Part shown: one piece after another, positions 1 through 39,018 of the stretch
How the letters are laid out: each line of letters opens with the position of its first letter
Numbering within the stretch: the first letter of the stretch is position 1
Notes under the pieces: model-generated
The model's input: the letters and a program-made list of their open reading frames with translations, nothing else
Database searches by the model: none
What the model was told of the DNA's origin: nothing
Translations under genes and position numbers: made by a program
Virus record (IMG/VR): IMGVR_UViG_3300007735_000706
Coordinates: 1-39,018 of that record
Strand: one strand, 5' to 3'
Origin: a virus
DNA: 39,018 nt

Positions 1-410
1 CCGCTCAGGTCGGCATCGCGCAGGTGGGCACCGTTCAGGTCGGCACCGCACAGGTTGGCACCGCGCAGGTTGGCATCGCACAGGTTGGCACCGCTCAGGT
101 TGGCACAAATCAGGTAGGCACCGAGCAGGTCGGCACCGCGCAGGTTGGCACCGCTCAGGTCGGCACCGCTCAGGTCGGCACCGCGCAGGTTGGCATAGCG
201 CAGGTTGGCATCGCACAGGTTGGCACCGCTCAGGTTGGCATCGCACAGGTTGGCATAGCGCAGGTTGGCACCGCACAGGTCGGCACCGCGCAAGTATGGA
301 ATCCACTCAAAATTCGCCTCACGCATCCTGTTCCACGCTTGCACGTTTGATGTGAGCAAATTGATTGCTTCCTGTTTGCTTGCTGGTGGTGTAATGGTTT
401 GGTTAGTCAT
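1..410 (-). CDS. Pentapeptide-repeat protein, N-terminal part (continues at 38943-39018)
   Basis: Read leftward from ATG at 410, the protein has about 42 non-repeat residues and then 20 uninterrupted pentapeptides of the form A(D/N)LXX, the last completed across the window edge. Pentapeptide-repeat proteins fold as a right-handed quadrilateral beta-helix; 20 repeats make about five coils. Some relatives (Qnr, MfpA) mimic DNA and bind gyrase, but no function can be assigned here. The start is supported by AAGGA eight bases upstream, and its ATG lies inside the stop region of the upstream helix-turn-helix gene (ATGACTAA overlap), which suggests translational coupling. Joining window end to start keeps the frame and gives 161 residues. 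The near-identical 15-base units mean the assembled repeat number could be wrong. Confidence 0.93.
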
Positions 411-576
411 TCTTGGTTCCTTTCTTGTTTTCTTCTGCCCACTTCTTTACTTTCCACACGTTGCGCACATTCGTTCCCGGTAGTGGATCGGGAAAGCCTG
501 GTTTGTGCGCCCATGTGTGTATCGTTTGTCGTGATACGCGCATGATTCGTGCTAGTTGCGATGGATTAGCGTGCAT
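403..576 (-). CDS. Small helix-turn-helix DNA-binding protein
   Basis: 57 residues. The N-terminal half, [20 protein letters not shown], is a clear helix-turn-helix of the excisionase/MerR-like or phage-regulator kind, followed by a basic, Lys-rich tail. ATG at 576 is chosen because AAAGGAG stands just upstream of it; an in-frame ATG at 597 lacks this. The gene overlaps the start of the pentapeptide gene by eight bases. Its place as second gene of the leftward cassette suggests a regulator or directionality-type factor for the recombinase, but that is inference from context. Confidence 0.85.
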
Positions 577-642
577 GATGCTCCTTTCATGTTGCATTGC
601 CGTTTCGTCCTAGTGGACTCGTCAGGCCGGACAGTATCCGAC

Positions 643-658
643 GACGGCAATAGCCGTC
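643..658. terminator. Short hairpin at the end of the 657-1109 gene
   Basis: GACGGC and GCCGTC pair perfectly around an AATA loop, overlapping the stop codon of the leftward gene. No T-run follows in the leftward direction, so it may attenuate transcription or protect RNA rather than terminate fully. Downstream genes lack another visible promoter, which argues for read-through. Confidence 0.35.
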
Positions 659-1109
659 ATGTGCAATCTATCATTTCACGCATACATTCAAATATCATCG
701 CGTATAGTTCGTGTTGCGTTTCGCCGCGTCCGGTTGTTCCCCACCAATATACGCGCGTTTCGCAGTTGCCACGCTCGTCGATATGCTCCCAGATATTGGG
801 GCCACCATATCCGACAAGTAGGTGTACCTCTAGGATCGTTCCATCTGCCGCGCGTAGCGTGTGGTAGTCGAGTATTTGGCCGTCAAGATAATCCCAAATG
901 CCGAACCCGTCGATATAGTCTGCTTCGATGCCGTAATCTTTGCAAAGTTTCCTAGCGTTTTCGGACAGGTCATCGCTAGATTGCGCATAGATGATTTCCA
1001 CCCATGCGTTTAGGTTTTCGGTGTCCGGTGTTACTATGCGCAATACCTGCTTCCCGCAATCGTCTAGGTTTACAGGATCGGTTCGGGGTGTAATCGTTTC
1101 GTGGTACAT
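657..1109 (-). CDS. Hypothetical protein, first gene of the leftward cassette
   Basis: 150 residues, acidic, with aromatic stretches (IWDYLDG, RVYWWGTTG, NIWEH). I do not recognise the family, and no signal peptide or membrane segment is visible. ATG at 1109 has GAAGGGA upstream. The sigma-70 promoter at 1149-1177 lies directly before it, making this the promoter-proximal gene of the cassette that runs on into the helix-turn-helix, pentapeptide and recombinase genes. Its bases are more balanced and C-richer on the coding strand than the structural genes. A short hairpin at 643-658 touches its stop codon. Confidence 0.85.
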   Translation of the reverse strand: MYHETITPRTDPVNLDDCGKQVLRIVTPDTENLNAWVEIIYAQSSDDLSENARKLCKDYGIEADYIDGFGIWDYLDGQILDYHTLRAADGTILEVHLLVGYGGPNIWEHIDERGNCETRVYWWGTTGRGETQHELYAMIFECMREMIDCT

Positions 1110-1148
1110 GTTATGTTCCCTTCGTGTTGCGTTGCCTGTATATCGGTC

Positions 1149-1177
1149 ATCATAGCGGCAATGTTACACACTGTCAA
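1149..1177 (-). promoter_or_regulatory. Near-consensus sigma-70 promoter of the leftward cassette
   Basis: On the minus strand TTGACA (positions 1177-1172) is followed after exactly 17 bases by TATGAT (1154-1149). The first box is perfect and the second matches five of six. Transcription would start near 1142, about 33 bases before the ATG at 1109. It points to host RNA polymerase and probably early or constitutive expression of the cassette. Confidence 0.8.
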
Positions 1178-1361
1178 CTATTATTTGGCATTCGATCAAA
1201 CTATATGCTGCCAATATGCGCGTATGCGTGTGCGCGTATGCGTGCGTGTGCGCGGGGTGCCTGGCTTGCTCTGGTAGTTTCGGTGCGTTGCGTTGCTCAC
1301 GGATTGCCGCCGGTGTGACCGATTCGACGCGCGATTCGCCGATGCTGCCATTGCCGCCGTG

Positions 1362-1404
1362 CAATATTCCACCGTTTGTTGCACAATATTGTGCCGTTTT
1401 GCAG
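1362..1404. repeat. Two 22-base direct repeats with an embedded palindrome
   Basis: CAATATT, three variable bases, CCGTTT and TGCA occur at 1362 and again at 1384, one unit apart (22 bases, about two helical turns). Around the second copy, GCACAATATTGTGC (1381-1394) is a perfect 14-base palindrome. Such geometry is usual for binding sites of a dimeric protein or for iterons. Confidence 0.55.
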
Positions 1405-1421
1405 GGGTTTTGTGTCAGATA

Positions 1422-1478
1422 GGGGGTGGGGGTGTCGTCTGGTATGCTGGCCGCGTGATGCTGCACCCCCCTACCCCC
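1422..1478. repeat. G-run/C-run inverted repeat
   Basis: GGGGGTGGGGGTG (1422-1434) can pair, with one bulge, with CACCCCCCTACCCCC (1464-1478) across a loop of about 29 bases. It would make a very stable hairpin, and either strand has closely spaced G5 runs. It lies about 95 bases before the small-terminase gene. Confidence 0.5.
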
Positions 1479-1571
1479 GCACATATTTACACGCATATAT
1501 ATATATGACATTACAGGGATTTTTTTAATTTTTGAGTTTTTGGTGTTGGTGATTTTGGTAGGATCCTGTGT

Positions 1572-2105
1572 ATGGCTGGCAGACCTAAACGTAAGCAGAA
1601 ACTTATTGAGCAGGGCTTGTGGCCGACGGATTCGAATCATTCTTCTATTCCTGCTCATGTGTTTACTCAGGAGGATATTGAGAAGAGTAAGGCTGTTAAG
1701 CGTGAGAAGAGGTTGTTGCAGAAGGCCGGTGCGATTCGTCGTGAGGAAGAGATTCAGGAGGCGTTGAAGCGTAATGCTCATCGTCATGTTGCTGTTCAGG
1801 ATCGTTTGTTGAATGCTTTGGAGGCGTTGGCTGCGAAGGCTGAGGATGGGTCTTTGGCTAAGGATGATGTTCCTTTGTTGAAGATGTTGTTGGCTGAGGA
1901 TCGTGCGAATTTGGATCGTGTGTTTGGTAAGGCTACTGCTCGTCAGCAGATTGATCAGCATTCGACTTCTACGCATGTTGATGTTGCTGAATTGATGAAG
2001 GCTGCTCGTGATTCTGGTGCTGTGTTGGAGTCTGGTGTTGATTTTATGTTGGATGCTGTTGAGGATGTGGATGGTGGTGGTGTGGATGATGCTGGTGGAG
2101 ACTGA
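1572..2105 (+). CDS. Probable small terminase subunit
   Basis: 177 residues, highly charged, with a basic N-terminus (AGRPKRKQK), long helical segments rich in Lys/Arg/Glu in the middle and an acidic Asp/Gly-rich tail. No diagnostic motif is visible. The assignment rests on size, charge pattern and position as first gene of the packaging operon, ahead of the large terminase. The ATG follows TAGGATC by about nine bases. In phages of this type the small subunit binds the packaging site and loads DNA onto the large subunit. From here the coding strand becomes extremely G/T-rich, with codons ending almost only in T or G. Confidence 0.6.
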   Translation: MAGRPKRKQKLIEQGLWPTDSNHSSIPAHVFTQEDIEKSKAVKREKRLLQKAGAIRREEEIQEALKRNAHRHVAVQDRLLNALEALAAKAEDGSLAKDDVPLLKMLLAEDRANLDRVFGKATARQQIDQHSTSTHVDVAELMKAARDSGAVLESGVDFMLDAVEDVDGGGVDDAGGD

Positions 2106-2220
2106 GGTTCCGGGTTTTGGGTGTATTGTTTCTGGTTGTGATGCGTCGTTTGGTGAGGTTGAGTCTTTGATTCGTGTGTTGTTTTTTATGCGCTTTATGG
2201 GTTTGGGGGGTGTTGGTTAG
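2095..2220 (+). CDS. Small hypothetical protein
   Basis: 41 residues from a GTG inside the end of the preceding gene (11-base overlap), ending in TAGTG so that its stop overlaps the next start. It contains two cysteines (GCIVSGCD) and a hydrophobic end (LFFMRFMGLGG). It is proposed mainly because it fills an otherwise empty 114-base stretch in a tightly packed operon. No family is recognised. Confidence 0.4.
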   Translation: METEVPGFGCIVSGCDASFGEVESLIRVLFFMRFMGLGGVG

Positions 2221-2426
2221 TGCGTGGTAGGGTTTTTTATTCTCGTGATTTGATTGAGAATTTTAATTTGTCTGCGTCGAGGTTTAAGCATTCTGATGCT
2301 GATGGTTTTGGTGTTTTGTCTGTTTCTGGTATGCGTCGTAGGTTGCGTGCTGGTCTTAATGTTAAGGTTGAGCGTGAGGCGCTTCGTCGGCGGCGTGAGG
2401 AGTTGGGTGAGCAGGGTGAGTGTTAA
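2220..2426 (+). CDS. Small basic hypothetical protein
   Basis: 68 residues from GTG at 2220, which overlaps the previous stop (TAGTG); a G-run lies about ten bases upstream. The C-terminal half is strongly basic and helical (MRRRLRAGLNVKVEREALRR), compatible with nucleic-acid binding. No family is recognised. It belongs to the run of small genes between the two terminase subunits. Confidence 0.6.
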   Translation: MRGRVFYSRDLIENFNLSASRFKHSDADGFGVLSVSGMRRRLRAGLNVKVEREALRRRREELGEQGEC

Positions 2427-2664
2427 TACGAAGTTGTCGGGTTCGTTGATGCCTGATTCTACGTTGGTTCCTGTGGTTTCGACGGCTGGGTTTCGTGAGG
2501 GTGATGTTGTGCAGTTTGTGACGAAGTTGGAGGATCGTCGTGAGACTGCTCTTGTTTTGTCTGTGATTAAGCATTCTGCTTTGGTGGTTGATAGGTGGGA
2601 GTCGTCTCGTGGGCAGTTTGGGCCTGGTGCGTTTGTTGAGCGTGTGGGGCGGGTTGTTTTGTGA
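2416..2664 (+). CDS. Small hypothetical protein, beta-rich
   Basis: 82 residues if read from GTG at 2416, or 71 from ATG at 2449; the latter gives no overlap with the upstream gene. The body, GFREGDVVQFVTKLEDRRET and ALVLSVIKHSALVV, looks like a small beta-barrel. No family is recognised. Its stop overlaps the next gene (GTGA), the coupling pattern repeated throughout this genome. Confidence 0.6.
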   Translation: MSVNTKLSGSLMPDSTLVPVVSTAGFREGDVVQFVTKLEDRRETALVLSVIKHSALVVDRWESSRGQFGPGAFVERVGRVVL

Positions 2665-2912
2665 GGTGTGATGTTTGTGGTGGGCCTACTGTTGAGGTTT
2701 TGATGGGTGTTTTGCCTGTTGTTTTGTGTGATGGTGAGTGTTCTGATCCTGGGTGTTGTGCTTTGGGTGAGTGTGATTCGTCGGGTGTGTCGGGTTTTGT
2801 GTTTCATCGTGGTGCTAGGACTCGGATTGTGAGTGGTTCGCGTGGTGTGTGGCGTGGTGTTTCTGGTTTTGATCCGGTGAGTGGTGAGGATTTGTGGGGT
2901 CGTGGGTTGTGA
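2661..2912 (+). CDS. Small cysteine-rich, probably zinc-binding protein
   Basis: 83 residues from GTG at 2661, overlapping the previous stop by GTGA. Its N-terminal half holds CDVC, CDGEC, CCALGEC and further acidic residues, suggesting one or two zinc sites. The role is unknown. It lies directly before the large terminase and overlaps it by GTGA. Confidence 0.6.
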   Translation: MRCDVCGGPTVEVLMGVLPVVLCDGECSDPGCCALGECDSSGVSGFVFHRGARTRIVSGSRGVWRGVSGFDPVSGEDLWGRGL

Positions 2913-4792
2913 GGCCGACTCCTTTTCCTCGTGATGGTTCTCCTTTGGAGCAGTTGTATTGGCGTTTGGCGTTTGATTTGTTGTGGGTTTGTGCGAATCT
3001 TGTGAAGATTACGGATAAGCAGAATCGTGTTGTTAATTTGGTGTTTAATCGTGGTCAGCGTTGGGTGTATTGGAATATGTTGGATATGGAGCGCCGGGAT
3101 TTGCCTGAGCGTTTGTGGATTTTGAAGGGTCGTCAGTTTGGTATTTCGACGATGTTTACTTGTGTGAATACGATTCGTTCGATTCGTGGTAGTGGTGCGA
3201 ATGCTTTGATGTTGGTGCATAAGGAGGCTCCTGGTAAGACTATGTTTCAGAAGGTGGAGCGTGTGTTGAAGAATTTGCCTAGTATTCGTTCGAATAGTAA
3301 GGTGATTTCTTTGGCTCCTAAGCCGACTACGCATAATACTGGGGATATTGTTGCGTGGAATACGCCTGCTTTGAATGCGTTGATTAAGCGTGAGTCTGGT
3401 GAGAATGTTGATGCTGGTGTTTCTGAGACGTACCAGTTGGCGCATTTGACGGAGGTTCCGTTGTGGAAGGATGCTCATCATACGATGGCTGGTTTTTTGC
3501 CTACTATGGCGAATAAGCCTGGTACGAGTATTGTGGGTGAGTTTACTGCTCGTAATGAGGGTGATTATACGCATGGTGTGTGGCAGTCTGCTATGCAGGG
3601 TTTGTCTATGTTTCGTGCGATTTTTTTGCCGTGGTATTGGCATGAGGATTATGTTCGTGAGAAGCGTGATGGTGATCGTCCGTTTTCGCGTGAGGAGCGT
3701 GAGTATCGGGCGATGGTTGGTCGTTTGGGGTATGAGTTTCCTCTTGTTGATGGTGGTGGTGATGATCCTGTTCGTTTGAAGCGTAAGTTTTTGTTGTTGA
3801 ATAAGAAGCGTGGTTTGTTGCCGTCTGATTTGGCTTGTGGTTTTAAGTTGTCTGATGAGCAGTTGTTGTGGCGGCGTGATGTGTTGGAGTCGTTTCGTGG
3901 TGATTATGAGCGGTTTAAGAGGGAGTTTCCGGCTCATCCTGAGGAGGCGTTTAGTAGTGGTGGTAGGAGGCTTATTCCTCCTGGTGTGATGGATTCGTTG
4001 GATGTTTCTGGTGGTGAGGTTGTGTTGTTGGATCGTGGGGAGTATGAGGCTTTTCGTGGTTCTAATGGGCGGTCTAGGCGTGTGTATCGTAGGCGTGAGG
4101 ATGGTCGGGTGTTTCGGTGGGAGGCTCCGGTTGCTGGGGCGTATTATGTTGTGTGTGCTGATCCTGCTAGTGGTGTTGGTGATGATTTTTGTGGTGCGCA
4201 TGTTTTGAGGGTTGAGTTTCGTAAGATTAGTGTTGTGGCTTCGTTTCAGGGTAAGGAGAGGCCGCACGAGTTTGCGCGTATTTTGTCGCGTATGGGTCAG
4301 CATTATAGGACTGGTGCTGTTGAGGATTTGGAGGGTCGTGTTAGTGGTGGTTCTCCGTCTCTTGTTGTGGTTGAGCGTAATGGTTTTGGTGAGCATGTTT
4401 TGTATGAGTTGGATCAGACGTTGAGGTATCGGCGTTTGTATCGTCAGGATTTGCAGGGTAAGTCTGATAATTGGAAGTATGGGCACCGTCTTGGTTTGGG
4501 TATTACTAAGGCTACTAAGATGCCTATTTTGCAGCATTTGGTGCAGTTGGCTTTTGATGGGAATATTGTTGTTCCGTGTGCGAGGACTAGGGCTGAGTTG
4601 CGGTCGTTGACGTTTTTGGATGATTTTGATTCGACTGTTGGTGCGCCTCGTGGGTTGCATGATGATTTGGCTATGTCGTTTGCTGAGGGTATTTTTGTTG
4701 CTGCTCAGAAGGGTGCGTATCGTAGGGAGTTTTTTGAGTTTGGCTCGGATGGGGATACTTCTAGTAGGATGTTTCCTGTTACGGGTCGTTAG
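2909..4792 (+). CDS. terL: Terminase large subunit
   Basis: 627 residues; motor and nuclease that packages DNA into the prohead. The ATPase domain shows the deviant Walker A KGRQFGIST (about 73-81), Walker B YQLAHLTEVP with catalytic Glu about 182, and the coupling motif GEFTARNE (about 210). The C-terminal RNase H-like nuclease shows VVCADPASG (about 415), LVVVERNGFG (about 486) and LHDDLAMSF (about 583), whose Asp residues would bind metal. GTG at 2909 is preferred over GTG at 2894 because it forms the GTGA overlap used by the neighbours. Codon use is so T/G-biased that the antisense strand is open for hundreds of codons. Confidence 0.95.
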   Translation: MRPTPFPRDGSPLEQLYWRLAFDLLWVCANLVKITDKQNRVVNLVFNRGQRWVYWNMLDMERRDLPERLWILKGRQFGISTMFTCVNTIRSIRGSGANALMLVHKEAPGKTMFQKVERVLKNLPSIRSNSKVISLAPKPTTHNTGDIVAWNTPALNALIKRESGENVDAGVSETYQLAHLTEVPLWKDAHHTMAGFLPTMANKPGTSIVGEFTARNEGDYTHGVWQSAMQGLSMFRAIFLPWYWHEDYVREKRDGDRPFSREEREYRAMVGRLGYEFPLVDGGGDDPVRLKRKFLLLNKKRGLLPSDLACGFKLSDEQLLWRRDVLESFRGDYERFKREFPAHPEEAFSSGGRRLIPPGVMDSLDVSGGEVVLLDRGEYEAFRGSNGRSRRVYRRREDGRVFRWEAPVAGAYYVVCADPASGVGDDFCGAHVLRVEFRKISVVASFQGKERPHEFARILSRMGQHYRTGAVEDLEGRVSGGSPSLVVVERNGFGEHVLYELDQTLRYRRLYRQDLQGKSDNWKYGHRLGLGITKATKMPILQHLVQLAFDGNIVVPCARTRAELRSLTFLDDFDSTVGAPRGLHDDLAMSFAEGIFVAAQKGAYRREFFEFGSDGDTSSRMFPVTGR

Positions 4793-4813
4793 TTTTGTTT
4801 TAGAGGGGTTTTT

Positions 4814-5260
4814 ATGGCTGGTATGAGTCCTGGTGCTGATGCGCTTGGTATGATGGGTGATATGGGTGGGGTTGATGCTGCTGGCTTGGCTGGTGCTGGT
4901 GGTTTGCCGCCCGAGTTGGTTGGCGCGTCTTCTGATATGGGGATGCTGCCTTCTGGTATGGAGGGGCTGCCGCCCGGTATGGGGGTTCCGGGTGTGCAGT
5001 TTCCTTCTACTGATCCTATGAGTATTGCTCAGCTTATTGCTGGTTTGTTTAAGCAGATGGCTGATGCTGATCATAGTATGTTGGAGTCTCAGCAGCAGGC
5101 TGCTTTTATGCAGGCTGATCCTATTATTCGGGCTATTCTTGGTCAGGATATGGAGGAGGGTGCTGGTATGATGCCTGGTATGGGTATGCAGTCTGATATG
5201 ATGCCTGGTGAGGCGTTTGGCGAGGGCGGTCAGGTTCCGTCAGCGTTCGGAGAGGACTGA
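4814..5260 (+). CDS. Gly/Met/Pro-rich hypothetical protein between terminase and portal
   Basis: 148 residues. The N- and C-terminal thirds are low-complexity (GMMGDMGG, GMMPGMGM), with repeated Met-Pro-Gly. The middle (SIAQLIAGLFKQMADADHSM and onward) is helical. GAGGGG stands upstream of the ATG. The family is not recognised; placement suggests a head-assembly role. The stop overlaps the next ATG (TGATG). Confidence 0.75.
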   Translation: MAGMSPGADALGMMGDMGGVDAAGLAGAGGLPPELVGASSDMGMLPSGMEGLPPGMGVPGVQFPSTDPMSIAQLIAGLFKQMADADHSMLESQQQAAFMQADPIIRAILGQDMEEGAGMMPGMGMQSDMMPGEAFGEGGQVPSAFGED

Positions 5261-5403
5261 TGGCTTTGATTAAGAAGGCTCATAATCATTGGATTGTTCA
5301 ATCGAAGGATGGTTCTAAGACGCTTGGTGTTCATTCGACTAAGCGTGAGGCTCTTGCGCAGCTTGCTGCTGTTGAGATTTCGAAGAAGAAGCGTGGTAAG
5401 TAG
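5260..5403 (+). CDS. Small phage protein of the repeat-insertion type
   Basis: 47 residues, starting in the TGATG overlap with the previous gene. The sequence HWIVQSKDGSKTLGVHSTKR followed by EALAQLAAVE resembles short phage proteins with a beta-hairpin and one helix that commonly sit near portal and capsid genes, with a Lys-rich end. The exact role is unknown. The GTG of the portal gene follows after TAG TA. Confidence 0.7.
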   Translation: MALIKKAHNHWIVQSKDGSKTLGVHSTKREALAQLAAVEISKKKRGK

Positions 5404-5405
5404 TA

Positions 5406-7142
5406 GTGGCTGTTGGCCGTTCTGAGGGTTTGAGTGATGATGCTGTTTTGAAGCAGGCGTTGAATCGTCTTGCTTCTTCTGAGCGGCATATGGATCCGAT
5501 TATGGAGCGGATTCGTCGTGCTCGTTTGGTTGCTCTTGGTCGGTCTAATCCGAATTATGGTAAGCCGCGTGATCCTGATGATCCTGCGTTTTGGCGGTCT
5601 ATGATTTTTCCTCCTATTGCTAATGAACAGTGGGAGTTATTGAATGCTGAGATGACTGTGGATGATCCTCGTTTTGCGTGGACTCCTAGGGATCCTAGGC
5701 ATTTGGATAATGCGCGTGTTGCTGAGCAGGCTCTTGATTTTTATAATGATCGTGATCGTTTTGCTCGTAAGTTTCGTCTTGCTATGAGGGCTGTTGCTCG
5801 TGATGGTGGCCAGGTTGTTAAGACTGTTTGGGCTGCTGATGATTATCATTCTGGTGGGCGTTTGAAGAGTATTCTTTGTCGTATGGAGGATATTTTTCCT
5901 GATCCTACTGCGACTGATTTTGATGATTGTGCTTTTGTTTTTCATCGTAGTCGTGCTACGCTTGATGATTTGAAGTCGCGTACTGATGCTGATGGTAATC
6001 GGTTTTATAGTAATCTTGATGTTCTTGCTGATGTTGGTGTTGGTGAGGATGGTGATCAGAAGCGTGAGGGTGAGACGACTGAGCAGTTTGAGGCTCGTCG
6101 TACTGGTGTGCATACGTTGCATGAGATGTGGACTATGTATGGTCGTGTGACTATTGCGAATAAGAGTGTGATTATTCGGCGTGATGAGTGGGATGATTGT
6201 CGTCCGTTGCCGTTTACGATGATTCGTATTATTGATGATGAGGATTGTATTGTTGGTGTGAGTCCGATGTCGCTGATTGATGATATTCAGGAGGCGTATT
6301 GGAATTTGTTGAATGCTCTTATTGATGCTGTAAATCTTGCTGTTGATCCTCCTATGCTTGTTGATATTGAGGAGGATCCGCGTGCTAAGGAGTATGTGGT
6401 TCGTCCTCGTGCTAAGATTCCTGCGCGTAATGGTGAGTCTACTGTTAAGGTTTTGCAGGATGTTGCGAATCTTAATAAGTATGATATTGTGAGTTTGATG
6501 GGTGCGCTTCGTGAGTTGATGGAGCGTATTACTGGTATGAATTCGGCGATTGCTGGTGTTTCGTCGGCTAATACTGCTACTGAGGCTGCTATTAATGTTA
6601 GGCAGGGTAAGGGTCGTTCGTCGGCGATGATGAGTGTTGCTGATGAGTGTTGGGCTAAACTTGCTGGTAAGCAGTATGATCTTGTGCAACAGTTTGCTTC
6701 TGATGAGGTTCGGGCGTTGTTGTCTGATGGGTCTAGTGTTGAGTTTGTTCCTGAGCAGCTTGTTGATATGTTTATTACGCCGAAGCCTGCGTCTTCTGAG
6801 CGTACTTTGAAGGATTTGGAGCGGCAGGATGCTCAGGCTGCTTGGGATGCTGTGCTTGCTGCTGTTACTGATCCTGCTAGTCAGCTTCCTATGGTTGATC
6901 CGTCGAGTGTTCTTCGCCGGTTGTTGGAAGCGTTTGGTATTGATGCTGAGAGTGTGATTGTTGCTCCTCCTTCTATGATGCAGCAGGGTGGTACGCCGGG
7001 TTCGATGGGTTCGGTGGGTGCGCCGAGTGTTCCTGAGTTGCCGCCTGCTGCTAGTGTTCCTGGTTTGGAGGGTACTCCTGCTGCTATGCAGCCTGGTGCT
7101 CCTGCTGTTGTTGGGCCGAGGCCGGAGGCGTTCCTTGGATGA
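5406..7142 (+). CDS. Portal protein (P22/SU10-like podovirus type)
   Basis: 578 residues; forms the dodecameric ring at the head-tail vertex. The N-terminal region (ERIRRARLVALGRSNPNYGK, then FPPIANEQWELLNAEM) and the central part (RVTIANKSVIIRRDEW, PFTMIRIID) match the layout of podovirus portals, with a helical segment around 350-420 and a Pro/Gly/Ala-rich C-terminus after about 530. Its place right after the large terminase agrees. It starts at GTG 5406. The C-terminus overlaps the next gene by eight bases. Confidence 0.85.
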   Translation: MAVGRSEGLSDDAVLKQALNRLASSERHMDPIMERIRRARLVALGRSNPNYGKPRDPDDPAFWRSMIFPPIANEQWELLNAEMTVDDPRFAWTPRDPRHLDNARVAEQALDFYNDRDRFARKFRLAMRAVARDGGQVVKTVWAADDYHSGGRLKSILCRMEDIFPDPTATDFDDCAFVFHRSRATLDDLKSRTDADGNRFYSNLDVLADVGVGEDGDQKREGETTEQFEARRTGVHTLHEMWTMYGRVTIANKSVIIRRDEWDDCRPLPFTMIRIIDDEDCIVGVSPMSLIDDIQEAYWNLLNALIDAVNLAVDPPMLVDIEEDPRAKEYVVRPRAKIPARNGESTVKVLQDVANLNKYDIVSLMGALRELMERITGMNSAIAGVSSANTATEAAINVRQGKGRSSAMMSVADECWAKLAGKQYDLVQQFASDEVRALLSDGSSVEFVPEQLVDMFITPKPASSERTLKDLERQDAQAAWDAVLAAVTDPASQLPMVDPSSVLRRLLEAFGIDAESVIVAPPSMMQQGGTPGSMGSVGAPSVPELPPAASVPGLEGTPAAMQPGAPAVVGPRPEAFLG

Positions 7143-7392
7143 CGAGTTGGAGCGTAATTTCAGGGTCGAGCACGCCTACGTTAATGATCTCGTCCATTCG
7201 GTTTCGTTCCGCTGGTTTCTCGGGAGGCTCGCTGAGTTGCAGTCGCGGGAGTCGAGAAGGGCTCTTAGTAGGGATTGTTCGTCGCGGGAGTTCGACGCGG
7301 GGGTTGTCGATGGTATTTCGAGGGCTATTAGATTGATTGAGTCTGAGTCTGATCGTGTTGCGGAGGGGATGCGTAAGTATGGGTACTCGTGA
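7135..7392 (+). CDS. Small protein resembling Bbp19-like phage proteins
   Basis: 85 residues. A TTG start at 7135 is chosen because a perfect GGAGG lies six bases upstream; the ATG at 7139 is in another, less protein-like frame. The pattern VNDLVHSVSFRWFLGRLAEL and REFDAGVVDGISRAIRLI resembles the Bbp19-type helical proteins found near podovirus portals; this is recollection, not a search. Its codon use is clearly richer in C (GTC, GAC, CTC, TTC) than the genes either side, suggesting a different origin. Confidence 0.7.
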   Translation: MDDELERNFRVEHAYVNDLVHSVSFRWFLGRLAELQSRESRRALSRDCSSREFDAGVVDGISRAIRLIESESDRVAEGMRKYGYS

Positions 7393-7657
7393 TATTAATG
7401 ATCCTCGTTTTTTTGATGATCGTAATTTGGATAGTATTGGTGAGCCTGCTAGGTTTAGTGATTATGGGCCTGGGCCTAATGAGACTATTGAGTATGCGAA
7501 GGCACAGTCTGCGTTTGTGCGGCAGGGTATGAGTGGTGCTCCTGCTTCTGTGCCGTTGTACCAGGATCAGCCTGTTGCTGGGGGGCAGGCTGATCCTGTT
7601 GATAAGATTGCTGATCTTGTTCTTGAGCGGGTTATGCGTAAGTTGCAGGACTTGTAG
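7379..7657 (+). CDS. Scaffold-associated hypothetical protein with INDPxFF motif
   Basis: 92 residues from ATG at 7379, overlapping the previous gene by 14 bases, with GGAGGGG about 11 bases upstream. Residues 5-22 carry DINDPRFFDDRNLDSIGEP, nearly the same as the start of the following scaffold (DINDPGFFSDENLDQMGEP). The C-terminus is a short amphipathic helix (DKIADLVLERVMRKLQDL). It may be an alternative assembly partner or a partial duplicate of the scaffold N-terminus. Confidence 0.7.
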   Translation: MGTRDINDPRFFDDRNLDSIGEPARFSDYGPGPNETIEYAKAQSAFVRQGMSGAPASVPLYQDQPVAGGQADPVDKIADLVLERVMRKLQDL

Positions 7658-7680
7658 GACTTATTTGACTGGGGGCGTAT

Positions 7681-8799
7681 ATGTCTGATGATAAACTTGA
7701 TATTAATGATCCTGGATTTTTTTCTGATGAGAATTTGGATCAAATGGGGGAGCCTAATGGGAATGAGTGGTTCAGTGATCCGTCTGCCGTTGGTGGTGAA
7801 GGTGGAGTCGGAGAGGACGTTGTTGGAGGAGATGCTGATGGCGGAGAGGGAGAATCGGATGGTGTTGTCGGGGATGATAACGTCGAGGCCGATGTCGAAG
7901 GATCGGTCGAAGATTCCGACGTTGTAGATGATCCTGCTCCTCAGTTGAAGGATTTGGATACGGCTAAGAAGTCGTATGCTGATTTGCGTGCTTGGGCTAA
8001 TTTGACTAAGCAGGAGTTGGATCAGGTTAAGGCTGAGTTGGAGCAGCTTCGTGATCGTCAGAGTGTTTCTGATGATGATTTTTATGATGAGGATCAGTTT
8101 AGGTATTTGGCTGATAATGCTCATCCTGCTGAGGCGTTTCAGTATGCTTTGAATAATGGTAATTATCAGGATGCTTTGCAGGCTATTGCTCGTGTGCAGG
8201 CTGATGCTGCTGATATTAGTGCTCAGGTTGCTATTGCTCGTCAGGATGGTGATGAGGAGTCTGCTGCTGGTTTGTCGCAGGCTGCTGCTAATGCTTCTGC
8301 TTTGGCTGAGAGTTTGCGGTCTGAGTTGTTTCAGGCGCAGCAGGAGGAGCAGCTTGCTCCTACTCGTCAGCGTGAGTTGATGAATGATATGGCTATGGCT
8401 TCTGCTCGTGTTCGTCAGAGGCATCCTGATGCTGTTGAGTTGGCTGATTCTATTGGTCGTATTGTGAATGATTTTCCTCAGATTCTTGGTGATGGTTCGC
8501 CGGTTGCTATTGAGGCTGGTTTGGAGAGGGCGTTGTTTATGGCTCGTGGGCAGGCTGCTAATCAGCAGGGTGTGAATATTGATGATCTTGTGGCTCAGAA
8601 GGTTGCTGAGGCGCTTGGTGAGTCTCGTAAGGTGAAGCGTTCTTCTGCGAGTGCTGCTATGGGTGAGGGTGCTGGTAGGGCTTCTTCGTCTGGTCAGCGG
8701 CGTGCTTCTGAGGAGGATTTGGTTCGCGAGGCTATGGGTCTTGGTGATAAGGGTGGGTCTATTGGTTTTAAGGGTTTTTGGAATTTGAATAATTCTTAG
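7681..8799 (+). CDS. Probable scaffold protein
   Basis: 372 residues, directly before the major capsid protein, as scaffolds usually are. Very acidic N-terminal third (GVGEDVVGGDADGGEGESDG), a long helical, Gln/Ala/Glu-rich middle with coiled-coil character (about 110-270), and a Ser/Arg/Gly-rich C-terminus of the capsid-binding kind. GGGGGCG stands upstream of the ATG. The stretch about 7790-7930 uses C- and A-containing codons unlike the rest of the gene. The N-terminal INDPxFF motif is shared with the preceding gene. Confidence 0.75.
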   Translation: MSDDKLDINDPGFFSDENLDQMGEPNGNEWFSDPSAVGGEGGVGEDVVGGDADGGEGESDGVVGDDNVEADVEGSVEDSDVVDDPAPQLKDLDTAKKSYADLRAWANLTKQELDQVKAELEQLRDRQSVSDDDFYDEDQFRYLADNAHPAEAFQYALNNGNYQDALQAIARVQADAADISAQVAIARQDGDEESAAGLSQAAANASALAESLRSELFQAQQEEQLAPTRQRELMNDMAMASARVRQRHPDAVELADSIGRIVNDFPQILGDGSPVAIEAGLERALFMARGQAANQQGVNIDDLVAQKVAEALGESRKVKRSSASAAMGEGAGRASSSGQRRASEEDLVREAMGLGDKGGSIGFKGFWNLNNS

Positions 8800-8832
8800 G
8801 GTGTTGTGGGTATAGTTTAGTTGTGAGTTGCG

Positions 8833-8912
8833 GCAGACCCGCTGTTTGGTGGCAATCTGCTTGTTTTTTGTACCGGGCTTTGTCCTGAAGCAGACCCCGT
8901 TTGGGCAATCTG
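8833..8912 (+). repeat. Imperfect repeats in the capsid-gene leader
   Basis: In the gap before the major capsid gene the sequence GCAGACCC, CGTTTGG-like core, GCAATCTG occurs at 8833-8860 (with three to four extra bases) and at 8890-8912. Each copy also has GCAGA facing TCTG(C), so each could form a hairpin. This suggests protein-binding sites or a structured 5' leader controlling capsid expression. No convincing -35/-10 pair was found here. Confidence 0.5.
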
Positions 8913-8966
8913 ATGATAGCGCGTTTGCGTGCTTTGTTTTGTTGTTCTTTATTATTGGGGTTTGTT

Positions 8967-10136
8967 ATGGCTGATCGTACACCTACAGTGGCTAGTGGTG
9001 CTCGTACTACTGTTGCTGGTATTGTTTCTACTCGCCTGAAGGTCGATATGGGCGACCTGTTCAAGTGGGAATCGCAGGGCGCTGCTCTTTATACGACTGT
9101 TGCGCTGCTTGGTAAGGAGCGTGCTATTGCTAAGACTGTTAGCTGGCATACTTCTGAGCTTCGTCCGAAGTTCGCTCGTATTAATGGTGGTATCACTAAT
9201 GGTCTTACTGATACTACTTTCACTGTTGATAGTCCGATGGGTAACTATGTTAAGCCTGGGTTTTTGATTCAGTTTACTCGTACTGGTGAGACTTGTCTGA
9301 CTACTACTGGTGGTTCTGCTACTACGATTGTTGTTACTGCTCGTTCGTGGGGTGCTACGCCTGCTGCGACGATTGTTGATAATGACGAAATTCTGATTAT
9401 TGGCCCTGCGTATGCTGAGTCGGCTTCGCTTCAGTCTGCTATTAGCGTGACTGAGACGCAGTATTCAAACTATCTGCATACGATGCGTCATAACTGGAAT
9501 GTTGGCGGTCTTCTGATGGAGCTGTCTAAGAATGGTGGGACGTATAACGGTGATGAGGCTGCTCTTCAGCGTAAGGATATTCTTGCTACGCATAAGCGTG
9601 ACATTAACCTTGCGATGCTGTTCTCTGAGGGTGCTACCAGTGGTGGTACTGCTACGATGACGGGTCTGATTCCGTTTATTAATACGAATGCTCCTGGTAA
9701 TGTTAATTCTGCGACTGTTCTGACTGAGCCTGTTTTTGAGGCTGGTAACAAGGTATGGTTCCGTGGTGGTGAGTCGAGTCAGCGTGTGCTGGTTTGTAGC
9801 CGCAACTTCCATGCTATTGCTTCTGGTTTCCCGAAGGCTCAGATTCGAACTTCTACGGGTGATACTAAGTATGGCCTGCGTATGGAGGATTATATTTCAG
9901 CGCATGGTGATGTTAAACTTGTTCGAGAAGTTGCTCTTGAGGGTGATGAGTACGATAAGTATGCGGTTGGATTTGATCCTACTATGGTGAAAATGAAGTA
10001 TGCTCGTGATACTCGTCTGATCAAGGATCGTCAGGGTGTTTCTGAGGATGGCTACGAGGAAGAAGTGCTTACAGATTTCAGTGCGGTGTGGGGCCATGCT
10101 GAGACTTGTTATCTGTGGACTGATGTAGCTGCTTAA
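8967..10136 (+). CDS. Major capsid protein, SU10-like (DUF5309-type)
   Basis: 389 residues. The sequence (KVDMGDLFKWESQGAALYTT at the start, EALQRKDI-like middle with AALQRKDILATHKRDINLAM, and DRQGVSEDGYEEEVLTDFSA with AETCYLWTD at the end) matches my memory of the SU10 major capsid family with the HK97 fold. ATG at 8967 is chosen over an upstream in-frame ATG because GGGG lies just before it and MADRTPTV is a natural start. Codon use shifts here to more C-ending codons (CTG, TTC, GGC, AAC), as expected for the most highly expressed gene. A very strong hairpin follows. Confidence 0.88.
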   Translation: MADRTPTVASGARTTVAGIVSTRLKVDMGDLFKWESQGAALYTTVALLGKERAIAKTVSWHTSELRPKFARINGGITNGLTDTTFTVDSPMGNYVKPGFLIQFTRTGETCLTTTGGSATTIVVTARSWGATPAATIVDNDEILIIGPAYAESASLQSAISVTETQYSNYLHTMRHNWNVGGLLMELSKNGGTYNGDEAALQRKDILATHKRDINLAMLFSEGATSGGTATMTGLIPFINTNAPGNVNSATVLTEPVFEAGNKVWFRGGESSQRVLVCSRNFHAIASGFPKAQIRTSTGDTKYGLRMEDYISAHGDVKLVREVALEGDEYDKYAVGFDPTMVKMKYARDTRLIKDRQGVSEDGYEEEVLTDFSAVWGHAETCYLWTDVAA

Positions 10137-10142
10137 TAAGTT

Positions 10143-10176
10143 GCCGCCCCCCTGCTCCCCAGGTCGGGGGGGCGGC
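10143..10176 (+). terminator. Strong GC hairpin after the major capsid gene
   Basis: GCCGCCCCCC (10143-10152) pairs perfectly with GGGGGGCGGC (10167-10176). There is no T-run after it, so it may be a partial terminator or RNA-stability element that sets capsid mRNA above downstream mRNA rather than a full stop. Confidence 0.7.
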
Positions 10177-10199
10177 ATTCTACCTGGGAGGATAGTGGT

Positions 10200-10790
10200 A
10201 TGGCTAAAGCTAGTGTTAAGCCGAAGAATGGCAAACTTCTTGATAAGGCTCGTGAGCAGGTTAAAGGGAAGTTTGTTTTTGTGAAGTCTCGTCGTGGCGG
10301 GACTATGCCGCTTGAGTGGCCACGTTTTGATCCGAAGTATGATCGTCGTGCGATTGATTTCGAGTTGAAGGATCGTGACGGTAATGTGATTGATCGTGTT
10401 GAGTATCGTAAACTTGAGTTTGGTCACGAGGGTTTGGCTAAGCTGAATCTTGCTGATCCTGATGATGCCGAGTTTTTTGAGGTTGTTAAGGATTGGCATG
10501 AGAATAGTAATGATGCTCGTATTGTGAAGTATCAGGTTGAGATTATTGAGAATGGTAATGTTGAGCCTCCTCCTTTTCCTCGTTATGAGGATATGAAGGC
10601 TAGTGTTGTTGCTGAGATGATCGCTAACTTTATGGGTGAGGATGCTGCTGAGAATGAGGCGTTTCTTTTGAAGTGTGCTCGTTATGAGCTTCAGATGAAG
10701 AATCCGCGTGCTAAGGTACTTGATGCTGTTGAGTATCTTGATGTGGATGCTGGTGATGAGGCTGGTGATGGGATGGTGATTGAGGAGTGA
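10200..10790 (+). CDS. Hypothetical protein downstream of the capsid gene
   Basis: 196 residues with a basic N-terminus (AKASVKPKNGKLLDKAREQV) and an acidic C-terminus (VDAGDEAGDGMVIEE). The middle is mixed alpha/beta; the family is not recognised. GGGAGGAT lies nine bases before the ATG. The position suggests a head-completion or chaperone role. The stop overlaps the next gene by GTGA. Confidence 0.75.
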   Translation: MAKASVKPKNGKLLDKAREQVKGKFVFVKSRRGGTMPLEWPRFDPKYDRRAIDFELKDRDGNVIDRVEYRKLEFGHEGLAKLNLADPDDAEFFEVVKDWHENSNDARIVKYQVEIIENGNVEPPPFPRYEDMKASVVAEMIANFMGEDAAENEAFLLKCARYELQMKNPRAKVLDAVEYLDVDAGDEAGDGMVIEE

Positions 10791-11290
10791 CTTTTAATAC
10801 CTTTAAGATGGATCGGTATGAGAAGTGGCGGCGCGAGCAGTTAGAGGCTCGTGAGGCTCGTAATGCTGAGTATCTTGCTGAGAAGGATCGTGCTGCGCTG
10901 AGTGAGGATCAGGCTCCTGAGGTTATTCAGCCTGGTGATATTGATCATGTTTCTCAGATGACGTGGGATTTTAGTCCTGGTTGGCAAGATCGTGCGTATT
11001 CTCGTATTCGCAGTTTTCGTGAAAAGGGTTATTTGAAGCCTCGTCAGATTATTGATCATGGTGATCATTTGGAGCCGGTGTACGAGTCTGAGATTGATTT
11101 GGAACCGTTTCAGAATGGTGATGCTTGTGTTCGATGTCGCCAGTTTCAACCGGATAATGATATTGAGCGTGCTCAATTGCATCGTAGGCTTTGTGAGCAT
11201 ACTGGGTATCATATTCCTGATGGGTTAACTATTCGCGATTGTTGCTGTTATTGTGGTGGTCGTTTGGATACTCAAAAAGTTGCTAGTTAA
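10787..11290 (+). CDS. Hypothetical protein with C-terminal zinc-ribbon-like cysteines
   Basis: 167 residues from GTG at 10787 (GTGA overlap). The N-terminal part is helical and charged (RYEKWRREQLEAREARNAEY). The C-terminal part has CVRC about 125 and CCCYCGG about 157, with LHRRLCEHTGYH between them, spacing that suits a zinc-binding fold. The role is unknown; it lies within the head gene block. Confidence 0.7.
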   Translation: MTFNTFKMDRYEKWRREQLEAREARNAEYLAEKDRAALSEDQAPEVIQPGDIDHVSQMTWDFSPGWQDRAYSRIRSFREKGYLKPRQIIDHGDHLEPVYESEIDLEPFQNGDACVRCRQFQPDNDIERAQLHRRLCEHTGYHIPDGLTIRDCCCYCGGRLDTQKVAS

Positions 11291-11307
11291 TATAAGAGGG
11301 GTTTATT

Positions 11308-11940
11308 ATGGCGGTTCGTGATAATGCGTCGGCTACTGAGCTTGGCCGGTTTTTAAGTCTTAATGATACGGTTGATGCTAGTGTTTCGAAACTTGATGCT
11401 TCGAAGCCTATTATTCGTTCGTATCGTGAGTTGTTTTCTGAGCAGTTTCCGTTTGATCATGTGTCTGAGCTTGAGCTTAATACGCTTGTGATTGCTGAGG
11501 GTGGTGCTGCTGCTAAGGCTTTTGGTCAGAAGATTGCTACGTTTCCTGCGGGTCTGATTCGGCCTATGGGTGCTGAGATTGCTTTTACTATTAAGACTGC
11601 TGCTAATACGGCTACTGCTGGTGAGATTGGTCTTGGTACGGTAATTGGTAGTGGTGCTAATGCTACGCTTGGTGCTGTTGGTGCTACTTCTGAGAATATT
11701 ATGGAGGGTACTACGCTGTCGAATATTACGACTACTGCTACGTCGTATTTTAAGTTTAATGATCCGATTATTGCTGGTACGCATAATGCGACTGCTGGTA
11801 GTGGTGCGATTATTAATGGGTCTTCGACGGCTGCTCCTATTTTCTTGAATATTGCTTCGACGTGGGGTGCTGCTGAGAATCTTACGCTTTCTGATGTTCG
11901 TATTCGTATTCATTGGAAGTTTATCGGTCGGGGTGCATGA
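11308..11940 (+). CDS. Beta-rich structural protein, possibly capsid-associated
   Basis: 210 residues. After a helical N-terminal region the rest is Thr/Ala/Gly/Asn-rich with alternating hydrophobics (LTLSDVRIRIHWKFIG), typical of a virion beta-sandwich. AGAGGGG stands upstream of the ATG. It lies on the head side of the adaptor gene. The family is not identified. The stop overlaps the next gene by ATGA. Confidence 0.7.
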   Translation: MAVRDNASATELGRFLSLNDTVDASVSKLDASKPIIRSYRELFSEQFPFDHVSELELNTLVIAEGGAAAKAFGQKIATFPAGLIRPMGAEIAFTIKTAANTATAGEIGLGTVIGSGANATLGAVGATSENIMEGTTLSNITTTATSYFKFNDPIIAGTHNATAGSGAIINGSSTAAPIFLNIASTWGAAENLTLSDVRIRIHWKFIGRGA

Positions 11941-12266
11941 TGCCTGATCGTTTTGCTCTTCTTGATCCTGTTACTAATCTGAGTGCTGTTACTGCTACTG
12001 GTGCTGGGAGTGGTATTGATGCGCGGCGTAGTACGGGTAGCACTTGGCAGATTACTGCTGCTAGTGTTACTGCTGGTGGTACTGTAAAAATTCAGGGTAG
12101 TGTTGATAATTCTAATTGGTATGATATTAATACTGTTTCTGTGAGTGCTTCTGGTAATCAGCGTTCTCTTGTTGATGAGCCACACCCGTTTATTCGCGCT
12201 AATGTTACTGCTCGTACTGATGGTACTTATACGGTGAAGTGTGCTCTTTGGGAAGGCCCGAGGTAG
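11937..12266 (+). CDS. Small beta-sandwich virion protein
   Basis: 109 residues from ATG at 11937 (overlap ATGA; a second ATG follows immediately). STWQITAASVTAGGTVKIQG and SVDNSNWYDI have the look of small galactose-binding or Ig-like beta-sandwich domains common on phage particles. It could be a decoration protein. No catalytic residues are visible. Confidence 0.65.
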   Translation: MMPDRFALLDPVTNLSAVTATGAGSGIDARRSTGSTWQITAASVTAGGTVKIQGSVDNSNWYDINTVSVSASGNQRSLVDEPHPFIRANVTARTDGTYTVKCALWEGPR

Positions 12267-12269
12267 GAT

Positions 12270-14006
12270 GTGGCAGATTCATTCGTACAAGTTCCTAGGG
12301 ATGATGGTTCTGATGATGTAAAAGTTCGTCTTGTCGATAATGGCGATGGGACGTTTAGTGTTGCTACATCTAATGGTGTTGATGGTAATGATTCTGTTAC
12401 TATTCTGAATGGTGCTGGTGCTAGTGCTGTCAATATTCAGGATGGTGGCAATAGTATTACTGTTGACGGTAATGAATTCGATATTCGGAATCTTAGTGCA
12501 TTAACTGATACTGTTGGTATTGGTGTTCAACAAGATATTTTTGGTCATGTTGAAGTTGTGCAACCGTATAACCAAGTTGAGATGCGTCTTGATGATACTG
12601 GTTATGCTTCTTTTATTGATACTACTACTGCTAATGGTGGTAGTGTTTCTCAGTCTTCTGGATTAGTATCTATTACTACTGGTACTAATACTGCTGGTAG
12701 TTCGATTATTGCTAGTAAGGATACTATTGAGTATCGTCCTGGTGTTGGTATTTTTGGTGCTGGTACTGCTGTATTTACTAGCGGTGCGTCTGGTTGTAAT
12801 CAGCGTGTAGGATTAAGCGATAACACTAACTTTGATAATAGTGTTACGTTTGGTTATGAGAATTCGTCGTTCGGTATTCGTTATACTCGTGGCGGTTCGC
12901 AGGTTGCGTTTGTTGCACAGTCTTCTTGGGATGATCCGTGTGATGGTGTTGCTTCTGGTTCGTTGTTTACTCGTGATGGTGTGAAGGAAGTTCTTGATCC
13001 CACTAAGGGAAATTTGTATCGTGTTCTTGCTGGATTGTTTGGGTTCGCTGGGTTTGTGTGTCAGGTGTGGTCGCCTGATAATAAGTGGATTACTGTTTAT
13101 ACGTATAAGCATATAAATAGTGGTAGTGTTCCTGTTTTTAATACGAATAGTTTAAAAGTTATTTTGGCTGCTTCGAAGTCTAGCGGTGCTTCGAGTTTTG
13201 TTTTGAAGAGTCAGTGTTGGGCTGGTGGTACTGGTTCTAGTTTGGAGCGTATTGCTGCGACGCTTACTGATCGCAAGTTAGCGCAGACTGTTCGTAGTGT
13301 TCTTGCGGCTAAGATGCCAAGTGGTAGTTATACGAACATTGATGCTACTACTGGTGGCAATTTGAAGGTTGCATTGGAGGAAATTGATCCTGCTGTTACG
13401 CTTCCGCTTCCTACTGGTGCTTCTACGAGTGCGAATCAGACTACTGCAAATAGTAGTTTATCTAGTATTGATACTAAAACTCCTTCTCTTATTAATGGTC
13501 GTCAGCCTGTTGATGCTGCTGGTGATGTAACGCATGACGCTGTAGATTCTGGCAACCCTGTCAAGCAGGGTGCGAAGGCAACTACTGGCCTTCACTCAAA
13601 TACGATGGTCGCTAACAATGATCGTACTGATCTATTTGCTGGAATTGATGGAGTTCAGATTGTACGCGAACATTCTAACCTAGAAAGCACAGCAAGCGGC
13701 ACAATGTCGAACACAGACGGCGCATCAACGGCAATGACTGGTTTTGCGGCTGCTGGTGTTGGTGTGAAATGGTATGTAACAGATGTGATTATGTCTAATA
13801 GTAGTTCAACAAATATAACTGTTGACTTGCGTGATGGTACTGCTGGATCTGTGAAAGCTACATTTCCCGTACCTGCTGGCGGAGGAGTAGTTCATAGATT
13901 TGCGGTTCCTATTGCATTTACAGCAAACACGGCTGTTGCGATTGACGCATCAGCAGCGACCACTACATTGAACGTGACGCTTTGCGGATTCAAGTCAAAG
14001 GTGTAG
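12270..14006 (+). CDS. Multidomain fibre/surface protein with lectin-like domain
   Basis: 578 residues from GTG at 12270. Residues about 80-310 form a beta-rich domain (NSVTFGYENSSFGIRYTRGG) resembling a concanavalin-type fold. About 375-410 is the linker TLPLPTGASTSANQTTANSS, then DTKTP and GRQPV, a widespread phage structural-protein segment. About 465-578 is a C-terminal beta domain ending TTLNVTLCGFKSKV. The codon style changes near 13,510, after the linker, from T/G-ending to A/C-containing codons, so the C-terminal domain may have been exchanged. Likely a host-binding or decoration protein, by inference. Confidence 0.7.
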   Translation: MADSFVQVPRDDGSDDVKVRLVDNGDGTFSVATSNGVDGNDSVTILNGAGASAVNIQDGGNSITVDGNEFDIRNLSALTDTVGIGVQQDIFGHVEVVQPYNQVEMRLDDTGYASFIDTTTANGGSVSQSSGLVSITTGTNTAGSSIIASKDTIEYRPGVGIFGAGTAVFTSGASGCNQRVGLSDNTNFDNSVTFGYENSSFGIRYTRGGSQVAFVAQSSWDDPCDGVASGSLFTRDGVKEVLDPTKGNLYRVLAGLFGFAGFVCQVWSPDNKWITVYTYKHINSGSVPVFNTNSLKVILAASKSSGASSFVLKSQCWAGGTGSSLERIAATLTDRKLAQTVRSVLAAKMPSGSYTNIDATTGGNLKVALEEIDPAVTLPLPTGASTSANQTTANSSLSSIDTKTPSLINGRQPVDAAGDVTHDAVDSGNPVKQGAKATTGLHSNTMVANNDRTDLFAGIDGVQIVREHSNLESTASGTMSNTDGASTAMTGFAAAGVGVKWYVTDVIMSNSSSTNITVDLRDGTAGSVKATFPVPAGGGVVHRFAVPIAFTANTAVAIDASAATTTLNVTLCGFKSKV

Positions 14007-14010
14007 TAGC

Positions 14011-16359
14011 ATGAAAATGCAGTATTTTATTGCTGGGATGCGAAACACAACTCCGTCTAACACAGTAACGAACTATGCTGCACTTATCGAACAGAATGAT
14101 GGATCGTGGTTTGGTGCAGCTAACGAGGCAAATGCTTCTGTTCGTATGGCTGCCGAAGGGTATCTGACTCAGTTATCGGTATTTATTACTACGGCACCGG
14201 GAACTGGAATAACGCGCACATTTAGCGTTATGGTCGATGGAGTCGAAGATACATCTACTCGCATTTCGTTCAGTGGTACAACAAATGGTTGGCAAACGCT
14301 TACATTTTCTAAGCCTGTATATTTTGGGCGTGGTTCTACGCTTAGTTTGCAGGCCACGGTTGCTGGTGGTACAGCAACAACTACGGGTAAGAATATGTGG
14401 AATGTGACTGCTGTTAGTCATTGCTATTCGTTTGGTGGACACAATTCTACGATTTGCTCTAATACACTAACGGAATATATGAATCCGATAGGTGGTCATG
14501 GTAGGGCATGGACTGTCAACAGTGCAGATTGGGAGCTTGTAGTTCCTTGTGCTGGTACGTTCTCATCTTTTTATGTAGATGCGCTGACAGGAAACGTAGG
14601 ATCAGGTGGATCATACACGTTTACCGTGCAAAAAAATGGTGTTGACACAACACTAACTTGCACACTTGCTGCTAACACTCAATCATCATCTGATCTCACT
14701 AATAGTTTCACGGTTGCTGCTGGTGACAAAATAGTTATCAAAAAAGTTCCTACGTTGTCTCCTACTGCTCGTGGATTCAAAGTGGCAATGCGATTTGTAC
14801 CTAGTACTGCCGGACAGTTTTTCACTGGTATTGGTTCAAACTCATCACCAAGCCTATCAGCAACTACTTATCAGTCGTTGATTGGTCATGGTAACTACAC
14901 TTGGAGCGTAACAGAATTAACCTTTCAGCAGGGCGTTCCTGCAAATGTTACTGGTAGTGCTATCTATATTTCTATGCCTACTGCTCCGGGAGTTGGAAAA
15001 CAGTGGACTGCTGGAATGAGAAAAAATGGTGCAAACGCTGGATCGTCAGTGATTGTATCGGGAACTGCCACTACTGGTAACTCATCGTCATCATCGTTCA
15101 CGACCGCGCAAAACGATCTACTAAACTACTATCTCACTCCATCTGGTACACCTACTGGTCCGGGTGGTATTCACATTTCTACGTTATGGTCGATGTCATC
15201 GGTATCTGAAGATGTTTTGAACTTTGGTGGAGCTGAGTGCGGAGTTGTTACAGCTCCTCAATATGGTGGAGCTGATACTGCAAACGGAACTGTTGCGATT
15301 ACTGCAAGCCCAATGTCATTTGGTGGTCAGGCGTTTCGTGTCAATCCAACAACAACTAACACTGGCTCGTTTTTATTTAGTCAGTATGGTATGTCCACTG
15401 TTCCATTGCCAGAAGGTATTGATGCTGATTTAGTGTATTACGAGTTTCGGTTTAGGTATGCAACAAAGTCGAGTGCTGCTACAGGAGAGGAAATACTTGA
15501 CTGTCGTGTTCCCGGTGCATCTAAGGCAACTGTTCGCCTTGACTCGTCAGGAAATCTTCGCGTCTACAATAGTTTGGGAACGCTAGTATCTACTGGTGCC
15601 ACGGTACTGTTACAGGATACCGATTATGTTATTGGATTCAAATGCGGAAATGGAACGTCAGCATCATACGAGTTGCGTATCAACGGTATTGTGGAACTTT
15701 CAGGAACGTTGAACGCTGGGACAACGCGCCACTACGGGTTACGTATAGGAAAAATAACAAACCAAAATAGCACGAGTGTTGATTATTACTTTGATGATGT
15801 GATCGTTTCCGATACTGCATTACCGAACGGAAAATATCGTGTTGCTAACTCGTTGCCAAATGGAACTGTGAGTGTTACTGGTTGGACTGGTGGAACTGGT
15901 TCAACGTTTGCTGAAATAGATGACTATGCTGATTCGACTAACTACTTGAAATCAAATGCCGCGAACGCTACTTTCAAGATGGATATGCAAGATAGATCGC
16001 AGCTCGGTGTAACCGCGTCTACTAATGGCAAAGTTATTGCTGTGAAAGCACAATCAGTAATTAGAGCTGATTCGACAAGCGGATCTGGTATTGCACAGTT
16101 TGCAACAACTACAATGAGTGGTTCATCATCAACATTTGTTGGAACATTACTTACTTATACAACTACTGAAACTTCTCCGCAGTACGTGTTTGCTACTAAT
16201 CCAGGTACTAACTTTGTACCGTGGACTTCAACAGAGTTCGATTCAATGCAGCTTGGTATGTTTTCGTCTGCTATTGGTTTGCGTGTTTCTTCCATGTGGG
16301 CTGAAGTTTTGTATCAGCCGGGTGGATCAAGCAATCTATTATTGTTAGGAGTTGGATAA
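14011..16359 (+). CDS. Large fibre protein with repeated beta domains and a LamG-like domain
   Basis: 782 residues. Three related beta units of about 130 residues cover roughly 1-135, 145-275 and 280-420; each combines a Thr/Ser-rich strand set with a KNGV- or DGVE-type turn (MVDGVEDTST, VQKNGVDTTL, MRKNGANAGS). About 450-610 resembles a LamG/concanavalin sandwich (ATVRLDSSGNLRVYN, YYFDDVIVSD), and a last beta domain follows. It is probably a receptor-binding or capsid-surface fibre. The whole gene uses A- and C-containing codons unlike the upstream head genes. The stop overlaps the next start (TAATG). Confidence 0.72.
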   Translation: MKMQYFIAGMRNTTPSNTVTNYAALIEQNDGSWFGAANEANASVRMAAEGYLTQLSVFITTAPGTGITRTFSVMVDGVEDTSTRISFSGTTNGWQTLTFSKPVYFGRGSTLSLQATVAGGTATTTGKNMWNVTAVSHCYSFGGHNSTICSNTLTEYMNPIGGHGRAWTVNSADWELVVPCAGTFSSFYVDALTGNVGSGGSYTFTVQKNGVDTTLTCTLAANTQSSSDLTNSFTVAAGDKIVIKKVPTLSPTARGFKVAMRFVPSTAGQFFTGIGSNSSPSLSATTYQSLIGHGNYTWSVTELTFQQGVPANVTGSAIYISMPTAPGVGKQWTAGMRKNGANAGSSVIVSGTATTGNSSSSSFTTAQNDLLNYYLTPSGTPTGPGGIHISTLWSMSSVSEDVLNFGGAECGVVTAPQYGGADTANGTVAITASPMSFGGQAFRVNPTTTNTGSFLFSQYGMSTVPLPEGIDADLVYYEFRFRYATKSSAATGEEILDCRVPGASKATVRLDSSGNLRVYNSLGTLVSTGATVLLQDTDYVIGFKCGNGTSASYELRINGIVELSGTLNAGTTRHYGLRIGKITNQNSTSVDYYFDDVIVSDTALPNGKYRVANSLPNGTVSVTGWTGGTGSTFAEIDDYADSTNYLKSNAANATFKMDMQDRSQLGVTASTNGKVIAVKAQSVIRADSTSGSGIAQFATTTMSGSSSTFVGTLLTYTTTETSPQYVFATNPGTNFVPWTSTEFDSMQLGMFSSAIGLRVSSMWAEVLYQPGGSSNLLLLGVG

Positions 16360-16781
16360 TGCAAACGATGCAGGAATGGATGCAAGCACACAACTATCAG
16401 TGTGATAGTGCTACTGTATTTGCGCTTGGTTATACGGATGTGGCAGATTGCTGGAGTCGTACCGACAACATTGACTACATGCTCATTGGTGCGTGGGAAC
16501 AAGCGATGGATGGGTTATGGGATGGCGGACGCTCGTATATTGAATCTTGGATAGTGTCTGTTATTGATGCAATGCCTGATCGTGTTGCTGGTGATCGTTG
16601 GCCGCTTGGTTCGTTGCCTGAAAATATGGGTCGGCATGAGTATTACGTTACTGCTCGTGAGTTTGCAAAGTCGATTATTGATGGTGAGTCTGATCAGCGT
16701 GTAGCGGGAATGTTATCGGTAGCATTGTGTCAAATGCTTCGTGATTGTGTTCCGTTCAATCCGATGCAAAATGCCTTATAA
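16359..16781 (+). CDS. Hypothetical protein after the fibre gene
   Basis: 140 residues, mostly helical and acidic with several Trp (EWMQAH, GAWEQAMDGLWDGG). No family is recognised. AGGAG lies eight bases before the ATG, which overlaps the fibre stop. Its tight coupling to the fibre suggests a fibre assembly factor or partner, as seen with other phage fibre genes; this is inference. Composition follows the fibre gene at its start and becomes T/G-rich towards its end. Confidence 0.65.
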   Translation: MQTMQEWMQAHNYQCDSATVFALGYTDVADCWSRTDNIDYMLIGAWEQAMDGLWDGGRSYIESWIVSVIDAMPDRVAGDRWPLGSLPENMGRHEYYVTAREFAKSIIDGESDQRVAGMLSVALCQMLRDCVPFNPMQNAL

Positions 16782-16795
16782 GAAGGGGAGTTGTT

Positions 16796-17224
16796 ATGAG
16801 TGTGAATCCTGGTAATCCTATTGCTGTTAGTACCGCTGGTAGTCATAAGAATTGTAGTGTAATGCTTAGTGGTGATCATATTTGTGATGCTGTTGTTTCG
16901 GAGGGCGCGAAGGGTTCAACGGTTGCGTTTGTTGATGGTAGTGTGACTGCTCGGTATGGGCCTGGTGAGTACGAGTTTAAGTTTAGTGGTGGTTCGTCTC
17001 CGCTGAGTCGTGTTGTTGCTATGGTTAATGATTATGATGATCATGCTGAGCAGGGTGCTCCTCTTCCTAAGCCTGTTGGTTCTCATGGTTGGTTGATTGT
17101 GCATGAGCCGTCTAAGGATCCTGTTGTTAATTTGGATGTTGATGCTTCACACAATTTTGGGCGTGTTGCTGTGTTGATTGTTGTTGTGAATCTTGTGGCT
17201 GATTTGGTGCTTCGTTATGTCTAA
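16796..17224 (+). CDS. Hypothetical protein with hydrophobic C-terminal segment
   Basis: 142 residues from ATG at 16796, with AAGGGGAG upstream. The N-terminal two thirds are beta-rich (GSTVAFVDGSVTARYGPGEY). The last 20 residues (VAVLIVVVNLVADLVLRYV) are long and hydrophobic enough to be a membrane segment or a buried helix. The gene returns to the T/G codon style. It overlaps the adaptor gene by eight bases (ATGTCTAA). Confidence 0.65.
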   Translation: MSVNPGNPIAVSTAGSHKNCSVMLSGDHICDAVVSEGAKGSTVAFVDGSVTARYGPGEYEFKFSGGSSPLSRVVAMVNDYDDHAEQGAPLPKPVGSHGWLIVHEPSKDPVVNLDVDASHNFGRVAVLIVVVNLVADLVLRYV

Positions 17225-17915
17225 TCCTGCTGCGATTATTGATCGTGTGTGTGCTATTGCTAAGTTGAATAGTGCGGCGGCTAGTGCTGATCGTGTTCTT
17301 GTGTTGTCGTTTTTGAATGAGGCTATGGCTAGGGTTTGTACGGCTGCTGATATTCGTGTGCTTGCTGATAGTACCGTTTCGCTTACGCAGGGGCAGGCTG
17401 TGTATTCGCTTAATTCGTCTCCGTTTCCTACGGATATGATTATGCTTCTTGATGTTGTGTTAACTGATAATAGTGTTACGAGTCAGCCTCTTCGTCAGAC
17501 TACGTTTGGGAATATGCGCGAGCTTCGTAGTGGTTCTGTTACTAACGAGTCGCCTTATACTTATGCTGTTGATTATCCGCAGTTTGTGTTGTTTCCTACG
17601 CCTGATAGTAATGCGTCGTTAAGTATTAGTTATTCGAAGGATCCTGCTTCGTTGTCTGATAATTCGACTGCTATTACTTTGTTTCCTGAGGCTTTTCAGT
17701 GGGGTTGTTTGTACGAGTTCGCTCTTGCTAAGGCGTTTGAGTATAAGAAACAACCTGAGGCTGCTGAGCATATGAATGCGTTTTTCTTGGATCGGTCTGC
17801 TGGGCTTCCTGCGTTGAAGCGTTGGAAGGCGCTTAGTGGTGGTCGTAATCTTCCTACTGATGATTCTGGTCTTGGTAGGCCGCGTACTAGTACAAGTCAG
17901 GATTTCGGATTTTGA
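17217..17915 (+). CDS. Head-tail adaptor protein, SU10-adaptor-like
   Basis: 232 residues. An N-terminal helical pair (VLVLSFLNEAMARVCTAADI) is followed by SLTQGQAVYSLNSSPFPTDM, the beta segment ADYPQF-like YAVDYPQFVLFPTP, ISYSKDP, and a helical C-terminal part (FEYKKQPEAAEHMNAFFLDR). This layout is that of the short-tailed-phage adaptor that sits under the portal. It supports the SU10-like assignment of the capsid. The last codons overlap the next start (TTGA). Confidence 0.75.
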   Translation: MSNPAAIIDRVCAIAKLNSAAASADRVLVLSFLNEAMARVCTAADIRVLADSTVSLTQGQAVYSLNSSPFPTDMIMLLDVVLTDNSVTSQPLRQTTFGNMRELRSGSVTNESPYTYAVDYPQFVLFPTPDSNASLSISYSKDPASLSDNSTAITLFPEAFQWGCLYEFALAKAFEYKKQPEAAEHMNAFFLDRSAGLPALKRWKALSGGRNLPTDDSGLGRPRTSTSQDFGF

Positions 17916-19801
17916 GTAATAGTCTGACATATAGTGGTGATAAGTTTACGCTTGTTCTTGATGAGCCTTTTTCTGCTAGGAGCCTTACTGGGTCTTTGTA
18001 TAATCGCAGTCTTAATGAGGCTCTTCTTGTTATTAATTCTTTGTTGCATACTGATTGCGTAACGTCTTGTGGTGCTGTTAATACTGTTGTTAATGGTGCT
18101 AATGCTAGTGGTGCAACGAATGGTCTTGCTGCGTATCTTGGGTTACCTAAGAGTGGTGTTAATCAGAGAACTTATTTAGCTACTGGGTCTGCTAATCAGA
18201 CTAAATATTTTCGTAGGTCTGATGGTGCGTTTGTTGATACGAATTATTCTGCTTCTAAAATGTTGTCGTCTAATCCGTATATTACGTCGTCTACAATGGC
18301 TAATGATGTTCTTGTTTGTGGAATGGGTTCTCTTTATACGGGTAGTGCTCCACAGATTGAGCCTGATCGTATGATTCTTTTTGGCGGCACTCAGCACGCT
18401 TCTATTACTGCTGGTACTGCTACTTTTACTACGTCATCAAAAACTGTTACTTTGTCGTCTGCTTTATCGGTTGGTAATCAGGCGGCTATTGTTGGATCGT
18501 TTATTGTTAACACTCAGGATTCTGCTCCGTGTGCTTATCGTATTACTGCTGTAAATTCTTCTACTAGTATTGAGATTGATAGGGCGTATGCTGGTAGTCG
18601 TAGCGCCAGTGCTTCTACTTATATTATTAATCCGGCGTATAGTTTTACTACTGCTGCTACTGTTGATTGTAGTAGTGGTGGTTATCTTGTTGGTAGGTCG
18701 TGTGTTTCTGCTTGGGGTCGCTTAGCTATTCTTAATACAACTTCTAATTCGTCGTCTCTTGCTAAAGATTTTGTTAAAAGTCGTATTAGGTGGAGTGGTC
18801 TTATTGGTAGTGATGAAGGAACCGCTCCATTCCGTGGAATGTTTGCTTGGGATCCTAGTGGTTATGTTGATCTTCCTGAGCAGGGCGGGCCTGGTATTCA
18901 ACTTATTAAGCATGGTAATGCTGTTGTTGCTTTGCAGCAGTATGGTATGACTGCTATTTATGGTTCCCCTGTTTTTAATGATGTTGGATCACTTGATGTA
19001 TCTAATTTTTATGGCAATATGAGTCCTATTTGTGCTGTTAGCACACCATACGGATTGTTTATTGTTGATAAGAATGATGGTTTGCTTGTTTGGAATGGCG
19101 GCACTCCGCAGCCTGTGCGTAATGGTGATGTTGGATTGCCTAATACTATGGGCGAATATATTGAGTATGGAATTTGTGAGATTGCATATTATAAAGATTA
19201 TTTGTTTATTAATATGAGCAATACTGGTACTAGTAGTGCTGTTGAATCAACAATGGTTATGTACCATATTCCTACTGCAAGATGGGGATACTTATATTTT
19301 AGTAATACAAGTTCTAGCGGTGTTAATTATCGTTTTATTCAACGCTCAGCAGATGACGGTATTGTTGGTATTGAACAATATATTGGGCCTACAAATCTTT
19401 ATAAAATAGCTAATGCTATTGATGGTGCTAATGGTGCATCTCAGACACAGGTAACAACTACTTATTATGGTGATTTTTTATCACTATTTAGGCCAGAAAA
19501 ATTAATACTTACTTATGCGTCTAGTGGTTCTACTACAACTAGTCCACAAATAACTATTGGTGATATTGCTGAATCCGGTAAAGAAATTTTAATTGATAAT
19601 ACAAGTACCGGATATTTAAATGCTTTAGATTTGCTTAAAGAAACAACTAAGACTGCTGTTATAGAAATACCTTCAACAAGTATTGCTGAACCAAAATTTT
19701 TGTTTAGTTTAATTGGTTCGAATATTCGTATTTCAAGAATTATTATTCAAGGAACAGTTGAGGGAATGACTGAAACAGAAACTCAATGGTCATTTGTTTA
19801 G
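17912..19801 (+). CDS. Tail nozzle-like protein (beta-propeller type)
   Basis: 629 residues from TTG at 17912, overlapping the adaptor stop. The segment from about 290 (RIRWSGLIGSDEGTAPFRGM, AWDPSGYVDLPEQGGPGIQL, IKHGNAVVALQQYGMTAIYG) and later blades (CAVSTPYGLFIVDKNDGLLV) are typical of the propeller of podovirus tail nozzle or tubular B-like proteins. It would extend the tail below the adaptor. Codons become A-richer in the last 500 bases. Confidence 0.75.
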   Translation: MSNSLTYSGDKFTLVLDEPFSARSLTGSLYNRSLNEALLVINSLLHTDCVTSCGAVNTVVNGANASGATNGLAAYLGLPKSGVNQRTYLATGSANQTKYFRRSDGAFVDTNYSASKMLSSNPYITSSTMANDVLVCGMGSLYTGSAPQIEPDRMILFGGTQHASITAGTATFTTSSKTVTLSSALSVGNQAAIVGSFIVNTQDSAPCAYRITAVNSSTSIEIDRAYAGSRSASASTYIINPAYSFTTAATVDCSSGGYLVGRSCVSAWGRLAILNTTSNSSSLAKDFVKSRIRWSGLIGSDEGTAPFRGMFAWDPSGYVDLPEQGGPGIQLIKHGNAVVALQQYGMTAIYGSPVFNDVGSLDVSNFYGNMSPICAVSTPYGLFIVDKNDGLLVWNGGTPQPVRNGDVGLPNTMGEYIEYGICEIAYYKDYLFINMSNTGTSSAVESTMVMYHIPTARWGYLYFSNTSSSGVNYRFIQRSADDGIVGIEQYIGPTNLYKIANAIDGANGASQTQVTTTYYGDFLSLFRPEKLILTYASSGSTTTSPQITIGDIAESGKEILIDNTSTGYLNALDLLKETTKTAVIEIPSTSIAEPKFLFSLIGSNIRISRIIIQGTVEGMTETETQWSFV

Positions 19802-19813
19802 CATGGAATTATT

Positions 19814-21196
19814 ATGACGCTTACTGGTAATGATGAGAATCGTATTCGTGCGATCATAGATGATCGTCTTAAAAGCACGCGCCACGAGAACGATGATCAC
19901 TTAGATAAAGCGTTACTTGTTCAGAAACTAAAAGCTGGTGCAGCAAACGAAATAATAGGTAGTATTAACGGGCTTGATGCTACATGGGGTACGTTGTTGG
20001 CGTTGGGTTTGTTGGGTACAACTGCTTCTACGGCGTGTGCTGGTAATGATAGTAGGTTGTCGGATGCTCGTACTCCTACTGGTAGTGCTGGTGGGGATCT
20101 TGCTGGTACGTATCCTAATCCAACTATTGCTTCTGGTGCTGTTACTGGAAGCAAGATTGCATCCGGAACAGTTACATCGTCAAATATCTTAGACGGAACT
20201 ATTACTGATACTGACGTAGCTTCTGCTAATAAAGATGGAACTACATTAACGCCGAGTCTTAGAACTCTTGGAACTGGTGCAACACAAGCGTGTGCTGGTA
20301 ATGATAGTAGGTTGTCTGATGCTCGAACTCCTACTGGTAGTGCTGGTGGTGATCTTGCTGGAACATATCCTAATCCTACGATTAAAAGTAGTGTAGGTCT
20401 TACTGGTACTCCTACGGCTCCGACGGCTTCGCAGGGTACGAATACTACGCAGATTGCTACTACTGCGTATGTGCAGACTGAGGCTGGGCTTCTTATTCCT
20501 AAGAGTTTGGTTGACGCTAAGGGTGATCTTATTGTCGGTACTGCTGATAATACTGTTGCTCGTATAGCTGCTGGTTCTAATGGAACATTTGTTAGGGCTA
20601 ATTCTGGTGCTTCTTCTGGTATTGCTTGGAATCGTGGCGATCATTCTATTGATCTTTTAAGAGCTGTTTCGAGTGGTATTCATGCTCAGACATTCGATAT
20701 GTATGCTTGTCGTGACGATGTAGGCATTGGTGTCGGTGATGGTATTATTCGTTTTCAGGCCGTATATCTTCCGTATGATCAGACGCTTACTGGTATTAAA
20801 TGGATTCAGGTTGTAAATGGTGTTACTGTAACTCAGGATAACAATAATAAAGTTGGTCTTTATACCAGTGATGGAACAACACTTACAAGGGTTGCTGTGT
20901 CTGCAAACACTAACCCAATGTGGACAAATGGTACTGGTACTCAAGGTGTTGCATTTACTCCAACTTATGCTGCTACTGCTGGATTGTATTACATAGCAGT
21001 TTTAGGTAACTGGTCTGCGGCGGGGACAATACCAACCTTAGCAGGTATGACCGCTATTGATACTGCATTATTAAATCCCAATGGGTGTTTTCTTAACGGT
21101 AGTCTTTCTGGGTCTACCGATCTGTTATCAAGTTATACTATTAGTGCTATTTCTAAGACTGGTTTGGCGAGTATGTATTGGCTTGGGTTGTATTAG
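19814..21196 (+). CDS. Tail fibre with duplicated GDLAGTYPNPT module
   Basis: 460 residues. A helical N-terminal part (NRIRAIIDDRLKSTRHENDD) is followed by two copies of a module containing CAGNDSRLSDARTPTGSAGG and DLAGTYPNPTI, then TGTPTAPTASQGTNTTQIAT, all familiar phage-fibre shaft motifs. The C-terminal about 170 residues (from about 290) form a distinct beta-rich domain, probably the receptor-binding tip. The N-terminus probably attaches to the tail. Confidence 0.88.
   Translation: MTLTGNDENRIRAIIDDRLKSTRHENDDHLDKALLVQKLKAGAANEIIGSINGLDATWGTLLALGLLGTTASTACAGNDSRLSDARTPTGSAGGDLAGTYPNPTIASGAVTGSKIASGTVTSSNILDGTITDTDVASANKDGTTLTPSLRTLGTGATQACAGNDSRLSDARTPTGSAGGDLAGTYPNPTIKSSVGLTGTPTAPTASQGTNTTQIATTAYVQTEAGLLIPKSLVDAKGDLIVGTADNTVARIAAGSNGTFVRANSGASSGIAWNRGDHSIDLLRAVSSGIHAQTFDMYACRDDVGIGVGDGIIRFQAVYLPYDQTLTGIKWIQVVNGVTVTQDNNNKVGLYTSDGTTLTRVAVSANTNPMWTNGTGTQGVAFTPTYAATAGLYYIAVLGNWSAAGTIPTLAGMTAIDTALLNPNGCFLNGSLSGSTDLLSSYTISAISKTGLASMYWLGLY
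20033..20128 (+). repeat. 96-base direct repeat in tail fibre, copy 1
   Basis: Nearly identical to 20288-20383; only scattered synonymous changes separate the copies. Both encode the same residue run from ACAGNDSRLS to TYPNPTI. Confidence 0.85.
20288..20383 (+). repeat. 96-base direct repeat in tail fibre, copy 2
   Basis: Second copy of the shaft module, 255 bases after the first. High identity makes it a likely site for recombination that changes fibre length. Confidence 0.85.
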
Positions 21197-21206
21197 TTGT
21201 TTGGTG

Positions 21207-21230
21207 CTTAGGTATGTGTTTACTTAGGTA
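21207..21230 (+). promoter_or_regulatory. Paired CTTAGGTA boxes before the ejection-protein genes
   Basis: CTTAGGTA occurs at 21207-21214 and 21223-21230, a 16-base spacing, in the 55-base gap after the tail-fibre gene. It could be a regulator or RNA-polymerase recognition element for the next operon. No standard -35/-10 pair with correct spacing was found. Confidence 0.35.
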
Positions 21231-21251
21231 GAATAATAGTAGGGGGATTGT

Positions 21252-21983
21252 ATGCCAAGATATATTGAAAAAGGCGGTGGCGAGTCTGCTAAGCCTAAAA
21301 AGAAGAAGCCTGGTAAGCCTGCTGGTAATGCTGGGCTTGGTAATGTTGTGTCGGGATTGTTGAAAGCTACTAGTAATCTTGGTACTCAGGCTATTAAAGC
21401 GCAGAATGTGAAGCGTGCTAAGCAGATGCCTAGTGTTGCTAAGCAGCGTGGTTTTCATGTTGTTGGTAATAAGGCGTATTATTCTAATGCGCGTGGCCAG
21501 GTAGTTCCATTGAATCGTAATGATGTTCTTAATCTTATTACTGGTTCGCAGGGTTCAATGGGTATGTATGGGCCTAAGGTTTTTCAGGGCGGGTTTCGTC
21601 AGCGTGGTGTTGGTAGGACTGCTGTTTTAGAAGGGTTGCTTTCTGAGCGTAATCGGTTGCCTGAAAATGTTCTTTCTTCTATTCGTTCTGGTTCTGTTTA
21701 TGATCCTCGTTGGCGTAGTCTAGTTCGTATTGGTGCTACTGGTCGTCCTATGGAGCCGATGATTATTGATCCTCGTCTTGCTATGCGTGTTCCACAACCG
21801 GCTGTGAATACTCCTGAGTATGCTGCTTATGAGCGTGCTATGGCTGAGTATGATCGTATGCGTGCTCCTAATCGTACTCAGGGGCCGGATATTGTTGGCT
21901 TGTTTAAGCAGATTCAGAAAAATATAACTACGCCTACTCGTCGTCCTGACAGTGGTACGGCTCCGACTATTATTTATCAGTAG
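21252..21983 (+). CDS. Probable internal virion/ejection protein
   Basis: 243 residues with a very basic N-terminus (SAKPKKKKPGKPAGN) and Arg-rich body; YGPKVFQGGFRQRGVGR and TPEYAAYERAMAEYDRMRAP resemble phage ejection-protein segments. AGGGGG stands upstream of the ATG. It is the first of three adjacent basic, Ala/Gln/Arg-rich proteins that likely leave the head with the DNA. No close family was recognised. Confidence 0.65.
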   Translation: MPRYIEKGGGESAKPKKKKPGKPAGNAGLGNVVSGLLKATSNLGTQAIKAQNVKRAKQMPSVAKQRGFHVVGNKAYYSNARGQVVPLNRNDVLNLITGSQGSMGMYGPKVFQGGFRQRGVGRTAVLEGLLSERNRLPENVLSSIRSGSVYDPRWRSLVRIGATGRPMEPMIIDPRLAMRVPQPAVNTPEYAAYERAMAEYDRMRAPNRTQGPDIVGLFKQIQKNITTPTRRPDSGTAPTIIYQ

Positions 21984-21989
21984 GTTTTT

Positions 21990-22739
21990 ATGGCTGTTGC
22001 TCAACAATATATGCCTGGTAAAAGGCTAATGAATTATGGTGGCACACAGGGACGAATGGTTTCTAATCGTCTTGGTGCGGCTGCTCGTGGTGTTGGTGCG
22101 GGGAGTGTAACAAAGCCAACAAGTCGTGCTGCTGCTAATCTTCCTAATAGAATACCACCTGCTATATCACGGCCTCCTGTTCGTGTTCAACGCCCCGCTC
22201 CTGCTGGTGGTATGCCGGAGCGTACTCCTGGTGCTATTACAGGATTACAATCAGCTACTCCTACTACTCCTAAGCCTACTAAGCCTGCTGGTATTGGTAA
22301 AGAATGGAAGTGGAAAAAAGGGCAGGGCTGGGTTGCTGTATGGATTAGTGGTATTGATCCGCGTAATAGTGCTTACTGGGCTGCTTATACTCCTGCTGCT
22401 GCTGCATATGAAAAAAATAAAGCAGCATTAGAAGCACAGTTTACGCTGGGCTCGGCGGCTCAGAGGGAATCTGCGCTTCGTAATTTGTATTCTTCTAATG
22501 CTGCGCTTGCTAGTCGTGGTTTGTATCGTAGTGGCGGGTTAGCGCAGGCGCGTGATGTTCAGTCTCAGGCTAATGCTGCTGCGCTTGATGCGTTGAGTCG
22601 TCAGTATGGAAGTGTTGCTCAGCAGGATCTTGCTAATCAGTGGTATCAACAACAGTTAGCTTTAATGGAGCAGGCTGCTCGTGATTATCAGAAGCAGCAT
22701 CCTGCGAGTCAGTATTTGTCTCAGTATCTTAAGGGGTAG
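21990..22739 (+). CDS. Probable internal virion/ejection protein
   Basis: 249 residues. The N-terminal half is basic and Pro/Arg-rich. KEWKWKKGQGWVAVWISG (about 104-121) is followed by a long Ala/Gln helix (about 130-245) with no membrane segment. A similar tryptophan-turn motif (RWHFRNGKWVQVKK) occurs in the next gene, so the two may be distant paralogues. Helical Ala/Gln-rich proteins at this place are typical podovirus ejection proteins. Confidence 0.68.
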   Translation: MAVAQQYMPGKRLMNYGGTQGRMVSNRLGAAARGVGAGSVTKPTSRAAANLPNRIPPAISRPPVRVQRPAPAGGMPERTPGAITGLQSATPTTPKPTKPAGIGKEWKWKKGQGWVAVWISGIDPRNSAYWAAYTPAAAAYEKNKAALEAQFTLGSAAQRESALRNLYSSNAALASRGLYRSGGLAQARDVQSQANAAALDALSRQYGSVAQQDLANQWYQQQLALMEQAARDYQKQHPASQYLSQYLKG

Positions 22740-22741
22740 TT

Positions 22742-23986
22742 ATGGCGAAGAAGCCTAATCGTCTTATTGATCCTAATTTTGGTCGGCCTCGTCCGATTGT
22801 TCAGAAGCCCGGTGTTGTTGATCCGGGCTTTGGTCGTCCTGTTGGTGCTAAGCCTATTATGAGTGATCAAGAAAAACTGCAAATTATTAGGGATAGAGTT
22901 TCTGCTGCGCCTGTAAAACCAAAACTTCCTAATGCGGTAAAACCTAATCCTGTAAAACCTAAGCCTAGTGGTGGTATGCAGCGTCCTGCGAAACCGTCGG
23001 AAGCTCCGAAGAAAGGTTTTCGTTGGCATTTTAGGAATGGTAAGTGGGTGCAGGTTAAGAAGCCTGGTTATGTTGAGGCTGAGATTGAGAAGCAGATTAG
23101 TCAGTCTGCGCAGATGACTAAGTATCAGCAGAAGTTTAATCAGTCTGTGTATGATCAGATGGCTGCTGATGCTCAGCGTATTGCTGCTGCGTATAAGCCT
23201 AGTGAGTTCACTGGCCCTGATGTTTTGTCTGGTAATCGTTGGGCTGATTTGTATGGTCGTGCTCGCGGGGCTGAGTCTGCTACGCAGAATCTTGCTACGC
23301 TTCAAAGTGTTGGTGCTGCGCGTGCGAATCTTGGTCGTCAACAATTAGAGTATGCTAGGTATCTTCGTAGTCAACGACCGTATTTGCAGCAACAATACCA
23401 GGCGCAGCAGGATGCTCAGCGTCTTGCACAGTTGCAGGCTGATATTGCGGCACAGTATAAGCAGGGACAGTTACAGCTTGGGTATGACAGGCTTGCTAGT
23501 CAGGAGCGGCAGACTGCTGCGAAGATTCAGAGTGGTGAGCGTAAGGCTGCTGCTAATATTCAAAGTCGTCTTTCTAAAGAGCAGCAGAAGCAGTTGAATG
23601 ATTTGCGTAAGAACTTGTTTTATTGGGATACGCAAACAACGGTTGATGGTAAGAAGAAGCGTATTTGGCGTAGTCCTAAGCAACAGTTTAGGACTAGTAT
23701 GGAGGAGATTCTTTCTCTTGGCTATCCTCCTCGTGTTGCTGCTCAGATTGCTGCACAATGGGCTTTCCAGTCTGATAAGAATCTTAGGCGTCCTGCTACA
23801 TTCCGTAAGGGTGCTTCTTACGGGTTTTATCAAGCGATGGCTAATCGTGGTGTTCGACCACGATACGCTGAAGCTATTACGCGACAATACTTTCCTGGGT
23901 TTACTCGTAAGGGTATGAGCATGGCGCAGAGTGCTGCGCAGAAAGCTCTTGAAATAACTAATCCTTCTAATTGGGCTAATCGGTAG
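22742..23986 (+). CDS. Probable internal virion/ejection protein
   Basis: 414 residues. The N-terminus has DPNFGRPRPIVQKPG followed by DPGFGRPVGAKP, a duplicated DPxFGRP motif; then a Pro/Lys linker, the RWHFRNGKWVQVKK turn (about 96) and a long Gln/Ala/Arg coiled-coil region (about 115-300). The last 110 residues are basic. GGGG stands just before the ATG. It probably forms part of the internal core or the transenvelope conduit. Confidence 0.68.
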   Translation: MAKKPNRLIDPNFGRPRPIVQKPGVVDPGFGRPVGAKPIMSDQEKLQIIRDRVSAAPVKPKLPNAVKPNPVKPKPSGGMQRPAKPSEAPKKGFRWHFRNGKWVQVKKPGYVEAEIEKQISQSAQMTKYQQKFNQSVYDQMAADAQRIAAAYKPSEFTGPDVLSGNRWADLYGRARGAESATQNLATLQSVGAARANLGRQQLEYARYLRSQRPYLQQQYQAQQDAQRLAQLQADIAAQYKQGQLQLGYDRLASQERQTAAKIQSGERKAAANIQSRLSKEQQKQLNDLRKNLFYWDTQTTVDGKKKRIWRSPKQQFRTSMEEILSLGYPPRVAAQIAAQWAFQSDKNLRRPATFRKGASYGFYQAMANRGVRPRYAEAITRQYFPGFTRKGMSMAQSAAQKALEITNPSNWANR

Positions 23987-23987
23987 T

Positions 23988-26855
23988 ATGGCTAAACTTC
24001 ACTGGTATGATCCAAGGCAGATTGGTAAGAATTTTGTTGAAGAGATTAAGGATCTTCGTGGGATTCCTGGTGGCTTAAAATATACTGGTCAAGCTATCGT
24101 ACATGATATTGGTAAGCCTCTTGGTCTTACTAGTGGGCAGGCTCTTGTTGACGATATTTTTAGGGGCGCGTTTCAAACTATTCAACAAAACTGGTCGCCG
24201 CTTGCTCGCGGTGATTACACACAGTTCGCTAAGAATTTTGCTGCACACCCGCTTACTATGGGCTTGGATGTTGCAACTCTTGCTACGGGTGGTGCTGCTG
24301 GTGCTGGTAAAGCTGCGAGCCTTGCACAAGCAGCGGGTCGTGGTGGCGGGTTAGCAGCAAAACTTGGTAAGTATGAGCTTGCTAGTGCTCCTGTTAGTGC
24401 AAGGCTTGCTGCTGGTGGTATTGTTCCCGGTGCGCGAGCTGGTCGTGGTCGTATAGCCGGACAATATCTTGTTCCCAAAACATATAAGCTGGCTGATGTT
24501 GAGGGGCGTATTGTTGGCCAGGTTCCACTTGCTGCTAATCCGCTTGTTAGGGCAAGACAGGTGGGGCGCGAGAAAGTGTTTGCTGCTGGTGTTCTTGGTG
24601 AAAGATACAAGCCTAGTGCTCGTGGTGCTCGACTAACAACTAAGCAGAGTGAGCGTATTGCTAAGCGCACACGACTACAATTACATGCTGCTGCTCTTGC
24701 AGCGGTTAAGTCTTTAAATAAGAAAGAACGCGAAGCACTCGCGTATGTTGCTGAGGGTTTTGATAGTCCTGAGCGTATTGATGCGCTTCTTAATTATCGC
24801 AAGAATATTCTTGAAGAAATGGCTGCTAAGCGTGTCGAGAATATGCCTGTTGAAGATAGGCACTTGTTACCATCTGCTACTGGTGGTATTAGTGAGGCCG
24901 CTGATCCGTCGGGGCCGAGGGCGTTGTTTGATGCGGCGCTTATTGGTAAGGATGTTAGTCGTATTAATAGTCTTCGTTCTTTGATGGAGAATCCTTCTGT
25001 TCGTATGAATAGGGCGCTTGATGCTCTTAGTGCTGTTGAGCAGCATACTACTGATACGTTGATTAGTATGGGTCGTTTAACTGCTAAGGAAGCTGTTGAT
25101 AGGCGTACTCTTCCTCTTCGTCTTGTTGGTGCTATTCCTGGTGAGGAGCAGCGTCTTATTACTATGTCTCATGTTGCACCAAGACGTATGAGTAAGCGGG
25201 AGCGTCGGGCGCGTAGTCGCGGGTTAACTGTTCCTGTGCTTGATGAGTCTAAGAAGAATATGGGTGTTAATTTTGCTCGCGCTGATTATGCTCGTGATCC
25301 TAGTGTTGTGTTGGATTCGTTTGATCGTGTAACTGGTGCTCATCTTATTGCTCGCCGGTTGGAGTATGCGATGAGTGTTGCTCGTCTTGCTACGAAGGAT
25401 GATTATGCTGCGATTCGTAGTGGCGAGTTAGCTCAGCTTACTAAGGGTGATAAGTCTGCGTTGTTTATGCGTGATATTCAACAGTTTCTTGAGGATGATT
25501 TGAAGCCCAATCTTGCTGATATGAATGATGCGCAGGCTGCTGCTGTTACGGGTGCTGTTAATGAGGCTATTCGTAAACTTGATGAGGCTGGTGAGATGGG
25601 TCTTGTTATGGATCCTGGTGTGTATCGTGAGCTTACTCGCGAGATTCGTGGAGCTAAGAAACTTGTTACTAGGTTGTTGAGTAGTGCTGTTGGTCAGTGG
25701 CGGCAGATTGTTCTTAATCTTAAGGGTAGTTTTTATGTGAACAATTTTCTTGGCAACCTCCTGCTTGGATTGATTGCTAATCCTGCTAGGTTTGTTCCTG
25801 CTCTTGCTACTGAAACTATTGGTGTTGGTAAGAAGTCTAAGCAGATTAAGCAGGCTGTTCCTGATATTCCTAGGCACGCTGGTGGTGTTGCGCTTAACAA
25901 GGAAGCTAGTCGTCTTGCGCGTGTTAAAGGCTTAGAAGTTCTTGGTGATAAGGTAGCTAAACTTCTTGGCCCTGTTACTGACGATAATTTTCGTCGTGCT
26001 AAGTTCCGTATCGAAGCTAATAAACTTGTTAAGGAGCACGCTAAGCGTAACAATATTAGTAAGGGTCAGGCTTGGGAAGAAGTGTTGAATGATGCTCAGG
26101 CTGTTGATCATATTGCACAAAAAATGTATGACGACTTGCTTGACTATACGAAGATGACTGAAGCTGAGCGGTTGTATCTTGTTCCGTTCTACCCGTTTTG
26201 GGCGTTTACTCGTAGTATGACTGGTCGTACTGTTCGTCTTGCTGGTGATGAGCCGTGGAAACTTCAGGCTCTTATGATTTTTGGTGATTATGGTATTCAA
26301 CGCACGGAAGAACAAGTAGGAAAATTACCAGATTTTTTGCGTGGAATTATTTTGCTTGATTCTGATAAGACCATGCCGCTTGCTTTGTCTGCGTATGGTA
26401 TGAACCCGTTTACTGCTCCTGTTGATACTGCTAGTCAGATAACACAATTACTTGGCTTGTCTTCTGGTGAGACGGGTGCAACGAACCCGGTGTCGAGTAT
26501 GAACCCGTTGGTTAAAGCTGGTGCTGAGACGGTGTTTGGTCGTGATGCTTTTTATGGTACTCCGGTTGAGCAGAATCTTGGTGGGTTTATGGGGCAGCTC
26601 GCTAAGAGTAGTCCTCAGTATGTTATGTATCGTAATATGGTTCTTCCTGCGAAGCGTCCTTCGTTTGTGCGTTCGCCTGGTCAGCAATTGTTCTCGTATG
26701 CTGTGAGTCCTGTTGGCGAGTTAAGTGTTCGTAATGTTCGTACTAATCAGGCTATTGCTGATTTTTATAAGCGTAAAGATGTGCAGCAGGCGTTGAAGCG
26801 TAAGATGTCTGAGGAGTCTCGTCGGCGCTCGTTGAGGGAGGCTATTGGTGGCTAA
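23988..26855 (+). CDS. Large internal virion/ejection protein
   Basis: 955 residues, the largest protein here. The N-terminal part has an Ala/Gly-rich hydrophobic stretch (MGLDVATLATGGAAGAGKAA, about 85-110), the middle is helical, and about 575-610 contains QWRQIVLNLKGSFYVNNFLG and LLLGLIANP, a possible membrane-interacting helix. Then comes YLVPFYPFWAFTRSMTGRTV. Size, position and mix of helices with hydrophobic segments suit the protein that crosses the cell envelope during DNA delivery. I see no catalytic motif. It overlaps the hydrolase gene by eight bases. Confidence 0.68.
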   Translation: MAKLHWYDPRQIGKNFVEEIKDLRGIPGGLKYTGQAIVHDIGKPLGLTSGQALVDDIFRGAFQTIQQNWSPLARGDYTQFAKNFAAHPLTMGLDVATLATGGAAGAGKAASLAQAAGRGGGLAAKLGKYELASAPVSARLAAGGIVPGARAGRGRIAGQYLVPKTYKLADVEGRIVGQVPLAANPLVRARQVGREKVFAAGVLGERYKPSARGARLTTKQSERIAKRTRLQLHAAALAAVKSLNKKEREALAYVAEGFDSPERIDALLNYRKNILEEMAAKRVENMPVEDRHLLPSATGGISEAADPSGPRALFDAALIGKDVSRINSLRSLMENPSVRMNRALDALSAVEQHTTDTLISMGRLTAKEAVDRRTLPLRLVGAIPGEEQRLITMSHVAPRRMSKRERRARSRGLTVPVLDESKKNMGVNFARADYARDPSVVLDSFDRVTGAHLIARRLEYAMSVARLATKDDYAAIRSGELAQLTKGDKSALFMRDIQQFLEDDLKPNLADMNDAQAAAVTGAVNEAIRKLDEAGEMGLVMDPGVYRELTREIRGAKKLVTRLLSSAVGQWRQIVLNLKGSFYVNNFLGNLLLGLIANPARFVPALATETIGVGKKSKQIKQAVPDIPRHAGGVALNKEASRLARVKGLEVLGDKVAKLLGPVTDDNFRRAKFRIEANKLVKEHAKRNNISKGQAWEEVLNDAQAVDHIAQKMYDDLLDYTKMTEAERLYLVPFYPFWAFTRSMTGRTVRLAGDEPWKLQALMIFGDYGIQRTEEQVGKLPDFLRGIILLDSDKTMPLALSAYGMNPFTAPVDTASQITQLLGLSSGETGATNPVSSMNPLVKAGAETVFGRDAFYGTPVEQNLGGFMGQLAKSSPQYVMYRNMVLPAKRPSFVRSPGQQLFSYAVSPVGELSVRNVRTNQAIADFYKRKDVQQALKRKMSEESRRRSLREAIGG

Positions 26856-27675
26856 GGGTCGTTCGTATTATGAGGATCTTGCGCGTCGCGCGGCTGTTGC
26901 TAATGGTATTGATCCTGATTTGTTTGCTCGTCAGATAGAAGCAGAGTCGGGTTTTAATCCTAGTGCGCGTAGTGGTGCTGGTGCGCAGGGCATTGCTCAG
27001 ATTATGCCTGCTACTGCGCGTGGTTGGGGTGTGGATCCTAATGATCCGCAAGCTGCTTTGAATGCTGCTGCTCGAGCGATGAGTAAGTATATTGCGAATT
27101 ATGGTGGGTGGCGCAACGCGCTGGTTGCTTATAATGCTGGGCCTGGTCGTGTAGGTAAACCATTATATTCTGAGACTCGTAATTATATTAATCGTATTAT
27201 GGGTGGTCGTAGCGAGCCTGCACCTGCTGGTAGTATGGTTAATTATTCTCAGCCTGTTCGTGATGATTCTGAAGTATTATCATTTATTTTTCAGGGTTCT
27301 CCTCTTGCTGGTTTGATAAGTAGTATGAGTGCTGGTGCTGATCAGCAGGCTCCTGTTTATGAGGCTCCTACTCGTGCTGTTAATGCTCCTAATATAAGTG
27401 TTGATGGTATTCCGTTTCGGCGTGATTATAAGTGGTTGCAACAGGTTGGACAAAAAAAGTTCGGTCTTCGTAATGATCCTGGTACTAGTCAGACTACTGG
27501 TGGTGGGCATACTGCTAATAGTAGGCATTATGCTGGTATGGCTGTTGATTTTGGTTCTGCTCGGAATAGTCGTAGCAAGCTGAATGCGTGGTATAATTGG
27601 GCGCTTGCTAATCGTAATAAGTATGGTTTTAAAGAAGTGCTCGATGAGGGCGATCATATTCATGTAGCGTTCTAG
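26848..27675 (+). CDS. Two-domain virion peptidoglycan hydrolase: SLT transglycosylase + M15-like peptidase
   Basis: 275 residues from GTG at 26848, seven bases after GGGAGG. Residues 20-110 form a lytic transglycosylase domain: catalytic Glu in EAESGFNP (Glu33), GAQGIAQIMP (45-54) and AYNAGPG (94-100). Residues about 190-275 form a LAS/M15-type peptidase: HTANSRHYAGMAVDFG gives His227 and Asp234 as zinc ligands, and DHIHVAF at the end gives the final His pair. Cutting both glycan and peptide bonds fits a virion enzyme that opens the wall for DNA entry, in keeping with the preceding ejection genes. It might also help release. Confidence 0.88.
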   Translation: MAKGRSYYEDLARRAAVANGIDPDLFARQIEAESGFNPSARSGAGAQGIAQIMPATARGWGVDPNDPQAALNAAARAMSKYIANYGGWRNALVAYNAGPGRVGKPLYSETRNYINRIMGGRSEPAPAGSMVNYSQPVRDDSEVLSFIFQGSPLAGLISSMSAGADQQAPVYEAPTRAVNAPNISVDGIPFRRDYKWLQQVGQKKFGLRNDPGTSQTTGGGHTANSRHYAGMAVDFGSARNSRSKLNAWYNWALANRNKYGFKEVLDEGDHIHVAF

Positions 27676-27686
27676 GGGGTGATTGT

Positions 27687-27848
27687 ATGACGGCTTCACA
27701 ATTTGCTATTCTTATTGAGCGCCTCGATAAGTTTGAGGAGAAGTTCGAGAAGCGTTTACGCCGCCTAGAATTATGGGCGGGTACGGCGATGGGGGGACTT
27801 ATGCTTGCTGGTTTTGCTATAGCGAACAATTTGGTGCGCTTTGGGTGA
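27687..27848 (+). CDS. Small membrane protein, holin-like
   Basis: 53 residues. The N-terminal amphipathic charged helix (ERLDKFEEKFEKRLRRLE) is followed by one membrane span (LWAGTAMGGLMLAGFAIANN). The topology resembles XhlA-type lysis accessory proteins. GGGGGT lies before the ATG. It stands between the wall hydrolase and the metallophosphoesterase at the head of the lysis block. Confidence 0.7.
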   Translation: MTASQFAILIERLDKFEEKFEKRLRRLELWAGTAMGGLMLAGFAIANNLVRFG

Positions 27849-27849
27849 T

Positions 27850-28758
27850 ATGATTCGCGGTGCGCTTTGGCGCGACCCGGAATGGCTGGAAGCCAACCTA
27901 GCAAGGCACGGAGGCAGAATCAGAGGATCAGCAGCACGCTTAGCCGCAGAGCTTAATGTTGATTCTACAACGATTACTAAATGGGTGCGACGATTCGAAT
28001 CGCAAGGCGTTATTCATAATAAGCCAGCACCTATACAACTTGTAAGAGATGTTATACGCCTAGAGGGTGATATAGCTCCGTCGAGTGATTGGCATCTTCC
28101 TCTTACACGATACGACTTGTTCGAGAACTGGTTAGAAGCAGCGTATGATGCTAATATAAAAACCGGGGTATGCGCTGGGGATATGGTTAATCTTGATTAT
28201 TGGAGTGACCATTATCCGAAACAAGACGGTTGTAGTGTAGAAGTGGAACAAGAACACGCAGCGTATGCTGTAAGCATGGCTCTTGACGTGTTTGATGAAC
28301 TGGTTATTTGTCTTGGTAATCACGATGAGCGTGCTGTTAAAAAAGTAGGATACTCTACAAGTTTTGATAACGCGATGCGTAGCTTGTTACACAAATTATC
28401 TTCCGATAAGAAGGATCGTATTCGTGTAACTAGCAGGGATTATGTGATTGTTGATACCGATGAAGGCGAGTGGCGTATTTGTCACACTAAGTCGTATAGT
28501 AAGCAGCCACTTGCATACCCGATTAAGATAGCTATGCGACATAATCAGCACGTCGCAGCAGGCCACCGACACCACCTAGCCCAAGGATACGCACCAAACG
28601 GAAAAATGGTAGTAGAACTCGGCGGGTTCTATGATGCGAACGTAACAGAATACTTAGATCGTTACACAAACGATTTTCCAATGTGGCAACCCGGTTGGTG
28701 GCTGCTACAAGATGGTAGAATGAACTGTCCAATGCTATACACACGGGGGAAAGTATGA
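27850..28758 (+). CDS. Metallophosphoesterase with N-terminal helix-turn-helix
   Basis: 302 residues from ATG at 27850, one base after the previous stop; a TTG nine bases earlier is possible. Residues about 20-55 are a helix-turn-helix (GSAARLAAELNVDSTTITKW). The rest is a calcineurin-like phosphoesterase with all main metal motifs: SDWHLP (Asp80, His82), AGDMVN (Asp111), GNHDE (156-160), CHTKS (His212) and AGHRHH (238-242). A DNA-binding head on a phosphoesterase suggests a nuclease or DNA-repair-type enzyme acting at specific sites. Its position inside the lysis block is unexpected. The 3' quarter shifts to A/C-rich codons. Confidence 0.85.
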   Translation: MIRGALWRDPEWLEANLARHGGRIRGSAARLAAELNVDSTTITKWVRRFESQGVIHNKPAPIQLVRDVIRLEGDIAPSSDWHLPLTRYDLFENWLEAAYDANIKTGVCAGDMVNLDYWSDHYPKQDGCSVEVEQEHAAYAVSMALDVFDELVICLGNHDERAVKKVGYSTSFDNAMRSLLHKLSSDKKDRIRVTSRDYVIVDTDEGEWRICHTKSYSKQPLAYPIKIAMRHNQHVAAGHRHHLAQGYAPNGKMVVELGGFYDANVTEYLDRYTNDFPMWQPGWWLLQDGRMNCPMLYTRGKV

Positions 28759-28892
28759 GCAAGAACTTAACACTTGTTGCAGCATTATGCGTAGTAGGCG
28801 CAGTTGTGCTCGCAGCAATGGACAAAGACAGCGTACAAGTCGCAGCACTTATCGGACTCGCAGGCACACTAGCAGGTCGTGGGCGAGCATGA
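28755..28892 (+). CDS. Probable holin
   Basis: 45 residues with two hydrophobic segments, NLTLVAALCVVGAVVLAAM and VQVAALIGLAGTLAG, separated by MDKDS, and a basic end (RGRA). Small two-span proteins just before an endolysin gene are typical holins. It overlaps both neighbours by ATGA, so it is translated with them. Confidence 0.75.
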   Translation: MSKNLTLVAALCVVGAVVLAAMDKDSVQVAALIGLAGTLAGRGRA

Positions 28893-29395
28893 AAAAACCA
28901 AGACTTGTAGTAGACCGCCGTAAAACCGCTAACGTACATGGAACACACAAACCAGTACGAGTCGTGCTTCACTCAACAGAATCACACGACCAAGCAGGAA
29001 TCAATGACGTAGTAGGCGTACTAAAATTTTTAGAAAACACCCCAGACAAACTAGGCATCCACTTTGTCGTAGATAAAGAAGGAAACATTGGACAAGGCGC
29101 AACATGCCTAGCAATCGCATACCATTGCGGAGGACACAATACCGGAAGTATCGGTATTGAAATGATCGGATTCGCACGATTCTCAGCAACACAATGGTAT
29201 AAGCGTCGTAAGCAACTACAAAAAGTAGCAGAACTATTAGCATGGTTGCATACACGATTCGGAATCGAACTACGATACAAGAAGGGCGTATTCTTGCATC
29301 GTAACCTCAGCGGCCCAGGTGGTCATTGGGATCCTGGTTATGGTTTTCCTACACGAAGGGTGCTGCGTTGGGCGCGTCAAATGGCGAAGCACTAA
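28889..29395 (+). CDS. Endolysin: N-acetylmuramoyl-L-alanine amidase (Amidase_2/PGRP fold)
   Basis: 168 residues, single catalytic domain. VVLHSTES gives zinc ligand His28; IGIEM (Glu91) lies in the core strand; LHRNLSGPGGHWDPGYGFP gives His137 and Asp148, the usual second and third ligands. It cuts the bond between muramic acid and the stem peptide at the end of infection. No separate cell-wall-binding domain is visible. ATG at 28889 overlaps the holin stop. The gene is strongly A/C-rich on the coding strand for most of its length. Confidence 0.92.
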   Translation: MKKPRLVVDRRKTANVHGTHKPVRVVLHSTESHDQAGINDVVGVLKFLENTPDKLGIHFVVDKEGNIGQGATCLAIAYHCGGHNTGSIGIEMIGFARFSATQWYKRRKQLQKVAELLAWLHTRFGIELRYKKGVFLHRNLSGPGGHWDPGYGFPTRRVLRWARQMAKH

Positions 29396-29640
29396 CTCCA
29401 AGTGAGGAGTTAGAACTTAGAAAACTTGGAAGAATAGCAGCACGCCGCTTAGCGTACAGACTATTAATGGAGTACCCACAACTTATAGACCTTGCTGTTA
29501 AGCGTGCTCTTAATCAGGGCGCTGAGTATGAGGGTGCGTCGTATTCTAAAACAATACAAGAACTCCTCACCGAATCCGATGAGGAGCTTGCAGACGCTAT
29601 ATTCTATGAGCATATACGGATACTAAGAACTAAGCCGTAA
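29368..29640 (+). CDS. Small helical hypothetical protein after the endolysin
   Basis: 90 residues from TTG at 29368, eight bases after GAAGGG, overlapping the endolysin by 28 bases. The protein is helical and charged (PSEELELRKLGRIAARRLAY, IQELLTESDEELADAIFYEH). No membrane segment is seen. It is last in the rightward lysis block and could be a lysis regulator, but nothing specific shows that. Confidence 0.6.
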   Translation: MGASNGEALTPSEELELRKLGRIAARRLAYRLLMEYPQLIDLAVKRALNQGAEYEGASYSKTIQELLTESDEELADAIFYEHIRILRTKP

Positions 29641-29674
29641 ATAAAAAAAGCTAGATAGTTATCCTATCTAGCTT
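29641..29674 (-). terminator. Rho-independent terminator of the leftward early operon
   Basis: AAGCTAGATAG (29648-29658) pairs perfectly with CTATCTAGCTT (29664-29674) around a five-base loop. Read leftward it is followed by a run of T (the A-run at 29643-29649 on the plus strand), the classical form. Read rightward it may also halt the lysis transcript arriving from 29640, though without a T-run. Confidence 0.88.
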
Positions 29675-29732
29675 CGGAGTCGCGTAAGCCTAATTTATTA
29701 TTAGTAAGGCAAGTGCCCACTTACCACTCAAT

Positions 29733-29981
29733 CTACTTCTTAGCAGCACAGTTATACAATTTTTGATATAGCCGTGGTGTCATATCAACGTACTCCCATT
29801 TAAATCCAATAAAGTTCCAATCCCAATGCCAAGTTTTTAAATTGTTTTTTGCGCGTATAGCCGCATTATTCCATTTGTGAAAACGTCCACGCTCAGCTAT
29901 TTCTTTTGTACGCTCTTCTAATGTGCTTATGTATTCAAGAAACTCTGGTGATGAAGTGAGTTCTATTATTTTATTCTTCAT
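29733..29981 (-). CDS. Hypothetical protein, last gene of the leftward operon
   Basis: 82 residues, basic, with an aromatic middle (TWHWDWNFIGFKWEYVDMTP). The family is not recognised. The start overlaps the preceding gene by 11 bases, and AGG lies upstream. About 60 bases after its stop comes the leftward terminator. Confidence 0.7.
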   Translation of the reverse strand: MKNKIIELTSSPEFLEYISTLEERTKEIAERGRFHKWNNAAIRAKNNLKTWHWDWNFIGFKWEYVDMTPRLYQKLYNCAAKK

Positions 29982-30192
29982 AAGTACGCCTATGGTAGCC
30001 GCGCATTATTTCATCTAACAATTCGTAGTGCCTACCATCACAACAATCATTAGACTCAGGACGCTGATTATAATCAGCATAAGATTCCAAGTGTGTAATA
30101 ATAGCGTACCGTTCGTCTTGTTGTCCTAAAGCAAACGCGGCTTTAAGACTACTATCAATAAGTCCAATGAGATTATTATGAATAGTTTCCAC
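29971..30192 (-). CDS. Hypothetical protein
   Basis: 73 residues from GTG at 30192, chosen because a perfect GGAGG lies six bases upstream; a longer form from 30243 would have no such site. It is a helical protein with LKAAFALGQQDERYAIITHL and CCDGRHYELLDEI. Short proteins of the pattern xAFxxGQxDxRxxIxxxL are common in phage early operons; the role is unknown. Confidence 0.72.
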   Translation of the reverse strand: METIHNNLIGLIDSSLKAAFALGQQDERYAIITHLESYADYNQRPESNDCCDGRHYELLDEIMRGYHRRTYEE

Positions 30193-30193
30193 A

Positions 30194-30328
30194 CTAATCC
30201 TCCGGGTCTTGTTCAACACCACGACGCTTATCAGCACACTCATTACATAAGCGATGATTATTATATCCCCGCCAACACGATTGTTCGGCGGGGATCATTT
30301 TATTACAAGAAGCACAAATCCTAGTCAT
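30194..30328 (-). CDS. Small zinc-ribbon-like protein
   Basis: 44 residues, starting at ATG 30328 inside the ATGA overlap with the gene before. It has two CxxC pairs, CASC (5-8) and CNEC (28-31), with a central SCWRGYNNHRL, the usual form of a minimal four-cysteine zinc finger, and an acidic end. Its message contains the strong hairpin at 30265-30295. The family is unknown; it could bind nucleic acid or a host protein. Confidence 0.75.
   Translation of the reverse strand: MTRICASCNKMIPAEQSCWRGYNNHRLCNECADKRRGVEQDPED
30265..30295. other. Strong hairpin inside the zinc-ribbon gene
   Basis: ATCCCCGCC and AACA (30265-30277) pair with TGTT and GGCGGGGAT (30282-30295) with one bulged base and a four-base loop. 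A stem of 13 pairs is rare inside so short a gene and may act on translation or RNA processing of the polycistronic message. Confidence 0.55.
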
Positions 30329-30438
30329 GTTTTTGGCCTAAACACTGGCTCAGGTACTTGTATAGGTGGTGAAACAGGTGGCAGTAGCCACGGTGGAACA
30401 ATACCACCATTCTTAGGTGGTTGTGTGGGCGTAATCAT
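30325..30438 (-). CDS. Small proline-rich protein
   Basis: 37 residues from ATG at 30438, six bases after a perfect GGAGG. One third of the residues are proline, spaced as in PPWLLPPVSPPIQVPEP, so it is probably extended and could bind partners by proline motifs. It overlaps the gene before by 26 bases and the next by ATGA. The family is unknown. Confidence 0.65.
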   Translation of the reverse strand: MITPTQPPKNGGIVPPWLLPPVSPPIQVPEPVFRPKT

Positions 30439-30664
30439 ACTCAGCCTCCGATAATAGATTTTCACTAATAAGAGCAACACTACCAATATCAGTAGCAGCT
30501 TTGCGTAGAACATCAACCTCGTTAAGCATAATGCTCATGCCAGCAAGACTATCAGAATAATGATCGTCAATAATCATACTGGTTTCTAACACAAGACCAT
30601 ACGCCCTACCAAGGTTTTCAACAATCTGCGATAAGCACCCTATCGTATCCCCCTTACGAATCAT
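30413..30664 (-). CDS. Hypothetical protein
   Basis: 83 residues, acidic and helical, with LVLETSMIIDDHYSDSLAGM and LRKAATDIGSVALISENLL. No family is recognised. The start overlaps the previous stop (TGATG). Confidence 0.7.
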   Translation of the reverse strand: MIRKGDTIGCLSQIVENLGRAYGLVLETSMIIDDHYSDSLAGMSIMLNEVDVLRKAATDIGSVALISENLLSEAEYDYAHTTT

Positions 30665-30945
30665 CAGCGCCTACCACCCTTAGCAGTAGTCCTCGCATTA
30701 GCAAGATGAACCACGTTACCCCACTCCCAGTTAGAAACAGAAAGCGGCGTGCCCTGCGATTCTGCATACTCGCATATATCTCGTAGCGTTATACCATACT
30801 CGTTATCTTCCAAGTCGGTGCATGTGTCTACTGAAATAATTGCGTGTCCTACTCCTACTGGTGTGGCTGCGTGCATTTGTGCAGCAGCACTACACCTAGC
30901 AACAAGCGTGTCTGTTGCTAGACTCATAAACGTATTCTTATCCAT
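30664..30945 (-). CDS. Hypothetical protein
   Basis: 93 residues with VARCSAAAQMHAATPVGVGH in the first half and acidic DTCTDLEDNEYGITLRDI, ending in a basic tail (TTAKGGRR). The family is not recognised. It overlaps the upstream gene by eight bases, with GAGAGG further upstream. Confidence 0.7.
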   Translation of the reverse strand: MDKNTFMSLATDTLVARCSAAAQMHAATPVGVGHAIISVDTCTDLEDNEYGITLRDICEYAESQGTPLSVSNWEWGNVVHLANARTTAKGGRR

Positions 30946-31264
30946 GCTTACTTATTGCCTCTCGTAAGTCGCTAATAATTTGAATACTTCGTAGTGTGAT
31001 AGCGAATGCTGCGTCTTGCAGAATAACACTAATACCACTATTTTCTAAGTTGTCAGCGTATTGTTGCGCGGCTTCTAAGAATAGTTGGTAGAAGTGTTCT
31101 GGTGTGACGTGATCCACGCGGCTAACCAGACTGTCAATAGCCTGGTCAGCCGCGTTCGTGATCGTTCCAACATTCGCCCCACACCCGGCACAAGTGTTCT
31201 GACCACGCCGCAAACTAGCAGCATACTCGTCACACCCAACCACGTTAGTGCAAGGCTTAGTCAT
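30938..31264 (-). CDS. Hypothetical protein with N-terminal zinc-finger cysteines
   Basis: 108 residues. The N-terminus has CTNVVGC and CAGCG, a probable four-cysteine zinc site; the rest is helical. It starts in a TAATG overlap with the preceding gene. A long inverted repeat (31117-31154) lies in its coding sequence. The role is unknown. Confidence 0.72.
   Translation of the reverse strand: MTKPCTNVVGCDEYAASLRRGQNTCAGCGANVGTITNAADQAIDSLVSRVDHVTPEHFYQLFLEAAQQYADNLENSGISVILQDAAFAITLRSIQIISDLREAISKHG
31117..31154. repeat. Inverted repeat within the 30938-31264 gene
   Basis: CGCGGCT-A-ACCAG (31117-31129) faces CTGGT-C-AGCCGCG (31142-31154), 12 of 13 bases complementary, around a 12-base centre. 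It could be a protein-binding site, a recombination site or an RNA hairpin. Confidence 0.55.
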
Positions 31265-32052
31265 TACACTACCTCAGTTGTTCCACCGAATGCTTTATCG
31301 AACTCGGCTAATGATTCGTCAACAACAGTTACATCAGTTGTTGGCTCGGTTGTAGTATCCGCTGCTGGTTCGCGTCGAGTTAATTGTTTCACAACAGGAA
31401 TAAACGAATCAATCTGCGCTGCTTGTTCCTGGTCAAGATCACCAACCAAAGAAAAATTCACAGCACTATAACTATTCGTACCCTTAACCACACGCTCAGC
31501 ACTAATCTTCGTAACAACATGCTGAAGTTTCTTACCTTTAAGAACAATACGCTTCAACATATAATCATCGAAGCGGCTAAGACTCGCAGGGCTTAGTGTA
31601 ACAAGCAGCGGAAGCATCTCACCACTCGGCAGAATATAAATACGCCGCTGATTCTTATTAGCTTTAGCACGAGGATTAGCATCCGGGTCAACAAGCTGAG
31701 CACTACCCCACTGATTATACGGACAATCAGCAAGACTAGTACCAGGAGTAGGAAGATTATGCTGCTTCGAATACTCAACACCCGCATCAGTCACAACCTG
31801 AGTAACACCATCAAGACTATACGCATGAGGCGTACCCACCGTACCCTTCGATAACCACAATACGCTACTTGGATGCTGGTCAACAATTACACCAGTAATA
31901 TCCTTAGCAACATCGGGACTATCAGTACCATTAGGAATTTCGAATCCTGAACCTTCAACTTTTACACGATCAAACGTGATACTCATCCCTGCAAGATCGG
32001 CGGGATCAATTGTTGCTAGGCTAGGTGTCTCATATTTTACTAGGTTACTCAT
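31264..32052 (-). CDS. Possible single-stranded-DNA-binding-type phage protein
   Basis: 262 residues from ATG at 32052, with AAGGA upstream. The segments ADCPYNQWGSAQ, NKNQRRIYILPSGEMLPLLV and TLSPASLSRFDDYMLKRI are those of a phage protein family I recall from replication regions of Gram-positive phages, sometimes described as ssDNA-binding; I cannot confirm it here. The C-terminus is long and acidic (DESLAEFDKAF), as in SSB-type proteins that recruit partners. It follows the helicase and its companion gene, which fits DNA replication or repair. Confidence 0.6.
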   Translation of the reverse strand: MSNLVKYETPSLATIDPADLAGMSITFDRVKVEGSGFEIPNGTDSPDVAKDITGVIVDQHPSSVLWLSKGTVGTPHAYSLDGVTQVVTDAGVEYSKQHNLPTPGTSLADCPYNQWGSAQLVDPDANPRAKANKNQRRIYILPSGEMLPLLVTLSPASLSRFDDYMLKRIVLKGKKLQHVVTKISAERVVKGTNSYSAVNFSLVGDLDQEQAAQIDSFIPVVKQLTRREPAADTTTEPTTDVTVVDESLAEFDKAFGGTTEVV

Positions 32053-32215
32053 TGTTATCCTTGTGTCGTTGTTGTCTATGATTCTCAGCCCAAGCATACG
32101 CATCAGCCTGAGAAACCTGTGGAGTAGAATCACCGCATGTAACACAATACGCAACACACCGAAACGGCATATTTTTCTTACGACTTGTATTTGTTACAAC
32201 AACCTTATGCTTCAC
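32045..32215 (-). CDS. Small cysteine-containing protein
   Basis: 56 residues from GTG at 32215, overlapping the upstream stop by GTGA; its end overlaps the next start (ATGAGTAA). A basic N-terminus is followed by FRCVAYCVTCGDSTPQVSQA and a helical, charged end, QADAYAWAENHRQQRHKDNN. The CxxxCxxC pattern with nearby His suggests a small zinc site. Confidence 0.72.
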   Translation of the reverse strand: MKHKVVVTNTSRKKNMPFRCVAYCVTCGDSTPQVSQADAYAWAENHRQQRHKDNNE

Positions 32216-32616
32216 GACTTCTTCACCCTAGGATGAACATCAACATGAATCATCCCAGCAAGCTCGTCGGGAATACTAGGCTCGCCGGACTCGTCGAGTA
32301 GTGCTTCTTTTAGGAAAGCGTCACGCCTAGCCCAGTGCATACTAGGTTGCACGAGGTCTGCGCCACCATTAGCTTCAATCCATGCAACAACACTTTGCGA
32401 GTGTTCTTTCACTGGCCTAATGCGTGTTGTCGTATCAAGTTTCCAAGATAATCCGTTAGCAGCGAACTCTTCGGGTACGTCGCCGCGTATCATCGCGTTG
32501 ATCAGATCGGTTTCTGCGTTTCGTAGTTGTGCTTCTGCTTCTTTTAGATTGTATGCAAGACGATTTACGCGGTCTTGTGCGTGCAAAATTTTTTGTGTTA
32601 AATCATTATGATTCAT
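32212..32616 (-). CDS. Hypothetical helicase-companion protein
   Basis: 134 residues from ATG at 32616, in an ATGA overlap with the helicase stop. Residues 1-45 form a coiled-coil-like helix (AYNLKEAEAQLRNAETDLIN). The C-terminal part (EHSQSVVAWIEANGGADLVQ) resembles short phage proteins often encoded next to SNF2-type helicases. No catalytic residues are seen. Confidence 0.72.
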   Translation of the reverse strand: MNHNDLTQKILHAQDRVNRLAYNLKEAEAQLRNAETDLINAMIRGDVPEEFAANGLSWKLDTTTRIRPVKEHSQSVVAWIEANGGADLVQPSMHWARRDAFLKEALLDESGEPSIPDELAGMIHVDVHPRVKKS

Positions 32617-33953
32617 GCGAGTAGTTGCCTCCACTTGTTTTGTACCAGGTCTGCGATGTCCTGTTTTGATCGAAGACTGGTAGTGATAACACTATCAACC
32701 GTATCGGATGCCACTAGGTGTAAGTATGTTACTTTGCTTGTTTGACCAATACGGTGAATGCGACCACGGGCTTGCTGGTATTCGGCAAGACTCCAACCAG
32801 TTGAATAGAATACTGCCGTGTTAGCAGCGGTAAGTGTGATACCAAGACCGGCGCTTTGTATTTGTGCAACGAATACTCGCACGCTATTATCTGTTTGGAA
32901 TGCTTCTACTGTTTCGCCGCGATCCTTCATCGCGACACTACCATCTATTACTACAGGGTTAAGTTTTAGTGATTCTGCAAGTTGTGTTATTGCTTGTATC
33001 TCGCGCGTGAATCTAGCAAATACAACAATTTTATTTGGCGTGTCACTAAGAATGTCTCGTAGGGTTTCTAGTTTCGCTGTGCTTAATTGGTGGTATTCGT
33101 CGTTGTCGTCTTTAACGAATCCTCCTGTTACTTGTTGTAGGCGCATAATTCTTGTAAGCACATTAGTTGCAACGGCAGCATTATTTTCTGATAAGTATGC
33201 GATGCTTTCTTTTTTTAATTCCTCATAAAACTTGCGTGTCTTAGGCTCAAGTATTACAGGAACATCAACATCAACAAAATCTGGCAGATCAAGAGCTTGT
33301 TCTTTTGTAACAGTATGCGCAATACTATGCGCTTTTTCTGATAAGTCACCAAGCATATCCGCTCGCATACCAGTAACCATACTGCCACCACCAGGAAGCG
33401 GAACAGTGTAAGCATACCTAGCTTTAAACGCGGTAAATGACGAACCAAAAATATTAGGATCAAGGAACTGGTAGATACCAAACAAGTCGAGTGCAAGATT
33501 AGCAACCGGCGTACCAGTCATAGCGAGACGATACTTAGCCTGCTTACCAATCTTATAAATAGCTTTTGATTGTTTAGCAGTATGATTCTTAACACGATGA
33601 GCCTCGTCAAGAATTACCAAATCAGGCTTAAACTCTTTCAACAACACATCTTGTATAGGCTTACTACGACCAATCGCCTCATAATTAATCACCACGACCT
33701 GCAAGCGTGGATCGTCCTTAAAAAGCCTACGAATAGTTTCTACTCGCCTCGCAGCGGTACCTTGTGCGGGAACAACAACACACTCAACAATCCCCCACTT
33801 TGCAATCTCAGCAGGCCATACAGGAACAACACTTACCGGAGCAACCACAAGCACACGACGAATAAATTGTTGGTTAAATAATTCGCCCATGATAGCTGTA
33901 GCTGTAAGTGTCTTGCCACAACCAACATCGTGATACAACGCGAAGCTGTTCAC
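32613..33953 (-). CDS. SNF2-family DNA helicase/translocase core
   Basis: 446 residues from GTG at 33953. Walker A is DVGCGKT (9-15), motif II is DEAH (116-119), motif III AMTGTP, and the second RecA-like domain has QSAGLGITLTAAN and QARGRIHRIGQT. The protein starts directly at Walker A and lacks the usual N-terminal Q-motif region, which is encoded just upstream in another frame. The genes meet at GTGA, the same overlap used by many pairs in this genome. The role is probably DNA remodelling during replication or recombination. The codon style differs between its two halves. Confidence 0.88.
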   Translation of the reverse strand: MNSFALYHDVGCGKTLTATAIMGELFNQQFIRRVLVVAPVSVVPVWPAEIAKWGIVECVVVPAQGTAARRVETIRRLFKDDPRLQVVVINYEAIGRSKPIQDVLLKEFKPDLVILDEAHRVKNHTAKQSKAIYKIGKQAKYRLAMTGTPVANLALDLFGIYQFLDPNIFGSSFTAFKARYAYTVPLPGGGSMVTGMRADMLGDLSEKAHSIAHTVTKEQALDLPDFVDVDVPVILEPKTRKFYEELKKESIAYLSENNAAVATNVLTRIMRLQQVTGGFVKDDNDEYHQLSTAKLETLRDILSDTPNKIVVFARFTREIQAITQLAESLKLNPVVIDGSVAMKDRGETVEAFQTDNSVRVFVAQIQSAGLGITLTAANTAVFYSTGWSLAEYQQARGRIHRIGQTSKVTYLHLVASDTVDSVITTSLRSKQDIADLVQNKWRQLLA

Positions 33954-34300
33954 GGAATCATAACTCCATACAATTTCATACACATACTAAACGCCTGTTT
34001 CTGATGCTGATACGGCGTACCATTAACCGGAAGAATCGCATCACTCAACGATTCGCGAGCAACACTAGCACTACTAATAATCGCTTCGTTACGTGCAACA
34101 TACTCAAAAATATCCGCACTAACATCAGCATCAGGAAAGCGTTGCAAAATAAACGCAAGACACTCCCTGGTTGCAGGAACACAATACTCGCGACGCGACC
34201 TATCATACAAACGACTCGGAGCTTGAGAAAGAATCAAACTATCCTTCACCACGCCGTCAGCTAAATAAATCTTATCAGTATCTAAATAGAACCTACTCAC
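33950..34300 (-). CDS. N-terminal segment of the SNF2 helicase as a separate gene
   Basis: 116 residues from GTG at 34300, five bases after a perfect GGAGG. The C-terminal end, NGTPYQHQKQAFSMCMKLYG, is the Q-motif region that normally precedes Walker A in SNF2 helicases; the stop follows four residues later. The helicase core resumes in the -1 frame. It may be a truly split helicase joined by reinitiation, a programmed frameshift, a mutation or an assembly error. No classical slippery heptamer is visible near the junction. Confidence 0.8.
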   Translation of the reverse strand: MSRFYLDTDKIYLADGVVKDSLILSQAPSRLYDRSRREYCVPATRECLAFILQRFPDADVSADIFEYVARNEAIISSASVARESLSDAILPVNGTPYQHQKQAFSMCMKLYGVMIP

Positions 34301-34341
34301 CCATACCTCCACACATACAAGCAGAACACGATCAGAACGAA

Positions 34342-34353
34342 TTGTATAAACAA
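34342..34353. promoter_or_regulatory. Possible operator in the divergent gap
   Basis: TTGTATAAACAA is an imperfect palindrome (10 of 12 positions) between the leftward operon and the rightward lysozyme gene. Read leftward it contains TATACA, a possible -10 of the leftward operon, but no well-spaced -35 was found. Confidence 0.3.
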
Positions 34354-34400
34354 ATCAATCACACACACCCCACAATTTTCGAGTAGCAGAATCATACAGA

Positions 34401-34413
34401 TATAATCATCGGA
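34401..34413 (+). promoter_or_regulatory. Leaderless promoter of the secreted lysozyme gene
   Basis: A perfect TATAAT at 34401-34406 ends six bases before the ATG at 34413, so transcription would begin at or next to the start codon. No ribosome-binding site precedes the ATG. Leaderless messages are common in actinobacteria. The -35 region (TTTCGA, 18 bases upstream) is weak. Confidence 0.6.
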
Positions 34414-34802
34414 TGACAAGTTACACAAAAAACACAACACTCCTGCTCGGCATCCTAATGCTCCTACTCGCATGGCCAGAAGCGTCACAAGCAAAAACAC
34501 CACCACGCTTGCATAGAGCAGCGAACCAATCACACCCACCAAAACAAAAAAGCGTAGCGAAACGGGCGTGGATTATTTGCCAAATATTTCCACACAACGT
34601 ATGCCACCAAGCAATCAACGTAGCATACTGCGAATCGCGCCTAGATACTCGCGCACGTAACGGACAATACTTAGGCATGTTCCAAATGGGGCGCTCCGAA
34701 CGCAGACAATACGGGCATAGTAGTAGCGCATGGAAGCAAACCAGAGCAGCATACTTGTACTACAAAAAATCTGGTTGGTTGCCTTGGGCGTGCAAACCGT
34801 GA
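34413..34802 (+). CDS. Secreted Rpf-like/SLT lysozyme, probable moron
   Basis: 129 residues. A signal peptide is clear: KNTT, hydrophobic LLLGILMLLLAW, and a likely cut after ASQA. The mature part is a small lysozyme-fold domain: VAYCESRLDTRARNGQYLGM (catalytic Glu in CES), FQMGRSERRQYG, and the end SGWLPWACKP, matching the CES...GWxxWxC plan of resuscitation-promoting factors and relatives, whose two cysteines form a disulfide. An extra pair, CQIFPHNVC, lies before it. The gene stands alone between divergent blocks with its own promoter and terminator, as lysogenic-conversion genes (morons) do. It would act outside the cell, on the wall, and is separate from the lysis genes. Confidence 0.82.
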   Translation: MTSYTKNTTLLLGILMLLLAWPEASQAKTPPRLHRAANQSHPPKQKSVAKRAWIICQIFPHNVCHQAINVAYCESRLDTRARNGQYLGMFQMGRSERRQYGHSSSAWKQTRAAYLYYKKSGWLPWACKP

Positions 34803-34858
34803 TACACTCCCCGCTACCTACATAAGCGCCATTATGGTGCGCCACATACACCTACACC

Positions 34859-34899
34859 GACCGCCCCCTGCACACACCACAAGGGGGCGGTCATTTTTT
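34859..34899 (+). terminator. Rho-independent terminator after the secreted lysozyme
   Basis: GACCGCCCCC (34859-34868) pairs with GGGGGCGGTC (34883-34892), followed by A and six T. It is a textbook intrinsic terminator. The -35 of the next promoter begins three bases later, so the lysozyme gene is transcriptionally insulated. Confidence 0.93.
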
Positions 34900-34901
34900 G
34901 T

Positions 34902-34930
34902 TTGAAAACCCTCACCACTCCTAGTATCAT
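34902..34930 (+). promoter_or_regulatory. Sigma-70-type promoter of the replication operon
   Basis: TTGAAA (34902-34907), a 17-base spacer and TATCAT (34925-34930); each box matches the consensus at five of six positions. Transcription would start near 34937, about 26 bases before the GTG at 34963. Confidence 0.72.
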
Positions 34931-34962
34931 CACCAGCCGGGAAGACTAAGAAGGGAACAAGT

Positions 34963-36885
34963 GTGGAAACACCACTACAAATCGCGCGACTCGGCCTACC
35001 CATCCTTAGATTAGAAGGAAAAATCCCACTACCAGGCACTCGTGGAAGCCACGACGCAACCACCCACCAAGACCAAATCGGCTTATGGATGGCCGAACAC
35101 CATGATAACTGGGGCATCGCAACAGGACACCCACTCACCCCTACCACACTTCTTACCGTTATTGATGTAGACACCAAACACAACGGCCACCACAGTTTAG
35201 AACAATTACAAACACTACTAGGACTATTACCACCCACACTTACCATACGCACCGGAACCGGCGGCACCCACCACTATTACCAAACACCGAACCATACGAC
35301 AATTAAAAACAGTGCAAACAAAATAGCACCAGGAATAGACATCAGAGGACGCGGCGGGTACGTTGTAGCCCCTGGAAGTATTCACCCTGATACTGGTAAT
35401 CCGTATGTAGTTATAAAAGACTATCCAATAGCAGAACTACCCGCAAAATGGGTGGATCATATACATAGTCTTGATAATACTCCTAGTAGTGTTCTTGAAG
35501 AACACGAAGAAATAGCAGAAGGTAGTCGTGACCGTAGCCTATTCGAGTATGCTTGCAGGCTTCGTAGTAGTGGAGCGAACCCGGAAGAAATACTTACCGC
35601 ACTTACCGCTCGTAACCTAAAACGAGTTAAGCCACCACTACCACAAAATGATATTAGTCGCATCGCTAAACAAGCATCAAAATATCCGATAGGTGAACGC
35701 CTCACAACCATTATCGCTGATATTGCTGAGCAACACGGAATAGTAAGTATCAGCAATAACGAAGAACACATTATCAGTAAAGAGGAACACGCTGATAAGC
35801 AGGCAAAAAAGCTAGTACGAAGTCTACGGGAATGGTTCGCATCCGACGACCCCGAAACACCCTATCTGGTACCAGGGTTCCTTGTTCATGGCGGGCTGGG
35901 AATTATTGCCGGGGAACCCAAGACGGGTAAAAGCTGGCTTGTGTACCATCTTATGTTGTGTGTAGCTGCTGGGATCAGTATGCCACCATACGATTATGAG
36001 CCGTGTGATCCTAAAAAAGTTTTGTTGATAGCTAACGAAGGTAGCCAGGCGGGGATGAAGCATCGTATAGCTGCGCTCGCTAACGGACTAGGTATAAGCA
36101 TAAATGATGTTGCCGACAATATCGCTGTTATCGCCGGACACGATTTTACTGTTGACAGTGTAGAGAATACTGCTCTTCTTCAGCACGCTTCGAATACGTG
36201 TGACTTGATTATTGTCGATACGTTGTCGAATGCGTGGTACGGCAAGGAAGATTCAAACGACGAAATGAAACAACTCATTGGCCGCATAAGGCCAATTATT
36301 AATAATGGTACAACAGTGCTACTAGTACACCATTTAGCTAAACCATCACAAGACTCAAAAAGCAGACGACCCGGCCTACGAATGCGAGGAGCATCAGCCC
36401 TCTACGGAGCAACAGACAGCGGCATATACCTCACCAGAGAACCAAACGACACCGTAACTAGCGTCGAAACAGAACAAAAAGACACCGCACCAGCACCATC
36501 ATTCACATTCTCATGGCCAGAAACAACCATCACCGCACTAGACACAGTAACACTAAACACAATGAAAGAACACGACGAAATGAACCCTAAAAACATGATG
36601 TACGTAGCCAAAACAGTAAAAGAAGCAGTCGAAAAAGCCATCAAAGACAGCCCCGAAGGACTAGCCCGCAAACAACTCACAACACACGTTCACGGAACCA
36701 ACAGAAGAATCATCGAAATAGCAGACCAAAAAGTAGCCGACGGCATCTGGGAATACGTCAAAATCACACGCACAAATACCAACGGAAACCAGTACGATGT
36801 ATGGGTCTACAGAGAAGCACAACCAGAACAATATTTAACAACCATGCGCAACATGCTAGGGGAAGATCAGGTTATGATCACGTAG
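34963..36885 (+). CDS. Primase-polymerase/helicase fusion (replication protein)
   Basis: 640 residues from GTG at 34963, with AAGGGA upstream. Residues 1-165 are a bifunctional primase-polymerase domain: VIDVD (Asp68, Asp70), GTGGTHHYY (His about 103), GIDIRGRGGYVVAPGS. About 185-245 is a PriCT-like helical linker. About 280-520 is a RecA-like ATPase with Walker A GEPKTGKS (about 316), Walker B LIIVDT, and LLVHH. The C-terminus is winged-helix-like. It would prime and unwind phage DNA; no separate DNA polymerase gene was found. Codon style changes twice inside the gene, near 35,440 and 36,240. Confidence 0.9.
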   Translation: METPLQIARLGLPILRLEGKIPLPGTRGSHDATTHQDQIGLWMAEHHDNWGIATGHPLTPTTLLTVIDVDTKHNGHHSLEQLQTLLGLLPPTLTIRTGTGGTHHYYQTPNHTTIKNSANKIAPGIDIRGRGGYVVAPGSIHPDTGNPYVVIKDYPIAELPAKWVDHIHSLDNTPSSVLEEHEEIAEGSRDRSLFEYACRLRSSGANPEEILTALTARNLKRVKPPLPQNDISRIAKQASKYPIGERLTTIIADIAEQHGIVSISNNEEHIISKEEHADKQAKKLVRSLREWFASDDPETPYLVPGFLVHGGLGIIAGEPKTGKSWLVYHLMLCVAAGISMPPYDYEPCDPKKVLLIANEGSQAGMKHRIAALANGLGISINDVADNIAVIAGHDFTVDSVENTALLQHASNTCDLIIVDTLSNAWYGKEDSNDEMKQLIGRIRPIINNGTTVLLVHHLAKPSQDSKSRRPGLRMRGASALYGATDSGIYLTREPNDTVTSVETEQKDTAPAPSFTFSWPETTITALDTVTLNTMKEHDEMNPKNMMYVAKTVKEAVEKAIKDSPEGLARKQLTTHVHGTNRRIIEIADQKVADGIWEYVKITRTNTNGNQYDVWVYREAQPEQYLTTMRNMLGEDQVMIT

Positions 36886-36946
36886 CCAACCCCCTGGGGG
36901 GCTACGTATCCTGTAAGGATACTAGTGGGGGGGTACGAACCCCCAC
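36882..36946 (+). ncRNA. Three consecutive hairpins, possible structured RNA element
   Basis: GTAGCC/GGCTAC (36882-36905, with inner C-run and G-run), GTATCC/GGATAC (36906-36922) and GTGGGGG/CCCCCAC (36925-36946) follow one another without gaps of more than two bases. The first overlaps the stop codon of the PrimPol gene. The segment lies in a non-coding stretch of about 158 bases before the nuclease gene. The three arms recall D, anticodon and T arms, with GTA where an anticodon would be, but no acceptor stem forms. It could be an attenuator, a tRNA remnant, a packaging element or a protein-binding RNA. Confidence 0.5.
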
Positions 36947-37043
36947 CCCTCACGCCCCCCTAGTCGGGAATGTTAGGCGTAGTGCCAATGCAAAACAAAT
37001 AAAACAAACAAAACAAAACGCAAACAACTGGTACGAGGGGATC

Positions 37044-37415
37044 ATGGGGCCAGAAACAATCATCACCAAACAAATAACAGACTGGCTAAACAAACAACCC
37101 CGCACAATGGCCATCAAAATACACGCCACAGCCATGCAAGGAAGAGGAATACCAGACATCCTGGCCTGCCACAATGGCCACCTCCTAGCAATCGAAGTAA
37201 AACGACCACAACTAGGAAGAATCACCCAAATCCAAAAATACACACTCCAAAAATGGGAACAAGCAGGAGCAACAAGCCTCATAGCAACAAGCCTACTGGA
37301 CATCCAAAAACACATAAACAAAGGACAAACACATGCAACAAACCCCACAAACCCAACGAACCGAAGGCAAAAAACGGCGAGACGCACACCAAACAAACCT
37401 ATCGAGGATCTTTAA
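37044..37415 (+). CDS. VRR-NUC-type nuclease
   Basis: 123 residues from ATG at 37044, preceded by GAGGGG. GRGIPDILACHNGHLLAIEV with following KRP is the VRR-NUC signature: Asp in PDI and Glu/Lys in EVK form the metal site of the restriction-endonuclease-like fold. Single-domain versions occur widely in phage replication regions and cut branched or structured DNA. The basic tail (NRRQKTARRTPNK) overlaps the next gene. The gene is strongly A/C-rich. Confidence 0.9.
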   Translation: MGPETIITKQITDWLNKQPRTMAIKIHATAMQGRGIPDILACHNGHLLAIEVKRPQLGRITQIQKYTLQKWEQAGATSLIATSLLDIQKHINKGQTHATNPTNPTNRRQKTARRTPNKPIEDL

Positions 37416-37509
37416 AGCATTCCAAATGGCAAGCGGAGAACCCGGCCTAGCAGCAGACATCATTGATGCAATCGACGAAGTAATGGAACAACGAGGAGAA
37501 GCCTGGTAA
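37333..37509 (+). CDS. Small hypothetical protein
   Basis: 58 residues from ATG at 37333, eight bases after AAAGGA, overlapping the nuclease gene by 83 bases in another frame. A basic N-terminal half (TEGKKRRDAHQT) precedes a helical acidic half (LAADIIDAIDEVMEQRG). The stop overlaps the next ATG (TAATG). The family is unknown. Confidence 0.7.
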   Translation: MQQTPQTQRTEGKKRRDAHQTNLSRIFKAFQMASGEPGLAADIIDAIDEVMEQRGEAW

Positions 37510-37985
37510 TGGACGCATTCACAGAAAAAGCAGACAAAGCCTACGAAAAATGGTTAAAAAAGAAAGACTCGCCAGCTTATATTGACGCAAAAATAGTAGC
37601 CGGATGGATCAAAAACAGTGGTCTTGAAATGGCTACTATTGGAGGAACATGCGGCGTAAGTGAACGATCACTTGGCCGAATCACATCCGAAGGACAAAAA
37701 AAAGTATTAGCAGAAAACGCCCTACAAATAGCCTATGCAACAGGATTCGAGGACGAATGCGAAGAGCTACTACGATTCGAACCACCTGGACAAGAAGGAT
37801 GGAGCACCACAAGTACCCATTGTGTCGATTGTGGTACTTGGTGGCATCCTCACTATAGGCAGAATCGGTGCGAGACTTGTTACGACGCATGGTTCGCCGG
37901 GTCTAAGCAGTCTCAGAAGAGGTTGCGTCAGGGAGACGTTCCTATTTCCGGCGTTCTAAGAAGAAAACATACGGGTCTGGTATGA
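37509..37985 (+). CDS. Probable regulator: helix-turn-helix plus zinc-finger cysteines
   Basis: 158 residues; GAGGAG precedes the ATG. About 30-70 is a helix-turn-helix (LEMATIGGTCGVSERSLGRI). About 104-122 has CVDC and CETC around a WWHPHYRQNR loop, a four-cysteine zinc site. The C-terminus is basic. It is likely a transcription factor, perhaps for late genes or for the switch; inference. Codons change from A/C-rich to T/G-rich around 37,800, inside the gene. Confidence 0.75.
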   Translation: MDAFTEKADKAYEKWLKKKDSPAYIDAKIVAGWIKNSGLEMATIGGTCGVSERSLGRITSEGQKKVLAENALQIAYATGFEDECEELLRFEPPGQEGWSTTSTHCVDCGTWWHPHYRQNRCETCYDAWFAGSKQSQKRLRQGDVPISGVLRRKHTGLV

Positions 37986-38052
37986 TTCCATTCAAAACAT
38001 GTGGGATGCGCTTAGAATCGCTCTCACAAGCTCTCAGGGGGTAGTTAGAGGT

Positions 38053-38307
38053 ATGAAGCACACTGACTTTAGTAAAATGAGTAGTGAAGAGCGTGGAAAG
38101 CTACTAAGTGCCAGTAGTCGTGATCGAGAGGCGATGCTTGAAGAGTTGCGTGCCGAAGCGCGACTGGTAGCAGCACACGCAGCAGTAGAAGAGCTTGAAA
38201 AGCTGGAAGCCGAAGGTGAGGAGAAGCTGGGGAAGGTTGCGAAGCTGGTTTCTAAGGTAAAGAAAAGCGCCCCGGTCGGAAAGGAACAGGACGACCAGGA
38301 CGCTTAG
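38053..38307 (+). CDS. Coiled-coil hypothetical protein
   Basis: 84 residues from ATG at 38053; a longer reading from 37999 has no ribosome-binding site. The protein is a single charged helix or coiled coil (DREAMLEELRAEARLVAAHA, VEELEKLEAEGEEKLGKVAK) with a polar tail. The role is unknown. It is the last gene of the rightward block, facing the recombinase across a hairpin. Confidence 0.65.
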   Translation: MKHTDFSKMSSEERGKLLSASSRDREAMLEELRAEARLVAAHAAVEELEKLEAEGEEKLGKVAKLVSKVKKSAPVGKEQDDQDA

Positions 38308-38327
38308 ATGCCCACAATGGGACAAAA

Positions 38328-38348
38328 CGCGGGGGCAACAATCCCGCG
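38328..38348. terminator. Hairpin between converging genes
   Basis: CGCGGG (38328-38333) pairs with CCCGCG (38343-38348) around nine bases. It lies in the 43-base gap between the rightward block and the leftward recombinase, where a two-way terminator is expected. No T-run is present on either side. Confidence 0.5.
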
Positions 38349-38350
38349 TA

Positions 38351-38941
38351 TTACTGATTATACCGCAAAACCCGGCGAACCATGCCTATGCTTACGTTTG
38401 TTGATTCGGCGTTGTCTTTGAGACTCATGCCTGTCTGGTAGTTTCGTATGATGGTGCGCTTGGTTGTTGTTGGTAGTGGTTGGGGCGGCCTGCCGAGTGG
38501 TAGGCCGTTTCTTTTTCTTTGTGCTAGTCCTTCGCGTGTTCTTTGCACTATCATTTCTCGCTCATATTGGCCTACAGCGGCCAAGACGTGCGCCATCATT
38601 CGGCCTGCTGGTGAAGACATGTCAAGGTTGTCTCCGATACTGATGAGACTTTTGTCCTCACGTTCTAATAGTTCTATGTAGTTACAGAACTGTTGTACGC
38701 TACGAACTAGGCGGTCGAGTCTGATGATGATTAGTCCGTCTGCTTGGTTGAGTGCGTCGAGTGCTTGGTCGAGTATTGGCCTCACGGTTGCCGCACCACT
38801 AGCTTGTTCTTTGAATACTTGTATGACCGTATGGTTATTGCGTTGTGTGTAGTCTTGTATCAAGTGTTCTTGTGCGTCGAGGCTGTACCCGGTGTCGGCT
38901 TGTTCGATTGTGCTAACGCGGCAGTACGCGATCAGGTTCAT
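38351..38941 (-). CDS. Serine recombinase (resolvase/invertase family)
   Basis: 196 residues from ATG at 38941, with AGGA six bases upstream. AYCRVSTIEQ carries the catalytic Ser10 and Arg8; GYSLDAQ follows; IIRLDRLVRS holds the conserved arginines; then MMAHVLAAVGQYEREMIVQR is the dimerising helix. GLPLGRPP links to a short helix-turn-helix (SLKDNAESTNVSIGMVRRVL). The length matches resolvase/invertase enzymes, not large integrases. It could resolve genome multimers, invert a segment or, less likely, integrate the phage. It is last in the helix-turn-helix/pentapeptide cassette. Confidence 0.92.
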   Translation of the reverse strand: MNLIAYCRVSTIEQADTGYSLDAQEHLIQDYTQRNNHTVIQVFKEQASGAATVRPILDQALDALNQADGLIIIRLDRLVRSVQQFCNYIELLEREDKSLISIGDNLDMSSPAGRMMAHVLAAVGQYEREMIVQRTREGLAQRKRNGLPLGRPPQPLPTTTKRTIIRNYQTGMSLKDNAESTNVSIGMVRRVLRYNQ

Positions 38942-38942
38942 G

Positions 38943-39018
38943 TTATTCCTGCCAGTCTGGTTCGCCAATGTATGGTGCGAGTTGCTTGCGTGATACTTTG
39001 GCACCGCGCAGGTAGGCA
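38943..39018 (-). CDS. Pentapeptide-repeat protein, C-terminal part (continued from 1-410)
   Basis: This is the tail of the gene that begins at 410. It supplies the last pentapeptide (AYLRG) and a non-repeat end, AKVSRKQLAPYIGEPDWQE, followed by TAA. The codon that spans the edge reads GGT and fits the repeat exactly. The stop codon lies one base before the ATG of the serine recombinase, so the two genes are almost certainly on one message. Confidence 0.9.
   Translation of the reverse strand, partial: AYLRGAKVSRKQLAPYIGEPDWQE

Follow-up and report, generated by a model that had tools for sequence, protein, structure and literature searches.

A Stand-Alone Gene for a Predicted Secreted, Rpf-Like Lysozyme-Fold Protein in a Small Uncultured Phage

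A small gene standing alone between two divergent gene blocks of an uncultured phage raises the question of what use a phage would have for an exported wall enzyme that is placed apart from its lysis genes. The window, i.e., the whole stretch of DNA analysed, was the viral record IMGVR_UViG_3300007735_000706 of 39,018 bases, a small genome with 46% G+C. Both ends of the record lie inside a single 15-bp repeat array and the contig of a sister phage is continuous across the same junction; therefore, the record is very probably a complete, circularly permuted genome. The array occupies positions 1-292 and 38997-39018 of the window (read on the - strand, 19.5 copies) and adjoins a serine recombinase; the array of the sister contains 14 copies (10036-10247 of locus L074). 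As one reverse frame of the array reads A(N/D)LRG, it is probably a pentapeptide-repeat protein gene lying across the contig junction, where the assembly broke. The structural genes run rightward from about 2.9 to 29.6 kb. An SNF2-type helicase belongs to the next block, which runs leftward (29.7-34.3 kb), and the replication genes beyond it again point rightward; the lysozyme-like gene is found between these last two blocks. Rfam and tRNA scans of the whole window returned nothing. The features of the locus and of the recombinase region are as follows.

33950..34300, - strand: divergent upstream gene, 116 aa; its GTG at 34300 is Shine-Dalgarno (SD)-led; first gene of the leftward operon with the SNF2-type helicase
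34401..34406, + strand: TATAAT, -10 element of the predicted leaderless promoter, in the same register in the sister
34413..34802, + strand: predicted secreted lysozyme-like (Rpf/SLT_3-related) protein, 129 aa (43-row alignment, AF2 model, fold matches)
34413..34493, + strand: predicted signal peptide, residues 1-27 (MTSYTKNTTLLLGILMLLLAWPEASQA); hydropathy scan with controls, relaxed dN/dS over residues 1-45
34548..34799, + strand: predicted lysozyme-like domain, residues 46-129 (VIA-align fold matches, hhalign to Rpf)
34629..34637, + strand: CES motif (Cys73, Glu74, Ser75), residues 73-75, with the predicted catalytic Glu; aligns with the CES of Rpf
34773..34793, + strand: GWLPWAC end, residues 121-127; W125 and C127 invariant
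34859..34899, + strand: predicted intrinsic terminator, 11-bp perfect stem, 12-nt loop, T6; hairpin -25.3 kcal/mol
34963..36885, + strand: Prim-Pol/PriCT/AAA primase-helicase, opening the replication block; SD-led, AAGG before the start at 34963; sister orthologue 79% identical
38351-39004, - strand: small recombinase of the serine family (DNA-invertase type), next to the HTH protein below
415-570, - strand: small HTH protein; its sister orthologue (L074 10309-10626) weakly resembles excisionases

The best 10-residue mean hydropathy of the N-terminal stretch was 3.26, against 0.06-2.01 in 17 control proteins of the window, and the stretch ended in a sequence of the A-x-A type (EASQA followed by KT). 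A hydrophobic N-terminus (1.8 or more) was found in 42 of 47 relatives, for some of which the start codon was picked by the hydropathy scan. The signal peptide of the original prediction is thus upheld as a predicted one of the Sec type, and the CES motif and the GWxxWxC end that it named are both present. The 43-row family alignment contained thirteen invariant columns, and C73, E74, G84, Y86, G88, F90, Q91, W125, and C127 were conserved in all 43 relatives. Cys127 is predicted to pair with Cys73 in a disulfide, as in the Rpf structures, and Glu74 would be the catalytic acid. The mature protein is cationic (pI about 10.4) and has a single domain. With its predicted signal peptide, modelled lysozyme fold, and catalytic-type Glu, the product is consistent with the exported muralytic-type enzyme that had been proposed.

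The AF2 model had a pLDDT of 88.9, with about 92-97 per ten-residue block over residues 51-120, and a lysozyme-like fold is predicted. The top Foldseek matches of the model were RpfE, RpfB, and RpfC (probability 0.99-1.00, with 1.00 for RpfE; E 0.06-0.2). VIA-align gave a Z of 9.3 with the c-type lysozyme 2fbd (84 residues, 1.9 A), 9.1 with MltF, and 7.6 with RpfE (rmsd 1.8 A, 64 of 71 residues). In profile comparisons, the family aligned with Rpf at P 1.7e-10 (hhalign, prob 96.9, Rpf columns 9-71 of 76) and with SLT_3 at P 2e-6, and the comparison with classical SLT was not significant (P 0.027). Within the lysozyme superfamily, the profiles place the family between Rpf and SLT_3, closest to Rpf, next to SLT_3, and not to classical SLT. 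The Pfam cut-off is 27 bits for both Rpf (PF06737) and SLT_3 (PF18896), and the window protein matched neither. Among the relatives shown, about 16 bits were reached with PF06737 (best E 0.00049 of 43 members). The sister protein scored 14.2 bits with SLT_3, below the cut-off, and two relatives exceeded it over nearly the whole profile (L067, 29.8 bits; L036, 27.6 bits). As the window protein passes no Pfam cut-off, it is filed neither as Rpf nor as SLT_3. The earlier name Rpf-like is fair on these profiles, Rpf being the nearest family and among the nearest folds, but PF06737 does not recognise the protein and the name "an Rpf" would not be correct.

The window protein had no match in Pfam, PHROG, or PDB and only sub-threshold noise in NCBIfam, and tblastn of this protein and of one relative against 50,697 phage records gave no match. 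Scans with the protein, and then with its alignments, returned 13 and then 52 viral loci. The family, which is uncharacterised, was located in at least 53 contigs of viruses, and some chromosomes of actinobacteria also encode members; the relatives were located by peptide patterns, so that the counts are lower bounds. Its core reads C-E-S/T ... A-x-N-G-Q-Y-x-G-x-F-Q-M-G ... R ... Y-G-H ... Q-x-x-A-A ... Y ... G-x-x-W-x-P-W-x-C. Family matches were present in 15 of the 396 Actinomycetota genomes, and seven actinobacterial MAG loci, several titled Thermoleophilia, contained a member. At least one chromosomal member lies in a 2.6-Mb contig and adjoins a glutamyl-type tRNA synthetase and a MaoC gene. 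Two adjacent, distant family members in tandem were seen in actinobacterial loci (L097, L099, and L096; genomes G042 and G380). A search with the major capsid protein of the phage found one relative, 30% identical, in the actinobacterial MAG G389, and the 34 further genomes from the order of that MAG contained none; the terminase and the primase led only to distant phages, whose hosts were mixed. Judging from the distribution of the family and the relatives of the replication genes, the host is likely to be an actinobacterium.

The gene also appears to have its own start and stop signals. The TATAAT ends exactly six bases before the ATG at 34413, as the original prediction had stated, and the arrangement TATAAT-N6-NTG occurs only once in the whole window, both strands included. 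TANNNT at the six-base distance was absent from all 27 further start codons examined, most of which were preceded by a purine-rich SD-like word that the start at 34413 lacks. No -35 match was found upstream of the TATAAT (TTCGAG at 17 nt). Promoters of M. tuberculosis contain TANNNT without a conserved -35 (PMC3898074), and in bacterial leaderless genes a TANNNT precedes the start codon by about 12 bp (PMC3160421). Here the first T of TATAAT is 12 bp from the start codon, which matches that distance, and together with the ATG start and the lack of an SD it gives the gene the features of a leaderless gene. The terminator arms (34859-34869 and 34882-34892) are 11 nt each and 100% complementary, followed by an A and by T6 at 34894-34899; the automatic scan did not list this hairpin since its loop limit was 8 and the loop here is 12 nt. 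Transcription would thus begin at the leaderless promoter, translation would proceed without a leader, and transcription would end at the hairpin. The claims of a leaderless promoter and of a perfect terminator hold at this level, and both have counterparts in the sister. A leaderless layout throughout the family was ruled out, as the start is preceded by a GGAGG-type SD in most relatives; the layout therefore belongs to the phage pair and not to the family. A consensus-like promoter candidate on the opposite strand (34391-34419, -; TTGTCA-17-TATGAT) was rejected, as the number of such sites equalled the shuffled expectation and the site was not present in the sister.

Scans with the primase and the capsid for further phage relatives returned only one sister contig, IMGVR_UViG_3300032332_000938 in IMG/VR (capsid 97% and primase 79% identical). 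Its orthologue is found at the same place (L074 5375-5764), with 54% identity overall and 65% in the domain. The sister has TATGCT at 5363-5368 before the ATG at 5375, in the same six-base register and with no SD. The density of TANNNT is 0.010-0.017 per position, so that the shared register is unlikely to have arisen by chance (about 1-2%). The terminator of the sister is a different 12-bp stem (L074 5829-5860), unrelated in sequence to that of the window, and the upstream DNA is otherwise much changed. In one pairwise estimate between the two phages, residues 46-129 gave a dN of 0.30, a dS of 0.95, and a dN/dS of about 0.3, i.e., purifying selection; in residues 1-45 the dN/dS was relaxed, as expected of a signal peptide and linker. 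The conserved place, spacing, and SD absence, the terminator kept in an unrelated sequence, and the dN/dS of the domain argue that the gene and its independent layout are maintained by selection. In the sister, the leader of the primase (L074 5911-5992) contained nested inverted and direct repeats (TCAGGGGGATCC..., GGGCAGGCACA twice), which the window lacks; this nest is possibly an operator or origin element.

The original prediction had also separated the enzyme from the lysis genes, and the lysis cassette is indeed found elsewhere, 5.5 kb away.

26845..27675, + strand: SLT and M15-like protein of the structural module (PF01464, 9.5e-22; internal virion protein PHROGs)
28755..28892, + strand: holin-like hydrophobic ORF, 45 aa, two-helix; overlaps the endolysin start (ATGA); only weakly matched by a PHROG of unknown function
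28889..29395, + strand: main endolysin, Amidase_2 (PF01510, 5.2e-19); listed ORF start 28787, likely start MKKPRL at 28889

The 45-aa ORF is probably an unannotated holin. The SLT protein, which follows a 955-aa internal virion-type protein, contains an SLT transglycosylase domain and a weak M15/VanY-like peptidase domain; it is probably a wall-penetration lysin of the virion, distinct from the secreted lysozyme-like protein.

The role of such an enzyme can be approached through Tgl of the Kayvirus phages, whose signal peptide directs its export and whose core domain is of the Rpf type; Tgl destroys the wall, and the host RNA polymerase transcribes its gene from a host-type promoter (PMC7150955). 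In S. aureus, Tgl lyses cells only once the membrane potential (pmf) is lost, and LysK, its proposed partner, carries an Amidase_2 domain (PMC7150955). A secreted phage enzyme with an early promoter and an Rpf motif can therefore be an accessory lysin (PMC7150955). By analogy, the window protein may well be an exported wall-cutting enzyme made from a stand-alone early unit and working with the phage's own lysis enzyme, the reading that we tentatively prefer. The host RNA polymerase would transcribe the gene from its leaderless promoter early in infection, ahead of the late genes or separately from them, and the terminator would insulate the unit. Sec would export the cationic single-domain muralytic enzyme, the Cys73-Cys127 disulfide would close the small domain, and Glu74 would act as the catalytic acid. 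The enzyme would collect in the wall, cut glycan strands there, and cooperate at lysis with the late holin-like/Amidase_2 cassette, as proposed for Tgl with LysK. Since the phage has an Amidase_2 endolysin and a holin-like ORF elsewhere, a partner that cuts glycan would add a second bond. Against the accessory-lysin reading, the gene lies between replication modules and far from the lysis cassette, and its relatives adjoin DNA polymerase, helicase, Sak4, or terminase genes, with an endolysin near the family member only in L008 among the relatives examined. The distance from the cassette and the replication-side location leave room for host-modifying roles, and the chromosomal members in actinobacterial genomes without a phage indicate that enzymes of this type are not confined to lysis.

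One such role would be that of a wall-remodelling or growth-state factor, in which the Rpf-like enzyme keeps the infected or a neighbouring actinobacterial cell growing or rouses dormant cells, so that the burst or the later supply of hosts increases. In its favour, no family is closer by profile than Rpf, with which the CES...WxxC frame is shared, the promoter is predicted to be early or independent, and leaderless mRNAs increase under starvation in M. tuberculosis (PMC3898074); still, the protein has no Pfam Rpf match, nothing indicates that dormant hosts are encountered by the phage, and Rpf enzymes act on walls in general, so that the similarity does not specify resuscitation. We consider this role unlikely. 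Its fuller form, in which a leaderless promoter favouring slow or starved cells drives an exported Rpf-type enzyme, actinobacterial host cells (whether infected or neighbouring) are stimulated to grow or roused from dormancy, and more phage results, draws on family resemblance and would be very unlikely.

The original prediction called the layout that of a moron. A classical moron is a gene picked up outside the phage programme, which the prophage expresses to the benefit of the lysogen. The part of that claim that stood is the layout, as a promoter and a terminator of its own are recognised in the sequence. Chromosomal relatives in actinobacteria, one of them next to tRNA-synthetase and MaoC genes, and, in the phage, the serine recombinase and the HTH protein with its weak resemblance to excisionases point the same way, and on the latter two lysogeny is possible, though uncertain. 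However, the only close relative known has the gene at the same place, and no insertion, and no phage lacking the gene with its flanks joined, was found; no repressor was recognised, and the recombinase is of the invertase type (phrog_125). A classical moron is thus improbable, and the label fits weakly. An exclusion function, in which the enzyme trims the surface or wall and so blocks adsorption or injection by further phages, or harms neighbouring cells, would suit a stand-alone early-type unit adjoining replication genes, a small, cationic, secreted product (by prediction), and a gene position that varies among the relatives too; such proteins are usually membrane-held, and we regard this function as distinctly improbable. 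It is also conceivable that the lysozyme fold was kept for binding only, as the non-enzymatic alpha-lactalbumin is among the listed structural neighbours, or that the gene is expressed by read-through only. Glu74 and the NGQY-GLFQ active-site frame are, however, invariant in 43 members, and the gene has a predicted promoter and terminator of its own, which makes this last alternative highly unlikely.

The gene belongs to a family of small lysozyme-like phage proteins, predicted to be secreted, that is widespread and as yet without a name; by profile the family falls between Rpf and SLT_3, and its window member is missed by Pfam, PHROGs, and NCBIfam alike. It offers a test case for whether phage Rpf-like enzymes serve lysis only or also alter the state of the host cell. 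The leaderless, terminator-closed unit kept in two phages would be a clean example of the independent control of an exported phage enzyme.

In comparison with known systems, Rpf (PF06737) shares with the window protein the lysozyme-like fold, the CES motif, the NGxYxG...Q frame, the C-terminal WxxC, the secretion (predicted here), and a domain size of about 75-80 aa. The window protein differs in lying below Pfam detection, in having no accessory domains, and in containing NGQYLGLFQMG and YGHG motifs instead of GGLQF; in most family members, the N-terminus adds one more helix, which carries a second pair of Cys (C56/C64). SLT_3 (PF18896) has the W.PW end in common with the family, whereas neither the CES Cys nor the terminal Cys is present in the SLT_3 sequences examined, which occur in larger proteins (open frames of 317-1248 aa). 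In the literature searched, no paper on the function of SLT_3 or on a phage-encoded Rpf was found. Classical SLT or GH23-type lytic transglycosylases (PF01464) share the fold class and the ES...GL.Q active-site pattern but lack the disulfide frame; this applies also to the phage's own virion SLT protein, which, unlike the lysozyme-like product, has no signal peptide. Tgl of the Staphylococcus phages is likewise a small single enzyme with a signal peptide, an Rpf-type lysozyme-like core, and a conserved Glu, features that the window protein has by prediction. Tgl has its own promoter of the host housekeeping type, apart from the late amidase-containing endolysin; here such a promoter is predicted from a -10 element in a conserved register, with no -35. 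Tgl is 230 aa long with an IsaA/SceD-like wall-binding part, whereas the 129-aa window protein has only a short basic linker; its gene is three genes from lysK in a Firmicutes phage, whereas the window gene is leaderless and distant from the amidase. The kind is nevertheless already known: the best precedent is Tgl, an accessory lysin that is secreted and transcribed from a host-type promoter of its own, and given this precedent the accessory-lysin reading is the simpler one.
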